NCBI GenBank assembly: GCA_027315165.1
Contig: DAHUYN010000005.1
Location: 1-64,000 of the forward strand
Direction: 5' to 3'
Source: Thermoplasmata archaeon
GTDB lineage: Archaea; Thermoplasmatota; Thermoplasmata; Lutacidiplasmatales; UBA184
DNA length: 64,000 nt
This document shows positions 1 through 64,000 of the stretch, in pieces; the stretch's first letter is position 1; the number at the start of each line of letters is the position of its first letter. The notes under the pieces were generated by a model. It ran no database searches and was not told where the DNA came from. It saw only the letters and a list, made by a program, of their open reading frames with translations. Position numbers and translations under genes: made by a program.

Positions 1-690
1 GGGTCGGCGACGCTTGCTCACGCCGAGAGGGGAAAGGATTCCCGGATTTAGTGCTATTTGCGCGCGGGCACAGAAGGGCCGAGCCTCGCCCTCGCGCCGA
101 TTCCTGCAGGGTTAAGTTACGGGTGGAGGGAGCGGGCAGTACCCGACAAACTCCTCTTCGGGGGCGAACCCCAGGACAACGGGTCGACGGCGGACAGACT
201 AGGTACGGGGTCCAAGCCCCATAGTGTGGACGCCCGCCACTCGCTCGCTCCACCCTTCATCCCTCGTGAAGGGCGGGACCTCTTTCTCGTTGACTAGTTC
301 GCGCTGGACAGCGCTCTTGTACCCGGTCTGCCTCCGGTCGTTGCCGCGCGAGGGGCGCCGAGCGGGAAACGGAACGGTGCGGGCTCCTTCCATCGCGCCC
401 CGATCCAGGGGCGCGGGTGCCGCACCGAAGCTCCCTCCCGCTTCGGCTAGATGGCGAGCGGGGACCTCCCGGCGCTGAACACCTGGGACCGGCTGCCCCC
501 AGGCCTCCCGGGTTTGAACAGTCCCATGTCGTCGGGATGAGTGGACCTCCCGACGATAGACGCCTATGCTGGGTCAACGGCCGACCTCCCTAGTACGAAC
601 AGTTCCCCCGAGGCGGCAGCTTGCCCTTTCTGAAACGGCCCGTCGAGTATCGAAACACTCGCGGCGTTCAGACACAAAGCCGCGCCGGAA
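1..690. other. Non-coding, hairpin-rich region; candidate large structured RNA cut by the left edge
   Basis: No frame here shows the GC3-rich codon pattern of the neighbouring genes, and I recognise no protein. Many perfect or near-perfect inverted repeats are visible: 4-9/21-26, 30-34/39-43, 62-68/91-97, a 13-pair long-range helix 121-134/242-255 with one G-G mismatch, 161-164/169-172, 301-305/310-314, 394-401/408-415, 425-431/440-446, 482-487/498-503, 530-537/548-555, 644-648/657-661 and 661-665/679-683. It lies between the window edge and the TATA box at 698. I could not match it to 16S, 23S, 5S, SRP or RNase P RNA. The strand is undetermined. GC-rich DNA forms hairpins easily, so RNA identity is an inference. 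Confidence 0.4.
434..596. repeat. Short periodic motif, CCTCCC about every 31-42 bases
   Basis: CCTCCC occurs at 434, 465, 504, 546 and 585. The copies at 465, 504 and 585 are followed six bases later by GAACA; the copy at 546 has a degenerate AGACG there. The first copy sits in the 8-base loop of the perfect hairpin 425-446 and the fourth is the 3' arm of the 530-555 hairpin. CCUCC also resembles the anti-Shine-Dalgarno core. Intervening sequences are unrelated, so this is not a tandem duplication. Confidence 0.45.
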
Positions 691-697
691 CGGGGCG

Positions 698-705
698 TAT
701 AAATA
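698..705 (+). promoter_or_regulatory. TATA box for the pilin-like surface protein gene
   Basis: TATAAATA, an excellent archaeal box A. A start about 25 bases downstream would fall near 728, leaving a leader of about 15 bases before the GTG at 744. This supports the start chosen for that gene. Confidence 0.8.
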
Positions 706-743
706 CAGGGCCCACGCGTACTTTGGCTCCGGGAGCCTCGCGC

Positions 744-2276
744 GTGGTTCGCCTTCGTACCATCGGTCAGCGCAGCCGCCGAGCCCGCAAGGGCCAGGTC
801 GCGGCGGTCGCGACGATCCTCGCACTGCTCCTCGTCGTCACCTTCCTCTCGAACTACCTCGTCGAGCAACTGCCACAACAGGTCGCGACGGCCGAGCTCG
901 ATCACGTCCTCCAGGTCGAGAACCAGCTCTCGCGGCTCCAGGCGACGGTCCTCGCGGAGGCGAAGGCCCCCGGTCAGGGGATCACGCTCTCCGCGCCCGT
1001 GACGCTCGGCTCCGCCGCGGTGCCTCCGTTCGGGCCTCCGGCGAGCGGCTCCATCGGTCCCGAGCCGGATTACGTTCGGACCACCTCGAACTACTACGTG
1101 AGCCAGATCGTCCCGAACGAGCCCATCTGGAACTTCGGCTCGACCTGCCTTTCCGGCGGCTCGGGCAAGTGCGCCTCGAGCGGGAACATCGACACCTGGA
1201 ACGTCACCAACAAGAACAACACGAACTTCACGCTCACGGTCAACGGCAACCACAACAGCGTCCAGTACAACATCACGGGCAACAACGACACGATCACGAT
1301 CGACTGGACGGGCGGCGACACGGGCTTCGTCAACTTCGTGATCAACGGCTCCAACGACAACATCATCTACAACAAGGGAGGCTCGGACACGACGAGCCCG
1401 ACGGCCCAGTTCCTCTTCTACGGGCAGTACGACGTCTTCAACTTCAACCCCTCCGGCTCGCACGCGTCGCGGGGCGGGATGTCGCTGTTTGTCGAGTTCA
1501 TCGGCTCGCAGTCGCTGATCTGTCCCTATGGGAACTATTCGAACACGGACCGCGTCGGCGCGCTCGCCTCGGGCGGGAGCAACATCGCGATGTCCGTCGT
1601 CTGGTGGAACGCCCTCGGCTACGTCTCGGGCCCCCACACGCAGACCTACCCCGGTGGCGGCTCGAGCAACGAGTCGATCCGGTGGTACAACGCGAGCGGG
1701 CCCGTCGGCTGTGCCTTTACAAAGCAGTACGCCTCGAACTACGAGAACAGCTTCGGCTCGGGAGTCCTCGTCCGCCTGTACAACCACTACCTCCCCCAGA
1801 CGGACGTCGTCTACGACCAGGGAGCCGTCATCGAGAGCGAGGTCGGGGGCCTCTCGCAGATGGTCAGCGGTCCCGCGCTCACGTTCACGAGGGTCCCACA
1901 GGGCTACTCCGTCGCGCTCACGCTCGTGGACCTCGTGGGCGCGATGCCGTCCGAGACCGGCGTGACGACGGCCGCGGTCTCGACGAAGGTGCTGAGCGTC
2001 TCGTCGGTCACGCTCGAGACCGGCTTCGGCGTCTCCCGGCTCGGCTCGGAGATCTACGTCAACGTGACGACGGCCTATCCGAACGCCTGGATGACCTACT
2101 TCGAGGGCACGACGGGGATCGTGCCCGGCGGACCCGCGTGCACCTCCTCTGTCGCCTACCCCGCTCCGTACTCGTGCCTCAAACCCCCGTCCGGCTCCTT
2201 CTCGACGATCAGCGCCCCGATCTTCGCCCAGGAGGTCACGCTCACGACGCTCACCGTCGAGGTGTCGCTGAGCTGA
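744..2276 (+). CDS. Pilin-like secreted/anchored surface protein
   Basis: About 510 residues from a GTG start chosen because the TATA box lies 46 bases upstream; longer in-frame extensions would run back across the promoter. The N terminus is basic (RRARKGQVAAV) and then strongly hydrophobic for about 20 residues (ATILALLLVVTFLSNYL), the shape of an archaeal type IV pilin/archaellin leader or an N-terminal anchor. The rest is Asn-, Ser-, Thr- and Gly-rich with many N-x-S/T sequons and a few cysteines, typical of a glycosylated extracellular beta-rich protein. It stands alone upstream of purH. No enzymatic motif is seen. It could instead be a generic signal-anchored S-layer associated protein. 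Confidence 0.65.
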   Translation: MVRLRTIGQRSRRARKGQVAAVATILALLLVVTFLSNYLVEQLPQQVATAELDHVLQVENQLSRLQATVLAEAKAPGQGITLSAPVTLGSAAVPPFGPPASGSIGPEPDYVRTTSNYYVSQIVPNEPIWNFGSTCLSGGSGKCASSGNIDTWNVTNKNNTNFTLTVNGNHNSVQYNITGNNDTITIDWTGGDTGFVNFVINGSNDNIIYNKGGSDTTSPTAQFLFYGQYDVFNFNPSGSHASRGGMSLFVEFIGSQSLICPYGNYSNTDRVGALASGGSNIAMSVVWWNALGYVSGPHTQTYPGGGSSNESIRWYNASGPVGCAFTKQYASNYENSFGSGVLVRLYNHYLPQTDVVYDQGAVIESEVGGLSQMVSGPALTFTRVPQGYSVALTLVDLVGAMPSETGVTTAAVSTKVLSVSSVTLETGFGVSRLGSEIYVNVTTAYPNAWMTYFEGTTGIVPGGPACTSSVAYPAPYSCLKPPSGSFSTISAPIFAQEVTLTTLTVEVSLS

Positions 2277-2330
2277 CGTCCCTCTCGACACGCTTATCCC
2301 TCACCCCCGTTCCCTGTAGAGGGTAAGGCC

Positions 2331-3887
2331 GTGGGCTCGGAGTCCCAAGGGCTCGTCCGCCTCCGCCGTGCCCTGCTCTCCGTATCCGACACGACCGGGC
2401 TCGTCGCGCTCGCCCGGCAGCTCTCCGAGCGTTCCGTCGAGCTCCTCGCGACCTCGGGCACCCGGGCCCACCTCGAGCGGGCCTCGCTCAAGGTGCGGCC
2501 CGCGGAGGAGCTCACGGGCATCGGCGACTGGTTCGGCGGTCGGATCAAGACCCTCCACCCGGGCCTCCTCGGGGGCATCCTCGCCCCGCGGACCGAGGCC
2601 GGCGCGGCGGAGCTCGCGAGCCGCAACCTCCTGCCGATCGATCTCGTCGTCGTCAACTTCTACCCGTTCGCGCACCACCTCTCGGAGAGCCCGGGCGCGA
2701 CCGACGCGGAGGAGTTCATCGACGTCGGCGGCGTCACGCTCGCCCGGGCCGCGGCGAAGAACCACGCGAGCGTCGCGGTCGTCTCGGACCCCTCGGACTA
2801 TCCCGAGCTCGCCCGGGATCTCGACGAGTTCGGCGGCGCGACGACCTCGGCGACGCGACGGCGGCTCGCGCGCGCCGCGTTCGCGAGAACGAGCGCCTAC
2901 GACCGGGCGATCGCCACGCACCTCGCGGGCGCCGCGACCGCGGAGGCCTCTCCCGAGTCCCTCTCGTTCGAGCGCGAGCCCCTCGAGCTCCGCTACGGCG
3001 AGAACCCGCACCAGCGGGCCGCCGTCTACCGGCTCCGCGCGGGACCCCCGATGGAGCCGGCGGCGCTCCGCTCGCTCAAGGGGTCGTCGCTCTCGTTCAC
3101 GAACCTCCTCGACCTCGACACCGCGGCCGGCGTCGTCGCCGAGCTCGACCGGCCCGCTGCGGCGGTCGTCAAGCATGCGACCCCCTGCGGGGTCGCGACC
3201 GGCGCGACGCTCTCGGAGGCCCTCGCGGGGGCGATCGCGACCGACCCGGTGGCCCGCTACGGGTGCGTCGTCGCGGTGAACCGGCCGCTGACGGTCGACG
3301 CCGTGGCCGAGCTCCACGGGGTCTTCGTCGACCTCCTGGCCGCGCCGGCGTTCGCGCCAGAGGCGCTGGCCGCTCTCGAGAAGCGCCCGAAGCTCAAGGT
3401 CGTCGAGCTCTCCCCGCTCCCCGAAGGGGTGCAGTGGGAATCGAAAGGGGCGCTCGGACGCCTCCTGCTCCAGGAGGTCGACCGGAGGCCCCTCGTGCCG
3501 ACGGACCTCAGGCTCGTGACGACGCACCGGGCGACCGAGGCGGAGCTCGACTCGCTCGGCTTCGCCTGGAAGGTCGTGCGCCACGCGAAGTCGAACGCCG
3601 TCGTCCTCGCGCACGGCGCCGTCGTTGTCGGGATCGGCTCCGGCCAGCCGACGCGCGTGAAGGCCGTCGAGCTCGCCCTCGAGGTCGCCGGCCCAAGGGC
3701 CCAGGGAGCGGTCCTCGCCTCCGACGCGTTCTTCCCGTTCGCCGACGGCGTCGAGGCGGCCGCCGCCGCCGGCGTGACGGCCATCCTCCAGCCTGGGGGG
3801 AGCCTGCGCGATCCCGAGGTGATCGCCGCGGCGGAGCGCGCGGGCGTCGCGATGTACCTGACGGGCTGGCGCGTCTTCCGGCACTAG
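2331..3887 (+). CDS. purH: Bifunctional AICAR formyltransferase / IMP cyclohydrolase
   Basis: 518 residues, the normal PurH length. It catalyses the last two steps of IMP synthesis: formylation of AICAR and ring closure. The N-terminal MGS-like cyclohydrolase domain (about 1-140) has LLSVSDTTG, GGRIKTLHPGLLGG and VVNFYPF; the formyltransferase domain shows LRYGENPHQ, VVKHATPCG (the Lys-His pair) and SDAFFPFADG, ending in TGWRVFRH. The GTG start follows a weak TATA-like CTTATC near 2292. Most archaea use PurP and PurO instead of PurH, so this gene was probably acquired by transfer or is lineage-specific. PurC is encoded 13 kb away. Confidence 0.97.
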   Translation: MGSESQGLVRLRRALLSVSDTTGLVALARQLSERSVELLATSGTRAHLERASLKVRPAEELTGIGDWFGGRIKTLHPGLLGGILAPRTEAGAAELASRNLLPIDLVVVNFYPFAHHLSESPGATDAEEFIDVGGVTLARAAAKNHASVAVVSDPSDYPELARDLDEFGGATTSATRRRLARAAFARTSAYDRAIATHLAGAATAEASPESLSFEREPLELRYGENPHQRAAVYRLRAGPPMEPAALRSLKGSSLSFTNLLDLDTAAGVVAELDRPAAAVVKHATPCGVATGATLSEALAGAIATDPVARYGCVVAVNRPLTVDAVAELHGVFVDLLAAPAFAPEALAALEKRPKLKVVELSPLPEGVQWESKGALGRLLLQEVDRRPLVPTDLRLVTTHRATEAELDSLGFAWKVVRHAKSNAVVLAHGAVVVGIGSGQPTRVKAVELALEVAGPRAQGAVLASDAFFPFADGVEAAAAAGVTAILQPGGSLRDPEVIAAAERAGVAMYLTGWRVFRH

Positions 3888-3904
3888 CCCGGCCGGGCGC
3901 CTCG

Positions 3905-4753
3905 CTACTCCCGCCAGGAGAACGCGGGACCGTCGTCGGCCGGACGACGCGGCGGCGCGAGCGTGAGGGCGCGCCGGACGATCGGGCTCCCGAGGAGCCC
4001 GAGGACGCGCAGCGCCCCCCACCACGCCGGGACCGAGACCCGGGGTCGGGGTCGATCGATCAGGCGCACGACCCGCTCGGCGACGACGCCCGGCTCGATC
4101 ACGAACCTCGGGTGCCGTCGTGCGACGGACTCGAGCGGCGGCGTGGCCTCGCCGGGGCGCCGTCCGAGCTCGGTCCGGACGAAGATCGGCTCGACGACGG
4201 AGGCGCGGATTCCGCGCTCGCGGAGCTCGAGGTCGAGCGAGGCGGCGAGTGCGCGGAGCGCCGCCTTCGTCGAGGCGTAGGCGGCGAGCCGTGGGGGCGG
4301 AAAGTCGGCGGCGCCGCTCCCGAGGAAGATGAGGTGGCCGTGGCCGGCCTCGAGAAGCCCGGGTAGGAAGGCGCGGGCGATAGCGACGGGCGCCTCGAGG
4401 TTCACGCGAAGCGTCTCCGAGAGCTCGCCGGGCCCGAGCCGCTCGAAGCGTCCGGCCCGCGCGACCCCGGCGTTGAGGATCACCGCGTGCGGGGTCCCGA
4501 CGGCGGCGTCGACGGCCCGGACCAGACGGTTCGCCACCTCCGGGTCGGCCAGGTCGAGCGCGACGCCGTCCGCGCGGCCACCCGCCTCACGGAGGCTCGC
4601 GACGGCCCGGGCGACCCGCTCGGGGTCCTTCCCCGTGAGGAACACGGGAACGCCGCGCACGGCGAGCGCCCCGGCGATCGCTCGACCGATGCCTCGGGTC
4701 CCCCCCGTGACGACCGCGGGAGTGGCCGACGGTCCCGGCCCGGCGCCGACCAT
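3905..4753 (-). CDS. Short-chain dehydrogenase/reductase
   Basis: 282 residues. A classical SDR with a Rossmann fold: TGGTRGIG cofactor loop near residue 17, LNAG in the central strand, a catalytic serine in the GSGAA segment and the YASTK Tyr-x3-Lys pair. The C-terminal tail is Arg/Pro-rich and extended. The ATG start places the cofactor motif at the usual position. It ends 17 bases from the convergent purH stop and follows the thioredoxin gene by 14 bases on the same strand, so the two are probably co-transcribed. The substrate cannot be read from sequence. Confidence 0.9.
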   Translation of the reverse strand: MVGAGPGPSATPAVVTGGTRGIGRAIAGALAVRGVPVFLTGKDPERVARAVASLREAGGRADGVALDLADPEVANRLVRAVDAAVGTPHAVILNAGVARAGRFERLGPGELSETLRVNLEAPVAIARAFLPGLLEAGHGHLIFLGSGAADFPPPRLAAYASTKAALRALAASLDLELRERGIRASVVEPIFVRTELGRRPGEATPPLESVARRHPRFVIEPGVVAERVVRLIDRPRPRVSVPAWWGALRVLGLLGSPIVRRALTLAPPRRPADDGPAFSWRE

Positions 4754-4767
4754 CGGCGCGAAGCCTC

Positions 4768-5112
4768 CTAGGCGAAGGAGAAGTAGCGCTTGAGGACCGA
4801 GCGGAACTCGGTCGCGCCGCCGAGCGCACCGATCTCCCGACCCTTCTCGCGCCCCTGCTCGACGAAGACGTAGGTCGGGATCGAGTGGATCCCGTAGGAG
4901 CGGGCGACCTGGTCGGACTCGTCGACGTTCACCTTGGCGAACTTCACGCGACCCTTGAGGCTCTCCGACAGCTGCTCGAGCACCGGCTCGGCCGTACGGC
5001 ACGGCGCGCACCAGTCCGCGTAGAAGTCGACGACGACGGGGAGCGAGGAGCGGATCACCTCGCGGTCGAACGTCTCGTCGGTCACGAGCACGACGGTCGG
5101 AAGCTCCGTCAC
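4768..5112 (-). CDS. trxA: Thioredoxin
   Basis: 114 residues with a complete thioredoxin fold and the WCAPC active site in the VDFYADWCAPC context, followed by KVNVDES and the cis-proline segment SIPTYVF. A cytoplasmic disulfide reductase. The GTG start follows a TATA-like element (CTTAAAAG on this strand) about 38 bases upstream, in a 70-base gap shared with the divergent mutY. The downstream SDR is probably in the same transcript. No partner thioredoxin reductase is in the window. Confidence 0.96.
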   Translation of the reverse strand: MTELPTVVLVTDETFDREVIRSSLPVVVDFYADWCAPCRTAEPVLEQLSESLKGRVKFAKVNVDESDQVARSYGIHSIPTYVFVEQGREKGREIGALGGATEFRSVLKRYFSFA

Positions 5113-5144
5113 GAGAGGTCCTCGGACGGCTCGACCTCGATGGG

Positions 5145-5160
5145 GCTTTTAAGCGTATAG
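5145..5160. promoter_or_regulatory. Shared divergent promoter region of trxA and mutY
   Basis: The self-complementary core GCTTTTAAGC (read GCTTAAAAGC on the other strand), plus the adjacent GTATAG, lies 33-38 bases from each start codon. A single symmetric AT-rich element may serve both directions. Confidence 0.5.
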
Positions 5161-5182
5161 TCGGTCGTGCAGGCGAGGGCGT

Positions 5183-6253
5183 GTGCCCGCAAGGCAGAAG
5201 GGCCGAAGGTCGAGGGCCGCGCGGCTCCTCGCGTGGTACGACCGGCAGGCGCGACCCCTGCCGTGGCGCCGCGACGTCGACCCCTACCGCCGCTGGGTCG
5301 CCGAGATCCTGCTCCAGCAGACGCGCGTCGCGCAGGCGACCCGCTACTACGAGCGGTTCCTCGACGCGTTCCCGACGGTCGAGCGGCTCGCGCGAGCGCC
5401 CGTCGGCCGCGTGCTCAAGCGGTGGGAGGGCGCGGGCTACTACGCGAGGGCCCGGCACCTGCACGACGCGGCCCGACGTGTGGTCGCGGCCGGCGGCTTC
5501 CCCCACGACGCGGCCGGCTGGCGGGAGCTCCCCGGGGTCGGTCCCTACACGGCCGCCGCGCTCGCGAGCCTTCTCGACGGGGAGCCGGTCGTGGCCCTCG
5601 ACGCGAACGGGCTGCGCGTCGCCGCCCGCTGGACGCTCGAGCGAGGGGACGCGAGAGCGCCGCAAGCTCGGGCGCGCCTCGAGGCGGCGCTCCGTGCGGA
5701 GCTCCCCCCGCGCCGGGCGGGCGACTTCAACGAGGCGCTGATGGAGCTCGGGGAGACGCTCTGCCGACCCCGCGCGCCGCGGTGCTCGGCCTGCCCGGTC
5801 GGGCAGGACTGTCGGGCCTTCCTCGAGCTCGCCGAGCCCGGGTCGATCCCGGTCCGACGACGGGTCCGCGAGCGCCCGCACGTCGTCGCGGCCGTCGCGA
5901 TCGTCGAGCACGAGGGCCGCTGGCTGGTCCAGCGTCGCGCGCCGCGAGGGCTCCTGGGCGGGCTCTGGGAGTTCCCTGGGGGAAAACTCCGCGTCGGCGA
6001 GGCCCCGTCCGACGGCTGCCGTCGCGAGCTCCTCGAGGAGACCGGGCTCGACCTCGGCCCGTGGGAGCCGGTCGGTACGGTGCGGCACGACTACAGCCAC
6101 TTCACGGTGGAGCTGCACGCGTTCCGGCACCGTCTTCGCATCGCCTCGGCGCCGGCCGTTCCCGGGACGGCCCGGTGGGTCTCGCGAAAGGAGTTCGAGC
6201 GGCTCCCGAGGCCCCGGGCGACCTCCAAGGTCGCCGCCCTCCTCGCCCCCTAG
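5183..6253 (+). CDS. mutY: A/G-specific adenine DNA glycosylase with C-terminal Nudix domain
   Basis: 356 residues, full-length MutY. It removes adenine mispaired with 8-oxoguanine. The HhH-GPD glycosylase domain (about 1-215) has EILLQQTRV with the catalytic Glu, LPGVGPYTA as the hairpin and VALDANGLR with the catalytic Asp. A 4Fe-4S cluster follows: Cys-x6-Cys-x2-Cys-x5-Cys. From about residue 230 there is an 8-oxoG recognition domain whose Nudix box is intact (FPGGKLRVGE then RRELLEETGL), which is unusual because many MutY Nudix domains are degenerate. GTG start after the shared divergent promoter. Confidence 0.96.
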   Translation: MPARQKGRRSRAARLLAWYDRQARPLPWRRDVDPYRRWVAEILLQQTRVAQATRYYERFLDAFPTVERLARAPVGRVLKRWEGAGYYARARHLHDAARRVVAAGGFPHDAAGWRELPGVGPYTAAALASLLDGEPVVALDANGLRVAARWTLERGDARAPQARARLEAALRAELPPRRAGDFNEALMELGETLCRPRAPRCSACPVGQDCRAFLELAEPGSIPVRRRVRERPHVVAAVAIVEHEGRWLVQRRAPRGLLGGLWEFPGGKLRVGEAPSDGCRRELLEETGLDLGPWEPVGTVRHDYSHFTVELHAFRHRLRIASAPAVPGTARWVSRKEFERLPRPRATSKVAALLAP

Positions 6254-6307
6254 CGGGAACCCGGGGGTCGCGGGAGGTCCGCCCTCCCCCGGACCGCCGA
6301 CGTGGGG

Positions 6308-7723
6308 CTACTTTCGGCCCTGCGGTCCGGCGTCCGCTACGCCGTCGAGGTCGCCCGCCGGGGGTGGATACAGCTTTCCCGGGTTGAGGATCCCGTCCGG
6401 GTCGCAGGCGCGCTTGACCTCCCGCAGGAGCCGGAGGCCGGTGGCCCCGAGTTCCTCTCGAAGGAACCGGGGCTTCACGAGCCCGATCCCGTGCTCGGCG
6501 CTCACCGTGCCGCCGAGCTCGAGGCAGGCGTGGAGCAGCCGCGCGCGGACGCGCTCGCCTTCGACGCTGCCCGGCGCGACGACGAGATTCGGATGGAGGC
6601 TCGCCTCACCGAGGTGGGCGAAGGTCACCGACCGGACCCCTTCCTCGGCTGCGATCGCCCCGAGCCGGGCGAGCATCTCGTCGAGCCGGGAGAGCGGTAC
6701 CGCAAGGTCCTCGCGGAGGCGATTCCCGAGCTCTCGGTCGAGCGCGACGCCGCTCTCGCCCCGCACCGTCCACAACCGGTCGGCCTCGGGGAACACGAGC
6801 GGGTCGCTCGTGACGCCGCCGGCCGCGAGCGCCGTGACGAGCCGGGCGAGGCGGGCCTCCTCCTCGACCTCGTCGGAGCTCTCCACCTCGAGGAGCAGGA
6901 GAGGCGACCCGCCCGGGAGCCGCGCGCCGGGCGTCCGGGCGAGCGCCGCCGCGCACTCGGCGTCGAGGTACTCGACGGCCGAGAGCCCGGCGGTCGCCGG
7001 CGGGAGGAGCGACGCGACGAGCCGGCCGAGGCGCACGCCGCCGGGCAGCGGTACGACGAGCCCCATCCGCCGCCCCGGCCGGGGCGCCAGCGCGAGCGTC
7101 ACCTCCGTCACGAGGCCGAGCGTACCCTCCGAACCGACGAGGAGGCCTAGGAGATCGGGTCCGACCGAGCGCTTCGCCGCGCGCGAGCCCGCCCGCAGCA
7201 GCTCCCCGGTCCCGAGAACGGCCTCGAGCCCGCGCACCCATCGGCGCGTCGGGCCGTAGGCGAACGACCGGGGGCCGGAGGCGTTCGTCGCGACGTTCCC
7301 GCCGATCGTCGACGAGCGCCACGAGCCCGGGTTCGGTGGGAAGAAGAGGCCGTGGGCGGCCAGGGCGACGTTCAGCTCGTAGTTCACGACGCCCGGCTGG
7401 ACGCGGGCGACCCGGTCGACCGGGTCGACCTCGAGAAGCTGGCCGAGCCCCGACAGGTCGACGACGACCGACCCTTCGGTCGCGACCGACTCGCCATCGA
7501 GCGACGTGCCGCCGCCTCGGGGGATGAGCGGGATGCGATGGCGTCGCGCCCACGCGACGAGCGCGAGGACGGCCGACGTCCCCGTGACCGTGACGACCCC
7601 GGCGGGCGACCCGGGAAAGTGCGACCGGTCGCGGCCGAGCGTCTCGAGCGAGGCGGGGCTCTCCGAGAGCGCGATCCCCTCGAGGCTCGCGAGCTCGTCG
7701 CGCGCCTCGCTCCCGAGCGACAC
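6308..7723 (-). CDS. FAD-linked oxidase of the GlcD / D-lactate dehydrogenase family
   Basis: 471 residues. The N-terminal FAD-binding type 4 domain shows PRGGGTSLDG and STIGGNVATNASG, and the C-terminal FAD-oxidase domain ends SAEHGIGLVKPRFL and DPDGILNPGKLYP, all family hallmarks. It should oxidise a 2-hydroxy acid such as glycolate or D-lactate. The metal/substrate loop usually written HxGDGNxH reads HLGEASLHPN here, so the Asp and Asn are changed, which may alter substrate or acceptor. No GlcE or GlcF subunit genes are adjacent. GTG start. Confidence 0.88.
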   Translation of the reverse strand: MSLGSEARDELASLEGIALSESPASLETLGRDRSHFPGSPAGVVTVTGTSAVLALVAWARRHRIPLIPRGGGTSLDGESVATEGSVVVDLSGLGQLLEVDPVDRVARVQPGVVNYELNVALAAHGLFFPPNPGSWRSSTIGGNVATNASGPRSFAYGPTRRWVRGLEAVLGTGELLRAGSRAAKRSVGPDLLGLLVGSEGTLGLVTEVTLALAPRPGRRMGLVVPLPGGVRLGRLVASLLPPATAGLSAVEYLDAECAAALARTPGARLPGGSPLLLLEVESSDEVEEEARLARLVTALAAGGVTSDPLVFPEADRLWTVRGESGVALDRELGNRLREDLAVPLSRLDEMLARLGAIAAEEGVRSVTFAHLGEASLHPNLVVAPGSVEGERVRARLLHACLELGGTVSAEHGIGLVKPRFLREELGATGLRLLREVKRACDPDGILNPGKLYPPPAGDLDGVADAGPQGRK

Positions 7724-7771
7724 GGCCGTATCGTACTCGCGCCCGCCCTTACCGCCTCCGGGGGGAGCGGC

Positions 7772-8167
7772 TCAGGGCGACTCCGCGGCCTTCTCGCTCG
7801 AGGGCGGCGAGCGGGTCGGCGGGTCGAGGACCTCGACGAGCTCGTGCACCGCGAACGGTCGACGCAGCAGTCCGGTGACGCCGAGGGCCCGGGCGTGAGC
7901 CTCGATCTGGGGCGAACGGCTGGGCGTCAACAGGATGACCTGGGCGTTCGGATGGGCTCGCGTCCAGGCGCGGAGCGCGTCGGCCCATCGCGGCTCTTCG
8001 AGGTCGGCATCGACGAGGAGCACCGGGTCGCCGCCGTCCGTGGGGATCTCCCGCAGCACCTCGGGCCCGAACCCCTCGGCAACGACCCGGTGGTGGTGGA
8101 GTCGTACGAGCCCCCGGAGGAGGAGACGCGTCTCGTCCGTCCCCCCGGCGATCGCGACGTGCTTCAT
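7772..8167 (-). CDS. Single-domain receiver-like (CheY-type) protein, probably degenerate
   Basis: 131 residues with the alpha/beta pattern of a response regulator receiver and no output domain. The phosphoacceptor Asp is present in VLLVDADLEE (about residue 54) and LLTPS fits the conserved Thr/Ser strand. The first-strand acidic pair is replaced by Gly-Gly (VAIAGGTDE) and the conserved Lys before Pro is Arg (LRRPF), so phosphorylation chemistry is doubtful. The upstream side holds a strikingly ordered inverted-repeat structure (8182-8280), which would lie in the leader of this mRNA. No histidine kinase is nearby. Confidence 0.7.
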   Translation of the reverse strand: MKHVAIAGGTDETRLLLRGLVRLHHHRVVAEGFGPEVLREIPTDGGDPVLLVDADLEEPRWADALRAWTRAHPNAQVILLTPSRSPQIEAHARALGVTGLLRRPFAVHELVEVLDPPTRSPPSSEKAAESP

Positions 8168-8181
8168 GCCTGTCGGCCCGT

Positions 8182-8280
8182 CGGGACCCGATCCCGGAGG
8201 GCCTCTCCCCTCCCACCCGGCGGGAGGCCTTTCGGGCGCGGGCCCGAAAGGTGGAGAGGCCGCGGAGACCAAGTCCGCGG
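8182..8280 (-). ncRNA. Candidate structured leader or RNA: perfect three-way junction plus flanking hairpins
   Basis: Helix P1 pairs 8200-8208 with 8253-8261 (9 pairs), P2 pairs 8209-8214 with 8222-8227 (6 pairs), and P3 pairs 8228-8237 with 8242-8251 (10 pairs, loop GCGG). All are perfectly complementary and abut, leaving only T8252 unpaired in the junction. Flanking hairpins are 8182-8186/8192-8196 and CCGCGG at 8260-8265/8275-8280; the latter competes with P1 for two bases, so two conformations are possible. The minus strand is preferred because the receiver gene starts at 8167, 15 bases past the structure, but transcription direction is not proven. Confidence 0.6.
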
Positions 8281-8301
8281 GCCTGCCTCTTGTGGTAGGA
8301 A

Positions 8302-8332
8302 CGACCGACCTCGGATTATGAAACTTCGGTCG
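8302..8332. promoter_or_regulatory. Dyad flanking a TATA-like element upstream of the receiver gene
   Basis: CGACCGA (8302-8308) and TCGGTCG (8326-8332) are exact inverted repeats around an AT-rich TTCATAAT read on the minus strand. It could be an operator over a weak minus-strand promoter, whose start near 8290 would just precede the three-way junction, or simply another hairpin. Confidence 0.35.
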
Positions 8333-8430
8333 AACGGACGTCGGGGTGTCGTTCGGCCCCCCCGGGCGCGACAGCCTCGGCGGCCCGGGACGGACCCGTG
8401 ACGGTGCCGGCGCACCCTCCACGGGGCCGC

Positions 8431-8442
8431 AAAACTATATAG
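8431..8442 (+). promoter_or_regulatory. TATA box with A-rich BRE-like flank
   Basis: AAAACTATATAG. The A-rich flank on the left favours rightward transcription, with a start expected near 8465, directly before the long hairpin at 8473-8532 and about 185 bases before the next protein start. The TATATA core is symmetric, so leftward use is possible but less favoured. Confidence 0.7.
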
Positions 8443-8464
8443 ACAGCCACAGCGTTACGGAGTT

Positions 8465-8550
8465 TGGCCTCGGGCACCGGTGGGGTTCGACGGGCGGCAG
8501 CGTCCGTTGGGCCCGTTGACCCCACCGATGCCTTCCCTGTCCTCTCTTGT
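8465..8550 (+). ncRNA. Candidate small RNA or 5' leader forming one long hairpin
   Basis: A promoter at 8436 points at this segment. Bases 8473-8495 pair with 8511-8532 as one helix: four pairs, one C-A mismatch, then 17 pairs including two G-T wobbles and a bulged C8488. The apical part 8498-8509 adds a small stem with a GTCC loop. A pyrimidine-rich run (CCTTCCCTGTCCTCTCTTGTT, 8531-8551) follows and could be a termination zone. It is either a stand-alone RNA or the leader of the zinc-ribbon gene at 8651. Confidence 0.5.
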
Positions 8551-8650
8551 TCCGGGGCGACCTCTCTAATCGCGTCCCGTGGGAGAGCGCCGACCCGCGC
8601 TTCCGGTGCGGCGATAGGTTCATCCGACCGGGTCCACGAGCCTCGACGCG

Positions 8651-9397
8651 ATGTCTCTGTTCGGCGGCCGCTCCCAGGAGGACCGGGAGCATCTCCTGCA
8701 GACGTTGCGATCGCTTGGCCCGACCTCGGTGCACGGCCTCTCGGCGGCCCTCTCGTGGCCCCCGCGCCGCACCGAGAAGGTCGTTCGAGCGGCGGCCCAG
8801 TGGGGTCGCGGCGCGATCGACTACGACCCGGCCACCGGACGGGTCGCGCTGCGCACGGCCCCGTCAACGGCTCCGACGGTGAGCCGGCCCGCGGCACCGA
8901 CCGCGGCCGCGACGCCGGCCGCACGCCCGGCGCCGCCGCCGCTCCCGAAGGCGTGGAACGCCTCTCCGAAGTGCCCGGCCTGCTCGGTCCCGTTTGTCTC
9001 GACCGGCACCGGGAGCGGCGTCTACTGCCCGAACTGTGGCCGCCTCGCGCTCCGGGACGGCGCGGCGCCCCCGCCCGCGGCAGCGGCCGCGACGGCGCCC
9101 GAGCCCGCGGCGACGACGCCCTCGGTGACGACGCGCCACGGTCCCGCGACGACGCTCGGGGACGACCGGCATTCGCAGGAGCTGTTCGCCGCCTGGGTGA
9201 CCTCACGCCCGCTCCCCTGCCCCAAGTGCCGGACCTCGCTTCGGCACAAGGGCGTCGGACAGTACGCCTGCCCGGCGTGCGGGGCCCAGGTGCATTTCGA
9301 GGGGCCCGCGCCGTCCGGTCGGAGCGGCTCCGCCGCTACGGCGGCCCCGGCGCCGTCGGCTGCGTCGGCGCCATCGCCCGCTCTCTCGAGGCCCTAG
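8651..9397 (+). CDS. Zinc-ribbon protein with N-terminal winged-helix-like segment
   Basis: 248 residues, hydrophilic. Residues 1-70 (GGRSQEDREHLLQTLRSLG onward) look like a small winged-helix domain. Then follow Ala/Pro-rich linkers separating two zinc ribbons: Cys-x2-Cys...Cys-x2-Cys around CPACSV and YCPNCGR (about 117-138), and CPKCRT with ACPACGA (about 193-213). The C-terminus is Ala/Ser/Pro-rich and low complexity. Such proteins are common in archaea as uncharacterised DNA/RNA-binding or scaffold factors. It converges on hutH with a 4-base stop overlap. I do not recognise a specific function. Confidence 0.75.
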   Translation: MSLFGGRSQEDREHLLQTLRSLGPTSVHGLSAALSWPPRRTEKVVRAAAQWGRGAIDYDPATGRVALRTAPSTAPTVSRPAAPTAAATPAARPAPPPLPKAWNASPKCPACSVPFVSTGTGSGVYCPNCGRLALRDGAAPPPAAAAATAPEPAATTPSVTTRHGPATTLGDDRHSQELFAAWVTSRPLPCPKCRTSLRHKGVGQYACPACGAQVHFEGPAPSGRSGSAATAAPAPSAASAPSPALSRP

Positions 9398-10917
9398 CGG
9401 GCGTAGCTCGCCCGCACCCGCCGGACGAGGGATCCGTCGCCGATCCGGTCGGCCATCGTCGTGATCTCGGCCGACGGGGACCGGTCGGTCGACCAGGGGG
9501 CGACGAACTCCCGGACCGCGCGCAACGCCGCCTCCGAGCCCTCGCCTCCGCGACGCGGCCGGCGCAGTTCGAGCGCCTGCGCGGCCACGATCCACTCGAT
9601 CGCGACGACGGTCTGCGTGTTGCGGAGGACCCGGCGGAGCTTCGCGCCCGCCCACGGACCCATCGAGACGAAGTCCTCCTGGTCGGCCGACGTCGGGAGG
9701 CTCGCGGCGCTCGCCGGATGGACGAGGCTCTGGTTCTCGTTCGAGAGCGCGGCCGCGAGGTACTGGGGGATCATGAACCCCGAGCTCACGCCAGCGTTCG
9801 GGGCCAGGAACGGCGGCAGCCCCCGGTTCAGGGCCGGGTTCACGAGGCGATGGATTCGCCTCTCGGAGAAGCCGGCGAGGTACTGGACGGCGAGGGCGAG
9901 CGTGTCGAGCGCGAGCGCGAGACCCTGGCCGTGGAAGTTGCCCCCGTTGACGAACTCGTCACCCTCGAAGACGACGGGGTTGTCCGAGACGGCGTTCAGC
10001 TCCGCGTCGATGATCCGGGCGCCGAAGTCGACCCCGAGGCGGACGGCGGCGAGGACCTGCGGGAGGCAACGGAGCGTGTACGGGTCCTGCCCGAGGCCCT
10101 CGGGGCGAGCGAGGAGCTCGCTCCCTCGAAGCTGCTCGCGGAGGAGGCGGGCCTCCGTCCGCTGCTCCTCCGACCGGCGCAGCTCGCCCAGCCGGTCGTC
10201 CAGGGCCGCGGGGTTCCCGAGCAGCGCGTCGAACGACATCCCCGCCGCGACCTCCGCGGCGGCGAGCAGGCTCTGCGCATCCTCGACGGCGAGCGCGAGG
10301 TAGGCGGCCATCAGCGAGGTGCCGTTGACGAGCGCGACCCCCTCCTTCTCGACGAGGACGAGCGGTTCGAGGCCGTGCTCTCGCAGGACCTCGGCCGAGG
10401 GGCGGGCCGGTCGCCCGGCCTCTCGAAGCGCTCCCTCGCCGAGGAGCGCGAGCGCGATGTGGGCGAGCGGGGCGAGGTCCCCCGAGGCTCCGACAGAGCC
10501 CTGCTCGGGGACGACGGGAACGAGGCCGCGGTTGAGCAGTTCGACAAGGAGGTCCAGGACCTCTACGCGAACCCCGGAGTGGCCGGCGGCGAGCGAGTTG
10601 AGCCGCAGGAGGAGCATGCCCCGCACGACGTCGTCCGGGAGCGCGGGGCCGACCCCGCTCGCGTGGCTCCGCACGAGCGAGAGCTGGAGCGCGCGCGTCT
10701 CCTCGAGCGGAATCGTGCGGTCGGCGAGGCTGCCGAAGCCGGTCGTGACGCCGTAGACCGCCCGGCCCTTCGCGACGGCCCGCTCGACGACCCGGCGGGC
10801 CGCCGCGACGCGGCCGCGGGCCTCGAGGGCCAGCGAGACCGCGCAGCCGCCTCGAGCGACGGCGAGGAACTGCTCGAGCGTGAGGGACCCGCCGTCGACA
10901 GGGAGCGACTCGGTCAT
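9394..10917 (-). CDS. hutH: Histidine ammonia-lyase
   Basis: 507 residues, typical length. It deaminates histidine to urocanate. The Ala-Ser-Gly triad that cyclises into the MIO electrophile is in GSVGASGDLAPLAH; TTGFGSLAD near residue 60, NGTSLMAAYLALAV and SSGFMIPQYLAAALSNENQ are further family segments. The ATG start lies about 33 bases after a TATA box (GGTTTAAGC). No other hut genes (hutU, hutI, hutG) are adjacent, so the fate of urocanate here is unknown. A phenylalanine or tyrosine lyase is a less likely alternative. Confidence 0.95.
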   Translation of the reverse strand: MTESLPVDGGSLTLEQFLAVARGGCAVSLALEARGRVAAARRVVERAVAKGRAVYGVTTGFGSLADRTIPLEETRALQLSLVRSHASGVGPALPDDVVRGMLLLRLNSLAAGHSGVRVEVLDLLVELLNRGLVPVVPEQGSVGASGDLAPLAHIALALLGEGALREAGRPARPSAEVLREHGLEPLVLVEKEGVALVNGTSLMAAYLALAVEDAQSLLAAAEVAAGMSFDALLGNPAALDDRLGELRRSEEQRTEARLLREQLRGSELLARPEGLGQDPYTLRCLPQVLAAVRLGVDFGARIIDAELNAVSDNPVVFEGDEFVNGGNFHGQGLALALDTLALAVQYLAGFSERRIHRLVNPALNRGLPPFLAPNAGVSSGFMIPQYLAAALSNENQSLVHPASAASLPTSADQEDFVSMGPWAGAKLRRVLRNTQTVVAIEWIVAAQALELRRPRRGGEGSEAALRAVREFVAPWSTDRSPSAEITTMADRIGDGSLVRRVRASYAR

Positions 10918-10945
10918 CTTCCGCGGCGAGCGGGACCCGCCGGGG

Positions 10946-10954
10946 GCTTAAACC
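10946..10954 (-). promoter_or_regulatory. TATA box of hutH
   Basis: GGTTTAAGC on the minus strand, centred about 33 bases before the ATG at 10917, consistent with a very short or absent leader. Confidence 0.6.
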
Positions 10955-11000
10955 CTCGTCCGGCGGTCGTCCGCGTCCGCCGCGGGCGCTCTCGCCGGGG

Positions 11001-11528
11001 TTACGCCGGGTAGACGATCTCGCCGCCCGACTTCTGGAGCGACGGGACCTTCTTCGTCGCGGCGCCCTTGGTCTTCCAGAAGATCTCGGCGATCGCGTGG
11101 ACCTGGCCGAGCAGCTCCTGGGCGTCGGCACCGAGGGTCGACTGACGCGCCTTCGAGGCGGCCTTCATCGCCTTCCAGAACGACTCGTGAAGCGTCGGGA
11201 ACTGCTTGACGTGGTCCGCCGTGAAGTAGTCTCCCCAGAGGATCCGAAGCTCTGCCTTGACCCGCTCGGCGTGGAGCTCCTTGACGGTCGTGTAGCGCGC
11301 GAGCTTCGCCTGGGCCGCCTCGAGTTCCTCGGGCTTGGCCGAGGCGCCGGGCTTGGGCAGCTCGGCGATCAGCTGGGTCATGCGAAGGACGGTGAGGGCC
11401 GAGATCTGCGCCTCGTGGGGGTCATAAATCCCGCACGGTATGTCGCAGTGCGCGTAGACGGGGGTCGGGAGCCGGAGCGCGTCCGCGATCGTGGTTCGGA
11501 GCTCGAGAAGTCGGCGGGTCATCGACAT
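11001..11528 (-). CDS. sodN: Nickel-type superoxide dismutase (precursor)
   Basis: 175 residues. The nickel hook is complete: HCDIPCGIYDP, with His27, Cys28 and Cys32 in the precursor numbering. NiSOD coordinates nickel with the mature N-terminal His, so 26 residues (ending PVYA) must be removed. The rest is the expected four-helix bundle (KELHAERVKAELRILWGDYF, SFWKAMKAASKAR). It converts superoxide to peroxide and oxygen. Its maturation peptidase is divergently encoded 30 bases away. A TATA box 27 bases before the ATG predicts a leaderless mRNA; an alternative ATG lies two codons in. Confidence 0.95.
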   Translation of the reverse strand: MSMTRRLLELRTTIADALRLPTPVYAHCDIPCGIYDPHEAQISALTVLRMTQLIAELPKPGASAKPEELEAAQAKLARYTTVKELHAERVKAELRILWGDYFTADHVKQFPTLHESFWKAMKAASKARQSTLGADAQELLGQVHAIAEIFWKTKGAATKKVPSLQKSGGEIVYPA

Positions 11529-11550
11529 GGCGCGAGCACCGCCCGGAGTC

Positions 11551-11558
11551 CCTTAAAG
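11551..11558 (-). promoter_or_regulatory. TATA box of sodN
   Basis: CTTTAAGG on the minus strand, centred 27 bases before the sodN ATG. It lies directly against the ATG of the divergent sodX (11559), so the two genes share a 30-base intergenic gap and their initiation may interfere. Confidence 0.65.
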
Positions 11559-12083
11559 ATGCCGGAGGGGCCGAGCGGACCGGCGGCCAGCGTCGCCGCG
11601 TCGCCGCCGCGCGGGACCCGATGGCGCCGCCGCTGGCGCAGCACCAAGCTCGTCGTCCGCGACCACAGCATGGAGCCCGGCCTGCGGCCCGGGGACCGTC
11701 TCCTCCTCGACCCGCTGGCCTACCGGGACCGGGCGCCCGAGCGCGGCGACGTCGTCGTCATCGCGGACCCGACGGCCCCCGAGCGCCTGCTCCTCAAGCG
11801 GGTCGTCGGAACGCCGGGCGACTTCGTCCGGATCACGCGGGACGGCGCGCACCGGCTCGAGACCCCGAGCCGGCCCGGCGCGGCACCGCCCGACGGGGCC
11901 CTCGAGGAGCTCGAGGTCCCGCCCGGCCACCTCTTCGTCCTGTCCGACCGGCCGACACGGACCCGGGACAGCCGCCAGTTCGGCCCCGTCCCGATCGCCT
12001 CCGTCGCGGGCCGCGTCTGGTACCGCTACGGGCCCCGCGCGCGGCGCGGGGAGCTCGGGGCGGCAGCCTTATCCGAACCGTGA
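11559..12083 (+). CDS. sodX: S26-family signal-peptidase-like NiSOD maturation protease
   Basis: 174 residues from the ATG. The S26 catalytic Ser is in DHSMEPGLRPGDRLLLD and the general-base Lys in LLLKRVVGTPGD, the Ser/Lys pair of type I signal peptidases. The C-terminal strand region has LFVLSDRP and SRQFGPVP. No clear membrane anchor is present, unlike secretory signal peptidases; this fits the SodX peptidases that trim the NiSOD leader. Position divergent from sodN supports that role. It precedes the wtp genes by 13 bases, probably in one transcript. Confidence 0.88.
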   Translation: MPEGPSGPAASVAASPPRGTRWRRRWRSTKLVVRDHSMEPGLRPGDRLLLDPLAYRDRAPERGDVVVIADPTAPERLLLKRVVGTPGDFVRITRDGAHRLETPSRPGAAPPDGALEELEVPPGHLFVLSDRPTRTRDSRQFGPVPIASVAGRVWYRYGPRARRGELGAAALSEP

Positions 12084-12096
12084 AGTTGGCGGAACG

Positions 12097-13179
12097 GTGG
12101 CGCGCACCGTCCGTCTTGCGGTCGTCCTGGCCGTGGTCGCCGTCGTCCTCGTCGCCGGGCTCGGCGCGGGCCTCTGGCTCTCGACGGAGATCGGCCCGGG
12201 CCACGGGCTGGTCGGCGGGGGCGGGGTCTCGCCGACGCCGCTCACGATCCTTGCCGCCGGCACGCTCGGCCTGCCGTTCGGCTCCGTGGCGAGCTACGTC
12301 GCGAACACGACCCCCGGGGTCTCGGCGCCGGCGGCGGCCCAGCAGTACGAGGGAAGCCTCGCCGTCGTCGCGGCGGCGGCCCGGACCCCCTCGACCTACT
12401 CGATCGTCGGCACCGCCGACTTTCGGCTGATCCCGGCCTCGCTCGAGCCGACAGTGACCTCTTGGGAGGCCGTCTTCGCGAGCTCTCCCGAGGCGCTCGT
12501 CTACGACCCGTCGGTCGCGGCGTTCGCGGGGATCAACACGACGAACTGGCCCGCCAAGCTGCTCGACGCCCAGCTGCCGCTCGGCCTCGCGAACGCCTCG
12601 ACCGACCCGAACGGCTACAACGAGATCTTCGTCCTCGAGCTCGAGGGACTCCTCGACAACGGCTCCCTGAGCGCGCTCTACGACCACTACTTTTCGACAC
12701 CGGTCGGCAGCCTCGCCGTCCCCAACCCGTCGACGACGCGCGTCGAGCTCGAGTCGAACGTCGCGGCGCTCCTCGCGAGCCATTCGATCGCCTCCTTCCT
12801 CACCTACCGCTCCTACGCGGTCGCCAACCACCTCGCCTTCGTCGATCTCGACCCCAGGGTCTCGCTCGGGTCGACGGACCCCGCCGACCTCGCGTTCTAC
12901 GCGAACGCCTCGACGACGATTCTCTCGGGGAGCTCGACGCAGCGGGTCCAGGGGGCCCCCGTGCTGTTCGCCGTCACCGTCCCGAAGGCGAGCGAGACCG
13001 CCTCGGCCGGAGCGACGTTCGTCCAGGTCCTCCTCTCGCCGGCGGGCGCCGCGATCCTCGAGGGGGATGGCCTCACGCCGGTCTACCCCGCGTGGTCGGA
13101 CGACCCGGGCGGCGCCCCGGGCGGCGTCCAGCCGTTCGTCGTGCCGCTCCCCGCGGCGCTATCGGGCCTGCTCTCGTGA
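12097..13179 (+). CDS. wtpA: Tungstate/molybdate ABC transporter substrate-binding protein
   Basis: 360 residues. An N-terminal hydrophobic segment (LAVVLAVVAVVLVAGLGAGL) is a signal or lipid-less anchor. The following periplasmic-binding fold aligns with WtpA/ModA segments: AAGTLGLPFGSV, GTADFRLIP, TNWPAKLL and GLANASTDPNGYNE. It captures oxyanion outside the cell for the WtpB permease. GTG start 13 bases after sodX; it overlaps wtpB by four bases. A molybdate or sulfate specificity cannot be excluded from sequence. Confidence 0.82.
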   Translation: MARTVRLAVVLAVVAVVLVAGLGAGLWLSTEIGPGHGLVGGGGVSPTPLTILAAGTLGLPFGSVASYVANTTPGVSAPAAAQQYEGSLAVVAAAARTPSTYSIVGTADFRLIPASLEPTVTSWEAVFASSPEALVYDPSVAAFAGINTTNWPAKLLDAQLPLGLANASTDPNGYNEIFVLELEGLLDNGSLSALYDHYFSTPVGSLAVPNPSTTRVELESNVAALLASHSIASFLTYRSYAVANHLAFVDLDPRVSLGSTDPADLAFYANASTTILSGSSTQRVQGAPVLFAVTVPKASETASAGATFVQVLLSPAGAAILEGDGLTPVYPAWSDDPGGAPGGVQPFVVPLPAALSGLLS

Positions 13180-14027
13180 CCGCGCCCACACGATCGTTCC
13201 CGGTCGGACGGGGCGTCGCCGCTCTCCTCTCCGCCTCCCTCCTGGCGCTCTTTTTGCTGCCGCTCGTCGCGCTCGTCGGCGAGACGACGCCGAGGGCGCT
13301 CGTGCAGGCCGTCGAGGACCCCGCCGTCCGGCTCTCGATCGGGTTCACGCTCTACGCGAGCCTCGCCGCCCTCCTCCTCTCCCTCGGCCTCGGCGTGCCG
13401 CTCGGTTACCTCCTCGCCCGCCACCGCTTCCGGGGGCGGAGCGTCGTCGAGTCGGCGGTCGCGCTGCCGGTCGTCGTGCCCCATCTCGTCGCCGGCCTCG
13501 CGCTCTTGTGGCTGTTCGCGCCGTCGTCCCCCGTCGGGGCGTTGTTCGAGTCGGCGGGGATCCCGGTCTTCGGGACGTTCGTCGGCGTCGTCCTCGTCAT
13601 GACCTACGTCTCGGCGTCGTACACGGTCCTCGCGAGCCAGCTCGCCTTCTCGACGGTCGACGCTCGCCTTCTCGAGGCGGCCCGCAGCCTCGGGGCCACG
13701 CCCTCGCGCGCGTTCACCTCGGTGACGCTCCCGCTCGCGCTGCGCGGCATCGTCGCGGGCGCCCTCCTCTCCTGGGCCCGCTCCGTGAGCGAGATCGGCG
13801 GATTCCTCATCCTCGCCTACACGGTCTATCCCGGACCCGGCTACAGCGGCCCCGTGACGACGCCGGTCTCGGTCCTCGTCTACAACCTCTACGAGCTCAA
13901 CGACCTGCCCGAGGCGGCCGCCGTCTCGGCGCTCTTCGTCCTCCTCGCCTTCGCGATCTTCCTCGGGGTCCGCGCGCTCGAGCGATCGGGCCGGCTTCCC
14001 TGGGCCGTGGGGAGCCTGCTCCCGTGA
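13176..14027 (+). CDS. wtpB: Tungstate/molybdate ABC transporter permease
   Basis: 283 residues, about six membrane helices, beginning at a GTG whose last bases overlap the wtpA stop (GTGA). The cytoplasmic EAA-type loop that contacts the ATPase is EAARSLGATPSRAFTSVTLP followed by GALLSWARSVSEIG, matching ModB/WtpB. It forms the membrane channel. The overlapping start and stop at both ends indicate translational coupling across wtpABC. Confidence 0.9.
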   Translation: MTAPTRSFPVGRGVAALLSASLLALFLLPLVALVGETTPRALVQAVEDPAVRLSIGFTLYASLAALLLSLGLGVPLGYLLARHRFRGRSVVESAVALPVVVPHLVAGLALLWLFAPSSPVGALFESAGIPVFGTFVGVVLVMTYVSASYTVLASQLAFSTVDARLLEAARSLGATPSRAFTSVTLPLALRGIVAGALLSWARSVSEIGGFLILAYTVYPGPGYSGPVTTPVSVLVYNLYELNDLPEAAAVSALFVLLAFAIFLGVRALERSGRLPWAVGSLLP

Positions 14028-15043
14028 CGCGCTGGCGGCTCGACGGCGTTGCCAGCGAGGTGGGGCACTTTCGCGTCGGACCGGTCGACCTCGAGATCGG
14101 CGGGGTCGGTGCCGTGGCCGTCCTGGGACCCTCGGGCGCCGGCAAGACGACCCTGCTCCGAGCCCTCGCGGGCGTCGGACCCGTGACAAGCGGTCGCCTC
14201 GAGGCCGACGGGGTCGACCTGGGCGCGAGCCCACCGGAACAGCGTCGCGTCGGCTACGTGCCCCAGGGGCTGGCCCTGTTCCCGCACCGCACCGTGCGCG
14301 CGAACGTCTCGTATCCGCTCCGCCTCCGCACGCCGCCCCGACCCGACGCCGAGGCCGACCCCCTGCTCGAGCGGTTCGGCCTCGAAGCGCTCGCGGACCG
14401 GCGCCCCCCCTCGCTGAGCACCGGCGAGCAGGAGCGCGTCGCGATCGCGCGCGCCCTCGCCGCCGAGCCCCGCCTGCTCCTCTGGGACGAACCGCTCACG
14501 GCGCTCGACCGGCCGGCACGGGACGCTCTCCTCGACGTCTTCCGCGAGGTCCGCGAGCGCTCCCGGCTCCCCCTCGTCTTCGTGACGCACGACCCGACGA
14601 TCGCCTTCTCGATCGCGGACGACGCGCTCGTCCTCGACCGGGGCCAGGTCGAGTACGCCGGGCCGGTCGAGCGCCTCCTCGACCGGCCGACGAGCCCGTT
14701 CGCCGCACGGTTCGCCGGCTACGAGAACGTGCTCGGGCCCTCGGCCCTGACCGGAACGGGCGAGGGGCTCGGGACGCTCCTGGCCCGGCACGCCGGTCCC
14801 GGAGGGCTGTGCTTCCGCGCCCCGACGGCACGCCCTCCCGCCGACCGAGGGGCCTTTGGGGCCACCGTCGAGCGCGTCGAGCCGTCGCTCGGGGGCTTTC
14901 TCTATACGGCGACCGTGGGTCCGGGGCGCGTGCGCCTTCGGTCCGACCGCGGCCAGCGATGGCGGGCCGGCGACCCCGTCACCTTCGACCTCGCCGAGAC
15001 CGATCTCGTCACGATCCCCAGGGCCGTGGGAGAGCCGCGATGA
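14024..15043 (+). CDS. wtpC: Tungstate/molybdate ABC transporter ATP-binding protein
   Basis: 339 residues. Walker A GPSGAGKTT, Q-loop near YVPQGLALFPH, Walker B LLLWDEPLTALD and switch His in VTHD are all present. The signature motif reads LSTGE rather than LSGGQ, a tolerated variation. After about residue 240 there is a TOBE-like regulatory segment (FGATVERVEPSLGG onward). GTG start overlaps the wtpB stop. It drives transport with the upstream wtpAB. Confidence 0.9.
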   Translation: MTRWRLDGVASEVGHFRVGPVDLEIGGVGAVAVLGPSGAGKTTLLRALAGVGPVTSGRLEADGVDLGASPPEQRRVGYVPQGLALFPHRTVRANVSYPLRLRTPPRPDAEADPLLERFGLEALADRRPPSLSTGEQERVAIARALAAEPRLLLWDEPLTALDRPARDALLDVFREVRERSRLPLVFVTHDPTIAFSIADDALVLDRGQVEYAGPVERLLDRPTSPFAARFAGYENVLGPSALTGTGEGLGTLLARHAGPGGLCFRAPTARPPADRGAFGATVERVEPSLGGFLYTATVGPGRVRLRSDRGQRWRAGDPVTFDLAETDLVTIPRAVGEPR

Positions 15044-15723
15044 GGCGAGAGGTGACGCTAACGCCGCTCGACGTCGCGCTCCTCGGCTACCTCGCGCGAA
15101 GGCCGTCGCAGTCCGAGGCCGCGCGAGCGCTGCGGATCTCGACCGACCGCACGGCCTATCGTCTCCGGCGGCTCGCGCGGGCCCTCGGCACCGCCGTCGT
15201 CGTCTCGGACCGCGGCGGCGCCCACCGGGGCCGCACCGACCTCACGGCGGCCGGGCGGGCTCTCCTCGACGCCGGGCCGGGCGCGGTCGTCGGTCCGACG
15301 CAACGGCGTCTCGAGGGGGAGTGGGTGATCGCCCGGGGCCGCTTCGTCGAGGCGCCGGAGCCCGCGGTCGACCTCGACGGCGGGGGACCGCGCCTCCGCG
15401 TCGCCTTCACCGCGGCGCCCGGCGAGCGGGTCCGCCTCGCCATCGACCCCGCGGCGATCCTGCTCGCGACCGGCCGGTTCGCGTCGAGCGCCCGGAACGT
15501 CCTCGAGGGCCGGGTCCTCTCCGTCCGCCACCACGGACCGGGAACGGGGGCGGGACGGACGGTGACGACGCTCGCCGTCGGCGCCTGGCGGGTGCCGGTG
15601 GCCGTGACGGAGGCCTCCGTCGCCGCGCTGGGGTTGAGGCCCTCGCGGAAGGTCTACCTCTACCTCAAGGCGACGGCGATCCGCCGCGATGGCCCCGCTA
15701 CTCGCGGATCCCCTCGGTCGTGA
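15040..15723 (+). CDS. ModE-like regulator with winged helix and molbindin (TOBE) domain
   Basis: 227 residues. Residues 1-80 are a winged-helix DNA-binding domain ([20 protein letters not shown], then [11 protein letters not shown]). The C-terminal part has a Mop/TOBE segment, [10 protein letters not shown] to [13 protein letters not shown], which binds molybdate or tungstate in ModE. The ATG overlaps the wtpC stop (ATGA), so it is the last gene of the operon and probably autoregulates it by sensing oxyanion. It overlaps the convergent radA 3' end by 26 bases. Confidence 0.85.
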
Positions 15724-16693
15724 GCGAGTAGACCGCCTCCCCCTCGGGGAGGTTCGGGGAGTCGATCAGGCGGGCGATCCGCTTGGGGGGCTTGGACTTC
15801 CGCAGGTAGAGCCGGTAGGTGGCGGCGTGCGCGACGATGTTCCCGCCGATCGGTCGCGTCGGGTCGCCGAAGAGGATGTCCGGCCGTGCGGAGACCTGGT
15901 TCGTGACGACGATCGCCGCGTTGTACGTGTCGCCGAAGCGCAGGAGCTCGTGGAGGTGCTTGTTGAGGAGCTGCTGGCGGGGCGCGAGCTCCCCGCGGCC
16001 CGCGTACTCCGAGCGGAAGTGCGAGGTGAGCGAATCGACGACGACGAGCCGGATCGGGCGCTCTCGCGCGAGCTCCTGCGCCTTCGTCACGAGGAGCATC
16101 TGGTGGTTCGAGTTGAACGCGCGGGCGACGTGGATGTGCCCCAAGGCCACGTCGGGGTCGAGGCCCGCCCCCTTCGCCATGTCGACGATCCGCTCGGGAC
16201 GGAACGTCGACTCGGTGTCGATGTAGACGACCTCGCCGGTGAGCCCCCCCTGGTCGTGGGGCAGCTGGACGTTGACGGCGAGCTGGTGCGCGATCTGGGT
16301 CTTGCCGGTCCCGAACTCGCCGGCGAGCTCGGTGATCGCCTGGGTCTCGACGCCGCCGCCGAGCAGCTCGTCGAGCGACTTGGCGTTCGTCGAGATCCGG
16401 CCGAGCTTCTTCCGCCGGTCCAAGAGCGCGGTGCCGAGCTCGAAGCTGCCGACGTCGGCGGCCCGACGCGCCTCCGCGATGATCTTCATCGCGATGGCCG
16501 TGCCGATCTCCGCCGCTTCCGCGATGTCGCCCGGCGAGGCGACGGCGAGCTCCATCAGGTCGGTGTAGCCCGCCTCGCGGAGCTTCTCCGCGGTCGTCGG
16601 CCCGACGCCGGTCAGATCCTCGAGCGCGACCTCGCGCTTGGGGGACTCCTCGTCGGCGGCGCCGGCGGTGCGGGCGGAGGCTTTCTGGACCAC
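15698..16693 (-). CDS. radA: DNA repair and recombination protein RadA
   Basis: 331 residues, the normal archaeal RadA length. N-terminal helix-hairpin-helix domain ([20 protein letters not shown]), then the recombinase core: Walker [16 protein letters not shown], Walker [13 protein letters not shown] and the L2 region near [14 protein letters not shown]. It forms the strand-exchange filament on single-stranded DNA. GTG start 27 bases after a TATA box, so leaderless. The 3' end overlaps the ModE-like gene. Confidence 0.98.
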
Positions 16694-16714
16694 GCCGTTG
16701 CTACCCCGCCTTCG

Positions 16715-16723
16715 GAGATAAAG
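16715..16723 (-). promoter_or_regulatory. TATA box of radA
   Basis: CTTTATCTC on the minus strand, centred 27 bases before the GTG start at 16693, consistent with leaderless initiation. Confidence 0.65.
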
Positions 16724-16760
16724 GGAGGGGGGAGGTCGTGAAACGCGGGAGCTGGACCCC

Positions 16761-17726
16761 TCAGAGCGGTGTCGCCGCGCTCGGCGTGAACGGCTGGCCG
16801 GTGAGCCGCTGGTAGACCGTCGTGTAGAGCCGGCTCACCTCGTCAACGAGAAGCGGCGGCAGCGGCGGGATCGACGGCTCCGTCTGCCCCGCGTCGCGGG
16901 CCTTCATCAGCTGGTCGAAGTAGCCGGTCGACCGGTAGTGCTGTCGCACGAACTCCTTCGAGAACTCGACCTGGCGGCCCCGGTCGAAGGCGTCCCGGTC
17001 CCAGAACCGGTCCTCGTCGGCGGTGCCGAACGTGTCGACGACCATGAGTTGGCCCTCCGCGTCGACGCCGAACTCCTTCTTCCCGTCGACGTGGAGGAGC
17101 CCTCGGGGCCGGATCTCCGCGTCGATCCCCGCGTCGATCTTGAGGATCATCTCCCGCATCGCGTCCATCTGCTTTCGGTCGACCTGCGCGAGCTCGAGCG
17201 CCTCGGGCATCTCGAGCAGCCGGTCCGTCGGCTCGAGCTTCGTCGTCACCTCGAACCGCGCGTCGGGGAGCTTCTCGCCGTACTGGACCGCGTGCCCGCT
17301 CGGGAAGCCGAGCTCGTCGGGGGAGGTCTTCCCGGCGCGGACCCGGTCCCACAGCGACCCCGCGACGTAGTAGCGGACGATCAGCTCGAGCGGGACGAGG
17401 TAGTTCTTGGGATGGGGACCCAAGGTCTTCGGCTTCGGGACGATCTGGACGCGGCGGACCCGCATCGCCATCGGCCCGGAGAGCTTGAGGAAGTGGTGCG
17501 GGATCCGGAGCCTCGAGCACATCTGGAACCAGTGGGCGGCGGTGAGGTTGAGCGTCTCGCCCTTGTGCGGGATCTCGCTCGGGATGTGCTTGTCGAAGAC
17601 CGAGATGTCGTTGGTGAAGCGGAACTCGAGCTCGGTCGGGGAGACCTCGTAGACCTCCTTGACTTTGCCCCGGCGCAGGTACTTCGGCGGGTTCGTCGAC
17701 GACGCAGCAGGGGGGTGCGACGGCAT
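16761..17726 (-). CDS. purC: SAICAR synthetase
   Basis: 321 residues. It joins CAIR and aspartate with ATP in purine synthesis. Visible signatures are [11 protein letters not shown] at the N-terminal glycine-rich strand, [36 protein letters not shown] and [15 protein letters not shown]. It is on the minus strand just upstream of radA with its own TATA-like element (CCTATGTAACC near 17752), so probably a separate transcript. It belongs with purH at 2331. Confidence 0.96.
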
Positions 17727-17776
17727 CGGGGGTCGGACCGCTGCGAGGTTACATAGGCTGAGCGGAGCCCGGCACG

Positions 17777-18319
17777 CTACAGGGGCCGCGCATGGAGCGC
17801 GGTGATCGGCCGGAACCCGCGCTTGAGATAGAACTTCGAGGCGATCTCGTTCTGCGTCGGGAACTCCGCCGTGACGAGCCCGGCGCCCTTGGCACGGAGG
17901 TGCTCGACGGTCTCGCGGAGGAGGTACTCGCCGACGCCGTGCCGGCGGTAGATCGGGAGCAGGTAGATGTCGAGGATGACCCCCTCGAGCTCGGGGGCAT
18001 AGAACATCCGCTCGCGGACCTGGGCGCGCACGACGCCGACGATCCTCTCCTTGTCGGCGCCGACCCCCTCGGCGGCGAGGACGACGGACTTCGGGTTCTT
18101 GAGGTCCGCCTTGAGGACCTCGACGGCCCGCTCCTCGACGTCCGGCCGCACGCGCAAGAGCGGGTCGAACTCCTCGTTGAGCCGCTTGAGCCGGACGAGG
18201 AGCGGGGCGAGCCCCGGCACGTCCGCCTCCGTCGCGGGACGGAGGTGGATCGGGACGCTCGGCGAGCCTTCGGTCGGGTGCGGCGCGGCCTTCGGGGCGT
18301 GCTCTCGCTTCTCGGTCAT
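17777..18319 (-). CDS. GNAT-family N-acetyltransferase
   Basis: 180 residues. After a 24-residue basic leader the GNAT fold begins at HLRPATEADVPGLAPLL. Motif A, which binds acetyl-CoA, is ILDIYLLPIYRRHGVGEYLL, followed by ASKFYLKRGFRPI. The ATG overlaps the malic enzyme stop by four bases, so the two are translationally coupled; acetylation of a metabolic enzyme is an attractive but unproven role. The substrate cannot be read. Confidence 0.88.
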   Translation of the reverse strand: MTEKREHAPKAAPHPTEGSPSVPIHLRPATEADVPGLAPLLVRLKRLNEEFDPLLRVRPDVEERAVEVLKADLKNPKSVVLAAEGVGADKERIVGVVRAQVRERMFYAPELEGVILDIYLLPIYRRHGVGEYLLRETVEHLRAKGAGLVTAEFPTQNEIASKFYLKRGFRPITALHARPL

Positions 18320-19752
18320 CGGTCCCTCTCGGGCGTGCGCGGTCGCGGCTCGTCCGGCATCGGCGGCGTCACACCCGCACGGGCGAGCGCCTCGACGAGC
18401 CGGGCCGGCCGGGCCATGAGCGCGCGGGCGCGCTCGAGGAATTCGTCGTGGCTGTGGGCCACGCGCGCGACGCCGACCCGGACGCATTCGGTCGCGACGG
18501 CGGCCGCGACGTGCGGGAAGACCTCGGTCTCCTCCATCGTCGGCAGCAGGTGCTCGCGCGTGAGCCCGCGCCCCTTCGCCCGTTGCGCGAGCTCCCGCGC
18601 GGCGGCCAGGACGATCTCGTCGGGGATCGACCGGGCCCTCGCGTCGAGGACCCCTCGGAAGACCCCCGGGAAGATCAGGGAGTTGTTCACCTGGTTGGGG
18701 AAGTCGCTCCGCCCGGTGGCGACGATCGCCGCTCCGGCCTCGTGGGCCGTCGCCGGCCAGATCTCGGGGACCGGGTTCGCGAGCGCGAAGACGATCGGGT
18801 CCGCCGTCATCGCGCGGATCCACTCCGGGCGGACCGTGTTCGGCTCGGGCGTCGACGCCGCGAGCAGGACGTCGGCGTCGGCGAGCGCCTCGAGGAGGTG
18901 CCCCTTCCGGCCGCCGCCACGGGTCTGGAGGGCGGCCCGGTACTTCCACGGGTTGTGCAGCATCAGCTCGTCGAGGTCGTCCCGGTCCGGCTCGAGGATC
19001 CCCTTCGTGTCGACGAGGGTGAGCGCGCGGGGGTCGTGGCCGAGCTTGAGGAGGAGCCTCGAGGTGACGAGGTTCGCCGCGCCGGCGCCGAACAGGACGG
19101 TCCGGATCGAGCCGATCGAGCGGTGGGTGAGTTCGAGGGCGTTGAGGAGCCCCGCGACCGTCGCCGCGGCGGTCCCGAGCTGGTCGTCGTGCCAGACGGG
19201 GATCGGGAGCCGCTTCTGGAGCTCCTCGAGCACGTAGAAGCACTTCGGCGAGGCGATGTCCTCGAGATTGATCCCCCCGAACGCCGGGGCCAGGTGCTCG
19301 ACGATCTCGACGAGCGCCTCGGGCGACGGGACGTCGACGGGGAGGGGGATCGCGTCGACGCCGCCGAGGAACTTGAACAGGAGTGCCTTGCCCTCCATCA
19401 CGGGGAGCGCGGCGCGCGGGCCGATGTTGCCGAGGCCGAGGACCCGGCTCCCGTCGGTGACGATCGCGATCGTGTTCCATCGGCCGGTGAGGTCGAAGGA
19501 GGCGTCCGGCTCGGCGGCGATCCGTCGCGAGACCGCCGCGATGCCGGGCGTGTACCAGAGCGAGAAGTCCGCCAGGCTCCGGACGGGCACCTTCGGGACC
19601 GTTTCGATCTTCCCCTGGAAATGACGGGCCAGCCGGACCGAGCGTTCGCTCAGCTCGGCCGTCTGAGCGGCCTCGGCCTCCGCGGTCTCGCGCGGGGCCT
19701 CGCGCGGGCCCCCGCGGGTCGCGGTACCGGGCGGCGCTTCCGCCGGTGCCAT
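18316..19752 (-). CDS. NAD(P)-dependent malic enzyme
   Basis: 478 residues. It decarboxylates malate to pyruvate with reduction of NAD(P). Conserved segments: LWYTPGIAAVSRRI, VTDGSRVLGLGNIG, NLEDIASPKCF, WHDDQLGTAAATVAGL (metal-binding acids) and the dinucleotide fold VLFGAGAANLV. There is no C-terminal phosphotransacetylase domain as in MaeB; instead a short extra helical tail follows. The N-terminal 30 residues are low complexity. Start by ATG after an AT-rich GATTATC near 19785. Coupled to the GNAT gene. Confidence 0.95.
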   Translation of the reverse strand: MAPAEAPPGTATRGGPREAPRETAEAEAAQTAELSERSVRLARHFQGKIETVPKVPVRSLADFSLWYTPGIAAVSRRIAAEPDASFDLTGRWNTIAIVTDGSRVLGLGNIGPRAALPVMEGKALLFKFLGGVDAIPLPVDVPSPEALVEIVEHLAPAFGGINLEDIASPKCFYVLEELQKRLPIPVWHDDQLGTAAATVAGLLNALELTHRSIGSIRTVLFGAGAANLVTSRLLLKLGHDPRALTLVDTKGILEPDRDDLDELMLHNPWKYRAALQTRGGGRKGHLLEALADADVLLAASTPEPNTVRPEWIRAMTADPIVFALANPVPEIWPATAHEAGAAIVATGRSDFPNQVNNSLIFPGVFRGVLDARARSIPDEIVLAAARELAQRAKGRGLTREHLLPTMEETEVFPHVAAAVATECVRVGVARVAHSHDEFLERARALMARPARLVEALARAGVTPPMPDEPRPRTPERDR

Positions 19753-19883
19753 GGTCGCGGCTCGACGGTCGTGGCCGCAGATAATCTTTGGTACTGTCGT
19801 GCGGGCGCGTCGGCGATTGTCGTGCTCGGGCCGCCTGCACCGGCGACGATGGCCTCATAGGGCGGCCGCGACCTCGAGAACGC

Positions 19884-20969
19884 ATGGCCCCGAAGGGCGC
19901 CGACCTCCCGCACCCGTATGCCCGCCCGGTGGCGGCGGCGGTCGCGACGGCGATCCCGCCCGCCGAGCTGGCCCGACGCCGCGCCGAGGCCGAGCGGATC
20001 TGCCTCGTGGACGTCCGGCCGTTCGAGGAGAGGCGGCTCGCTCGCCTGCACGACGAGCAGCACCTGCCGCTCGGCGAGCTGCCGGCGCGGCTCTCGGAGA
20101 TCCCGCGGGACCGGCCCGTCGTCGCCTACGACCAGTTCGGGGAGGACGGACGCCGGGCCGCCGAGCTCCTGGTCGGTCTCGGCGTCCGTGAGGCCGGGTA
20201 TCTCGAGGGGGGCCTCGACGCCTACGCGAGGGTCGTCGACCCGTCGGTCGGCCGCTACGGGCTCGTTCCGAGCCCGTACGTCCTCCGCCAGCTGCCGCGG
20301 CGAGAGACCGGCTGCCTCGCCTACTTCGTCGGGGACCCGACAGAGCGCGTGGCGGTTGTGATCGACCCCGGTCCGGACGTCGGGCCGTACCTGCACATGC
20401 TCCAGGAGGAGCACTGGCGGCTCGCCGCCATCGTCGAGACCCACACGCACGCCGACCACCTCGCGGGGCACGCCGCGCTCGCGCACGCGACCGGAGCGCC
20501 GATCGCCGTCGGCCGCCGCTCGCCGGCGGCGTACCCGCACCGTTCGCTCGCCGACGGCGAGAGCCTTGGGGTCGGGACCCTCGAGCTCGTCGCGCTCGAG
20601 ACGCCCGGCCACACGCCAGACCACCTCACGCTCCGCCTCGGCGGGGCGGCGTTCACGGGCGACACGCTCCTCCTCGGAGGCTGCGGCCGCACGGACCTCG
20701 GCGACGGCGACCCCGACGCGCTCTTCGAGAGCCTTCGCGAGCGGATCCTCCGGCTCCCGGACGCGACGATCGTCTACCCGGCCCACTACGGGCCGCGGCA
20801 CGGGCTCGTCGACTCGTTCTCCTCGACGATCGGGATCGAGCGCGCGACGAACGAGGCGCTCACGATCGCCGACCGGAGCGCGTTCCTCCGGTACATGACG
20901 GAGGGGTGGCCCCCGAAGCCGGCGTCGTTCGACGCGATCGTGCGCGCGAACCTCGCGCCGTTCCCGTAG
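19884..20969 (+). CDS. Rhodanese-like domain fused to ETHE1-type metallo-beta-lactamase (persulfide dioxygenase-like)
   Basis: 361 residues. Residues about 20-120 are a rhodanese fold (CLVDVRPFEERRL, EGGLDAYARVV), but the active-site Cys position reads YDQFGEDGRRA, so this domain is inactive as a sulfurtransferase. Residues about 125-361 are the ETHE1-like hydrolase fold: ETHTHADHLAGH, PGHTPDHL, FTGDTLLLGGCGRTDL and PAHYGPRHG, with all iron ligands. Probable mononuclear-iron persulfide dioxygenase in sulfide detoxification. The ATG at 19884 is preferred because upstream frame sequence lacks conservation-like features. Confidence 0.85.
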   Translation: MAPKGADLPHPYARPVAAAVATAIPPAELARRRAEAERICLVDVRPFEERRLARLHDEQHLPLGELPARLSEIPRDRPVVAYDQFGEDGRRAAELLVGLGVREAGYLEGGLDAYARVVDPSVGRYGLVPSPYVLRQLPRRETGCLAYFVGDPTERVAVVIDPGPDVGPYLHMLQEEHWRLAAIVETHTHADHLAGHAALAHATGAPIAVGRRSPAAYPHRSLADGESLGVGTLELVALETPGHTPDHLTLRLGGAAFTGDTLLLGGCGRTDLGDGDPDALFESLRERILRLPDATIVYPAHYGPRHGLVDSFSSTIGIERATNEALTIADRSAFLRYMTEGWPPKPASFDAIVRANLAPFP

Positions 20970-21028
20970 GCTCGCGCGCGCCGGTTTTCCCCTCACGCAA
21001 CGGGGTTTCGCCGCCTGCGCCGGGATAC

Positions 21029-21036
21029 GGTTAAGG
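21029..21036 (+). promoter_or_regulatory. TATA-like element of the methionine synthase operon
   Basis: GGTTAAGG centred about 32 bases before the ATG at 21064, the only AT-rich stretch in the gap. Confidence 0.5.
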
Positions 21037-21063
21037 ACCCCGCCCAGTTGGGCGCGCTCTCCC

Positions 21064-22047
21064 ATGATCGTCCACACCAGCCTCACCGGCCCGTTCCCGC
21101 GGCCCGAGCCCCTCGTCCAGGCGACACGCGACCTCGACCGGGGGCGGACGACCCCCGAGGCCGTCGACGAGCTCTACGACGCGACGGAGCGGGAGGTCGT
21201 GGCCCTCGAGGAACGGCTCGGCGTCGACCACCTCACGGGCGGCTACCTCCGATGGGCCGACCTGTTCCGCCCGTTCGCGGAGACCTGGCGCGGGTTCACC
21301 GTCGGCCCCGTCACACGCTGGTTCGAGACGAACACGTTCTACCGCCAGCCGATCCTCCACGCGCCGCCCGAGCGGGTCCCGGGCGCGATCGCCGCGCGGC
21401 TCCCGCGAGCCGTCGCGACGCCGGCCCGGGTCGGGCGCGCGAAGGCGATCCTCCCCGGCCCCTACACGTTCGCCGGGCTGCTCGACAACCGCTCGGGCGA
21501 GACGACGGAGGCGCTCACGCATCGCCTGGGCCGGCTGCTCGCCGACGAGGTGCGCGAGCTCCGGGCCGTCGGCTACAAGGTCTTCCAGTTCCAAGAGCCG
21601 CTCGCGGTCGTCGACCCGCCCCAGGGGCCGAAGGCCGAAGCGGTCGTCGCCGCCTACCAGAGCCTCGCGGCCGCCTTCGACGGCGCGACCGCGATCCTCT
21701 GGACGTTCTTCGCCGACGCGAGGCCGGCCTTCCCGCTCCTGGCCCGGCTCCCCGTCCACGTCGTCGGCGTCGACCTCGCCGAGACGGAGGCGACCGAGAT
21801 CCCGGCGCTGCCGGACCGCAAGGGGCTCGGACTCGGCTGCCTCGACCCGCGGACGACGCTTCCCGAGGACCCGGCCGAGGTCGCCCGGCTCGCGAGGGGA
21901 CTCAACGAGCGGATCCGCCCGCCGTCCCTCTGGCTCGGCCCCGGCGGGCCGCTCGACCTGCTTCCGTTCGAGCCGGCGAAGCGCAAGCTCCATCTCCTCC
22001 CGGCGGCCCGCGAGGCGATCCTCGGCCCCGGTGGAGGGGACCGATGA
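21064..22047 (+). CDS. MetE-family protein, N-terminal-domain-like partner
   Basis: 327 residues with a TIM-barrel related to cobalamin-independent methionine synthase (LTGPFPRPEPLVQATRD, ILPGPYTFAGLLDNRSGE, VFQFQEPLAVV, VVGVDLAETEA). At the position of the zinc-binding His-x-Cys of the catalytic barrel it has LWTFFADA, so it lacks the metal site and resembles the N-terminal half of long MetE. Its stop overlaps the next ATG (ATGA), coupling it to the catalytic gene. It probably supplies the folate-polyglutamate-binding half or a methyl donor interface; this is an inference from the gene pair. Confidence 0.8.
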   Translation: MIVHTSLTGPFPRPEPLVQATRDLDRGRTTPEAVDELYDATEREVVALEERLGVDHLTGGYLRWADLFRPFAETWRGFTVGPVTRWFETNTFYRQPILHAPPERVPGAIAARLPRAVATPARVGRAKAILPGPYTFAGLLDNRSGETTEALTHRLGRLLADEVRELRAVGYKVFQFQEPLAVVDPPQGPKAEAVVAAYQSLAAAFDGATAILWTFFADARPAFPLLARLPVHVVGVDLAETEATEIPALPDRKGLGLGCLDPRTTLPEDPAEVARLARGLNERIRPPSLWLGPGGPLDLLPFEPAKRKLHLLPAAREAILGPGGGDR

Positions 22048-23186
22048 GCGCGCACCCCCTCTTCCCGACGCAGGAGATCGGCAGCCTCGCCAAGCCCCGG
22101 TGGCAGCTCTCGGGACAGCGCGGCGAGCCGCTCGACGCGAAGGCCCGCCTCGAGTTCGAGGAGTGGAACCGCCGCGTGCACTTCGCGACCGAGGAGGCGC
22201 GGGTGGGCGAGTTCCTGCAAGGGCGCTCGCGGGAGATCGGCGCCGCCCAGGTCCGCGACTGGGGCGCGCTGTTCGCGCTCCGCTACCTCGAGGCCGCCGG
22301 GCTCGACCGCGTCTACGACGGCGAGGCCCGCCGCATCGAGATGTACGAGGCGGCGATCCGGCAGATGCACGGCTTCGAGTTCTTCGGCCACGTCCGCTCC
22401 TTCGACAACAAGTACTACCTCAAGGCCGCCGTCACGGGCGAGGTCCGTGTGGACCGGCCCTACCACCTCGAGGAGTTCGACTTCGTCAAGGCCCACGCGA
22501 AGGCCGAGCCGAAGCTGCCGATCACGGGCCCCTACACGATCGCCGACTGGTCCTACAACGAGCACTACCTCGGCCGGCACGCCGGCTGGAAGAGCCGGAG
22601 CGTGCGCCGGGCGGCCCAGCGCGAGTTCGTTGTCGAGGTCGCCCGGAAGGCGATCCGCCCGACGCTCCAGGCGCTGATCGAGCACGGCTGCCACGTCATC
22701 CAGATCGACGAGCCGGCGGCGGGGACCCACCCGGACGAGGCCGACCTCGTCGCCGAGGGGTTCAACGCCGCGACGGACGGGCTCGACGCGGAGTTCTCGA
22801 TGCACATCTGCTTCTCGGAGTACCGGAGCCTCTTCCCGGCGCTCCTCGAGGCGAAGCGGTGCCGGCAGTGGGCCTGGGAGTTCGCGAACCGCGACACCGA
22901 CGGCCGCGACGGCTACAAGGTCCTCGAGATGTTCCGCGAGTACGGCGACACGCGGCAGATCGGGCTCGGCGTCCTCGACGTCCACCGCGACGAGGTCGAG
23001 ACCCCCGAGCGCGTCGCCGACCGCATCGAGCGGGCCGCGAAGATCCTCGGCGACCCGAGCCGGATCTGGGTGAACCCGGACTGCGGGCTCCGCACGCGAA
23101 GCCTCTCCATCGCCTACCAGAAGCTCACGAACATGGTCCAAGGGGCGCGCCTCGCGCGGGCCCGCTGGTCGGGCCCACGCGGGTAA
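22044..23186 (+). CDS. metE: Methionine synthase, cobalamin-independent catalytic domain
   Basis: 380 residues. Zinc ligands are visible: His-x-Cys in MHICFSEY, Glu in WEFANRDT and the distal Cys in WVNPDCGLRTR. EIGSLAKP at the N terminus, GPYTIADWSYNEHY and IQIDEPAAGTHPDEADL match core MetE. It transfers a methyl group to homocysteine. The donor in archaeal core-MetE proteins may be a methyl-cobamide protein or methyl-folate; sequence does not decide. Coupled to the preceding gene by a 4-base overlap. Confidence 0.92.
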   Translation: MSAHPLFPTQEIGSLAKPRWQLSGQRGEPLDAKARLEFEEWNRRVHFATEEARVGEFLQGRSREIGAAQVRDWGALFALRYLEAAGLDRVYDGEARRIEMYEAAIRQMHGFEFFGHVRSFDNKYYLKAAVTGEVRVDRPYHLEEFDFVKAHAKAEPKLPITGPYTIADWSYNEHYLGRHAGWKSRSVRRAAQREFVVEVARKAIRPTLQALIEHGCHVIQIDEPAAGTHPDEADLVAEGFNAATDGLDAEFSMHICFSEYRSLFPALLEAKRCRQWAWEFANRDTDGRDGYKVLEMFREYGDTRQIGLGVLDVHRDEVETPERVADRIERAAKILGDPSRIWVNPDCGLRTRSLSIAYQKLTNMVQGARLARARWSGPRG

Positions 23187-23445
23187 CGCGACCCGAGGGG
23201 GGTACGGATCCGCCGGATCCCGCCACCGGCATTCCGAGGGCGCCCGCGAAGCTCCTCGTCGCGCTCGACGCCTTAACGGTCGTGGCGCGGCTCGCGCTGC
23301 CGCCGCCGGTGCCGGCCGTGAGGGTCGGCCGGCTCGTCGGGACGACCCTCGGCGTCGCCGTCGCGCTCACCTGCGACGGGCCCGAGCGCCCGCTCGAGCG
23401 CGCCCGCCGGGGCGACCGGAGGCGACGAGGGCCTGCGGGGGCGTC
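23187..23445. other. Intergenic stretch, no supported gene
   Basis: A 259-base gap between the convergent metE and map stops. It has a CCTTAACGG element near 23270 and an open plus-strand frame that runs into map, but no credible start, family match or RNA structure that I could identify. Confidence 0.4.
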
Positions 23446-24321
23446 TCAGGCCGTGCGCGTGAGGACCTCGGCCCCGCGGGGGCCGACGAGGACCGTGTGC
23501 TCGGCCTGCGCGACGAGGCCGCCGCCCCGCTCGACGAAGACGGGGTAGACCTGCAGGTGCCGGCGCGCCTTGAGGAGGTGCGGGCGGAGCGGCGGCGCGA
23601 CCCAGCGCAGCGTGAACGGGAGCGTCCGGAACCTCGAGAACAGCCCCGCGACGGCGGGGTCGCCCGCCCCCGGGTCGCGCCGGAACCGGAAGATGTTGCC
23701 GAACGCCCCCTCGACGATCGCGCCGGCGCCGTTCGTCGCGAACGGCTCGATCGCGACGACCTGCCCCTCGTGGAGCACCTCCGGGCTCATCCCGTGGACG
23801 TTCGGGATCGAGATCCCCGCATGCAGGAGGTAGCGCTCGATCGAGTGACCGGTGAGGTTCGCGACCGGCTTGAAGCCGTGGCGGTGGATCGCGGACTCGA
23901 TCGCACGCGAGATCTCGTCGACCGGCCCCTCGGGACGGACGGCCGCGATGCCGGCCTCGACGGCGTCGGCGGCGGCCTTCCGCAGCCGCTCGTGGTCGCG
24001 TCCGCCCCCGACCTCGACCGTCACCGCCGTATCGGCGATCGCCCCGTCCAGGTGGGCTCCGACGTCGACCTTGAGGAGGTCTCCCGCGACGAGCCTCTCG
24101 GTGTCGTCCGGGGACGGCGTGTAGTGGGCCGCCTCGACGTTCCGCGAGAGGTTCGTCGGGAACGACGGTTCGGCGCCGTGGCTGCGGATGTAGCTCTCGA
24201 CCGCCTCCGCGACGTCGATCCGTCGCGCCCCCGGGACCGCCGACCGCGCCCCGACCTCGCGAGCCCCGGCGGCGATGTGGCAGGCCTCTCGCCATCGGTC
24301 GAGGTCCTCGGGATACGGCAC
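23446..24321 (-). CDS. map: Methionine aminopeptidase, type II
   Basis: 291 residues, the archaeal MetAP2 length. It removes initiator methionine. Metal ligands: Asp pair in VDVGAHLDGAIADTAV, His in LTGHSIERYLLHAG, Glu in VAIEPFATNGAG and Glu in AQAEHTVLV. The type II insertion region is present after the Glu ligand. GTG start (VPYPEDLDRW) lies 8 bases after the tsaC stop, so it is co-transcribed with tsaC and ndk, a translation/nucleotide housekeeping cluster. Confidence 0.96.
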   Translation of the reverse strand: MPYPEDLDRWREACHIAAGAREVGARSAVPGARRIDVAEAVESYIRSHGAEPSFPTNLSRNVEAAHYTPSPDDTERLVAGDLLKVDVGAHLDGAIADTAVTVEVGGGRDHERLRKAAADAVEAGIAAVRPEGPVDEISRAIESAIHRHGFKPVANLTGHSIERYLLHAGISIPNVHGMSPEVLHEGQVVAIEPFATNGAGAIVEGAFGNIFRFRRDPGAGDPAVAGLFSRFRTLPFTLRWVAPPLRPHLLKARRHLQVYPVFVERGGGLVAQAEHTVLVGPRGAEVLTRTA

Positions 24322-24329
24322 CGCTCCTC

Positions 24330-24896
24330 CTACGACCTGGCGCGGACCGTCGGCGCGCCGTGGGCGAGGTCGACGAGCGTCGACGGGCGTCCGCTCGGAG
24401 GAGGGTCGAGCGCGAGGTAGACGGCGACCCGCGCCCCGAGGGCGCGGCGCGCCTCCGCGAGGGTCCGCGCGGTCGGCTCGCCGTGCCGGTTCGCCGAGGT
24501 CGCCGTGACCGGCCCCGCGCGCGCGGCGAGCGCCCGGGCGACGGGATGGTCGGGGACCCTCAGCCCGACGGTGCCGTCGGCGGCGACGAGCGGTCGGGCG
24601 AGCTCGCGACGGGCCCGCGTCGAGGCGGGGAGCAGCAACGTCCACGGCCCGGGGAGCAGCCGTCGGGCGAGCGCGCGGGCGTCGCGGGAGAGAACGACCC
24701 ATGGCTCGGCCTCGACGACCGAGGCGACGGCGAGGGAGATCGGCATCCCGCCCGGCCGCGACTTCGCCTCGAGGAGCCTCGCGACGGCCTTGGCGGAGCG
24801 CGCCGACGCGGCGAGCCCGGGGAGCGTGTCGGTCGGGTAGACGACGAGCTCGTCGTGCGCGAGCGCCGAGACGGCCCGAGCGAGCGCGTCGGGCAT
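24330..24896 (-). CDS. tsaC: Threonylcarbamoyl-AMP synthase (YrdC domain)
   Basis: 188 residues, a single YrdC/Sua5 domain without the Sua5 C-terminal extension. Conserved strands include VVYPTDTLPGLAASA, KSRPGGMPISL, LLPGPWTLLLPA, VGLRVPDHPVA and VTATSANRHGEPT. It makes threonylcarbamoyl-adenylate for the universal tRNA t6A37 modification. It lies 5 bases after ndk and 8 before map on the same strand. Confidence 0.95.
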   Translation of the reverse strand: MPDALARAVSALAHDELVVYPTDTLPGLAASARSAKAVARLLEAKSRPGGMPISLAVASVVEAEPWVVLSRDARALARRLLPGPWTLLLPASTRARRELARPLVAADGTVGLRVPDHPVARALAARAGPVTATSANRHGEPTARTLAEARRALGARVAVYLALDPPPSGRPSTLVDLAHGAPTVRARS

Positions 24897-24901
24897 CGGC
24901 C

Positions 24902-25360
24902 CTACGTGAACTCCTGGTCGCTCCGGGCGTACGGCACGAACGCGTCCGCGTCGAAGAACAGCGCGAGCTCCCGCTCCGCCGAGGCCGGGGAGTCGGAGGC
25001 GTGGATCAGGTTCGGCGTCATCGCGAGCCCGAAGTCGCCCCGGATCGTGCCGGGGGCCGCCGTCTGCGGGTTCGTCGCGCCCGTGAGGAGCCGGACCACC
25101 GAGATCGCCGCGCGGCCCTCGAGCGCGAGGGCCATCACGGGCCCCGACGTGATGTGCTGGACGAGGCCCGGATAGAACGGCTTGCCCTCGTGCTCGGCGT
25201 AGTGCCGCGCCGCGAGCGGGGGGGTCACGAGGAGGAACCGCGCCGCGACGATCTTGAGGCCCTTGCGCTCGAGGCGACCCACGATCTCCCCGACGAGGCC
25301 GCGCTTGACGCCGTCCGGCTTGACGAGGACGAGGGTCCGCTCGACGATCCCTTCCGCCAT
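24902..25360 (-). CDS. ndk: Nucleoside diphosphate kinase
   Basis: 152 residues. TLVLVKPDGVKRGLVG at the N terminus, the ATNPQTAAPGTIRGDF nucleotide loop and the catalytic His in NLIHASDSP are intact. It balances NTP pools. In many archaea ndk follows the L7Ae-S28e-L24e genes; here that cluster is 2 kb away, suggesting rearrangement. ATG start; an AT-rich stretch near 25390 may be its promoter. Confidence 0.97.
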   Translation of the reverse strand: MAEGIVERTLVLVKPDGVKRGLVGEIVGRLERKGLKIVAARFLLVTPPLAARHYAEHEGKPFYPGLVQHITSGPVMALALEGRAAISVVRLLTGATNPQTAAPGTIRGDFGLAMTPNLIHASDSPASAERELALFFDADAFVPYARSDQEFT

Positions 25361-25443
25361 GGGCCGGAGCGAGACGGCCGCCGAGAAAAGGTTTCTCCGC
25401 GGGGGGCGCGAGAGCTCATGCGGCGGTTCCGCCTCCCCCGACC

Positions 25444-26214
25444 GTGCCGGGGCCGAGGACCCCAGCGGCGGTCGCCGGCTTTGACCGGTCCGCCGCGACG
25501 TACGAGCGCGGGCGGCCGGAGTACCCCGACGCGGCCGTCGCCTACCTCGAGGAGGGCCTCGGCGTCGGCGGCGGCGGGCTCGTCGTCGAGCTCGGTGCCG
25601 GCACCGGCAAGCTGACCCGGCGGCTGCGGCCGTGGGCGACGCGGCTCCTCGCCGTCGAGCCGACGCGAGGGATGCGCATTGTCTTCCACGAGACCCTCCC
25701 CGACCTCCCGATCGTCGCCGCGACCGCCGAAGCGATCCCGGTCCGCGACGGCGCCGCGGCGGCCGTCGTCGTCGCGCAGGCGTTCCACTGGTTCCGCCAG
25801 CCGGAGGCGCTCGAGGAGATCCGTCGGGTCCTCGTCCCCCGCGGCGGCCTCGGGCTCTTGTGGAACGTGCGGGACGAGCGCCCGCCGTGGATGGCGTCGC
25901 TCGGCCGCCTCATCGACCGCGAGAGCGGCGGCGTCCCGAAGAGCCGGGAGGGGGCCTGGCGCCGGGCGTTCGACCTTGTCGACGGGTTCGGCCCGGTCCA
26001 GGAGCGGTCGTTCCCGCACGTCCAGCGGACCGATGTCGCCGGCGTCGTCGACCGGGTGCTGTCGATCAGCGCGATCGGCCTGCTCGACGACCGCCGCAAG
26101 GCGGAGGTCGCGGGTGAGGTCGAGAGGCTCCTCGGTGAGGCCCCCGAGACCCGCGGCCGGGCGGTCGTCGAGATCCCCTACCGCACCGACGTCTTCCTCG
26201 TCCACCGTTCGTAG
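25444..26214 (+). CDS. Class I SAM-dependent methyltransferase
   Basis: 256 residues. Motif I VELGAGTGKLTRRL and motif II LLAVEPTRGMR, then VVVAQAFHWF, are typical of the methyltransferase type 11 (UbiE/Tam-like) group; YERGRPEYPDAAVAYL is the N-terminal cap. The substrate is unknown, probably a small molecule. GTG start; divergent from ndk across an 83-base gap. It stands alone. Confidence 0.88.
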   Translation: MPGPRTPAAVAGFDRSAATYERGRPEYPDAAVAYLEEGLGVGGGGLVVELGAGTGKLTRRLRPWATRLLAVEPTRGMRIVFHETLPDLPIVAATAEAIPVRDGAAAAVVVAQAFHWFRQPEALEEIRRVLVPRGGLGLLWNVRDERPPWMASLGRLIDRESGGVPKSREGAWRRAFDLVDGFGPVQERSFPHVQRTDVAGVVDRVLSISAIGLLDDRRKAEVAGEVERLLGEAPETRGRAVVEIPYRTDVFLVHRS

Positions 26215-26293
26215 TCGCCGGCCGACCGCGCGACCGCGACGCGAGCCCGCGCCGCCGGGCGGGGAGGGGTCCCTCCGGCTCGACCCCGCGTTC

Positions 26294-26908
26294 ATGGCGG
26301 AGGGAACCGCCACGACCCGTTCGAACGCGAGGCCGCCACCGGTCTCGCCCCCGGCCGCCGACGCGCACGCCTCGCTGCGGCCGGCCTCCTACGCCCTCGT
26401 CGGGCGCGACCGGGCGCCGCTCGACCTCGGGGCCGCGCTCGTCGCTCGGCATGCCGACCCGGGCTTCCTCGGGCTCGACATCGCCGACCCGGGGCGACCG
26501 CCTGTCGCCCGCGAGGCGTGGCAGACGGCGTGGCTCGGCGAGGGCCGCCTTCGCGCCGTCGCCGAGCCGGACCGCGTCCGGGCGAGCGACCCGGCCGCGC
26601 ACGGGACGACGGGGCGCGCGCCGGCTACGCCCTCGCGTCGCACTGCTCGCGCCAGCCGCAGTGGCGGCACTTGGCGGGCGAGGGCGTCGCGCGCCCGTCG
26701 TACGGCCGGCGCAGGCGCGCGCGCAGCTCGAGGAGGTCGTGCCGGCGGGCGGCGTCCCACGGGAGGCGGAACTCGACGCCGTCGCCGTACCGGAGCACCC
26801 CGTAGGGGGGTGGCACGCCCGTCGTCTCCTCGACGAGGAGGCAGTAGGCGGCGACCTGGACCTGGTGCGAGGGGAGCGGCCCCGATCGCGGCGCCGGCCG
26901 CCGCTTGA
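26294..26908 (+). CDS. Doubtful hypothetical ORF
   Basis: Up to 204 residues. From 26294 to about 26615 codon use is GC3-rich and protein-like (ALVGRDRAPLDLGAAL, FLGLDIADPGRPP), then the frame becomes Arg/Ala-rich and runs antisense through the Cas4-like gene to 26908. The last 284 bases are probably not coding, so either the true protein ends by an undetected frameshift near 26615 or the ORF is spurious. No family recognised. Confidence 0.25.
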   Translation: MAEGTATTRSNARPPPVSPPAADAHASLRPASYALVGRDRAPLDLGAALVARHADPGFLGLDIADPGRPPVAREAWQTAWLGEGRLRAVAEPDRVRASDPAAHGTTGRAPATPSRRTARASRSGGTWRARASRARRTAGAGARAARGGRAGGRRPTGGGTRRRRRTGAPRRGVARPSSPRRGGSRRRPGPGARGAAPIAAPAAA

Positions 26909-27140
26909 GCTCGACCGGGATGTAGCGGCCGTCGGGCAGCCGCCGGAGCGCGTCGGGCCGGCCGACGAGCCGGAGCCCCGCGGAGGTCAGCGACGTCCCC
27001 TCGCCGGCCCGGTCGACGGAGACGAGGGTCCCGTCCCGGCGCCCGCGCGCGCTCGCCAGCAGGGCGCGCAGCGACAGCGCGAGCAGCAGGACCCCGAGAA
27101 GGAGCGCCGCGACGGCGAGCGGCAGCGGGACCCCCGTCAC
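26625..27140 (-). CDS. Membrane-anchored Cas4-like PD-(D/E)XK nuclease, catalytic half
   Basis: 171 residues. A transmembrane helix opens the protein (LPLAVAALLLGVLLLALSL). The nuclease core follows: Asp in LVGRPDALRRL, the Glu-x-Lys pair in YIPVELKRRPAP, and the QVQVAAYCLLVEE helix. The C-terminus has three cysteines, CRHCGWREQC, matching the last three of the four Cas4/Dna2 iron-sulfur ligands. The GTG start overlaps the stop of the upstream gene, which supplies the fourth. No CRISPR array or other cas gene is present, so this is a Cas4-like solitary protein, likely in DNA repair or maintenance. Confidence 0.75.
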   Translation of the reverse strand: MTGVPLPLAVAALLLGVLLLALSLRALLASARGRRDGTLVSVDRAGEGTSLTSAGLRLVGRPDALRRLPDGRYIPVELKRRPAPRSGPLPSHQVQVAAYCLLVEETTGVPPPYGVLRYGDGVEFRLPWDAARRHDLLELRARLRRPYDGRATPSPAKCRHCGWREQCDARA

Positions 27141-27412
27141 CTTAGCACCCCCACGACCCCGACGACGACGAGCCCGAGGGCGATCGCGAGGAGCCCCGCG
27201 GCGGCGAGACGGTGGCGGTCGCGACGGCGCTCGGTCGACAGCGCCCGGTCGTGGTAGCGAGCGCCCGCCTGGGCCGACCGGCGGCTCTCTTGCGTCGGAC
27301 CCTCGAGGGGAGGGTGCGCGCGGTACCACCAGGCGCGAGGGCAGTAGGCGTACTCCGCGAGCTCGCTCGCCGAGGTCCACGCCCCCGACGGCGGGCGAGG
27401 CGGTTCCGGCAT
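27137..27412 (-). CDS. N-terminal half of the split Cas4-like membrane nuclease
   Basis: 91 residues. It carries the Cas4-type N-terminal motif SASELAEYAYCPRAWWYRA with a single Cys, which in one-chain Cas4 proteins is the first iron-sulfur ligand, then a basic stretch and a C-terminal transmembrane helix (LAAAGLLAIALGLVVVGVVG). The next gene starts with a transmembrane helix and the nuclease core, and the two overlap by four bases (GTGA). The pair looks like one Cas4-like protein split between two membrane helices. ATG start at 27412; a weak TATA lies near 27441. Confidence 0.7.
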   Translation of the reverse strand: MPEPPRPPSGAWTSASELAEYAYCPRAWWYRAHPPLEGPTQESRRSAQAGARYHDRALSTERRRDRHRLAAAGLLAIALGLVVVGVVGVLR

Positions 27413-27496
27413 CGTGCGCCTCTGCCCGGGCGCGGTAGTTGAACCTCGTGCCTGCACTGGAGGCTGAGGGCTGCGCGCGGCGTCGCCGCGTCGGGC

Positions 27497-27931
27497 CTAC
27501 GCGGCCTTCGGCTTCTTTACCCGCGGCTTCTTCGGGGCGCCCTCAGGGGCCGGCGTCGTCTCGGCCGAGGCCGGCGCGGCCGCGGCGGCCTTCGTCGCCG
27601 ACGGCTTCGCGGTCGCGGCCGGCCCCGGCGTCGCCGCCGGAGCCGCGGACCCGGCCGGGGCCGCAGGGGCGGCCGCGGCCGTCGCAGCCTTGGCGAGCGC
27701 CGCGCTCGCGGCGGCGCGCTTGGCGGTGCCGGCCCGCTGGTCGGCGGCCCGCTTGATCTCGTGGGCTCGCGTCCACTTCAGCCGGTGGCCGACGCGGCCC
27801 AGATGGAGCTGCTGCTTGCGGCAGCTCGAGGAGCAGAAGTAGAAGACCGAGCCGTCGCGCTTGACGAACATCGTCCCCGTGCCGGGTTCGACCTCCCCGG
27901 CGCAGAAGGAGCACTGGCGCTTGATCACCAT
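27497..27931 (-). CDS. rpl24e: Ribosomal protein eL24
   Basis: 144 residues, about twice the archaeal norm. Residues 1-65 are canonical L24e: zinc Cys-x2-Cys in RQCSFCAGEV and Cys-x3-Cys in YFCSSSCRKQQLHLGR, then RLKWTRAHE. The remaining 80 residues are an Ala/Pro-rich, Lys-ended tail, low complexity and absent from most homologues. Last gene of the L7Ae-S28e-L24e operon, 13 bases after rps28e. Confidence 0.97.
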   Translation of the reverse strand: MVIKRQCSFCAGEVEPGTGTMFVKRDGSVFYFCSSSCRKQQLHLGRVGHRLKWTRAHEIKRAADQRAGTAKRAAASAALAKAATAAAAPAAPAGSAAPAATPGPAATAKPSATKAAAAAPASAETTPAPEGAPKKPRVKKPKAA

Positions 27932-27944
27932 GGCGGCCTCAGGC

Positions 27945-28157
27945 TCACCGGACGGAGAGCTTGCGCGCCTCGCGGGCCGTCTCCCGGAGGACGAGGACGT
28001 CCCCGAGGCGGATGGGTCCCGCGACGTTCCGCGTGATGATCTTGCCCCGGTCCCGTCCGGCCAGGACGCGGACCTTGACCTGGGTCGCCTCGCCGGCCAT
28101 GCCGGTCCGGCCGATCAGCTCGACGACCTCGGCGGGGGAGCCCTTCTCCTCGACCAT
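27945..28157 (-). CDS. rps28e: Ribosomal protein eS28
   Basis: 70 residues with the OB-fold S28e sequence: [36 protein letters not shown] and the terminal [11 protein letters not shown]. Small-subunit protein. It follows rpl7ae by 22 bases and precedes rpl24e by 13, the conserved archaeal order. Confidence 0.98.
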
Positions 28158-28179
28158 CGTTGGTTCCCTCTCGTTGGGC

Positions 28180-28551
28180 CTACTTCTTCAGGGAGCTGAA
28201 CGTCTGGGAGAGCTCCTCCAAGAGCCCCTTCCCCTCGCCCGGCTCGACGACGGCGACGCTCGCCGCCGCCTTCGAGAGCCCGACCGACTGGCCGAGCCGC
28301 TGCTTCTTGGGCACGTAGAGGTAGGGGATCCGCTTCTCCTCGCAGAGCATCGGGACGTGGGCGAGGATCTCGACCGGGTCGACGTCCTCGGCCATGATGA
28401 CGAGCTTGGCCTCGGCGCGCTCGCTCGACTTCGTCACCTCGTTGGTGCCGACGCGGACCTTGCCGGTCTCGCTGGCGAGCTGGGCGAGCTGGAGCACCTT
28501 GTCGGCGACGTCGGCGGGGGTCTCGAAACGAACGTAGATCGGTCGTGCCAT
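28180..28551 (-). CDS. rpl7ae: Ribosomal protein eL8 / K-turn-binding protein L7Ae
   Basis: 123 residues, normal archaeal L7Ae. RNA-binding signatures: [18 protein letters not shown] and [32 protein letters not shown]. It binds kink-turns in 23S rRNA, box C/D and H/ACA guide RNAs and RNase P. First gene of the operon, ATG start about 75 bases after a strong TATA box, leaving a leader near 50 bases that folds into a candidate kink-turn, suggesting autoregulation. Confidence 0.98.
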
Positions 28552-28562
28552 CTTCGGTCCTC

Positions 28563-28599
28563 GCGTCAGCGGAACCCCTTGTCGGGGGTCCTCGGCTCA
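28563..28599 (-). promoter_or_regulatory. Candidate kink-turn in the rpl7ae leader
   Basis: In the mRNA sense: stem GGA-C-CCCC pairs with GGGG-T-TCC around loop GACAA. Beyond it the 5' strand gives GCC-GA and the 3' strand gives GCT-GA-CGC. That is C-stem, three-base bulge ending in U, tandem GA-AG pairs, then a short non-canonical stem, the k-turn consensus recognised by L7Ae. The outer stem is weak (one C-C mismatch, then two pairs). Confidence 0.5.
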
Positions 28600-28624
28600 C
28601 GGGTAGAGCCGCGGTAGGGGCGGC

Positions 28625-28634
28625 TTTATTTAAG
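28625..28634 (-). promoter_or_regulatory. TATA box of the rpl7ae-rps28e-rpl24e operon
   Basis: CTTAAATAAA on the minus strand, a close match to the archaeal box A. Transcription should start near 28603, just before the candidate kink-turn. Confidence 0.8.
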
Positions 28635-28661
28635 GGTGCCGAAGCGGCCCCGAGGGCCCGC

Positions 28662-29705
28662 TCAGAAGCCGGTCGGTCGGGCCTCGGGATGCGCCTCGAA
28701 GAACCTCGAGGACGGCGCGAGGACCCGCTCGAGGCCGCGCGCGACCGCCGTCTTGAGGTCCGCGGGATGGAGCCGCCCCGACGTCCAGGCCTCGAGGAAC
28801 TCCGCCTCGCTCGCGAAGGCGAGCGGCCCGCCGTGCTTTGGGGCGCGCTCGACGTCGAGGCGGCCCTCCCAGGGGAAGAGGACGTAGCGCACGAGCTCGA
28901 CGACGGGGTTCCCCTCGACCTCCTTGGACGGGCAGAAGGCGCCCGCGAGGCGGCCCGAGATCTCCTCGGCCGTCGCGGGGAGCGTGATCGCCGAGGTCGG
29001 GTCCGACTTGGACATCTTCCGCTCGAGCGTCATCGTCTCCGGGTCCATCCGGCCGCCGCCCTTGAGCGAGGAGACGAGCGGCGTGTGGACCGCGACGGGG
29101 ACCGGCCAGTCGTAGCGGTGCGCGACCTCGCGCGCGAGGACGTGGGCGCGGCGCTGGTCGATCCCCGCGTAGGCGAGGTCGACCGGCAGCTCGAAGATGT
29201 CGGCCGCCTGCATCGAGGGGTAGAACAGCTTGGCGGTGTCGAGCTGCGCCTCCTCCTCGCTGCGGCCCAGGATGGTCATCGCCCGCTTCGTGCGCGCGAG
29301 GCTCGTCGCCTTGGCGATGCGCACGACGCGGGCCCAGTAGGCCTGGGAGCCCGTGAGCTCCCGCGCCCAGCGGACCGTGAGCGTGGAGGCGTCGACGCCG
29401 AGGGCGGCGAACGCGCTCGTCATGTAGCGGCCCGCGGCCTCGATCCGCTCGAGGGAGCCGCCGAGCTTGTCGTTGATCCAGGCATGCCAGTCGGCCAGGA
29501 ACAGCGTGACGTCGCAGCCCGCCTCCTGCAGGTCGATCATCTTGCGCGCGCAGACGAGGTGGCCCACGGTGAGCCGGCCGGACGGCTCGACGCCGAAGTA
29601 GGCGCGAGGCCGGTCGCTCCGGTCGAACATCGCGCCGACCTCCTCGAGCGTGAGCACCTCGACGGTGTTCCGCACGACCCGGTCGATGCGCGCCTCCCGG
29701 TCCAT
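28662..29705 (-). CDS. tyrS: Tyrosyl-tRNA synthetase
   Basis: 347 residues, archaeal/eukaryotic-type TyrRS. Class I signatures are PSGRLTVGHL (HIGH-type) and KMSKSDP. YFGVEPSG at the ATP site, ADWHAWIND, and the tyrosine-binding helix SMQAADIFELPVDLAYAGIDQR are conserved. The ATG lies 28 bases after a TATA box, so the mRNA is probably leaderless. Convergence is with nothing; it sits upstream of the ribosomal operon on the same strand with its own promoter. Confidence 0.97.
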   Translation of the reverse strand: MDREARIDRVVRNTVEVLTLEEVGAMFDRSDRPRAYFGVEPSGRLTVGHLVCARKMIDLQEAGCDVTLFLADWHAWINDKLGGSLERIEAAGRYMTSAFAALGVDASTLTVRWARELTGSQAYWARVVRIAKATSLARTKRAMTILGRSEEEAQLDTAKLFYPSMQAADIFELPVDLAYAGIDQRRAHVLAREVAHRYDWPVPVAVHTPLVSSLKGGGRMDPETMTLERKMSKSDPTSAITLPATAEEISGRLAGAFCPSKEVEGNPVVELVRYVLFPWEGRLDVERAPKHGGPLAFASEAEFLEAWTSGRLHPADLKTAVARGLERVLAPSSRFFEAHPEARPTGF

Positions 29706-29728
29706 CGCGACGCCGTGGGGGCTCGCGC

Positions 29729-29738
29729 GCTATATTCC
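29729..29738 (-). promoter_or_regulatory. TATA box of tyrS
   Basis: GGAATATAGC on the minus strand, centred 28 bases before the ATG at 29705. Confidence 0.65.
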
Positions 29739-29861
29739 CTTCGGGCGGCCGACGGCCCCGGGCGGCCCCCGAAAATCGGCTCGGGGCAGGCTCGGCCGGC
29801 CCCTGCGGCTCCCCCCATACATCTTAATGCTCCGCTTGACGCTAGTTCAAAAGCCCCTTCC

Positions 29862-32189
29862 ATGAGCGAGCCGGCCGCGGTGGCCGCCCACGCGGCGCCC
29901 AAAGCGCCGGACTCGGCGGCGGAGGAACTCGTCCGATCCCTCGGGGTCGGAGAGGCGATGGCCCGCGCCGCGGTCGCCGCCGGGCACACGACGGCCGACG
30001 AGGTGCTGGCGCTCTCGCCCGCCGCGCTCGCGGCCCTCGGGTTCGACCGCGCCGAGATCGGTCGGCTGCGGACGCTCGCCGAGGCCCGCGCCGCCGCGCC
30101 CCCCGCGAGCGCGGAGGCGCCCGCCGCGGCCCGACCCGCCGTCGACGGCGACAAGATCGTCTCGAGATGGCTCGAGACCGTCCGCAAGGGGGACCGGCCC
30201 AAGCGCCGCCACCTGCCGACGCCGCCGAAGAACTCGACCGACGTCCTCCGCAAGTGGGTCGACGGCGACGACAAGGCGATGGAGGCGTGGATCCAGGCCT
30301 CCGAGCCGGCGCGGCCCGCCCCGTCGACGCCGGCGCCGGCCGCGACGGCCCCGAGGGCCCCCGAGGGACCCGCCGGCCCGTCGCCCGAGCCCGCGAACGG
30401 CGCGGCCCCGGCCGTCGTCGCGCCCGCCGTGCCGGGGCCCCTCCCCGCCCAGCTCGTCGAGCGCGAGGAGACCGTCGTCCGCTGGCTCACCGGTCTTCTC
30501 GACCGGGTCAGGAGCGAGCAGTTCGACCCGAACTCCCTCTTGCAGGAGGTCCAGGAGCTCCAGCGGCAGCTGTTCGACGAGCGGACCAAGCGCAAGCAGC
30601 TCGAGGACGAGGTCGAGCACGTCAAGCGCGGCTCGATCGCGGTCATCAAGTATGTCCGCAGCCGCGAGGCGCGCGCCCGCGATCAGGCGGTCCAGGCCAA
30701 GGACGCCGAGATCTCCGAGCTGAGGCTCCGGCTCCTCCAGGGCGGCCTCTCCCCCGAGGGGGGCGGCCTCGAGGGGGCGGGCGGAGCCCCGGTCGCGATG
30801 GCGCCGCCCTCCGACCCGACGGCGCTCCGCGACCTCGAGCGCAAGCTCACGGGCGAGCACGAGGAGCGCGAGCGCCAGCTCGTCGAGCGCGAGGCGGAGC
30901 TCCGGCGGCGCGTCGTCCAGCTCGAGGGGGAGATCCGCAACCTGCGGAGCGAGGCGACCGTCGTCCAGCAGCGGGAACGCCTGCTCGCGCTCGACGAGGG
31001 GAGCTTGCCCCAGAACCTCTCCGACCGCCTCAAGGGGTTCGACGCCCGCGAGCGCGAGCTCCTGCTCCGGGAGAACGAGCTCCGCGCCCGGTTCGAGGAG
31101 ATCCGCCTCGGGACCGAGGAGCTCGAGCGGCGCCGCGCCCCCCTCGTCTACAAGGAGAAGGAGCTCGGCTCGTGGGAGCAGCAGATCCGGATGACCAAGC
31201 AGGCCCTCGAGCTCGAGGCCCGGCGCCTCGAGCGGATGCGCACCGAGGAGGGCCAGCTCGCCGCGGCGAGCCCGCAGCTCGCCGAGAAGGAGCGCCAGGT
31301 CGAGGACCTCAAGCAGGAGCTCGCCCGCCGCGAGGAGGAGCTGCGATCGCGCGAGACGTTCCTCCACCAGAAGCTCGAGGAGCTCGAGACGCTGCAGCGG
31401 AAGGCGGCCCAGTACGAGGCCGACGACCTCCACGCGAACGCCGTCGCCGCCGCGAAGGAGGAGAAGGTCCGCACGGGCGTCCGCCGGCTCGACGACCTTC
31501 TGTTCGGGGGCCTGCCCCACGGCACGCAGGTCCTCCTGAGCGGGCCGGCGCACACGGGCAAGGACATCCTCGCCCAGCTGTTCGTCGCCGAGGGGCTCAA
31601 GGCCGGCGTCCCCGCGCTCTGGGTCGTGACCGACCAGACCTACGGGCAGGTCCGGGAGGAGATGACCTCCCTCCTCCCCACCTACCCCGAGCTCGAGAAG
31701 CGCGGGCTCGTCCGGTACGTCGACCTCTACTCGAGGAGCCTCGGCGTGACGCAGGCCGAGCCGAACGTCCGCCTCCTCTCCCTCACCGACAAGAACGCGC
31801 TCGAGCAGCTCGTGAACGCGGTGAACAACTTCTCCCAGGAGCTCAAGGAGAAGGCGCCGACGTACCGGCTCGCCTTCGAGACGGTGTCGACGCTCACCGC
31901 CTATCTCGACACGCAGGCGATGTTCCGCCTCCTCCAGCCGTTCGTCGGCCGCCGCAAGCTCGACGACGCGGCGGCGTACTACTCGCTCGAGGTCGGGATG
32001 CACTCGGAGAGCGACCTGCAGACCCTCGAGCACATGATGGACGGGTCGATCAACCTCAAGGTCGACCAGCTCAAGACGTTCCTCTCGATCAAGGGCGTCT
32101 CCGACGCGCAGTCACGCGCCTGGATCGGCTACACCTTCACGAAGCGCTCGTTCAGCCTGGGGTCGTTCTCGCTCGACCACATCCGCTGA
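29862..32189 (+). CDS. Helix-hairpin-helix, long coiled-coil and KaiC/RAD55-like ATPase fusion
   Basis: 775 residues. Residues about 15-75 resemble a helix-hairpin-helix domain (SLGVGEAMARAAVAAGH). A region to about 150 has KRRHLPTPPKNSTDVLRKWV, then an Ala/Pro linker, and about 200-520 is a very charged coiled coil (ERQLVEREAELRRRVVQLE). From about 530 a KaiC-type domain begins, VRTGVRRLDDLLFGGLPHG, with P-loop GPAHTGKD; the final Gly/Lys/Thr pattern ends in Asp instead of Thr/Ser. A Walker B is not obvious. Perhaps a scaffold linking DNA or a membrane complex to ATP-driven signalling. ATG start 36 bases after a TATA-like CTTAAT. Confidence 0.7.
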   Translation: MSEPAAVAAHAAPKAPDSAAEELVRSLGVGEAMARAAVAAGHTTADEVLALSPAALAALGFDRAEIGRLRTLAEARAAAPPASAEAPAAARPAVDGDKIVSRWLETVRKGDRPKRRHLPTPPKNSTDVLRKWVDGDDKAMEAWIQASEPARPAPSTPAPAATAPRAPEGPAGPSPEPANGAAPAVVAPAVPGPLPAQLVEREETVVRWLTGLLDRVRSEQFDPNSLLQEVQELQRQLFDERTKRKQLEDEVEHVKRGSIAVIKYVRSREARARDQAVQAKDAEISELRLRLLQGGLSPEGGGLEGAGGAPVAMAPPSDPTALRDLERKLTGEHEERERQLVEREAELRRRVVQLEGEIRNLRSEATVVQQRERLLALDEGSLPQNLSDRLKGFDARERELLLRENELRARFEEIRLGTEELERRRAPLVYKEKELGSWEQQIRMTKQALELEARRLERMRTEEGQLAAASPQLAEKERQVEDLKQELARREEELRSRETFLHQKLEELETLQRKAAQYEADDLHANAVAAAKEEKVRTGVRRLDDLLFGGLPHGTQVLLSGPAHTGKDILAQLFVAEGLKAGVPALWVVTDQTYGQVREEMTSLLPTYPELEKRGLVRYVDLYSRSLGVTQAEPNVRLLSLTDKNALEQLVNAVNNFSQELKEKAPTYRLAFETVSTLTAYLDTQAMFRLLQPFVGRRKLDDAAAYYSLEVGMHSESDLQTLEHMMDGSINLKVDQLKTFLSIKGVSDAQSRAWIGYTFTKRSFSLGSFSLDHIR

Positions 32190-32196
32190 GCCTCGC

Positions 32197-33225
32197 CTAC
32201 GTCGCCGCGACGCGACCGGCCAGGTAGCGCTCGAGGCCGTCGGCGGCGAGCGTCACCGAGAGGCCGAAGAGGACGATGACGGCCGCCGGGAAGGCGTACA
32301 TCCACGGATAGTCGAGCGAGGCGAGCGGGCTCCAGCCCGCGCACGCTCCCTGCGCGAGCAGGAACCCCCACTCCGGGAACGTCGGCGAGGGGAGCGGCGT
32401 GATCAGCGAGAACAGCGCGTTGCCCGTCCCGCCGCCGAGGCAGGAGAGGAACGGGAAGACGGTGAGGACGAAGAGGAAGTTGTAGACGTCGATGGGGAGC
32501 TGCGCGAGGACCGGCGCCGTGCTGTTCGGCAGCACGTGGCGGAACAGCAGCCGCCTCGTGCCGGCCCCCGCCGCGCGCGCCGACTCGACGTACGGCTCGC
32601 CCGCGACCTCGAGCGCCCGGGCCCGCACGGGGCGGGCGTGGTAGGGGAACAGGACGAAGGCGAAGAGGAGGACGAACACCGGGAGGTAGAGCGGGGAGCG
32701 CAGGAAGCGCTCGAGCCCCAGGAACAGGACCATCACGAAGAAGAACGGCGGGACGCCGACGAGCAGGTCGCTCACCTCCGTGATCGCGACATCGACGGCG
32801 CCGCCGGCGAGCCCCGCATAGGAGCCGAGGAGCACCCCCATCGAGGCCGAGAGCCCCACGGTCGCGCCGATCAGGACGAGGTCGAGCGGGGTCGCCTGCC
32901 ACAGCGCGGTGAGCTCGTCGACGCCGAGGTTCCCCATCACGCCGAACGGGTGCGCGAGCGACGGTCCCGGCGGCGCCGAGACCCCCTCGTAGGCGGGGAT
33001 CCGGTAGAGCCCCGTCAGGTGGCCGCCGAAGTGGAGCCAGGCGCTGACGCCGGCGGCGAGGAAGCCGACGAGCAGGAGGAGGCCGACGACGAGCTGGGGG
33101 TTGCCGGCGAGCCGCGTCCGCAGCCGCTCGAGACGGGTCGACGACGTCGCCCACGCGTCGGGGCCCTCGTCGACGGCCTCGACCGGTCGCGCCCGTCGTG
33201 GCCCCGAGCCCGCGGGCGCGCTCAT
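32197..33225 (-). CDS. dppC: Peptide/nickel-type ABC transporter permease, DppC-like
   Basis: 342 residues, about six membrane helices. The N terminus is cytoplasmic and basic, then LVVGLLLLVGFLAAGVSAWL; the periplasmic loop includes HPFGVMGNLGVDEL, typical of DppC/OppC. The EAA loop is VESARAAGAGTRRLLFRHVLPN. Its ATG overlaps the dppB-like stop by four bases, so both subunits are made together. No binding protein or ATPase genes (dppA, D, F) lie alongside. Confidence 0.88.
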   Translation of the reverse strand: MSAPAGSGPRRARPVEAVDEGPDAWATSSTRLERLRTRLAGNPQLVVGLLLLVGFLAAGVSAWLHFGGHLTGLYRIPAYEGVSAPPGPSLAHPFGVMGNLGVDELTALWQATPLDLVLIGATVGLSASMGVLLGSYAGLAGGAVDVAITEVSDLLVGVPPFFFVMVLFLGLERFLRSPLYLPVFVLLFAFVLFPYHARPVRARALEVAGEPYVESARAAGAGTRRLLFRHVLPNSTAPVLAQLPIDVYNFLFVLTVFPFLSCLGGGTGNALFSLITPLPSPTFPEWGFLLAQGACAGWSPLASLDYPWMYAFPAAVIVLFGLSVTLAADGLERYLAGRVAAT

Positions 33226-36200
33226 CGCCTCGCCCTCAGGAGCCTCGGGTCGACGTACCGCGCGAGGATGTCGGCGAAGAGGTTCCCGGCGAGGACGAGG
33301 ATGACGAGCCCGAAGATCGTCACCTGGTAGAGGCTCCCCGCCTGCTGCGCGGGGAACACCGAGTGGAAGCCGAAGCCGGTCCGCGTCACCTGGGTCATCT
33401 GCGAGAGGAGGAGCGTGCCGACCCCCGGGTCCTGCGCGAGCGCCTCGACGACCGCCTGCGTCCCGAGGTAGATGGGCAGCGTGAGCCCGAAGACGAGGAG
33501 GAACAGCGGGACGACGCGGCGGCCGGCGTGCCGCCAGAGGATCGTCGACTCGGGGACCCCACGGGCCCGGGCCGCGACGATGTGGCTCTCGCGGAACGCC
33601 GAGGCGACGGCGTGCCGCGCGAACCGGAGGAAGATCGCGACGTAGACGAGCGCGATCAGGAGCGCCTGCCAGATCGTCTTGAGGAAGACGACCTCGACGA
33701 ACGGCCAGTCGCCGTGGAGCATCCCGTCGACGATCGGGAGCGTCGTCGGGCCCGTCGTGTCGGCGATCCCGACCCACGGCGGGATCCCCCCGTGCTCGTT
33801 GAACCAGGAGATCGACGGAAGGATCCCGTAGGGGACGTCCCCGGTCCTCGCGAGGAACGGGTCGTAGAAGGCGCCGAGGAACAAGAGCGCGAGGAGGAAG
33901 GTCGGCGTGAGGAGCCCGACGACCGAGGCGAGCCGGACCCCGAGGTCGGCGGGCCGGTCCTGGTGGGCCCCGACGTAGAGCCCGACCGCGTAGGCGACGA
34001 GCGCGGAGATCGGGAGCGCGAACAGCGCCAGCTGGATCGAGTTGGGGAGCCACCACGCCAGGAACTGCGCGGCGGGCTCGACGAGGTTCCCGTAGGAGGT
34101 CATCCCCCACGCGCCCGTGAACAGCGCCTTGACGAAGGCGAGGAACCCGCCCAGGAACGCCAACGGCGGGTTCACCGGGTCGCTCCAGCTCCCCGGGAAG
34201 CACGCCCACGAGGAGATCTGGCAGGTGTCGACCTGGAAGAACGCCGCGGGCAGGATCGTCCCGAAGAGGAACAGGATGGCGAGGATGACGACGACCTGGC
34301 CGGGGAGGAGCAGCGCGCGCATCGCGACGTACTGCGCGAACGGCGAGAACAGCCGCATCGGCTGGCCCAGGAGCGCGCGGCGGCGCGCCGCCTCCCACAG
34401 CCCCACGACGGCGAGCGCGAGACCCATCACGGCGAGGGCCGCGACGAGGACCCAGGGGGACGGGGACTCGCCCGTCGGGGTCACACCGACCTCGAGGCCG
34501 GTGAGCCCCGTCGCAGGGACGGCGAGGTGCTCCTGCAGGCCCTCGTAGCCACGAGGGGGCGAGACGGTGAGATAGTCGGGCCCGACGGGCGCGGCGACCT
34601 CAAAGCTCCCGTCCGGGCCCGAGACCGCCGACCGCGTGAGCCCGGCGCCGGTGACGAAGACCGTCGCGTTCGCGATCGAGAGACCGCTCGCCGCGTTGAC
34701 GACCCGGCCGCTCACGAGGACGACGGGGACCGGGGCGAGGACGAAGGCGAGCCCCGCGACCGGCCCGGCGACGGCGACGGAAAGGTTCGAGGAGAGGAAC
34801 CCGAGCGCGGAGGCGGTGACCACGTAGCTGCCGTTGCCGAGGAGCAGCGTGAACCCGCCCGAGCCGTTCGTGCGCGAGCTCGAGCCGACGGTCCCGACGA
34901 GGGCGCCGACGAGCGGGGTCCCGTTCGGGTCGGTGACCGTCCCGTTCACCGGATACCGGAGCGCTCCCTGCCGCGAGCCGAGGGCGAGGACGGAGCCGAG
35001 GTCGGTGCCGACGTACAGCACTCCGGGGCCGAGCGCCGGCGCGGGGTAGGAGGGGACGAACCCGACCGGCGTCGACCAGAGGAGCTGGCCATCCGTGGGG
35101 TCGAGGTCCTCGACGTTCAGGTCGGCCGACGCGACGTAGAGACCGCCCGGGGCGAGCGCCGGGCTCGAGAGGACGGGGTACCCCGCGTACCCGGGCGTCG
35201 TGTGGCGCCAGAGCGGGCTGCCGTTCTCGAGCGAGAGCGCGGTGACGACCCCGAGCTGGCTGCTCACGAAGACGGCGCCGAGCCCGACGGCGGGGGTCGC
35301 GGCGAAGCTGTCGCCCGGCGACAGCGGGCGCGACGACCAGCGCCAGGCGACGCTGCCGTTCGAGAGCCCGAGCGCCGTCACGTTGCCGTTGCCGTCGACG
35401 ACGAAGACCCGCCCGTCGCTCACCGAGGGCGCCGTCGTCACGAGGGCGCCGACGGACCGGGTCCACACGATCCCGCCCGAGGTCGTGAGCGCGACGACGC
35501 CGCCGTCCTCGCGCGTGACGACGAGCGTGCTCCCCTCGAGCGCCGGGGCGCCGGCGATCGGGCCGCCGACGGGGGTCCGCCACGAGAGCGCGCCCGTGGT
35601 CGCGTTGATCCCGTAGACCGAGCCGGCGCTCGTGCCGACGAAGACGAGGTCGCGAGAGGCGGCGACGCCCTGCGGGACGCCCCCGTCGACCGGCGTCGTC
35701 CAGCGGGGCGTGCCGTTCGAGGCCCACAGCGCGTGGACCGTCCCGTAGCTGCTCGCGACGACGATCTCGCTCTGGACGAGGTCCGGCGCGGTGAGCGTGC
35801 CGCCGAGACCGCGCTCCCACGAGAGCGTGCCGTTGTCGCTCGTGTTGAAGGCGAACAGCGTGCCGATGTCGTTCGAGGCGTAGAGGGAGCCCGCGTCGAC
35901 GATGAGGCCGGCCTGGATCGGGTACGGGGTCGCGCCCGGCGGCGCGACGTCCCAGAGGACGTTCCCGCGCTCGGGCCCGGCGACCCCCGTGTAGCCGCTG
36001 CGGTTCTCGCTGCCGTGGAACGTCGACCAGGCACCGGCGAGTGCGGCGGGTCCCGCGTCCCCGATCGGGGCCGCGAGCGCCGGCGCGGGAGCCCGCGCGG
36101 GGCCGTGGGGCATCGCGGGGACGGCGAGCGCGGCGAGGCCGAGGACGAGGAGGAGGAAGGTGGCCCTGCGCGCGCGCCACGGGGGCCCGGCGCGTGTCAC
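33222..36200 (-). CDS. DppB-like permease fused to an extracellular PQQ-type beta-propeller and Ig-like repeats
   Basis: 992 residues from the GTG at 36200. A signal-like segment (FLLLVLGLAALAVPAM) precedes about seven PQQ/beta-propeller repeats (residues about 30-412), such as GTVHALWASNGTPRW and GSVYGINATTGALSWRT. Two carboxypeptidase-regulatory-like beta domains follow (about 416-575; GTVTDPNGTPLVGALV and SGRVVNAASGLSIANATVF). A membrane helix (about 582-605) leads into a full DppB permease with loop ARARGVPESTILWRHAGRR. The start was chosen because a longer TTG frame begins at the TATA element; TTG 36227 is an alternative. The coding frame is continuous. Confidence 0.85.
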   Translation of the reverse strand: MTRAGPPWRARRATFLLLVLGLAALAVPAMPHGPARAPAPALAAPIGDAGPAALAGAWSTFHGSENRSGYTGVAGPERGNVLWDVAPPGATPYPIQAGLIVDAGSLYASNDIGTLFAFNTSDNGTLSWERGLGGTLTAPDLVQSEIVVASSYGTVHALWASNGTPRWTTPVDGGVPQGVAASRDLVFVGTSAGSVYGINATTGALSWRTPVGGPIAGAPALEGSTLVVTREDGGVVALTTSGGIVWTRSVGALVTTAPSVSDGRVFVVDGNGNVTALGLSNGSVAWRWSSRPLSPGDSFAATPAVGLGAVFVSSQLGVVTALSLENGSPLWRHTTPGYAGYPVLSSPALAPGGLYVASADLNVEDLDPTDGQLLWSTPVGFVPSYPAPALGPGVLYVGTDLGSVLALGSRQGALRYPVNGTVTDPNGTPLVGALVGTVGSSSRTNGSGGFTLLLGNGSYVVTASALGFLSSNLSVAVAGPVAGLAFVLAPVPVVLVSGRVVNAASGLSIANATVFVTGAGLTRSAVSGPDGSFEVAAPVGPDYLTVSPPRGYEGLQEHLAVPATGLTGLEVGVTPTGESPSPWVLVAALAVMGLALAVVGLWEAARRRALLGQPMRLFSPFAQYVAMRALLLPGQVVVILAILFLFGTILPAAFFQVDTCQISSWACFPGSWSDPVNPPLAFLGGFLAFVKALFTGAWGMTSYGNLVEPAAQFLAWWLPNSIQLALFALPISALVAYAVGLYVGAHQDRPADLGVRLASVVGLLTPTFLLALLFLGAFYDPFLARTGDVPYGILPSISWFNEHGGIPPWVGIADTTGPTTLPIVDGMLHGDWPFVEVVFLKTIWQALLIALVYVAIFLRFARHAVASAFRESHIVAARARGVPESTILWRHAGRRVVPLFLLVFGLTLPIYLGTQAVVEALAQDPGVGTLLLSQMTQVTRTGFGFHSVFPAQQAGSLYQVTIFGLVILVLAGNLFADILARYVDPRLLRARR

Positions 36201-36258
36201 GGCCCGCCCGAGGGCCGGTCGGCTCAAGAGCGCCCCCCTCGGCCCTCGCCGACGCAAG

Positions 36259-36266
36259 TATAAATA
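36259..36266 (+). promoter_or_regulatory. TATA box of the SRP RNA gene
   Basis: TATAAATA, inside the near-palindrome GTATAAATAC. The expected start, about 22-25 bases downstream, coincides with the 5' end of the SRP RNA at 36288. It may also serve the divergent propeller-permease gene. Confidence 0.8.
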
Positions 36267-36287
36267 CGGACGACGGGTCCGAACGAA

Positions 36288-36600
36288 CGCTAGGCTAGAC
36301 CGGGGGGTTGGGCGTCCCCTTATACACCGAAACCGTCCTCAGCGGGGGTGACAGGTCGGAGCGACGCTCGGAGGAGAGGTCCGTCTCGCGTGTCTCCTAA
36401 GACGCTCTGTTCCATCGGGCCGCGGGCATCGCGACGGGCGCTCGGAGGAGCGCTCTAGCGGTTATCCATCACGGGCACCGGGTCAGGTCCTGACGGGAGC
36501 AGCCTTACCGTGACCCGTCGACGCTGGTGGGGCGACGGGGCCGAGGAGCGCGCGGGAACCACGGACCCCTTGTCCGGGCGGCCATCCGACCGGCCTAGCA
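36288..36600 (+). ncRNA. ffs: Signal recognition particle (7S) RNA
   Basis: About 313 bases. The 5' domain has GCTAGGC, GGGGGGTTGGGCGTCCCC and ACCGAAACC, the archaeal SRP RNA Alu-domain pattern. The SRP54-binding helix 8 is at 36481-36504: GGTCAGGTCC, loop TGAC, GGGAGCAGCC, with the conserved asymmetric-loop bases. GCTAGGC at 36289-36295 pairs with GCCTAGC at 36593-36599 to close the molecule. The apical tetraloop TGAC replaces the usual GNAR. It scaffolds SRP54 and SRP19 for co-translational targeting. Ends are estimated from the TATA box and closing helix. Confidence 0.92.
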
Positions 36601-36705
36601 CGACCGCGCGGCCCCCGACCGCGGGTTCGGGGTTTGCGCCAATCCGTTCGCGCCGTGCGCCAAAAGCGGCTACCCCCTGGCCCCCCACACAAGGAGCGGG
36701 GAACC

Positions 36706-37938
36706 ATGCTCGCACCCGCCCGCTCCGTAGGTTCGATCGCCGACCCGACCCTCGATGACCTGGCCCCGTCCCTCGTCGACCTCTCGCGCGCCTGGGGCGC
36801 GAAGGCCGCGCTCGCGACGGGCTCGGCGCTCGCCCTCGCGCGCCCGTCCCTTCCCCAGGTCCCGACGGCGGCGAAGTGGGCGTGGGCGGCCCGCGGGCTC
36901 GAGACGGAGACGTTCCGGCTCGGCTCGGCGGACAGCGCCGCGAGCCCGCGCCCGGGCGACCTCGCCCTCGTGGGCATCGAGTCGGTCGGCTACCACACGA
37001 CGATCACGGACCGGGAGAACCGCAAGCTCCGGCTGTACCCCGGCGACGTCGTCGTCGGGGTCTTCGGCCACCGCTACGCGACCGACGCCTACGAGGCGGA
37101 GGTCGAGGGGCTCGACGACCTGAGCCTCCTCACGGCGGGCGGGATGATCGGCACGATCCGGTCCCGCCACAAGGAGATGGGCCGGCCGACGACGGTCACG
37201 TTCCTCGGCTACGTCACCGATGCCGACGGGCACGTCCGGAACCTCAAGGATCTCCGCTTCCATGCCCGCCGCAGCGCCGCCGCGGCGGCCGACCTGATCG
37301 TCGTCGTCGGGACCGGCATGAACGCGGGGAAGACGACCGTCGTCTCCCAGCTCGTCCACGCGCTCCACGACCGGGGCCTCGAGGTCGCGGCGTGCAAGCT
37401 CACGGGGAGCGTCTCGAACCGCGACGTCGACGAGATGCGCGCGGCCTCCGCGCGCGACGTCCGCGACTTCAGCGACTACGGCTTTCCGTCGACCTACCTC
37501 GCGTCTCGCGAGGAGCTGCTCTCGCTCGCCGAGACGATGCTCGCCGACGCGAACGACGCCTCCCCCGACGTCGTCGTGATGGAGATCGCCGACGGGCTCC
37601 TCCAGCGCGAGACCGACCTGCTCCTGCGCGAGCCCGGCTTCCGGGCGCGCACCTCGGGCGTCCTCCTCGCCGCCGACAGCGCCCTCGGGGCTCTCGCCGC
37701 CGTCGACCGGCTGCACGGCTGGGGCTACGACCTCCTGGCGGTCTCGGGCGCCTTCACCTCCTCGCCCCTCTACGTCCAGGAGCTGTCGCGGCAGAGCCCG
37801 GTCCGCATCGCCTCCTCCGCGGGCGACGGCTCGGAGCTCGGCGAGGCCGTCGCGCGGCGGCTGCGGGACCGGGCCGCTCGCCCGCCCCAGGGACCGGAGG
37901 GCCCGAGGAAGCGCCCCGCCCTCGGGCAGGTCGCGTGA
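36706..37938 (+). CDS. P-loop NTPase of the DUF1611-like family
   Basis: 410 residues. An N-terminal domain of about 150 residues (GDLALVGIESVGYHTTI, VVGVFGHRYATDAYEAEV) precedes a nucleotide-binding domain with P-loop GTGMNAGKTT (about residue 203), CKLTGSVSNRDVDEMRAA and a Walker B-like VVVMEIADGLLQRE. The fold resembles dethiobiotin synthetase/MobB relatives and the DUF1611 group, some members of which act in amino-acid N-acylation. SD-like AGGAG precedes the ATG. First gene of a three-gene overlapped operon with an ABC exporter and an M14-type peptidase. Confidence 0.7.
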   Translation: MLAPARSVGSIADPTLDDLAPSLVDLSRAWGAKAALATGSALALARPSLPQVPTAAKWAWAARGLETETFRLGSADSAASPRPGDLALVGIESVGYHTTITDRENRKLRLYPGDVVVGVFGHRYATDAYEAEVEGLDDLSLLTAGGMIGTIRSRHKEMGRPTTVTFLGYVTDADGHVRNLKDLRFHARRSAAAAADLIVVVGTGMNAGKTTVVSQLVHALHDRGLEVAACKLTGSVSNRDVDEMRAASARDVRDFSDYGFPSTYLASREELLSLAETMLADANDASPDVVVMEIADGLLQRETDLLLREPGFRARTSGVLLAADSALGALAAVDRLHGWGYDLLAVSGAFTSSPLYVQELSRQSPVRIASSAGDGSELGEAVARRLRDRAARPPQGPEGPRKRPALGQVA

Positions 37939-39773
37939 CCCGCGACCCCGCGGCGACCCCGACGGGCGGCCCGGGACGCGACGCGCGTGCGCCGGCCGCT
38001 CGCGAACCCCCCTCGCCGATGCGGTTCGTCGTGCGCCTCCTCCTGCGACAGCGCACCGCGCTCGTGACCGCGCTCCTCTGGTCGGCGGCGTTCGTCCTCG
38101 TGCCGATGCAGGTGCCGCTCCTCACGGGCTACCTCGTGAGCGGCGTCACGGGCCAGGGGGCGACGTTCTTCGGCCTCGTCCCCGTCGCCGATCCGACGAC
38201 GGTCCTCACCGTCGCGGTGGTCGGCCTCGTCCTCTCCGCGGGCGCCTACGCCGTCGCCGCCTACGCGAACACCGCCTCGGTCTCCGAGCTGAGCCGGCGC
38301 ACCGTCGCGACGCTGCGCAAGGCGTTGGTCCACCGCCTCGACACCGCCTCGGGCGAGGTGCACGAGCGGTTCGGCTCGGGCGAGCTCCTCAACCGGGTCC
38401 TCGTCGACACGCAGGCGACGCGCGAGTTCGTCGAGACCGTCTTCTTCACGACGGTGCAGAACGTGCTCCGCGTCGCCTACCCCGTCGTCGTGCTGTTCCT
38501 CATCAGCCCGACGATCGCTCTCGTCGCCGCGGCGTTCCTGCCCGTCCAGTACCTCCTCACCCGGCACCTCCAGCACCGGCTGCGCTCGGCGACGAGGGTC
38601 GCGCGCGCGACCCAGGGCCGGCTCACCGCGAGCGTCAAGGAGAACCTCGATGGGATCGAGGCGATCCAGACCTCCAACGCCGAGGGCCCGGCGATCCGCA
38701 AGCTGTGGGCGGAGAGCGACCAGCTCGCCACCGACCAGGTCGCGGCGAAGGTCTACGGCGGGCTCCTCTCGGGGTCGACCTGGGGGCTCACGAGCCTCGG
38801 CCTCGCGCTCGCCTGGGGGATCGGCGGCAACGCGGTGCTCCACGGCGCCATGACCCTCGGCGCCCTGGTCGCGGCGACGGGGTACGTCGTCCTCCTCTAC
38901 ACGCCGATGCAGCGGTTCACGTCGGTCGCGAACATCTACCAAAAGGGGGTCGTCGCCTTCGAGCGGATCCAGGAGGTCCTCGAGACGCCGTCGGCGATCG
39001 TCGACGACCCGAAGGCCCCCGCGCTCCGCGTCGACGAGGGCCGCGTGACGCTGCGCGACGTCTCGTTCGCCTACAGCGGGCACAACGTCCTCGAGAACGT
39101 CTCGCTCGAGGTGCCGCCGCGGAGCCTCACGATCCTCGTGGGTCGCAACGGCTCGGGCAAGAGCACGCTCCTCAAGCTGCTCACACGGCTCCACGACCCG
39201 ACCTCGGGCACCGTCGCGATCGACGGCCAGGACCTGCGGACCGTGCGTCTCGCCTCGCTCCGCGCGCGGGTCGCGCTCGTCCCCCAGCGGCCGACGATCT
39301 TCTCGGGGACGCTCGCCGAGAACCTGCGGCTCGGCCGCCCGGGCGCCACCGACCTCGAGCTCGTCGCCGCGCTGCGCGAGGCGGGGGCCCTCGACCTCCT
39401 GCGCCAGCTCCCGAACGGGCTCGCGACGGCGCTCGGTCCGGGCCACCGGTCCCTCTCGGGCGGCGAGGCCCAGCGGGTCGCGATCGCCCGCGCCCTCGTT
39501 CGCGAGCCCTCGGTGCTCCTCCTCGACGAGCCGAACTCGGCCCTCGACCACGAGTCGGAGTCCGCGCTCGTCGGGACGCTCGCCGCGCTCAAGGGACGCC
39601 GCACGGTGATCGTGATCGCGCACCATGCGGGAGCGCTCCTCGGGGCCGCCGACCGCATCGTCGTCCTCGACGGCGGCGCGGTCTCCGAGGCGCCGCTGCC
39701 GCGACCGGGCCGGACGCGGCCGCGGCCGGCCCCGACGCACGCGATCGTGCGGCCGGGGGCGGGGCCGTCATGA
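37935..39773 (+). CDS. ABC exporter, fused membrane and ATPase domains
   Basis: 612 residues, a type IV (MsbA/lipid and peptide exporter-like) half transporter. About six membrane helices between residues 35 and 300 (LLWSAAFVLVPMQVPLLTGY onward), then the ATPase: Walker A VGRNGSGKST, Q-loop ALVPQRPTIFSGTL, signature LSGGEAQRVAIARAL, Walker B SVLLLDEPNSALD and switch His in IVIAHHAG. There is no C39 peptidase domain. GTG start overlaps the preceding stop (GTGA), and its stop overlaps the next ATG. Probably a homodimer exporting the operon's product. Confidence 0.9.
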   Translation: MTRDPAATPTGGPGRDARAPAAREPPSPMRFVVRLLLRQRTALVTALLWSAAFVLVPMQVPLLTGYLVSGVTGQGATFFGLVPVADPTTVLTVAVVGLVLSAGAYAVAAYANTASVSELSRRTVATLRKALVHRLDTASGEVHERFGSGELLNRVLVDTQATREFVETVFFTTVQNVLRVAYPVVVLFLISPTIALVAAAFLPVQYLLTRHLQHRLRSATRVARATQGRLTASVKENLDGIEAIQTSNAEGPAIRKLWAESDQLATDQVAAKVYGGLLSGSTWGLTSLGLALAWGIGGNAVLHGAMTLGALVAATGYVVLLYTPMQRFTSVANIYQKGVVAFERIQEVLETPSAIVDDPKAPALRVDEGRVTLRDVSFAYSGHNVLENVSLEVPPRSLTILVGRNGSGKSTLLKLLTRLHDPTSGTVAIDGQDLRTVRLASLRARVALVPQRPTIFSGTLAENLRLGRPGATDLELVAALREAGALDLLRQLPNGLATALGPGHRSLSGGEAQRVAIARALVREPSVLLLDEPNSALDHESESALVGTLAALKGRRTVIVIAHHAGALLGAADRIVVLDGGAVSEAPLPRPGRTRPRPAPTHAIVRPGAGPS

Positions 39774-40987
39774 GCGCGGACGTTCGCACCCTTCCCTGGC
39801 TCAAGGCGGAGCCGGCCGTCGTGACGGCGCCGCCGCCGCTGCGCGTCGGGCACACCTCCCTCGGCACGCCGATCTGGCTCGAGTCGCTCGGCCCGATCGC
39901 CCCGAGGCCCCGCGTGCTCCTCGTCGCCGGCCAGCACGGGGACGAGCCCGAGGGACCCGCGGCGCTCCGCGCGCTGCTCGAGCAGGACCGCGTCGAGCTT
40001 CGGCGCCTCGGTCTCGGGATCGCCTGGATCGCCGAGGCGAACCCGGACGGCCTCCTCCGTGGCACGCGCGCGACCCCGGAGGGGATCGACCTCAACCGGG
40101 ACCACGCCACGCTCGCCTCGCCCGAGGCGAGGGTCCTCCACCGGGTCTTCGCGACGTTCGCGCCCGACGTCGTCCTCGACCTGCACGGCTACCCGTCGCG
40201 GCGCGCGGCCGCGCTCGCGAGGGGCTGGCTCCTCGACGATGACGTCCTGCTCGCCCGGGCCACGCACCCGGCGGTCGTGGACGAGCCGGGGGCGAGCTCT
40301 CGCACCCTCGAGGAGGTCGTCGACGACCTCTCCCTCGAGGGGGTCGCGGCGGGCGAGTACCGCCTGTTCCAGGCGGCCGGACGCGTGCGTCTCAGCACCT
40401 TGGGGACCGACGACCTGCGCAACGCGGTCGCGCTCCGCTACGGCGCCGAGACCTGGCTCGTCGAGGGCCGGCACCCCCGCCCCGACGAGGGGCCGGAGGA
40501 GCGGCGACGCCTCGTCGACGCGCAGCGCCGCGCCCTCCGGGCGATCCTGCGGCGCGTCGCCGCCCGGCCGCGGCCGTCGCCCGCCCGCCGCGCCGCCCCC
40601 CGCCCCGGCGAGGAGATCGCCGTCGCCGCGAGCTGGGCGCGACGGAGCCGGCCGCTCCCCGTCACCGTCCGCGACGTCCGCTCCGGGCACCGGCATCGCG
40701 TCGACCTCGAGGGCGTGCTCGGCGAGGTCGAGCCGACGCGGCGAGTGGTGCTGCCGGCGGCCTACGCGGTCCCGGCGTCGCAGCGAGGGCTCACGGGCCC
40801 CCTGCTCCGGCAGGGCTTTTCCTTCACCGCGGGGCGCGACTACCGCGCAGACGGCGGCGACGGCGCGGCGGACGACGACCTCGTCTTCCCGGTCGACCAG
40901 CCGGGCGGCGCGGCGCTGGCCGTCTGGCTCGAGCGGGCGTCGGCGCGCGCCGACGGCGCGCACCGGCTCGACGCGCCGGGCGCGTGA
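39770..40987 (+). CDS. M14-type zinc peptidase / desuccinylase-like enzyme
   Basis: 405 residues. Zinc ligands His and Glu lie in VAGQHGDEPEG and the second His in LDLHGYPSR. The substrate-binding NPDGLLRGTRATPEGIDLNRD is typical M14. A Glu in ETWLVEGR could be catalytic. The C-terminal beta domain (VVLPAAYAVPASQRGL, VFPVDQPGG) matches the M14 carboxypeptidase tail. No signal peptide is seen, so it acts inside the cell. ATG overlaps the ABC stop. It may trim a peptide or release an acyl-amino acid in the operon's pathway. Confidence 0.85.
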   Translation: MSADVRTLPWLKAEPAVVTAPPPLRVGHTSLGTPIWLESLGPIAPRPRVLLVAGQHGDEPEGPAALRALLEQDRVELRRLGLGIAWIAEANPDGLLRGTRATPEGIDLNRDHATLASPEARVLHRVFATFAPDVVLDLHGYPSRRAAALARGWLLDDDVLLARATHPAVVDEPGASSRTLEEVVDDLSLEGVAAGEYRLFQAAGRVRLSTLGTDDLRNAVALRYGAETWLVEGRHPRPDEGPEERRRLVDAQRRALRAILRRVAARPRPSPARRAAPRPGEEIAVAASWARRSRPLPVTVRDVRSGHRHRVDLEGVLGEVEPTRRVVLPAAYAVPASQRGLTGPLLRQGFSFTAGRDYRADGGDGAADDDLVFPVDQPGGAALAVWLERASARADGAHRLDAPGA

Positions 40988-40994
40988 GGCGCGC

Positions 40995-41519
40995 TCACTC
41001 GCGAAGCAGCCCCGAGAAGGAGGCGACGAACTCGTCGACGAGGCGGTCGGCGAACGTCGTGCGGTAGGATCGGAGCAGCTGCCCGACGCGCTCGGGGCGC
41101 TCGAGGCGGTAACGGCGCTGCCCGTCGACGAGGACCGGCACGATCGCCCGGAGGGCGGCGAGCCGGGCCAGGTGGTAGGAGACCGTCGATTTTCCGAACC
41201 CGACGGCTTGCGTGAGATCCGCGAACGACCGCGGCGACGCCTGGAGCAGCGCGAGGGCGATCTGGCGCTCCGTCGGGCTCCTCAGCGCCTGGAAGAGCCG
41301 CCGGTCCTCCCAGGTGACGCCCTCCGAGAAGTAGTAGTCGCGACCGCCCCCGCGCTCCCGATGGAGACGGCCGCCCTGGACGAGCCGCTCGAGGTGGTAG
41401 GCGGTCTCGCCCCAGCCGAGCCCGAGCTGCCGTTGCACGTCGCGGCCGCTCGCCCCGGGCCGCTCTTGCACGAGCTCGAGGATCCTTCGGCGGGTCGGCT
41501 GCCCGCCGAGCTCATCCAT
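40995..41519 (-). CDS. Double winged-helix transcription regulator
   Basis: 174 residues with two tandem HTH units: TRRRILELVQERPGASGRDV (about 9-60) and SPTERQIALALLQASPRSFADL (about 80-140, ending HLARLAALRAIVPVLVDG). ArsR/MarR-like in character, no metal or ligand motif. It overlaps the membrane protein gene by 8 bases and is co-transcribed with it. Convergent to the M14 peptidase gene. Confidence 0.8.
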   Translation of the reverse strand: MDELGGQPTRRRILELVQERPGASGRDVQRQLGLGWGETAYHLERLVQGGRLHRERGGGRDYYFSEGVTWEDRRLFQALRSPTERQIALALLQASPRSFADLTQAVGFGKSTVSYHLARLAALRAIVPVLVDGQRRYRLERPERVGQLLRSYRTTFADRLVDEFVASFSGLLRE

Positions 41520-41808
41520 CGGCCGGCCGAGGCGGGCGGCGGCTTCGGAAGAACGCCGCGTACAGCACCGCCACGGCGACGACGAGCAGGAGGAGCGGCC
41601 CGGGCTCGACCGCGAACGCCTCGTCGGCGAATCCCGTGAGCTCGCTCAGGAGGGCGAGCCCTCCGACGAGCGCGAGGATGCCGAAGGTGACCCCGACCCA
41701 GAGGACCCGCCCGTCCTCGAACCGGCGTCCGGCCGAGAGCGCGACGACGGTGAGCGTTCCCGAGAGCGCGATGAGCACGAGGGCGAGGAGGACGGACCAC
41801 GGCTCCAT
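41512..41808 (-). CDS. Small integral membrane protein
   Basis: 98 residues, three hydrophobic helices: WSVLLALVLIALSGTLTVVAL, WVGVTFGILALVGGLALL and LLLLVVAVAVLYAAFF. The C terminus is basic. It has a TATA box 33 bases upstream and overlaps the winged-helix gene downstream, so the pair may form a membrane sensor and regulator unit, though this is only inferred. No family recognised. Confidence 0.7.
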   Translation of the reverse strand: MEPWSVLLALVLIALSGTLTVVALSAGRRFEDGRVLWVGVTFGILALVGGLALLSELTGFADEAFAVEPGPLLLLVVAVAVLYAAFFRSRRPPRPADG

Positions 41809-41836
41809 GGGTCGCGTCGAACGGACCGAGGAGGGG

Positions 41837-41845
41837 CGATATACC
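41837..41845 (-). promoter_or_regulatory. TATA box of the membrane protein/winged-helix operon
   Basis: GGTATATCG on the minus strand, centred about 33 bases before the ATG at 41808. Confidence 0.65.
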
Positions 41846-41912
41846 TTCGCCGTCGGCCCGGCGCGAGCCCCCCCACCCCCCTTTTGCGAGTGGAAGCGCG
41901 CGGGGCCCGTGC

Positions 41913-42371
41913 CTACGTCCAGCCCTCGGAGGCGGCGTCGACGGCGTCGCCGAGGAGGGCCTCACGACGGGCTCGTGGGATCTCCTTCTTCTCGTTCTTC
42001 TCGTAGTCGAAGCAGACGACGACGGTGCGGCCCCTCGCGTAGACGATCGAGGCGTCGTCGGGGTCGAGGAAGCGGTAGAGGAGCGTGAAGCTCGTCCGGC
42101 CGAGCGCGGTCGACGGAGCGACCTCGCCCAGGAGCTCCTGACCGTAGGCGACGGGACGGAGGTAGCGACAGCTCGCCTCGGCCAGGATGATGTCGATCGC
42201 TCCCGGGTCCGTGACACCGCAGAGGGGGAGGTAGTAGTCGCAGCGCAGCGTCTCCATGAACGGAAAGTAGGCGGCGTGGTTGAGGTGGTTGAGCACGTCG
42301 ATGTCGTGGTAGACGACCGGGAAGCGGCGGCGGACCGGCCAAGGCCGGGCGTGCGAGGGCGTCTCGGGCAT
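41913..42371 (-). CDS. Acyl-CoA thioesterase, 4HBT hot-dog family
   Basis: 152 residues. The hot-dog catalytic helix starts at YHDIDVLNHLNHAAYFPF, matching 4-hydroxybenzoyl-CoA thioesterase-like enzymes (Asp in the DxLNH context). The rest is the expected beta sheet (SCRYLRPVAYGQELLGEV). It hydrolyses acyl-CoA of unknown chain type. ATG lies 28 bases after a TATA box. Divergent to glyA. Confidence 0.88.
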   Translation of the reverse strand: MPETPSHARPWPVRRRFPVVYHDIDVLNHLNHAAYFPFMETLRCDYYLPLCGVTDPGAIDIILAEASCRYLRPVAYGQELLGEVAPSTALGRTSFTLLYRFLDPDDASIVYARGRTVVVCFDYEKNEKKEIPRARREALLGDAVDAASEGWT

Positions 42372-42394
42372 CGTCGCGAGAGGGGAGCGGACGG

Positions 42395-42403
42395 CCTATA
42401 AGG
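42395..42403. promoter_or_regulatory. Symmetric TATA element between thioesterase and glyA
   Basis: CCTATAAGG is almost self-complementary. For the thioesterase it is 28 bases from the ATG. For glyA it would start transcription near 42425, giving a leader of about 100 bases with hairpins GCCCG/CGGGC near 42430 and GGGCGC/GCGCCC near 42460-42490. Confidence 0.55.
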
Positions 42404-42527
42404 TCTGGAGGGGATGGCGCGCCCCACGAGGCCCGCGAGCGGGCATCGCCGACGGCCGGGGCGCCTCCCGGTCCGTGCGGTGCGCCCGCGATCGGCTCCA
42501 CAGGCAACGAAGGGGTGGGGGAGTAGG

Positions 42528-43856
42528 ATGGCCCAGCTACCGGAGAGGATGTCGACCGCCGACCTCGCGCAGGTCGTCGAGGGCATCCGCACGACGGTCC
42601 GCCGTCACTCGACGAGGTTCGAAAGGGCGATCCCGCTGATCGCCTCCGAGAACCTCCTCTCGCCGTACGCCAAAGAGCTCCTCGTGAGCGACCTCCACTC
42701 GCGCTACGCCGAGGGGCTCCCCGGCGAGCGCTACTACGAGGGGAACGAGCAGGTCGACGAGGTCGAGAACCTCTGCCTCGACCTCGCGCGGCGCCTGTTC
42801 CGCTGCTCGTTCGCCGACGTCCGCCCGACCTCGGGGACGGTCGCCAACCTCGCGGTCCTCAAGGCGCTCGCCGAGCCGGGGGACCTCGTCGCGACCTCGC
42901 GCCTCGCGGACGGGGCCCACATCTCGTCCGCCGGCTTCGGGGCCTTCGGCCTGCGCGGCGTCAAGCCGTTGTACTACCCGTGGGACCCCGAGCGGATGAC
43001 GCTCGACGTCGCGAAGACGCGCGAGGTCCTGCGGGCGGTCCGCCCGAAGCTCTGCCTATTCGGCCTCTCGCTGTTCCTCTTCCCGATGCCGATCGACGAG
43101 CTCCGCCCGACGCTCGAGGAGATCGGCGCCGTCGGCTGGTACGACGGCGCCCACGTCCTCGGGCTGATCGCCGGCGGCGAGTTCCAGGACCCGCTCCACG
43201 AGGGCGCGCAGGTCCTCTCGGCGTCGACGCACAAGACGCTCCCCGGCCCCCAGCACGGGATCCTTCTCGGCGAGCTCAAGAGCGAGGAGACCGCCAAGCG
43301 GCTCCAGGCCGGCGCCTTCCCGGGCGTCACGAGCAACCACCACCTCAACGCGATGGCGGCGCTCGCCGTGTCGCTCGCCGAGCACCTCGCCTTCGGCCGC
43401 GACTACGCCCGCCAGGTCGTCCGCAACGCGCAGGCGCTCGCGCAGGCGCTCCACGAGCGGGGGTTCGACGTCCTCGCGCCGGAGCTCGGGTTCACCCGCT
43501 CGCACACGATCGCCGTGCGCGTCGGCCGCGAGGGCGGCGGCGAGGACGTCGCGCTCCGGCTGAGCCGCGCCGGGATCATCACGAACAAGAACCTCCTCCC
43601 CGGCGACAAGAGCCCGAAGCACCCGCAGGGGATCCGCCTGGGGAGCCCCGAGGTGACGCGCGTCGGCATGCGGGAGAAGGAGATGGTCGCGATCGCCGAG
43701 CTGTTCGACGACCTCCTCCACAAGGGGAAGGACCCGGCGGCCGTCGCCGAGGCGGCGTGGGCGCTCAAGCGCGACTTCACGACGCTCCAGTACTGCTTCG
43801 GCGCCGGCGAGGCGGCGTACCGCTACTACGACCTCGTCGGCCGAGACCCGGCCTAG
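42528..43856 (+). CDS. glyA: Serine hydroxymethyltransferase
   Basis: 442 residues. PLP-dependent interconversion of serine and glycine with a folate or pterin C1 carrier. The Schiff-base Lys is in SASTHKTLPGPQHG; LHSRYAEGLPGERYYEG, the ATP-free PLP pocket YDGAHVLGLIAGG and NLLPGDKSPKHPQGIRLG are present. It resembles the archaeal branch of SHMT. ATG start with a purine-rich GGTGGGGGAG before it. The 3' end overlaps the convergent gene by four bases. Confidence 0.96.
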   Translation: MAQLPERMSTADLAQVVEGIRTTVRRHSTRFERAIPLIASENLLSPYAKELLVSDLHSRYAEGLPGERYYEGNEQVDEVENLCLDLARRLFRCSFADVRPTSGTVANLAVLKALAEPGDLVATSRLADGAHISSAGFGAFGLRGVKPLYYPWDPERMTLDVAKTREVLRAVRPKLCLFGLSLFLFPMPIDELRPTLEEIGAVGWYDGAHVLGLIAGGEFQDPLHEGAQVLSASTHKTLPGPQHGILLGELKSEETAKRLQAGAFPGVTSNHHLNAMAALAVSLAEHLAFGRDYARQVVRNAQALAQALHERGFDVLAPELGFTRSHTIAVRVGREGGGEDVALRLSRAGIITNKNLLPGDKSPKHPQGIRLGSPEVTRVGMREKEMVAIAELFDDLLHKGKDPAAVAEAAWALKRDFTTLQYCFGAGEAAYRYYDLVGRDPA

Positions 43857-46735
43857 CCGGACGGCGGCGGAGGGTCCTCGGCGTCGCCCGGGCCCGCGTC
43901 GTCGTCGAGCTCGCGCCGGCCGAGCGCCTCCTCGAGGGCCCGGTCGTCGATCTCGACCCTCGGGGCAGGCTCCGGCTCCCCGACGAGCAGGAAGCGGGAG
44001 CGGCCGTCGTCGCCGAGGACCGTCCGCAGGCTCCCCTCGGCGACGAGCGAGGCGACCCAGTCGGTGAGCTCCTCGGGGGTCGGCGGGGGCCCGTCGTAGC
44101 CGCCGGCGAGCTCGTCGAGCGTGCGGCCGACGGTCGGGTCCGCCCGCGCGAGGACGTGCGCGCGACCCTCCGCGAGCCGTCGCAGCTGCGCCTCGGAGGC
44201 CTCGGCCGACCCCAGGGCCGCCGGGTCGGGGCCCCTCCGACGGGAGCGGTACCGCCACCGGTAGAGCGCGGCCGACGCGACGACGCCGACCACGAGGAGG
44301 GCGAGCACGCCGAGGCCGAAGACGGTCGGGAACGGCGTCGTCGCCGCAAGGACCGCGAGCGGTCCGAGGAGCGGGCGCCACGAGGGGTCGGCGAGCTCGA
44401 CGCTGCCGGGCGAGCTCCCCGGCGCCGTGTAGCGGAGGAGCGCGTAGGAGACGTTCCCGAGGGGCCCGGGGGCCTCGGCGAGCGGGACGCGCGCGGTCGC
44501 GTTGAACCCGTCGAACTCGGAGACGAGCCACAGGAAGCTCCCCGGCACCGGGTCCCCCCAGCGGTCGGTCACGGTGAGGTTCAGGCTCCAGCTCCGCGCG
44601 CCGGTCGGCACCGTCGGGGCTCCGACGAGCCTCAGGTGCGCCCCGTCGGCGACGACGTCGAGCGCCCGCGTGCCCGCGGGGGCGTCGGAGACGTTGAGGC
44701 CGCTTGGGAAGAGGAGGGACCACGGGCCCATGCCGCCGAGCGTGAGCGAGAGGTTCAGCCAGCCCAGCTGCCAGCGCGAGGCGGGGATCGCGAAGGTGGC
44801 GCCCGTGAGCCCCGTCGGGCCCGAGGGCGTCGGGAACGTCGCGTTCGAGCCCGCGATCGGCCCCGCGCTCCCGTTGAGCCAGAACGGCGCCACCGACCCG
44901 GCGGGGCGCGCGAGCGCGAGCGTGAACGCGAGCGCCGTGCTCGGGACGATCCCTCCGCCCGCGTCGACGGCCTCGAGGTCGATGGGGACGGGGGCCCCGG
45001 CGACGGTCGGCGCGCCGGTCGTCGCCGAGCGGTCGAGGAGCCGGACGAACGGCCCGGTCGTCACCGTGAGCGCGACCGGCTGGCTTAGCGAGGTGCCGAG
45101 CGCGTCGCGCACCGTGAGGGAGAGCTCGACGCTCCCGCTCTGGATGGGGGTGTACTCGAACAGGATCGGCCCGTCGCTCGCGGTCGTCCCCTCGTAGAGC
45201 GTCTGCGTCGTCGCTCCGTCGGGGGCCGTCGTGTTCCACCAGTAGGTCACGGGGAAGGCGCCGCCCTCGAGGGTGCTCTCGAGCGGCACGGTCGTGCCGA
45301 CGGGGGTCGGACCCGGTGCGGAGATCCCGCCGAGCTGGGGACGCGCGACGACGGTCGCCAGGAACGGCGTCGTCACGTTGGCCCCGCCCGCGTCGGCGAG
45401 CGACACGCGCGCGTCGTAGCTCCCGGTGTAGTCCCACGCGACGGGGATCGCGTAGGTCGGCCCCGCGCCGGCGGCGCAGAGGACCCGCAGGTCGCCCGTC
45501 CACAGGCACGCCGGCCCGTAGGGGGCCGTCCCCGTCGCGAGCCCCGCGGTGACGCGCACCGCCGTCGTCGTCGCGACGTACGTCTCGAACGGGAGCGGGC
45601 TGACCGTCGCCTCGAGCGCGGAGGAGACCGAGAGGGACGCGAAGGTCGCGCCCGCGCTCGAGAACCCGTTCGAGAGCGTCGCCGTCGGGCTCGCGCTCCC
45701 CGGCGTCGCGTAGGCGGTCGACGCCGAGCAGGTGAGGGTAAGCCGCCCGCCCTCGAGGAGGGCTCCCGCGCAGGTCGCGTTGAGCGTCGGCCGATTGAGG
45801 CCGGGGTCGATCGTCGCCGAGTAGTTGTAGCCGCCCGCGCCCGTGCCGACGACGGTGAACGTGACCTCGGTGCCGACGTCCAGGAGCGTCGGGAACGTCG
45901 TCGCGCCCGTCACCGTCGTCGTCGCGGCGGCCAGCTCGAGGGTCACGGGCGGGGCCGCGACGGCGCTCCCGTTGTAGCTGCCGTTCGCAAAGAGCTCGAG
46001 CGTCGCCGGGGCGGCGCCGTCGGCCGCCTCGACGACGACCGAGCGCGTCGTCGAGCCGTTGAGGAGGCTCCAGCCCGCGCCCGCGAGCCGCCAGGCGTAG
46101 GCGACCGTCGCGGGCGACGGGGCGCCGTTGCCGGCGAGCGGGGTCGCGACGACGGGGGTCGGCGCGTCCGTCGAGAGCGTCACGCGAGAGCTCGGCGAGA
46201 GGTCGACGTGGTCGAGCGCGGCGACGAGCGCGAGGGAGAGCGTCGAGCCCGAGAGAGCGCTCGAGAGGTAGTAGCCGCCCGGCGTCCCGCCGGCGATCGC
46301 GGCGGCGACGGGCGCGTACGGGCCCGAGTAGAGCGCGCAGTCGCTCCGGTTGCACGACGAGGTCGGCACCGGGAGCGTCAACGAGAAAGCGCCCGTCGGA
46401 CCCGTCGTCGCGCCCGCGGTGCCGTTGAGGCAGGAGTAGGTCGAGCGGCCCCCCGACGGCGTGAAGTTCAGCGCGTACTCGTAGCTCACGTTCACGGTGC
46501 GGCCGGCCGGCGAGGGGGGCGAGGAACCTCCGACGACGACGAGGGACCCGAGGAGCGCCCCCGGGACCGCGGGTCCCGGGCAACCCATCGCCGCCGGCGG
46601 CGACGCGGTCGGCGCGGGCGCGAGCGAGATCGGCGGGGCGCCGAGGCCGGGCGGGACGAGCACGACGAGCGCGAGGCCGAGGGCCCCGAGGAGCGCGAGA
46701 AGACCGCTGGCGCGCCCCCGGAGCACGTGCGGCAC
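43853..46735 (-). CDS. Large secreted/Ig-like membrane protein with a cytoplasmic winged-helix-like tail
   Basis: 960 residues. Signal peptide (LLALLGALGLALVVLVPPG), then a very long extracellular part rich in Thr/Ser, N-x-S/T sequons and PKD/Ig-like beta repeats, e.g. TYWWNTTAPDGAT. A single membrane helix (about 805-828, FGLGVLALLVVGVVASAALY) leads to a basic stop-transfer and a cytoplasmic part with a winged-helix-like segment, ELTDWVASLVAEGSLRTVLG. The topology suggests an S-layer-associated anchor or a transmembrane regulator. GTG start; TATA at 46796-46804 is 65 bases upstream, leaving a longer leader than its neighbours. Confidence 0.75.
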   Translation of the reverse strand: MPHVLRGRASGLLALLGALGLALVVLVPPGLGAPPISLAPAPTASPPAAMGCPGPAVPGALLGSLVVVGGSSPPSPAGRTVNVSYEYALNFTPSGGRSTYSCLNGTAGATTGPTGAFSLTLPVPTSSCNRSDCALYSGPYAPVAAAIAGGTPGGYYLSSALSGSTLSLALVAALDHVDLSPSSRVTLSTDAPTPVVATPLAGNGAPSPATVAYAWRLAGAGWSLLNGSTTRSVVVEAADGAAPATLELFANGSYNGSAVAAPPVTLELAAATTTVTGATTFPTLLDVGTEVTFTVVGTGAGGYNYSATIDPGLNRPTLNATCAGALLEGGRLTLTCSASTAYATPGSASPTATLSNGFSSAGATFASLSVSSALEATVSPLPFETYVATTTAVRVTAGLATGTAPYGPACLWTGDLRVLCAAGAGPTYAIPVAWDYTGSYDARVSLADAGGANVTTPFLATVVARPQLGGISAPGPTPVGTTVPLESTLEGGAFPVTYWWNTTAPDGATTQTLYEGTTASDGPILFEYTPIQSGSVELSLTVRDALGTSLSQPVALTVTTGPFVRLLDRSATTGAPTVAGAPVPIDLEAVDAGGGIVPSTALAFTLALARPAGSVAPFWLNGSAGPIAGSNATFPTPSGPTGLTGATFAIPASRWQLGWLNLSLTLGGMGPWSLLFPSGLNVSDAPAGTRALDVVADGAHLRLVGAPTVPTGARSWSLNLTVTDRWGDPVPGSFLWLVSEFDGFNATARVPLAEAPGPLGNVSYALLRYTAPGSSPGSVELADPSWRPLLGPLAVLAATTPFPTVFGLGVLALLVVGVVASAALYRWRYRSRRRGPDPAALGSAEASEAQLRRLAEGRAHVLARADPTVGRTLDELAGGYDGPPPTPEELTDWVASLVAEGSLRTVLGDDGRSRFLLVGEPEPAPRVEIDDRALEEALGRRELDDDAGPGDAEDPPPPSG

Positions 46736-46795
46736 GGTCTCGATCCTCGGCTCCGCGGTCTCTCGCGGGAGCGGTCTCGGAATCCGGCCGCCGGG

Positions 46796-46804
46796 TCTTT
46801 AATC
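46796..46804 (-). promoter_or_regulatory. TATA-like element of the large membrane protein gene
   Basis: GATTAAAGA on the minus strand, about 65 bases before the GTG at 46735. Confidence 0.45.
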
Positions 46805-46853
46805 ATCCGCCCCGGCCGGCGCCCTCGGTTCGCCGGAGCCCCCGGGGCGGGGG

Positions 46854-46860
46854 CTTTATC
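46854..46860 (+). promoter_or_regulatory. TATA-like element of the DNA glycosylase gene
   Basis: CTTTATC. It ends immediately before a GTG at 46861, which therefore cannot be the start; a start near 46882 gives a leaderless mRNA and decides the gene start. Confidence 0.6.
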
Positions 46861-46881
46861 GTGCGACCGCTCCGGCCTCTC

Positions 46882-47841
46882 GTGCCGAGACGGCATTCCC
46901 GGGGCCCGCCCCCCTCGAGGCTCGGGCGGAGCGACCGGACGGAGACCTACCTCACGCCGCCCCGGCTGAGCTCGCTCTCGCGGGAGCTCGAGCAGCTCGA
47001 GTTCTCCTCACGCTCCCTGGTCTTCCCGCGGGACGGCGGTCGGCTGCTGCGCGCCTGGGGCCCGCCGTCCTCCCCGTTCGTCGTCGCCGTCGAGGAGTCC
47101 GGCTCTCGCTGGCGGGTCCACGGCTGGGGCGTCGGCGCGAGCGGGGCCCGCGCCGCCGCGCGCGCGATCTTCTCGCTCGACCATCCCCTCGAGGCGTTCT
47201 ACCGCCTCGTGCGCGCAGAGCCCGTCCTCCGCGGGACGGAACGCCGTTTCCGGGGGCTCCGGCTGCCCCGCGATGCCGGGCTCTACGAAGGGCTCCTCCA
47301 CGCCGTGCTCGGGCAGCAGCTGAGCGTCGCGGCCGCGACGACGATCAAGCGCCGCCTCTACGAGGCCGCCGACGCCGCGATCGACGTCGAGGGGACGGCC
47401 GTCCCGAGGGTCCCGACGCCCGGGGAGCTCGAGGGGCTCGGGGAGAGCGGCCTCGCCGGTCTCGGCGCGAGCCGCGCGAAGGCGCGCGCCCTCCTCGAGC
47501 TCGCCGAGGCCGAGCGTTCGGGCCTCCTCGACGCCGACCTCTTCGCGAGCCTGCCCACGCAAGAGGCGCTCGACCGGCTCGACGCGCTCCGGGGCGTGGG
47601 GCGCTGGACGGCGGAGAACGCGCTCCTGCGCGGCGAGGGCCGTCGCGACCTGTTCGTCGCCGGCGACCTCGGGCTGCGCGTCGCGCTCGACCGGTTCGGC
47701 GCACTCGCGCGCGAGGCCCCCGAGGAGGAGGCCCGGGCCTGGGGGGAGCGGTGGTACCCGGGCTGGGGCAGCTACGCGACGCTCTACCTGTGGCGCCGGC
47801 TCGTCGCCGGCGACGGACCCGCGGCGCCGACCCCGGGGTAG
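46882..47841 (+). CDS. alkA: HhH-GPD DNA glycosylase, AlkA-like (3-methyladenine)
   Basis: 319 residues. The HhH-GPD core has the hairpin LRGVGRWTAENALL, followed by LFVAGDLGLRVAL whose Asp is the likely catalytic residue. GLYEGLLHAVLGQQLSVAAA precedes it, as in AlkA. N-terminal domain (about 1-110) is beta-rich (SRSLVFPRDGGRLLRAWG). There is no iron-sulfur cluster. It excises alkylated bases. The GTG at 46882 follows a TATA element; 3' end overlaps the convergent thpR by 58 bases. Confidence 0.88.
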   Translation: MPRRHSRGPPPSRLGRSDRTETYLTPPRLSSLSRELEQLEFSSRSLVFPRDGGRLLRAWGPPSSPFVVAVEESGSRWRVHGWGVGASGARAAARAIFSLDHPLEAFYRLVRAEPVLRGTERRFRGLRLPRDAGLYEGLLHAVLGQQLSVAAATTIKRRLYEAADAAIDVEGTAVPRVPTPGELEGLGESGLAGLGASRAKARALLELAEAERSGLLDADLFASLPTQEALDRLDALRGVGRWTAENALLRGEGRRDLFVAGDLGLRVALDRFGALAREAPEEEARAWGERWYPGWGSYATLYLWRRLVAGDGPAAPTPG

Positions 47842-48389
47842 ACCGGCTCGCCGGTTCCCCTTGAGGGCGCTCCGCTCCCCGTGAGAGGGACCGTCGCCAC
47901 GATCGTGTGCACCGCGCCGCCGGGTCCGAGCTGGCTCTCCTTGAGGTGGAGCCGGTCGACGACGAACGGCTCGGGCCCGGCCGTCGGGGGGCTCGAGAGC
48001 GCCGCGAGCGCCCGCCGTCGGTCCCTCGGCCCCCGCACGCGAAGCAGCGTGTAGTGGGCCACGAACGGCCTCGCGTCGTAGACGACCCCGACGGCGTCGG
48101 CCGCCGCCCGGGCCGCGTCGGCGAGGTGGGCCAGCTCGTCGGCCCCCTCCGCGACGGCGAGGTAGATGACACGGGGCCGCTCGACGTCGGGGAAGGCGCC
48201 GACGCCGCCGAACGAGACGCGGAACGGCGTCGAGGCGCCGGCCCGCTCGCGGAGCGCGGCCGCGAGAGGCCCCGCCCGGTCCCGCGGCAGGTCCGCGAGG
48301 AACAGGAGCGTGAAGTGCGCCGGCGCCGGCTCCGGCGCTCCCGTGCGGCCCGCGCCTCGCGGGAGGTCTACGCTGACGAAGGCGCGCAT
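47784..48389 (-). CDS. thpR: RNA 2',3'-cyclic phosphodiesterase
   Basis: 201 residues. The two HxTL catalytic motifs of the 2H family are present: HFTLLFLADLP (about 25) and HYTLLRVRGP (about 111). It belongs to the ThpR/LigT group, opening 2',3'-cyclic phosphates in RNA processing. The C terminus is extended by about 20 low-complexity residues that overlap the alkA-like gene. Same strand as, and 26 bases after, the HerA-like gene. Confidence 0.92.
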   Translation of the reverse strand: MRAFVSVDLPRGAGRTGAPEPAPAHFTLLFLADLPRDRAGPLAAALRERAGASTPFRVSFGGVGAFPDVERPRVIYLAVAEGADELAHLADAARAAADAVGVVYDARPFVAHYTLLRVRGPRDRRRALAALSSPPTAGPEPFVVDRLHLKESQLGPGGAVHTIVATVPLTGSGAPSRGTGEPVYPGVGAAGPSPATSRRHR

Positions 48390-48414
48390 GCGACCGCGAG
48401 GGCGTCCCCGTCCT

Positions 48415-50946
48415 TCAGCTTCGCGCCGCGGCCTCAGCGACCCCGACCGACGCCGGCGCCCGGGGGATCGTCCACACCTGAGCCTCGTCGACGCAGGCCC
48501 CCGCCGTGCGGACGACCGCGCGGACGCGACGAGCCCGTCGCGCGTCGCCGACGACGAAGACGACGGCCGCGCTCGCGGCCCGGGCCTTGGCGAGCCCTCG
48601 GCGGATCCGTTGAGGCCGCTCCGCCCCGCTCACCTCGGCCTCGACGTGGACGTCTCGGCCGTGGAAGCATCGCCACACCCAGTCGGCCCGCCGGGCCTCG
48701 AGCTCCTCGAGGAGCGCGCCGGGGGTCCCCGGTCGAGCGCTGGCCCTCCGCAGCGTGAGGAGCCCGTCCGGCAGCGTCGTGTCGAACCTCCCCTGCCGGA
48801 CGACCTCGAGCCGCTCGCCGTGCCGGGCGAAGATCCGCTGCGCCGCGTACAGCAGGCGTCGATGTTCCGCGCTCTCCGTCACCGCCCCCGTCGGCCGGTC
48901 GAGGCCGAGGTAGGCGACGCCCGCCGGCGCGATCGTGGGGGCCCCGGCCTCGACGACGGCGAGCCCGCGGCGTAGGAGCTCTCGAACGATCCCAGGCTCC
49001 ACGACCGCGTTCGCGCGCGCCCCTCCCGAGCTCTCCTCGTAGAGCGCCCAGAGCGCGGCGTCGAGCGCGGGCTCGGCAACGGGCGCGGCCCCGCCCGGGC
49101 CGAACCGTCGCGCCGTGTCGGCGACGCACGATCGCCAGGCGCCCCGCTCGCCGGCGAGCGGCACCCCCTCGACGAGGGCTCGCGGCCGCCCCGGCCGCAC
49201 GAGGACGCCGACCCCCGGGGGAAGGGCGGGCAGGAGCGCCTCGCTCTCCGCCGGCGCGAGCCCGACCCAGGCCCCGGCGGACCGCGCGGCGGCCAGCGGT
49301 GTGCGGAAGACGAGGTGGCAGCCGGCGGCGCCGGCGGCCGCGGCGCGGACCTCCTCCGCGAACCGGTCCGGGTACTGCGACGCGGCGACCGTGATGACGC
49401 CGAACTTCCGCCCGTCGGCGATCGCCTCGGCGAGGAGCCGGGGCGCGAGGAGGTGAGCCTCGTCCGCGAGGAACCAGGTACGGGCCCCGGCCACCGCCGG
49501 CGCCCTCGTCCGGGCGAGCGCGAGGTAGAGGCGCGTCGCGAGGAGCGTCACCGCGTACTCCGTCGCCTCGGGGCCGAGCTCGGTGAACGGGAGCCGCACG
49601 AGGACCGAGCCGCCCTGGGCGAGGTGCTCCGGGAGGGGCACACCGCCGTCGGTCGGCGCGAGGAGAGCGGCCAGCCGGGGATCGCCGAGGACCCGGACGA
49701 CCCGGGCCGCCGCTCCCTGGAGGTACTCCGGGTTCCGCCGCAGGAGGCCCGCGAGCTCGTCCAGGAACCGCGCGAGGTCCGGCGCCCGCGTCGACCGACG
49801 GGCCGCCTCGCGCGAGCGCTCGTCGGTGAGGAGGCGCGCGAGGTCGACGAGCGTGCCCCCCTGCTCGCGCGAGAGGCGGACGAACGCCTCCAGGACCCGC
49901 TCGAGCCGGAACCCCCAGTAGCGCTCGCTCCCGTCCGCGGAGAGCCGGCGGAGCGCCGCGACGAGGTCGCCGTCCTCGCCGGCGCGCCCGGGCTCGGCGC
50001 GCGTGAGCACGTCGATCCCCGCCGAGCCGTCCGGCGCGGCCGCCGCATCGAGCGCCGCGATGCGCGCGCGCCGCTCGGCGGAGAGCCCCTCGACGATCGC
50101 GGGCGCGAGGTCGCCGTGCACGTCGAGCACGACGACCCGGTCGCCGGCCTCGAGCCGACGTCGCGCGAGCTCGGCGAGAAAGGCGGTCTTCCCCGAGCCG
50201 CTCGCGCCGAGCACGACCGTCGCCTCGCCGATAGCCGTCGACGCCGGGACCCCGACCTCGGCGGAGGGCATCGTGAACAGCCCGACGGCCTCGGCCGGGA
50301 CGAGCCGGAGCGGCGGCCCCGCGCCCAGCCGGCGGAGGGCGCCCGAGCTCCACTCACGGCGCGCCAGCGGTCCGGCCCGGCGCACGACCACCCCGGCGCC
50401 GCCCTCGGCGGCCGGGCCGACGGCGCGGGCCAGGGCGATCGCCGCGGCGAGACTCGCACCAGGCTCGCGGTCGAGGGCGACGCGCGTCCAGGCCCGGAGC
50501 CGCCCGCGTCCGTCCGGGAACCAGTGGCCCTGCAGCGAGACCGGGGGCGGGAAGCTCGGGAAGGCTCGCGCGACCGGGTCGCCGACATCGGCACCACGTC
50601 CGTCGGCGGCCCCGCGACGATCGCCGCGGACCGCCCCCACCGCCGACCCGTCGGGACCGGGCGCGCGAGCGACGATCGAAGCGATCACGCGCGGCGGCGC
50701 CGCCCCAGGTCGGCCCCTCACGCCCCTCTCGAGGGAGCCGGGAACCCCCCGTGCGGCGGCGGCGACCGCCTCGACGAGGTCCTCGGAGGGGACGAGCGTC
50801 GGCGACGCGGCGTCCTCGAGCCGCTCGAGGAAGAGCCCCGCGCCGGCCGGGGCGGCGGCGACGGCCCCGGCGACGCGCTCGAGGAACAGGCGCTGGAAGG
50901 CGTCGTGGCGGGTGTGGAAGACCAGGGCTCGCGCGGGTCGGCTCAT
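48415..50946 (-). CDS. HerA/VirB4-like DNA-translocase ATPase fused to a nuclease-like domain
   Basis: 843 residues. N-terminal 240 residues are unassigned. Walker A GASGSGKT at about residue 247, then Walker B and sensor WFLADEAHLLAPRLLAE (about 487) and the helicase-like VITVAASQYPDRFAEE, the DUF87/HerA-FtsK pattern. A winged-helix-like segment follows (about 660), and the C-terminal 140 residues carry FDTTLPDGLLTL and HVEAEVSGAERP with a spacing like PD-(D/E)XK nucleases. Its ATG overlaps the preceding ORF by four bases. No relaxase or NurA gene is seen. Confidence 0.75.
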   Translation of the reverse strand: MSRPARALVFHTRHDAFQRLFLERVAGAVAAAPAGAGLFLERLEDAASPTLVPSEDLVEAVAAAARGVPGSLERGVRGRPGAAPPRVIASIVARAPGPDGSAVGAVRGDRRGAADGRGADVGDPVARAFPSFPPPVSLQGHWFPDGRGRLRAWTRVALDREPGASLAAAIALARAVGPAAEGGAGVVVRRAGPLARREWSSGALRRLGAGPPLRLVPAEAVGLFTMPSAEVGVPASTAIGEATVVLGASGSGKTAFLAELARRRLEAGDRVVVLDVHGDLAPAIVEGLSAERRARIAALDAAAAPDGSAGIDVLTRAEPGRAGEDGDLVAALRRLSADGSERYWGFRLERVLEAFVRLSREQGGTLVDLARLLTDERSREAARRSTRAPDLARFLDELAGLLRRNPEYLQGAAARVVRVLGDPRLAALLAPTDGGVPLPEHLAQGGSVLVRLPFTELGPEATEYAVTLLATRLYLALARTRAPAVAGARTWFLADEAHLLAPRLLAEAIADGRKFGVITVAASQYPDRFAEEVRAAAAGAAGCHLVFRTPLAAARSAGAWVGLAPAESEALLPALPPGVGVLVRPGRPRALVEGVPLAGERGAWRSCVADTARRFGPGGAAPVAEPALDAALWALYEESSGGARANAVVEPGIVRELLRRGLAVVEAGAPTIAPAGVAYLGLDRPTGAVTESAEHRRLLYAAQRIFARHGERLEVVRQGRFDTTLPDGLLTLRRASARPGTPGALLEELEARRADWVWRCFHGRDVHVEAEVSGAERPQRIRRGLAKARAASAAVVFVVGDARRARRVRAVVRTAGACVDEAQVWTIPRAPASVGVAEAAARS

Positions 50947-51248
50947 CCCGACCCGTCCGCGACGGCGCGGATCTCCCGCTCGAGCCCGTCGAGCCGGTTC
51001 AGCCTCGCGAAGGCGATCAGGTAGCCCGTCGAGAGGCACCGACGCACGGGTCGGTCGACCTCCCAGAGGCGGACGCACCAGAGACGCCGCCCGTCGGGCA
51101 GCTCGTAGAGCGTCGCGAGCGGCCGGTACGGGCCGGCGAGAGGGAGCCGCACGGCGCCGAGGCGCCGGCAGCGCGCGGCCGGGGCGAGTTCGTCGGAGGC
51201 GAGCGGAAGAGGTTCCGGGGTCGGTTCACGCAGGAGTTCGTTCGACAT
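50943..51248 (-). CDS. Small protein co-translated with the HerA-like ATPase
   Basis: 101 residues, mixed charge, with conserved-looking WCVRLWEVDRPVRRCL and YLIAFARLNRLDGLEREI. I recognise no family. The stop overlaps the HerA ATG (ATGA), so it is translationally coupled and probably a partner or accessory of the ATPase. Confidence 0.6.
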   Translation of the reverse strand: MSNELLREPTPEPLPLASDELAPAARCRRLGAVRLPLAGPYRPLATLYELPDGRRLWCVRLWEVDRPVRRCLSTGYLIAFARLNRLDGLEREIRAVADGSG

Positions 51249-51495
51249 CGCGGGCTCCCGGACCCGGTCGGCCGGGGAACCGGCGACCGACGGGTCCGTC
51301 GGGGGCGGTCACGAGGACCGCCGGTCGCAGGCACTCGAGCCCCGGGGGCTCCCCGGCGGCGCCGAGCGGCACCGCCGTCCCGGGGCGTCGTACCCCGCGC
51401 GAGCGGGGGGAACGGGCCGCGTGCACGCCCCCGCCACGCCCCGCGCGGACCGCCGCGAGGGCGGCGCCTACGCTGGGCGCGCGGCGGACGTCCAA
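51226..51495 (-). CDS. Possible small ORF at the head of the HerA cluster
   Basis: 89 residues from TTG. GC3 is high and codon pattern coding-like (ECLRPAVLVTAPDGPVGRRF), but the start is weak and it overlaps the next ORF by 23 bases. An upstream frame (ending 51468) also looks partly coding, so the gene may be longer and frameshifted. Low confidence. Confidence 0.35.
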   Translation of the reverse strand: MDVRRAPSVGAALAAVRAGRGGGVHAARSPRSRGVRRPGTAVPLGAAGEPPGLECLRPAVLVTAPDGPVGRRFPGRPGPGARDVERTPA

Positions 51496-51842
51496 GAGCC
51501 CCGGCTCACGACGAGCGGGGCGCGGGCGCGGCGGTTGCCGGCGGGGCCACGGGGGCCGGGGACCTGGGGGTCGGCGGCTTCGGGCCCGTCGGGGCGGTCG
51601 GGGAGCCGGACGAGGACCGTCGGGGCGACGTCAAGGCCGCTCTCGCGGGGGACGTCGGGCCGTCGGGGGGTCGTCGTCGGCGTCGAGGCATCCGGCCGAG
51701 GAACCCGGTCGGCTCCGTTTCGATTGGCCCGATCGTGAAGGGTGAACGATGAGGGCGCCGCGGCGTCGCGCTCGGACGACCTCGGGCCCGTCGTCAGCGA
51801 TCCCGCCCGCCGCGGGAGTCCTTCGCAGAAGAGGGAGGGGTT

Positions 51843-51906
51843 GGAAGACCCCGCGTCACGGCCGGGACGCGGTGAGTCCCTTCGCGCCGATGTGGCGGGG
51901 TCTTCC
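51843..51906 (-). ncRNA. Candidate structured transcript: 12-base-pair perfect hairpin behind a promoter
   Basis: GGAAGACCCCGC (51843-51854) pairs exactly with GCGGGGTCTTCC (51895-51906), and the 40-base interior has further stems (TCAC/GTGA, GGGA/TCCC). A minus-strand TATA at 51939-51947 predicts a start near 51917, so the RNA would begin with this helix. A pyrimidine-rich run follows at 51842-51826. It may be a small RNA or the leader of the HerA-cluster mRNA. Confidence 0.45.
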
Positions 51907-51938
51907 GGGGTGGTTGCAGGAACGTCTCCGTCTCCGCC

Positions 51939-51947
51939 GTATTTGAG
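51939..51947 (-). promoter_or_regulatory. TATA box near the hairpin RNA
   Basis: CTCAAATAC on the minus strand. The same CACGCCTCAAATA context recurs at 61494-61509 before the truncated Fur gene, where it is well placed, supporting promoter function here. Confidence 0.5.
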
Positions 51948-51992
51948 GCGTGACGAGGGGCCGTGAAACACCCCCCTCGGGGGGGCGTTCCC

Positions 51993-52481
51993 TCAGTGGG
52001 CCCGCGCGGGGGCCTCGGCGACGACGACGCGTGGCAGTTCTCCCTGGATCACGGGGGCGCGCGTGCCGGGCCGCGCGCTCTCGGCGCTGCGAAGCCTCGG
52101 CGAGAGCCAACGCTCTCCCCAGGCGCGGAGCTCGCGCGCCGCGGGCGCGAGCCCGAGCCCCATCTCGGTGAGCGAGTAGACGACGACGAACGGGCGCGTG
52201 CTCACGACGTTGCGCTGAACGACGCCCGAGCCCTCGAGGTACTTCAGGGTCGCACTCAACGTCTTCGCGTTGAGCTTCGGGTTCGACTTGAGCAACTCGC
52301 TGAACCGCTGCGGGCCCTCGAGGAGCCGGTGGATGATCGCGAGACGCCACTCGGTCCCGATGACGCCGACGGCCGCGAGGACCGGGCAGAGCGAGCGGCC
52401 CTGCACCTCGCAGGGCTCGCGTCCTTCGTGGAGGACCGGCATCGGTCGCTTCGGGGCGGACACGGACGAGGGGAGGGGCAT
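51993..52481 (-). CDS. HxlR-family winged-helix regulator
   Basis: 162 residues. HxlR hallmarks: CPVLAAVGVIGTEWRLAII, RFSELLKSNPKLNAKTL and TLKYLEGSGVVQRNV, then YSLTEMGLGLAPAARELRAW. There is a Cys near the N terminus (GREPCEVQGRSLC) and two others, so redox sensing is possible as in some HxlR proteins. The ATG at 52481 is 27 bases after a TATA box; longer upstream frames cross it. The C-terminal 30 residues are variable. Confidence 0.88.
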   Translation of the reverse strand: MPLPSSVSAPKRPMPVLHEGREPCEVQGRSLCPVLAAVGVIGTEWRLAIIHRLLEGPQRFSELLKSNPKLNAKTLSATLKYLEGSGVVQRNVVSTRPFVVVYSLTEMGLGLAPAARELRAWGERWLSPRLRSAESARPGTRAPVIQGELPRVVVAEAPARAH

Positions 52482-52503
52482 GGATTTACCCACGTCCGGA
52501 CGC

Positions 52504-52513
52504 CTATATATCG
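52504..52513 (-). promoter_or_regulatory. TATA box of the HxlR regulator
   Basis: CGATATATAG on the minus strand, centred 27 bases before the ATG at 52481, implying a leaderless mRNA. Confidence 0.75.
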
Positions 52514-52631
52514 TTACTCTCGGAAATCCGATTACCCTGCGTAACCGAGGCCCGTTCGACGCCCCGTCGCGTCGTTCCGGCGCCGCGGCGAGGCGCAAGA
52601 GGTTTTGACACCGACCCCGTGTCCCCCGACG

Positions 52632-53252
52632 ATGCCGCTCCGCCCGACCTCGGTCGACCTGACCGTCGAGCGGGAGCTCCTCGGCGACGACGGGGTGCCC
52701 CGGCGGTACCGGCTCTCGGCCCGGTTCGCGTCGGAGCCGGCCGGCGAGGAGGCGAGCGTCGAGGAGCTTCGCAGCCGGTTCCAGTCGCTCTCGCGACAGC
52801 TCGACCTCGCGGTCGGCGGCGGCGCCGCGCCGTCACCGGAGCCGCGCGCGACCCGCCCCTTGGCGGAGCTCGTCGAGACGTACCGGCCCCGGCAGCGCGA
52901 GCTCGTCGACCTCCTCCTCGCCGAGGGGGAGCTCTCCCGAGACGAGGCCGAGCAGCTCCACCGATACCTCGAGGAGCGGGCCCGCGGCGTCGCGGGCGAG
53001 GTCCCGCTCGTCGAGCGACCGATCGCCGCGGCCCCGATCGCCGCCGACCGCAGCCCGACCGTCCCGAGGCCGGTCCCGGAGCTCCTGGCGTCGTACAAGA
53101 TCGAGTCGCTCCGCCAGGCCGGCGCCGTCCGGGCGCGCCGGCAGATCTCCTACGAGGAGTACATGGCGCTAAAGCGGCACTTCGGCGCCCTCGAGGCCGC
53201 GGCGTCGGCCGCCCCGCCGGCGGCGACGGCCGACGACCCGACTAGAAGCTGA
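52632..53252 (+). CDS. Uncharacterised protein, possibly with a small C-terminal helical domain
   Basis: 206 residues. Residues 1-60 are beta-like (SVDLTVERELLGDDGVPRRY), the middle is charged and coiled-coil-prone (RQRELVDLLLAEGELSRDEA), and the end has ISYEEYMALKRHFGALEAA, seen in unknown archaeal proteins. No known family. Its 3' end overlaps the convergent MFS gene by 11 bases. ATG preceded by CCGAC without a strong SD. Confidence 0.6.
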   Translation: MPLRPTSVDLTVERELLGDDGVPRRYRLSARFASEPAGEEASVEELRSRFQSLSRQLDLAVGGGAAPSPEPRATRPLAELVETYRPRQRELVDLLLAEGELSRDEAEQLHRYLEERARGVAGEVPLVERPIAAAPIAADRSPTVPRPVPELLASYKIESLRQAGAVRARRQISYEEYMALKRHFGALEAAASAAPPAATADDPTRS

Positions 53253-54510
53253 GCCGCCGCAGCGCCGGCGAGAGCGCGGGTCCTGCGAGCCCGACGGCGA
53301 CGAACGCCGCGGCGACGACGAGCGCAAGGGGGAGCGGCGCCACCGAGGCGGCGAGGAGCCCGAGGACGAGGGCCCCGACGGCCCGGCTCCCGCCGCGGAA
53401 GAAGTAGGCGTTCCCGAGCGTGCGGCCGAGCAGCGGCGACGGCGTCGTCGCCTGGAGGAACGTGACGAGCGACGCGTAGAAGGCGACGTCGACGAACCCG
53501 ACCGCGCCGAAGGCGGCGATGCCCGCGGGGAGCGACGGGACGACGGCGACGGCGAGCGCGAGCAGGAGCCCCTCGACGACCGCGGCGCCCGCGAGGAGCG
53601 TGCCGACGTGGCGGCGGGGGCTCGCGTGGCCGAGCAGGAGGCTCCCGAGGACGCCGCCGACGGCGAACGCCGAGAAGAGGAGTCCGTAGGCGGTGGCGGG
53701 GTCGGCGAACGAACGGTAGGCCACGAGTGTGAGGAAGAGGGGCGCCGCGGCGCTGAAGAACGCCTCGGCGGCGCTGAACGTCGTCACCGAAAGGAGCGGC
53801 GGGTCGCGCGCGTCCCGGAGGTAGCGAAAGCCCTCGCGGAAGCTCCCCGAGCTCCCGCCGACGGCGGCGACGGGCCGGGGGGCGCGGACGGGGAACGCCG
53901 CGACGGCCGCGGCGGCGTTGAGGACCCCGTAGAGGAGCATCGCCGCGCCGGGCGTGTGGACGACGAGGAGCAGGACGGCGCCGAGCGCGTACCCCGCGAT
54001 CTGGTTGCCGCCGCTCACGGCGCCCGCGAGCCCGTTCGCCGCGAACAGCTCCTCCTGCCGTACGAGCCTCGGGAGCGCCGCCCCCTCGGCGGTCCAGGTG
54101 AAGTCCCAGACGACGGACAGCGCGACGATCAGGCCGAGGAGGAGCGGGACGGTGAGGTGTCCCGACAGCGCGACGACGCCGAGGAGCGTCGCGAGCCCCG
54201 CCTGGAGCGGGAAGCCGACGAGGAGGACGCCCCGGAGGTCGTGGACCCGGTCGATGAGCGGTCCGGTGAGGAACGAGAGCGCGTAGACGCCGAACTCGAC
54301 GGCGAGGACGAGCCCGGTGACGACCGCGCTCCCGTGCGAGACGCCGATCGCGAGCCAGAGGACGGCGATCGCGTAGAGGGCGTAGCCGGCGTCGCCGAGG
54401 GCGAGCGCGACGAAGTAGGCGCGAAAGCCCCGCCGGGCCAGCAGCGCGAGGGAGCGCGAGCCGCCGTGTGGAGCGGCCGACGCGCTCGCGGGGCCCTCGG
54501 GCGCCGCCAC
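53242..54510 (-). CDS. Major facilitator superfamily transporter
   Basis: 422 residues, about 12 hydrophobic helices. The start region (LLARRGFRAYFVALALGDAG) and the loop between helices 2 and 3, GPLIDRVHDLRGVLLVG, resemble MFS drug/efflux families (MFS_3-like). Substrate unknown. It is upstream of nothing on its strand and follows the 54517 gene by 6 bases, so likely co-transcribed with the glycerate-kinase-like gene. GTG start. Confidence 0.9.
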   Translation of the reverse strand: MAAPEGPASASAAPHGGSRSLALLARRGFRAYFVALALGDAGYALYAIAVLWLAIGVSHGSAVVTGLVLAVEFGVYALSFLTGPLIDRVHDLRGVLLVGFPLQAGLATLLGVVALSGHLTVPLLLGLIVALSVVWDFTWTAEGAALPRLVRQEELFAANGLAGAVSGGNQIAGYALGAVLLLVVHTPGAAMLLYGVLNAAAAVAAFPVRAPRPVAAVGGSSGSFREGFRYLRDARDPPLLSVTTFSAAEAFFSAAAPLFLTLVAYRSFADPATAYGLLFSAFAVGGVLGSLLLGHASPRRHVGTLLAGAAVVEGLLLALAVAVVPSLPAGIAAFGAVGFVDVAFYASLVTFLQATTPSPLLGRTLGNAYFFRGGSRAVGALVLGLLAASVAPLPLALVVAAAFVAVGLAGPALSPALRRLSF

Positions 54511-54516
54511 CGCGCG

Positions 54517-55854
54517 CTACCTCGAGCGGGCCCGCGGCAGCACGGCCGTCGCGAGAACGCCGACGTCGGTGATCCCCGACCGCATCGGAAGCGGGCGCGC
54601 CGTCGGCCGCTCTCCGGGGGCGCGCGCCCCGACGACGCCCCCGGCGGGACGCGGCGAGGCCGCGCCGCCCGAGGGCGCCCGCGGCGCGCCGGAGGTGCGG
54701 GCCGCGCCGACCGTCATCTCCCGCCGTCGGACCTGCTGCTGCGCGTGCGCGAGGAACCGGTCGAGCGCGGGTCCCTCGTCGGCGCCCTCGGGGAGGTCGA
54801 GCGTGAGGGTCGCGAAGGCGACGAGCCCGACGGCGTCGACGGTCGCGGCGTCCTCGTCGGAGGCTCGAAGGAGCTCCTCCGCTCTCGCGACGAACCGCTC
54901 CGCCGCCGCCTCCGGCGGTCGGGCGCCGGCGAGGTCGACGAGCCGGGGCAGCCACCGCTTCTCCCCGACGGCGGCCGACGCCTCACGGAGCGCGTCGGCC
55001 GGCTCGGCGACGACGACCGGGCGGTCGACGTGAGCGGGCCGGGACTTGAGCCGGCTCGCGTCGGGGAGGAACGGGGTCCGGCGGGCCGCCGGGAGCCCGG
55101 CCCAGGCGCCGACGCGCTCGAGGACCGCCCTCGAGGTCGCCCGCTCCGCCTCGTCGACCAAGACCGTCGGCCCGCCGCCGAGCTGCGCGGCCCCGAGCCC
55201 CCGGTCGACCACGAACGTCACGACCTCGGCCTCGGTCGCGAGGCCGAGCCGGCCGCCCACCGGGCCCGAAGCCTCGACGCGCGCGATGGCCGCGACCTCC
55301 GCGCCGGAGGCGCCGAGGGCGTGGAGCCGGTCGAGTTCCGCGCGCCAGGCGTCGGCGCCCACGCCTTGAGGAGGCGCCGCGAGGTAGCCCAGCGCGCCCG
55401 ACGAGAGGAGGACGAGGAGCAGGTCCCCGCGCGCCAGCCCTCCGGCGAGCTCGGTCACCGCGGCGCCGAGCTCGGCGGCCTCCGCCGCTCCCGGCCCGCT
55501 CGACGCCGCGACACGGTCGCGGAACGGGACCTCGGGGGGCGTCGACTCCGGGGCGATCGTGTAGGCCTGCGTCAGCCGCTCGCCGAGCGCGTGGTGCGCC
55601 GCGAGGGCCTGCGAGACCGCCGCGCGCCCGACGGCGACGAAGGCGACCTCGTGATAGCGGGCCACCGGGACGAACCGGTTGCCGAGCCGGAGCGTGCGCC
55701 CGTCGACGCGGACGGCGGCCCTCGTGAGCCGATAGGCATCGGCCCCCGAGACGGCCGCCTCGAGCGCGCGACGGTGGACCGGGTCCGGGCCCCGAGGCCC
55801 GGGCAGCTTCGAGGCGTCGAACGGCTCGAGGTAGGCGAGGAAGTTCGGGTCCAC
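54517..55854 (-). CDS. Glycerate 2-kinase-like (DUF4147/MOFRL-type) protein, degenerate
   Basis: 445 residues. The overall length and segments fit the MOFRL/GckA glycerate kinase group, e.g. VAFVAVGRAAVSQALAAHHA and the later HALGASGAEVAAI. The usual Gly-rich LISGGxSAL loop is here LLSSGALGYLAAPP, and the C terminus is low complexity, so kinase activity is uncertain. GTG start 25 bases after a TATA box. It neighbours flavin oxidoreductases of a sarcosine/glycine oxidase type, with a possible C2/C3 acid catabolic theme. Confidence 0.6.
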   Translation of the reverse strand: MDPNFLAYLEPFDASKLPGPRGPDPVHRRALEAAVSGADAYRLTRAAVRVDGRTLRLGNRFVPVARYHEVAFVAVGRAAVSQALAAHHALGERLTQAYTIAPESTPPEVPFRDRVAASSGPGAAEAAELGAAVTELAGGLARGDLLLVLLSSGALGYLAAPPQGVGADAWRAELDRLHALGASGAEVAAIARVEASGPVGGRLGLATEAEVVTFVVDRGLGAAQLGGGPTVLVDEAERATSRAVLERVGAWAGLPAARRTPFLPDASRLKSRPAHVDRPVVVAEPADALREASAAVGEKRWLPRLVDLAGARPPEAAAERFVARAEELLRASDEDAATVDAVGLVAFATLTLDLPEGADEGPALDRFLAHAQQQVRRREMTVGAARTSGAPRAPSGGAASPRPAGGVVGARAPGERPTARPLPMRSGITDVGVLATAVLPRARSR

Positions 55855-55873
55855 GGGCTCGGCACAGAGCCGA

Positions 55874-55882
55874 GGGTATTAC
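55874..55882 (-). promoter_or_regulatory. TATA box of the glycerate-kinase-like gene
   Basis: GTAATACCC on the minus strand, centred about 25 bases before the GTG at 55854, suggesting a leaderless mRNA separate from the oxidoreductase operon. Confidence 0.6.
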
Positions 55883-55896
55883 GCTTGAACGGCGCC

Positions 55897-57057
55897 TCAG
55901 CCGAGGGTGAGCCGCTCGGCCTGGCGCGCGCGGCCCGGCTCGAGGAACCGGCCCGGCCCGAACAGCGCGGGGTCGAGGTCGGTCCGCTGGCCGAGGACCG
56001 CCTCGGCGACGCGCCGGGAGGTCGCGGGCGCGAGCATGAAGCCGTGCCCGCCGAGGCCGTTCGCGTGGTAGAACCCGCCGAGCCGCGGGTCCTCGCCGAG
56101 GATCGGGAGGCCGTCGGGCGTCTCGTCGTAGAACCCGGACCAGGCCCGCAGGACCCCGACGGAGGCGAGCGCGGGGAGGAGCCCGGTGAGCGCGCGCGCC
56201 ATCGTCCCGAGGAAGCGGATCGAGCTCGGCATGCCCGACCCCGTCCCCGTCGGATGGGGGAGGGAGAGGCCGCCGACGATCTCGCCGCGCATCGTCTGGC
56301 TGAAGTACAGCCCGTCCGAGGTGCGGACGACCATCGGGTCCAGGAACGGCTTGAGCGGCTCCGTCGCGAGGATCTCGTGCCGGCTCGCGACGTTGGGCGT
56401 CTCGAGGCCGGCGAGCCGGCTCACGTCGCGGGACCAGCCCCCCGCGGCGTTGACGACGGCCTCCGCGGCGACCGTCCCCGACGCCGTGACGACGCCCCGG
56501 ACCCGGCCGGCCTCGATGCGGAAGCCCGTGACGGGCGTCCCCGTCGTCACCTCGACCCCGCGCGCCCGGAGCGCCTCGAAGAGCCCCCACACCGCCGGGA
56601 ACGGGTAGAGGGTGCCGTCCGAGCCCAAGAAGGTCCCGCCGGCGATCCCGGTGACGTCGAGCGCCGGGGCGTGCCGGAGGACCTCCGAGGGTGTGAGGAC
56701 GCGGGCGGGGAGCCCCTCGGCGTTGACGATCCGGACGACGGCGCGGAGCCGGTCGAGCTCCGCCGGCGTCTCGGCGAGGAACAGGTAGCCGCCCTGCCGG
56801 AACCAGACGTTGTAGCCGAAGTCGACGCCGAACCGGCGGTACGCCCCGACGGACTCGCGCGCGAGACGCACGGTCGCCGGCGTCTCCCACTGCTGGCGCA
56901 CGCCGCCCCCGTTGCGCCCCGAGGCACCTCCCGAGAGGAACCCCCGGTCGACGACGAGGACGTCCGTGACGCCGGCCTCGGCGAGGTGCCAGGCGGTGTA
57001 GAGCCCGACGATGCCCGCTCCGACGATGACGACCCGGTACTGGCTCCGACCCGTCAC
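55897..57057 (-). CDS. FAD-dependent oxidoreductase, DAO family (sarcosine/glycine oxidase-like)
   Basis: 386 residues. The FAD dinucleotide fold VVIVGAGIVGLYTAWHLAEAG is followed by LSGGASGRNGGGVR and the C-terminal YDETPDGLPILGE and HANGLGGHGFMLAPA, like the beta subunit of heterotetrameric sarcosine oxidase or opine/HCN synthase HcnC. It oxidises an amino-acid C-N bond. Its ATG overlaps the preceding large subunit stop by four bases, so they form a two-subunit enzyme. Confidence 0.9.
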   Translation of the reverse strand: MTGRSQYRVVIVGAGIVGLYTAWHLAEAGVTDVLVVDRGFLSGGASGRNGGGVRQQWETPATVRLARESVGAYRRFGVDFGYNVWFRQGGYLFLAETPAELDRLRAVVRIVNAEGLPARVLTPSEVLRHAPALDVTGIAGGTFLGSDGTLYPFPAVWGLFEALRARGVEVTTGTPVTGFRIEAGRVRGVVTASGTVAAEAVVNAAGGWSRDVSRLAGLETPNVASRHEILATEPLKPFLDPMVVRTSDGLYFSQTMRGEIVGGLSLPHPTGTGSGMPSSIRFLGTMARALTGLLPALASVGVLRAWSGFYDETPDGLPILGEDPRLGGFYHANGLGGHGFMLAPATSRRVAEAVLGQRTDLDPALFGPGRFLEPGRARQAERLTLG

Positions 57058-58733
57058 GCCCCCTCCTCCTCCGACCCGGTCGCCGTCGGGAGGCGCGCCA
57101 GGGCCCCGAGAGGGGTCGGCAGCACCGGAGGTCGCTGGGTGATGTAGCCGACCTCGGCCGGGGGCCGACCCTCGAGGTGCGCGAGGACCAGAAGCAGGTC
57201 GGGGAGGCAGTAGCGGCCCTGGCAGAGTCCGGTGCCCACGCCCGTGCGACGTTTGACGACCTCGACACCGCGGTAGCCGTTGGCGACCGCCTCCTCGACC
57301 TCGGTGAGCAGGACGTCCTCGCAGGGGCAGAGCAGCCGCTTCGCGCGGCCGCGCGGCCGCCGGAGGAGCTCGACGTAGTAGCCCTCGAGCTCCCCCGTCG
57401 ACTCCGGGAGGGCCGGGGGCGCGGGGCGGGCGACGCCCGAACCCGAGATCGCGTCGGCGACGGCCTCTCCGCTCGCCGCCGAGGCGGCCGGCTCGAGGAG
57501 GCCGGCGGCGGTGCCCGCCGCGTAGAGGCCGGGGACGCTCGTCGCGCCGCCCGCCTCGAGGTCGGGGACGTAGGCGCCGAGCGTCGCGTGCCAGCGCATG
57601 CGAGCGCCGGCCTGGTAGAACAGCTGAGGTTGAGGAAGCCGGCGGTGGGCCAGGAGGAGCGCGTCGGCCTCGAGGTCGAAGGTCGGGCCACCCCCACGCG
57701 GCGCGAGCCGGAGGCCTCGGACGCGCCTGCGGCCGAGGGCCTCGAGCAGGAGGGTCCTCGGGTAGATCGGGACGTCGAGGGCCGAGGCCCGCTCGACGAC
57801 CGCCGGGCTCACCGCGCCCGGTGCGACAACCGCCTCGACATGGGTGCCGAAGCGGTCGAGGAGCGGCAGCACGCGCGGACCGCCGCCGAAGACGACGGCG
57901 CGGCGGAACCAGGGGTCGGCGTCCGCGAGGCCGAGGGCGAGCGCGCCCTCCGCGGTGACGACGCCCGGGCGGTCCCCGTTCCCGAAGAGGAGCGGCCCGT
58001 CGTACCCGCCCGTCGCGACGACGACGCGCCTCGCCCGGACGAGCCGGGCCGGCCCCGCCTCTTCGTGGACGAGCGCCGAGAACCGCGAGGGCTCGCCCTC
58101 GGGGGGCGGGAGGAAGACGACCGTCGTGCGCGCGAGCCGCGCGGGACCGGGAGCCTCCGCGGGGGGCCCCCGGTCGACGAGGAGGGTCTCGAGGCCCCGA
58201 CCGGCGCAGGCCGCGGCCGCGGCGGTCCCGGCGTCACCGGCCCCGATGACGAGCACGTCGGTCTCGACCGGATCGGCGACGGCCGGCGCCGGGGGACCCG
58301 CCGGTCCCGTCGCCGCCCCGCCCTCGGGGAGCCGGTCGTACCCCGCCAGCCGTCGGATGACCCGGTGGTAGAGCGGCGCGGCGAACCTCGGCCACGTGAA
58401 GCCGTGGAGGGTGTCGAGCCCCCTCGGGAAGAGGAGGTCGAGCACGCCGAGGAGGTCCCACGAGGGAGACGGCCAGGAGTTCGCGCTCGTGATCCGGTCG
58501 CCGGCGAGGGGGACGTAGCGGCAGCCGCGGACGTTGGGCCGCCCGTTGACGCCGACGAGGCAGTTCGTGCACTGCCCGATGCCGCAGAACGGGGCTCGAG
58601 GCCGGTGGTAGCGGAGCGACCGCTGAAGCTCGGGGAGCCCCGCGCGGGCGAGGCGGGCGACGAGGCTCGCCCCCTCCGGGCCGGCGAGCGGCCGGCCCCG
58701 CCATCTGGGAGGGGACGACCCGGTCGCCGCCAT
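57054..58733 (-). CDS. Fused alpha-type subunit: 2Fe-2S ferredoxin, FAD oxidoreductase and BFD-like domain
   Basis: 559 residues. N terminus (about 30-110) is a 2Fe-2S domain, CGIGQCTNCLVGVNG with CRYVP. Then a FAD domain VLVIGAGDAGTAAAAACAG (about 160) through LYAAGTAAGLLEP. The end is a BFD-like 2Fe-2S domain, CPCEDVLLTEVEEAV and LCQGRYC. This combines what HcnA and HcnB (or sarcosine oxidase alpha parts) carry in separate chains. Electrons should pass from the 55897 gene product to these clusters. ATG 32 bases after a TATA box. Confidence 0.88.
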   Translation of the reverse strand: MAATGSSPPRWRGRPLAGPEGASLVARLARAGLPELQRSLRYHRPRAPFCGIGQCTNCLVGVNGRPNVRGCRYVPLAGDRITSANSWPSPSWDLLGVLDLLFPRGLDTLHGFTWPRFAAPLYHRVIRRLAGYDRLPEGGAATGPAGPPAPAVADPVETDVLVIGAGDAGTAAAAACAGRGLETLLVDRGPPAEAPGPARLARTTVVFLPPPEGEPSRFSALVHEEAGPARLVRARRVVVATGGYDGPLLFGNGDRPGVVTAEGALALGLADADPWFRRAVVFGGGPRVLPLLDRFGTHVEAVVAPGAVSPAVVERASALDVPIYPRTLLLEALGRRRVRGLRLAPRGGGPTFDLEADALLLAHRRLPQPQLFYQAGARMRWHATLGAYVPDLEAGGATSVPGLYAAGTAAGLLEPAASAASGEAVADAISGSGVARPAPPALPESTGELEGYYVELLRRPRGRAKRLLCPCEDVLLTEVEEAVANGYRGVEVVKRRTGVGTGLCQGRYCLPDLLLVLAHLEGRPPAEVGYITQRPPVLPTPLGALARLPTATGSEEEGA

Positions 58734-58760
58734 CGCGGGCCGAGGGAGCGCGTGGCGCCT

Positions 58761-58769
58761 TCTTTAGCC
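58761..58769 (-). promoter_or_regulatory. TATA box of the oxidoreductase operon
   Basis: GGCTAAAGA on the minus strand, centred about 32 bases before the ATG at 58733. Confidence 0.55.
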
Positions 58770-58847
58770 GAGCGGGGTCGGCGCTCGGGGCCGGGACGGC
58801 GCGTACGCACGGTGGGATCGCCACGAGTACGGCCATCTTGGGATACC

Positions 58848-58853
58848 TATATA
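58848..58853 (+). promoter_or_regulatory. TATA box of the AbrB-PhoU gene
   Basis: TATATA in CCTATATAG, centred 29 bases before the GTG at 58879, so the mRNA is probably leaderless. This spacing fixes the gene start. Confidence 0.8.
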
Positions 58854-58878
58854 GTGGCCGGAAATCTCGCGCCCTCTC

Positions 58879-59970
58879 GTGCGGGCGACGGGAGGCTTCC
58901 ACGGACGCCGGATCCAGAAGACCGGCGGCTCGACGTTCATCGTCTCCCTGCCCAAGAGCTGGGTCGTCGAAAGGAACCTGAGGGCCGGGGACGTCCTGCT
59001 CTTCGCGCCGCGCCCCGACGGCTCCCTCACGGTCTACGCCGAGGAGGGGATGCGGCCGGAGGAGCACCGGCGGGTCGTCGTCATCGAGAACGACCTCGCC
59101 GAGGCCCACCTGTTCCGCCTCCTCGTCGCCGAGTACATCGCCGGCGCCCCGTTGCTCGAGATCCGCACGGGCGGCCGGATGAGCGCCCGGACCCGGGACA
59201 TCGTCCGGGGCTTCGCGCAGCGGATGATCGGCCCCGAGATCCTCGAGGAGACCGCCGAGTCGGTGGTCCTCCAGGACGTCGTCGGACTGAACCCGCTCCC
59301 GATCCCTTCGGTGATCCGTCGCATGCACCAGATGGTCCGCTCGATGCAGACCGATGCGATGGCGTCGTTCCGCTCGCAGGACACCTCGATCGCCAAGGAC
59401 GTCGTCGAGCGCGACTGGGAGGTCGACCGCCTCCACTGGTTCGTCTCCAAGCAGCTGTCGAGCGCCCTGCGCGATGCCCGGACCCTCACCTCGCTGGGCC
59501 TCTCCCTCCCCGAGTGCGCGACCTACCTCCTGGCCTCCCGCGTCCTCGAGCGGATCGCCGACCACGCCGTCCGCATCGCGGAGACCGTCGACATGCTCGG
59601 GCGGGAGCGGCCGCCCCCGGAGCTCGTGAGCGAGCTCGACGCGCTCGCGCAGTCGGCGGCGAAGTCGCTGAGCGACGCCGTCGACAGCCTCGAGTCGCGC
59701 GACCTCGAGCGGGCCAACGCCGTCGTCGACGATGCGAAACGGGTCACGCGGGAGCGCGAGAAGATCCTGAGGGAGCTGTCGACCAAGCGCGGCCGGCTCG
59801 CCGTCGGCCTCGCCTACGTCCTCGAGAGCCTCGAGCGGAGCGCGTTCTACGCGAGCGATCTCGCCGAGATCGCGATCAACCATGCGATCGCCGATGCCGC
59901 GACGGCCCCGGCGGCGACGCCCCGCGCCGCTCGGGGCGCGGCGGCCGTCCCGGCCCGGGCCGCTCCCTAG
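58879..59970 (+). CDS. AbrB-like and PhoU-domain regulator
   Basis: 363 residues. The N-terminal 50 residues are a swapped-hairpin AbrB/SpoVT DNA-binding domain: RRIQKTGGSTFIVSLPKSWV. The rest are two PhoU-type three-helix repeats (DVVERDWEVDRLHWFVSKQ, LERIADHAVRIAETVDML, LERSAFYASDLAEIA). Such archaeal proteins are thought to control phosphate uptake genes. GTG start. It is divergent from the oxidoreductase operon and partly paralogous to the gene at 61892. No Pst transporter is in view. Confidence 0.9.
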   Translation: MRATGGFHGRRIQKTGGSTFIVSLPKSWVVERNLRAGDVLLFAPRPDGSLTVYAEEGMRPEEHRRVVVIENDLAEAHLFRLLVAEYIAGAPLLEIRTGGRMSARTRDIVRGFAQRMIGPEILEETAESVVLQDVVGLNPLPIPSVIRRMHQMVRSMQTDAMASFRSQDTSIAKDVVERDWEVDRLHWFVSKQLSSALRDARTLTSLGLSLPECATYLLASRVLERIADHAVRIAETVDMLGRERPPPELVSELDALAQSAAKSLSDAVDSLESRDLERANAVVDDAKRVTREREKILRELSTKRGRLAVGLAYVLESLERSAFYASDLAEIAINHAIADAATAPAATPRAARGAAAVPARAAP

Positions 59971-61118
59971 AAATCGACCGGCGCCCCCGTCGCCGCCGCG
60001 CCGACGAGCCGCGAGAGCTCCTCGAGCGTGGGGAGGCGGGGTGTCCCCGAGAGTCCGGGAGCCTTCGCGACCCGTCGCAGGAGCGGCGTCGAGAGCTCGG
60101 GCAGCGACTCCGTCGGGATCCCCGCCTCCGCGAGGGTCTTGGGGAGGCGCGCGGCGCCGAGGGCCCGACGGACCCGGTCGGAGACGACCGACCGTGAGGT
60201 CCCCGCGTTCGACCCGAAGACGGGCGTGAGCGGGCCGAACCGGTCCCGGACCGACGGGTAGTCGAACTCGATCACGGCCGGGAGGAGCGCCGCCACGATC
60301 CCGCCGTAGGGGCGTCCGGTCGCGGCCGCGAGGCCGGTCGCGAGCGCGTGCGCGAGCCCGCCGGGCGCGTTCGCCGCTGCGATCCCCGCCTGCGTCGCCG
60401 CGAGCTGGAGGGAGGCGTCGAGGTCGCCGTCCCGGTGCCGGTCGACGCGGCCGAGCCCTCCCAGGATCGAGGCGAGCGCCGGCACCGAGAGCGCGTCCGT
60501 GAGCGGGCCGGCCCACGGCGAGACGAACGCCTCGAACGATCGGGAGAGCGCCCCCGCGGCCGACGCCGCGAGGGCTGGCGACGGGAGCGTGGCCACGAAC
60601 GTCGGGTCGACGAGCGCCGCGTCGGCGAGCAGCTCCCTCGAGGTGAGCTCGAGCGCCGCGCCGTCGTCGCCGGTGAGGTTCAAGCTCCAGGTCGCCTCGC
60701 TGCCGCTCCCCGCGGTCGTCGGGAGCGCCACGAAGCGCAGCCCCGAGCGGCCCGGGAGCCCCGAGACCGGCGTCAGCCGCTCGAGCGGCAGCTCCGGGGC
60801 CGAGAGGCGGGCGACGAGCCCCTTCGCGGTGTCGAGCGTCCGCCCGCCGCCGATCGCGACGACCCCGTCGGGGCGAAGCGCCCGCGCGCGCTCGAGCAGC
60901 CGCTCGACGCCGACGACGCGGCCGCGCTCGGGTCCTGCGTCGATCATCTCGACGACGGCGCCCGCGCGCTCGAGCAGCTCGAGGGCATGCCGCACGTGCG
61001 GGGTCGTCGCGACGCTCGGGGAGACGATGACGAGCGCGCGCGTGATCCCCGTCCCCGAGAGCTCCTCGATCGCCGAGGGGCCGTAGGCCAGCCTCGGGGC
61101 CGTGAAGTAGCCCATCAT
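59967..61118 (-). CDS. Fe-type alcohol dehydrogenase homologue lacking most metal ligands
   Basis: 383 residues, family fold intact: IGGGRTLDTAKGLVARL, ALPTTAGSGSEATWSLNLT. In active enzymes the next helix has Asp and His (DALTHxxEA); here it reads AGALSRSFEAF, both lost. The third ligand is kept in GLAHALA, but the fourth (PHG) is PYGG. So three of four metal ligands are missing and catalysis must differ or be absent, as in some glycerol-1-phosphate or dehydroquinate-like relatives. Convergent by 4 bases with the PhoU gene. Confidence 0.85.
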   Translation of the reverse strand: MMGYFTAPRLAYGPSAIEELSGTGITRALVIVSPSVATTPHVRHALELLERAGAVVEMIDAGPERGRVVGVERLLERARALRPDGVVAIGGGRTLDTAKGLVARLSAPELPLERLTPVSGLPGRSGLRFVALPTTAGSGSEATWSLNLTGDDGAALELTSRELLADAALVDPTFVATLPSPALAASAAGALSRSFEAFVSPWAGPLTDALSVPALASILGGLGRVDRHRDGDLDASLQLAATQAGIAAANAPGGLAHALATGLAAATGRPYGGIVAALLPAVIEFDYPSVRDRFGPLTPVFGSNAGTSRSVVSDRVRRALGAARLPKTLAEAGIPTESLPELSTPLLRRVAKAPGLSGTPRLPTLEELSRLVGAAATGAPVDF

Positions 61119-61143
61119 CGCGCCGCTCCCGGCAAGCCGGGCG

Positions 61144-61473
61144 CTAGGCGGAGGGGATCACGCCCTGTCGGCACCGCGCGCACGCTCCGGTGAGCGAGAG
61201 GGAGATCTGGTCGACGTTCCACCCGTCGGGGCGCTGCCGCGAGAGCCGCTCGAGCTCGAGGAGCGCCTCGGTCTCGAGCGGGACGGACGCGATGCGGCCG
61301 CAGACGCGGCAGACGATGTGCGAGCGCGGCGGCTCCGCGAGCACCTCGAGCCTTCGGGCCGAGCTCGGGAGGCTGCCGGGCACGACCGCCGGAGGGGGAC
61401 GTCCCCCGCCGCGCCTAGGGGTCCGACGGCGCCGGCGTTTCGAGGGCGTCGGGCGAGGTCTCGCCGGGGGCAT
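61144..61473 (-). CDS. Truncated Fur-family protein (C-terminal zinc domain only)
   Basis: 109 residues. The C-terminal half is a Fur-type dimerisation and zinc domain, SHIVCRVCGRIASVPLE, then SLTGACARCRQG with the paired Cys-x2-Cys. The usual N-terminal winged helix is absent and replaced by an Arg/Pro-rich tract. A good TATA box 25 bases upstream suggests it is expressed, so it may be a metal-sensing partner without DNA-binding, or a decaying gene. Confidence 0.75.
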   Translation of the reverse strand: MPPARPRPTPSKRRRRRTPRRGGGRPPPAVVPGSLPSSARRLEVLAEPPRSHIVCRVCGRIASVPLETEALLELERLSRQRPDGWNVDQISLSLTGACARCRQGVIPSA

Positions 61474-61493
61474 CGGTCTCCCGACCGTCCCCT

Positions 61494-61503
61494 CCTATTT
61501 GAG
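61494..61503 (-). promoter_or_regulatory. TATA box of the truncated Fur gene
   Basis: CTCAAATAGG on the minus strand, centred 25 bases before the ATG at 61473, consistent with leaderless initiation. The motif resembles that at 51939. Confidence 0.65.
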
Positions 61504-61562
61504 GCGTGGCGCCCGAGGCCGGGCAAGCCCCCTAAATCCTCTCGACCGTTGCGCGGGACGCC

Positions 61563-61895
61563 ATGTCCGCGCGTCCCGTGCGGCTCAGCCTCGTCTACGC
61601 GACCTGGTGCCCGCACTGCGTCCCGATCTCGACCGACGGGGCGCGGGAGCTGGCCGGACGCTGGAAGATCCCTCTCCGCCCCCTCGACATCGACCGTCGG
61701 GGAGAGGTGGCCGAGGCCGACCGGCTCGTGCGAGAGTACGGGGACTGGAACGAGGACTACCTCGTCCCTCAGCTCTTCCTCGAGTGGAGCGACGGGCGGG
61801 TCGAGCACCTGTACACGGCCGTTCCCGGTCCGACCGACCGGACCCGGGAGGCGTGGCGTCGGCTCCTCGAGCGCGACCCCCCCGCGGAGCGCTAG
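61563..61895 (+). CDS. Small thioredoxin-fold protein
   Basis: 110 residues with the redox motif ATWCPHCVP in a thioredoxin-like beta strand (RLSLVYATWCPHC) and LVPQLFLEWSDG with the cis-Pro region. Shorter than TrxA and more like glutaredoxin/DsbA-type proteins. No signal peptide, so cytoplasmic. ATG about 30 bases after CCTAAATCC. Its 3' end meets the convergent PhoU gene by a 4-base overlap. Confidence 0.82.
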   Translation: MSARPVRLSLVYATWCPHCVPISTDGARELAGRWKIPLRPLDIDRRGEVAEADRLVREYGDWNEDYLVPQLFLEWSDGRVEHLYTAVPGPTDRTREAWRRLLERDPPAER

Positions 61896-63028
61896 CCGAC
61901 GAGCTCGGCCTCGAGGCCGGTGCGGTCGGGACCGTCGTCGGGTCCCCCGAGGCGCGCCGGGACGCGTCTTGGGACCGCGCGCGCGTCGTGCGGGGCCGCT
62001 CCACCGAGGACGAGACCGCCCGCGATCGCCCGGTCGAGGCCGACCTGGGCGATGTCCTGCGCATAGGCCACGGTCCGGTCGATCGACCGGAGGACGAGGC
62101 CGAGCCCCGCGGCGGCGATCGGAGAGAGGCCCGGCGTCTCCGCGCGCACGAGGAACCGCTCCGTGAGGGTCGCGTGCGCCGCGAGCAGCGCCTCGCCGGT
62201 GTCGATGAGCTCGTTGGCCCGGTCGACCTCCGGGGCGAGCGCGACCTCGAAGGCGCTCGCGAGGTAGTCGAGCGCCTGTCCGTGGTAGGCCCGAAGGGCC
62301 GCGACGACCGGCTCCGGCACCGGACACTCCGAGAGCCGCTCGGCGTTCTCGCCGAGCGTGACGGCGTGGTCGGCGACGCGCTCGAGGGCGCGCGCGACGA
62401 GGAGAGGCGAGAGCGGGTCCGCCTCGGCTCCCCCGGAGGGGTCGCGCGCCCGGGCCGCGTCGAGCTGCCGGGTCAGCGCGCGCTCGACGAGCCAGGCGTC
62501 CCGGTCGACCTCGTCGTCGAGCCGGTCGAGCTCGCGAAGCTCCCCGCGAGGCTCGGGGCCGAGCCGGGCCCCGGCCGCCCGCTGCATGTCGCGGGCCGTC
62601 GCGAACATCCGCTCGAGGAGGTCCTCGGGGGGCTCGCCGGAGCGGGGCTCCCCCTCCTCGAGGAGAAGCACCCCCGGGGCCTCGGCGATGCGGTTGTAGA
62701 GGCCGGAGCGCCGCTGGAAGGTCGCGGCGATCGCACGGGTCTCGTTCGAGAGCCCGTGCGGCTCCTCGAGGACGATCCGCCCGGCCCCCGCGAGGTGTGC
62801 CGCCACGAGCTGTCGGAACAGGTGCTCCGGAGGCGCGCCCTCCGCGACCGCCACGGTGCAGGATAGCTGCGCGCCGGCGCCACGAACCGTGGCGTCTCGA
62901 GCCCGCTCGGACCCGTCTCTCTCTCGAAGGGTGGTCGCCTCTCGTTCCCCCGGGCCGGGCAAGGCCTCCCTCGGGGGGTCGGGCCGGTGCGCCTCGGCGC
63001 CCGGTCCCCTCTCTCGCTTCGCTGCCAT
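61892..63028 (-). CDS. PhoU-domain protein without the AbrB domain
   Basis: 378 residues. After a charged 45-residue leader it aligns with the gene at 58879 beyond its AbrB part: LFRQLVAAHLAGAGRIVLE, then DEVDRDAWLVERALTRQL, LERVADHAVTLGENAERL and RSIDRTVAYAQDIAQVG. So it is a PhoU-like paralogue without visible DNA-binding. It may pair with the other in phosphate signalling. ATG 28 bases after a TATA box that is part of a 22-base-spaced direct repeat. Confidence 0.85.
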   Translation of the reverse strand: MAAKRERGPGAEAHRPDPPREALPGPGEREATTLRERDGSERARDATVRGAGAQLSCTVAVAEGAPPEHLFRQLVAAHLAGAGRIVLEEPHGLSNETRAIAATFQRRSGLYNRIAEAPGVLLLEEGEPRSGEPPEDLLERMFATARDMQRAAGARLGPEPRGELRELDRLDDEVDRDAWLVERALTRQLDAARARDPSGGAEADPLSPLLVARALERVADHAVTLGENAERLSECPVPEPVVAALRAYHGQALDYLASAFEVALAPEVDRANELIDTGEALLAAHATLTERFLVRAETPGLSPIAAAGLGLVLRSIDRTVAYAQDIAQVGLDRAIAGGLVLGGAAPHDARAVPRRVPARLGGPDDGPDRTGLEAELVG

Positions 63029-63049
63029 GGAAGAGGGGAGGGGTCGGAG

Positions 63050-63081
63050 AGAATATATAGATTCTGACTTTAGAATATATA
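63050..63081 (-). promoter_or_regulatory. TATA box and 10-base direct repeat upstream of the PhoU-domain gene
   Basis: AGAATATATA occurs at 63050-63059 and again at 63072-63081, exactly 22 bases (about two helical turns) apart. The proximal copy contains the TATA box, centred 28 bases before the ATG at 63028. ATTCT at 63061-63065 also pairs with AGAAT at 63072-63076. The distal copy may be an operator or second promoter. Confidence 0.6.
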
Positions 63082-63113
63082 TCCACCCGTAGGCTATAGT
63101 CCCCGAGAGCCGG

Positions 63114-63956
63114 TCACTCGACCTTGAGGTAGCGGCTCGCGACGAGCGTGCCGGCGACGAGCATCACGGCGGCGAACACCGCCAGGTAGCCGAGGTAGAG
63201 CCAGTGGACCTGCCCGTTGACGAGGATGTCGCGCCCGAACAGCGAGGCGTATCCGACGGGGTTCCAGTTGGCGATCACCTGCATCCAGGACGGGTAGTTC
63301 GACGAGGGGAACAGCGCCCCGCTCGCGAACATGAGCGGCATCGTGATGAAGTTCGAGATGACGCCCGGGGTCTGCCAGTCGGTGCTGGAGGCGGTGAGGG
63401 CGAGGAAGAACGCCGAGAAGCCGAGGCCCAGGAAGAGCAGCCCCAGGATCCAGCCGAGCCACATGATCGGGTCGCCCGCGAAGCGGACGCCGAAGACGTA
63501 GGCCGCCGCGATCATCACGGGGATCTGGACGAAGCCGCGCGTCGCGGAGCCGAGGGCCTTGGTGAGGTAGACCGTCGCCTTCGTCGTCGGCGTGAGCAGG
63601 ATGCGCTTCATGAAACCGAAGCGCTTGTCCTGGATGGTGCTCATCGACCCGAACATCCCGATCGAGAGCATCGAGGTCGCGAGGACCCCCGGCAGGAGGA
63701 AGGAGAGGTAGCCCGTCCCGGGGGGGGCGTGGAGGAGGGTGTCGAGCTGCGCCACCGGGACCGCGTCGAAGCTGCTTCCGAAGAAGGCGAGCCACATGAA
63801 CGGCTGGACGAGCGTGATGACGAGGACCCACGGATTGCGGAAGGTCTTGATCACCTCGCGCGCGTAGAGCCCGTAGAACTGGCTCCCCTGCGGGACCCAC
63901 GCATGCTCGGCCGCCGGGCGTGCCACGGTCGGCACGTGGGCCACCTCGGCGCTCAC
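63114..63956 (-). CDS. ABC-2 type transporter permease
   Basis: 280 residues with six hydrophobic helices, resembling DrrB/NodJ/YadH-type exporters (YAREVIKTFRNPWVLVITLV, ATSMLSIGMFGSMS, GALFPSSNYPSWMQVI). Exports an unknown lipid, drug or polysaccharide. GTG start overlaps the stop of the preceding gene (GTGA), so the partner gene lies beyond the window edge. Confidence 0.9.
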   Translation of the reverse strand: MSAEVAHVPTVARPAAEHAWVPQGSQFYGLYAREVIKTFRNPWVLVITLVQPFMWLAFFGSSFDAVPVAQLDTLLHAPPGTGYLSFLLPGVLATSMLSIGMFGSMSTIQDKRFGFMKRILLTPTTKATVYLTKALGSATRGFVQIPVMIAAAYVFGVRFAGDPIMWLGWILGLLFLGLGFSAFFLALTASSTDWQTPGVISNFITMPLMFASGALFPSSNYPSWMQVIANWNPVGYASLFGRDILVNGQVHWLYLGYLAVFAAVMLVAGTLVASRYLKVE

Positions 63957-64000
63957 TGCCGCGACCTCCGGACGTTGAGGTAGAACTTGCGGTAGTCGTG
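63953..64000 (-). CDS. 3' end of an upstream gene, probably the partner ABC ATPase
   Basis: Only the last 15 codons and stop are visible: HDYRKFYLNVRRSRQ. The 4-base overlap with the ABC-2 permease suggests the ATP-binding subunit, but no ATPase motif is within the window, so this is inferred from arrangement alone. Confidence 0.5.
   Translation of the reverse strand, partial: HDYRKFYLNVRRSRQ

Follow-up and report, generated by a model that had tools for sequence, protein, structure and literature searches.

The window, by which we mean the whole 64,000-nt stretch of DNA analysed here, carries on its minus strand a degenerate receiver-domain gene whose leader folds as a three-way junction RNA, followed by a FAD-linked oxidase gene that is probably its operon partner. 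Upstream of the junction, and divergent from it, lie a zinc-ribbon gene and a second conserved RNA. An archaeal signal recognition particle RNA at 36288–36600 (plus strand), the only Rfam gathering-threshold match in the window, marks this DNA as archaeal.

6308–7723, minus strand: FAD-linked oxidase gene (Pfam FAD_binding_4 and FAD-oxidase_C), downstream of the receiver gene with a 48-nt gap
7772–8167, minus strand: degenerate receiver-domain gene, 131 aa, start codon at 8167–8165, with the junction in its leader
8182–8196, minus strand: short 5-bp hairpin CGGGA-TCGGG-TCCCG between junction and start codon, an alternative to the basal helix
8200–8261, minus strand: three-way junction RNA
8261–8253 (GGCCTCTCC) with 8208–8200 (GGAGAGGCC), minus strand: P1, 9 pairs, from sequence
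8251–8242 (CCTTTCGGGC) with 8237–8228 (GCCCGAAAGG), minus strand: P2, 10 pairs, loop CCGC at 8241–8238
8227–8222 (CCTCCC) with 8214–8209 (GGGAGG), minus strand: P3, 6 perfect pairs
8209–8227, minus strand: P3 hairpin, loop N-CCGGG-U, with the invariant apex C-CGG-G at 8220–8216
8260–8280, minus strand: flanking CCGCGG hairpin, CCGCGGA-n7-TCCGCGG, 5′ of P1, with bases 8260–8261 common to P1
8314–8323, minus strand: TATA-like element TTTCATAATC
8435–8442: TATA box CTATATAG of the second RNA
8466–8537, plus strand: second hairpin RNA, divergent

The description of the receiver gene as degenerate in the original prediction was borne out. Its match to Pfam Response_reg (PF00072; E 7.9e-4, 20 bits) falls below the gathering cutoff of 30.2, and among 15 aligned orthologues the switch lysine is replaced by arginine in nearly all, while the phospho-aspartate position is variable and lost in some. 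The receiver-like protein family, which adjoins the RNA in the window’s genus, also has a conserved motif, GG(S/T)xETRLLLRGLLRLHRH. A FAD-linked oxidase gene follows the receiver gene in most orthologous loci, and most likewise retain the arrangement zinc ribbon, RNA, receiver, oxidase. A/T-rich elements comparable to the minus-strand TATA-like element occur in relatives (for example, GGTTCATAATC in L007 and L009), and from the 29–30-nt TATA spacing of the divergent RNA we predict that transcription of the receiver leader starts near 8293.

Fold of the leader in the window

The junction consists of helices of 9, 10 and 6 pairs, with A 8252 as its sole unpaired base; read on the minus strand, the 9, 6 and 10 perfect pairs and the zero, zero and one unpaired junction bases originally described were exact. 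P3 can be lengthened to 8 pairs (8227–8220/8216–8209) through a G-U and a C-G pair, closing a CGG triloop. Folding of both strands, proposed as a check on the structure, placed the junction within the minimum free energy (MFE) structure of the minus strand (8168–8300; −86.3 kcal/mol, z = −4.9), with none of 200 shuffles equally stable and with ensemble probabilities of 0.99–1.0 for the P1, P2 and P3 pairs. The plus strand was also stable (z = −5.05) but adopted a different shape; as both strands fold well, the stability of a single sequence cannot settle the strand, which is settled by the comparative data below.

In the window’s fold the flanks of the junction pair into a long basal helix beneath it, and the receiver start codon is mostly unpaired. 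The basal helix was present in the MFE structures of some relatives. Base pairing beyond P1 and the context of the start codon were without clear conservation, and no obvious sequestration mechanism was visible in them. The flanking CCGCGG hairpin is present as predicted and overlaps the closing helix by two bases. A switch based on competition for those two bases was not upheld, as the overlap is not conserved and the alternative fold is ~12–13 kcal/mol worse. In relatives, P1 usually has 5–7 pairs and the outer pairs that overlap the hairpin are mostly absent; several relatives, not all, have a local hairpin at this position. In the window the hairpin has an ensemble probability of ~0, the two folds are not comparable in energy, and the MFE structure places 8260–8280 in the long basal helix instead of a local hairpin.

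Covariation and strand of the junction

BLAST of the element’s DNA against 41 relatives did not find it, apart from one short weak piece, and orthologous leaders were therefore traced through the receiver protein: receiver orthologues were gathered from 78 genomes of the genus and their upstream regions inspected. The junction was found in 12 orthologous leaders, beginning 86–101 nt ahead of the receiver match and keeping the same structure at a mean identity of 59% (minimum 39%).

We aligned these 12 leaders by hand (alignment A2); the alignment was fitted to the structure, with absent positions written as N and a few letters omitted, and so leans towards it. In A2, 95.2% of 269 cells were paired and both sides had changed in 19 of the 23 pairs (60 cells). 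The covariation score was 0.686, against 0.225 for shuffles and 0.08–0.19 when the partner strand was slid. None of 500 shuffles matched the alignment in any of five measures, and sliding the partner left only 45–56% of cells paired. Compensatory changes thus go well beyond the controls, and the paired covariation in homologous regions on which the original prediction staked the element is strongly present. With close relatives removed, the seven remaining representatives were 97% paired, with double changes in 21 of 26 pairs. A blind MAFFT alignment (A1) recovered P2 and P3 but not P1, with a compensatory change in 11 of 15 pairs, and in an alignment-free test the MFE structure contained a junction with P3 as its last arm in 9 of the 12 leaders, compared with 1.6 expected when everything but P3 was shuffled. 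Taken as comparative evidence, this shows a real, conserved structured RNA whose shape is kept while nearly all letters of its arms change. The region is very GC-rich, and such DNA yields many perfect short repeats, as chance folding would have it; that explanation is refuted by the covariation and the shuffles, and its probability is negligible.

Among the hand-assigned pairs read on the receiver-sense strand there were 20 G-U cells and no A-C cells. As G-U pairs would become C-A mismatches on the opposite strand, the RNA runs in the same sense as the receiver gene. The same asymmetry bears on whether these repeats could be palindromes that act at the DNA level, forming a cruciform or serving as operator sites, and merely resemble RNA. 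The inverted repeats do lie near the promoter, and a hairpin sequence of more distant relatives, GGCGGGACCGGGCCCGCC, is nearly fixed, but stems replaced by compensatory changes, together with the G-U excess, point to selection on one RNA strand and make this reading very improbable. The junction region is not coding: its distance to the gene varies modulo 3, and stops occur in or near the junction in several species.

Distribution and relation to known RNAs

A covariance model of the junction (R1) matched the window’s own genome, which is in the training set, at E 1.0e-11. The 12 junction genomes all matched at E 1.6e-7 or better with exactly one strong match each, and all 12 matches lay at the same place and on the same strand upstream of the orthologous receiver gene. 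R1 found nothing comparable in the other 66 genomes of the genus, and no strong match outside the genus in a class-wide search of 300 genomes. Weak matches that might have been further copies of a regulon (L159–L164, E 0.003 to 0.07) were not accepted as members: that in L159 is antisense to a FMN-dependent oxidase gene, and the remainder look coding-like or are without the full fold. The junction could also belong to an independent small RNA, transcribed from the minus-strand TATA-like element, released before the start codon or by processing at it, and acting in trans. The compact fold, the TATA-like element of its own and the single copy per genome would suit such an RNA, but the junction always lies immediately 5′ of the receiver gene and in the same orientation, which speaks against it, and the leaders show no conserved terminator or other boundary separating the junction from the ATG; we consider it unlikely.

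Inspection by hand showed that a second genus of the family, which shares the gene order, also has the junction in the orthologous leader of at least four genomes. When pairs were assigned by hand in four genomes, 91 of 92 could form; the gene lies equally far away, and the P3 apex reads UCCGGGA. R1 matches in two loci of this genus, L155 and L150, had E-values of 2.8e-5 and 6.2e-4 over 31.6 kb (27.1 and 22.3 bits); because background matches of R1 in whole genomes reach ~25–27 bits, the extension to this genus rests on position and not on score. These junctions surfaced only through inspection of the orthologous place, so R1 is not sensitive enough in the second genus. In two other genera (g20 and g21), receiver homologues lie behind another coding-like stretch and have no such leader. 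We conclude that the junction RNA is confined to a portion of a single Thermoplasmata family, probably within the Lutacidiplasmatales.

Searches of Rfam release 15 with 8150–8650 of the window, on both strands and at gathering and permissive thresholds, gave no credible match, and two relatives (L033 and L035) gave none at E up to 2. A limited search of the open-access literature turned up no work on RNA in these uncultured soil archaea. The original suggestion was that this is not a recognised riboswitch and could be a novel cis-regulatory or small RNA; a novel structured RNA in the receiver leader agrees with the strong covariation and the lack of an Rfam match. We conclude that the junction RNA is a new, previously undescribed family of leader RNA, which we infer to act in cis; its novelty is judged against Rfam 15 and that limited open-access literature. 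Few structured mRNA leaders have been described in archaea. Structured candidate cis-regulatory RNA motifs have been found by comparative genomics, such as the flpD motif of Euryarchaeota (RF01737) and crcB (RF01734) (Weinberg et al. 2010, PMC2864571). Like these, the junction RNA has a covarying structure in the presumed 5′ UTR of one gene family and a function that is predicted; unlike them, it matches no Rfam family, theirs included, is confined to one Thermoplasmata family and has almost no conserved bases outside one apex.

The divergent RNA was found by pattern in 31 of 33 loci, with 29–30 nt from TATA box to start where a box could be located. Its 15-nt apical loop is near-invariant (GGCACCGUCCAAGAG in most relatives), and its stem is 96.3% paired, with double changes in 9 of 16 pairs. 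Model R2, built for this RNA, found a single copy in the window’s genome and matches in 48 of the 300 class genomes, almost all of them from the same family: 36 in the genus (the window’s included) and 11 in three other genera of the family. Nothing credible matched it in Rfam. We regard it as an undescribed RNA at least as well supported as the junction. The relatives that carry it are MAGs of the Thermoplasmata. Among them are UBA184 and SubAcS10-22, both assigned to the soil-archaeal order Candidatus Lutacidiplasmatales (PMC9287336), to which the window’s own genome probably belongs too.

The P3 apex and its possible role

The only invariant columns of A2 are those of the P3 apex, C-CGG-G; the sequences of P1 and P2 vary freely, and the junction bases differ in number and identity among species. 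A CCGGG-loop hairpin of at least 5 pairs occurred in 11 of the 12 three-way-junction leaders, compared with 0.34 expected from shuffles, and in 11 of 21 other orthologous leaders, compared with 0.51 expected, although the loci are related and these are not 11 independent events. We propose the P3 CCGGG hairpin as a putative recognition element. Because P1 and P2 are free, the junction is variable and only C-CGG-G is fixed, the RNA reads as scaffolding for the display of a single recognition element and not as a ligand pocket.

Riboswitches are commonly built as three-way junctions in leaders. Like the purine, TPP and other three-way-junction riboswitches, the RNA described here has three helices that meet in a compact junction within the leader of an mRNA, and it precedes a signalling-like gene and an oxidase, as might be expected if the junction were a metabolite-binding pocket that controls translation or transcription. 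Against this, its junction bases vary where ligand pockets are conserved, leaving the P3 apex as the one invariant part, it occurs in a single gene context and it has no Rfam match; we consider a metabolite riboswitch quite improbable.

We favour instead, giving it about an even chance, a structured leader that acts in cis on the receiver mRNA and offers its P3 CCGGG apex to a trans-acting factor, with an effect on translation or mRNA stability. The 5′ UTR of the receiver mRNA (probably a receiver–FAD oxidase mRNA) would fold into a Y-shaped three-way junction, standing in the window on the long basal stem. P1 and P2 would act as a sequence-free scaffold from which P3 holds out the CCGGG(U) apex, and this apex may be bound by a trans-acting factor, more likely an RNA-binding protein than an RNA. 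Binding of the factor, or its absence, would then change translation or stability of the receiver mRNA. Pairing of the apex with the divergent RNA was considered and rejected on inspection, as the complementary ACCCGG is missing in some species and sits in a stem. Hairpins in mRNA leaders can serve as protein-bound operators, for example as the autoregulatory translational operators of ribosomal proteins. The junction RNA resembles these in that a covarying stem presents an invariant short loop; it differs in that a protein binding the CCGGG loop is here postulated and in that the gene encodes a receiver-like protein.

The leader might also be passive, with the junction shielding the mRNA’s 5′ region against exonucleases or keeping the start codon clear in the absence of any regulator. 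Its few conserved unpaired bases, its very stable fold and the short hairpin near the predicted 5′ end in distant relatives fit such a role. A passive leader would have no need of an invariant CCGGG apex, kept across two genera while the stems vary freely, and we find it doubtful. Extending the factor-bound leader, the junction may belong to a new archaeal regulatory RNA family that shows its CCGGG hairpin to a lineage-specific RNA-binding regulator and is paired, across a shared promoter region, with the family-wide second small RNA, the whole forming one regulatory unit around the receiver–oxidase operon; this broader proposal is rather unlikely. Strong compensatory change backs the junction RNA, a covariance model for it is already at hand, and the CCGGG apex stands out as the one element to test.

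In the genus’s other clade (L013, L014, L016, L017, L020–L024, L037 and L038) the junction is absent, and a hairpin with an NCCGGG loop, often the sequence GGCGGGACCGGGCCCGCC mentioned above, lies just upstream of an in-frame ATG. This hairpin is probably the counterpart of P3. Between close relatives the structure has either shrunk from a three-way junction to a single hairpin or grown in the opposite direction, which provides a natural experiment in the evolution of leader RNAs. In four genomes of the second genus (L168–L171), ~106 nt before the receiver gene, the P2 and P3 loops both contain CCGGG in three and UCGGG takes its place in the fourth, which looks like a doubling of the recognition element.
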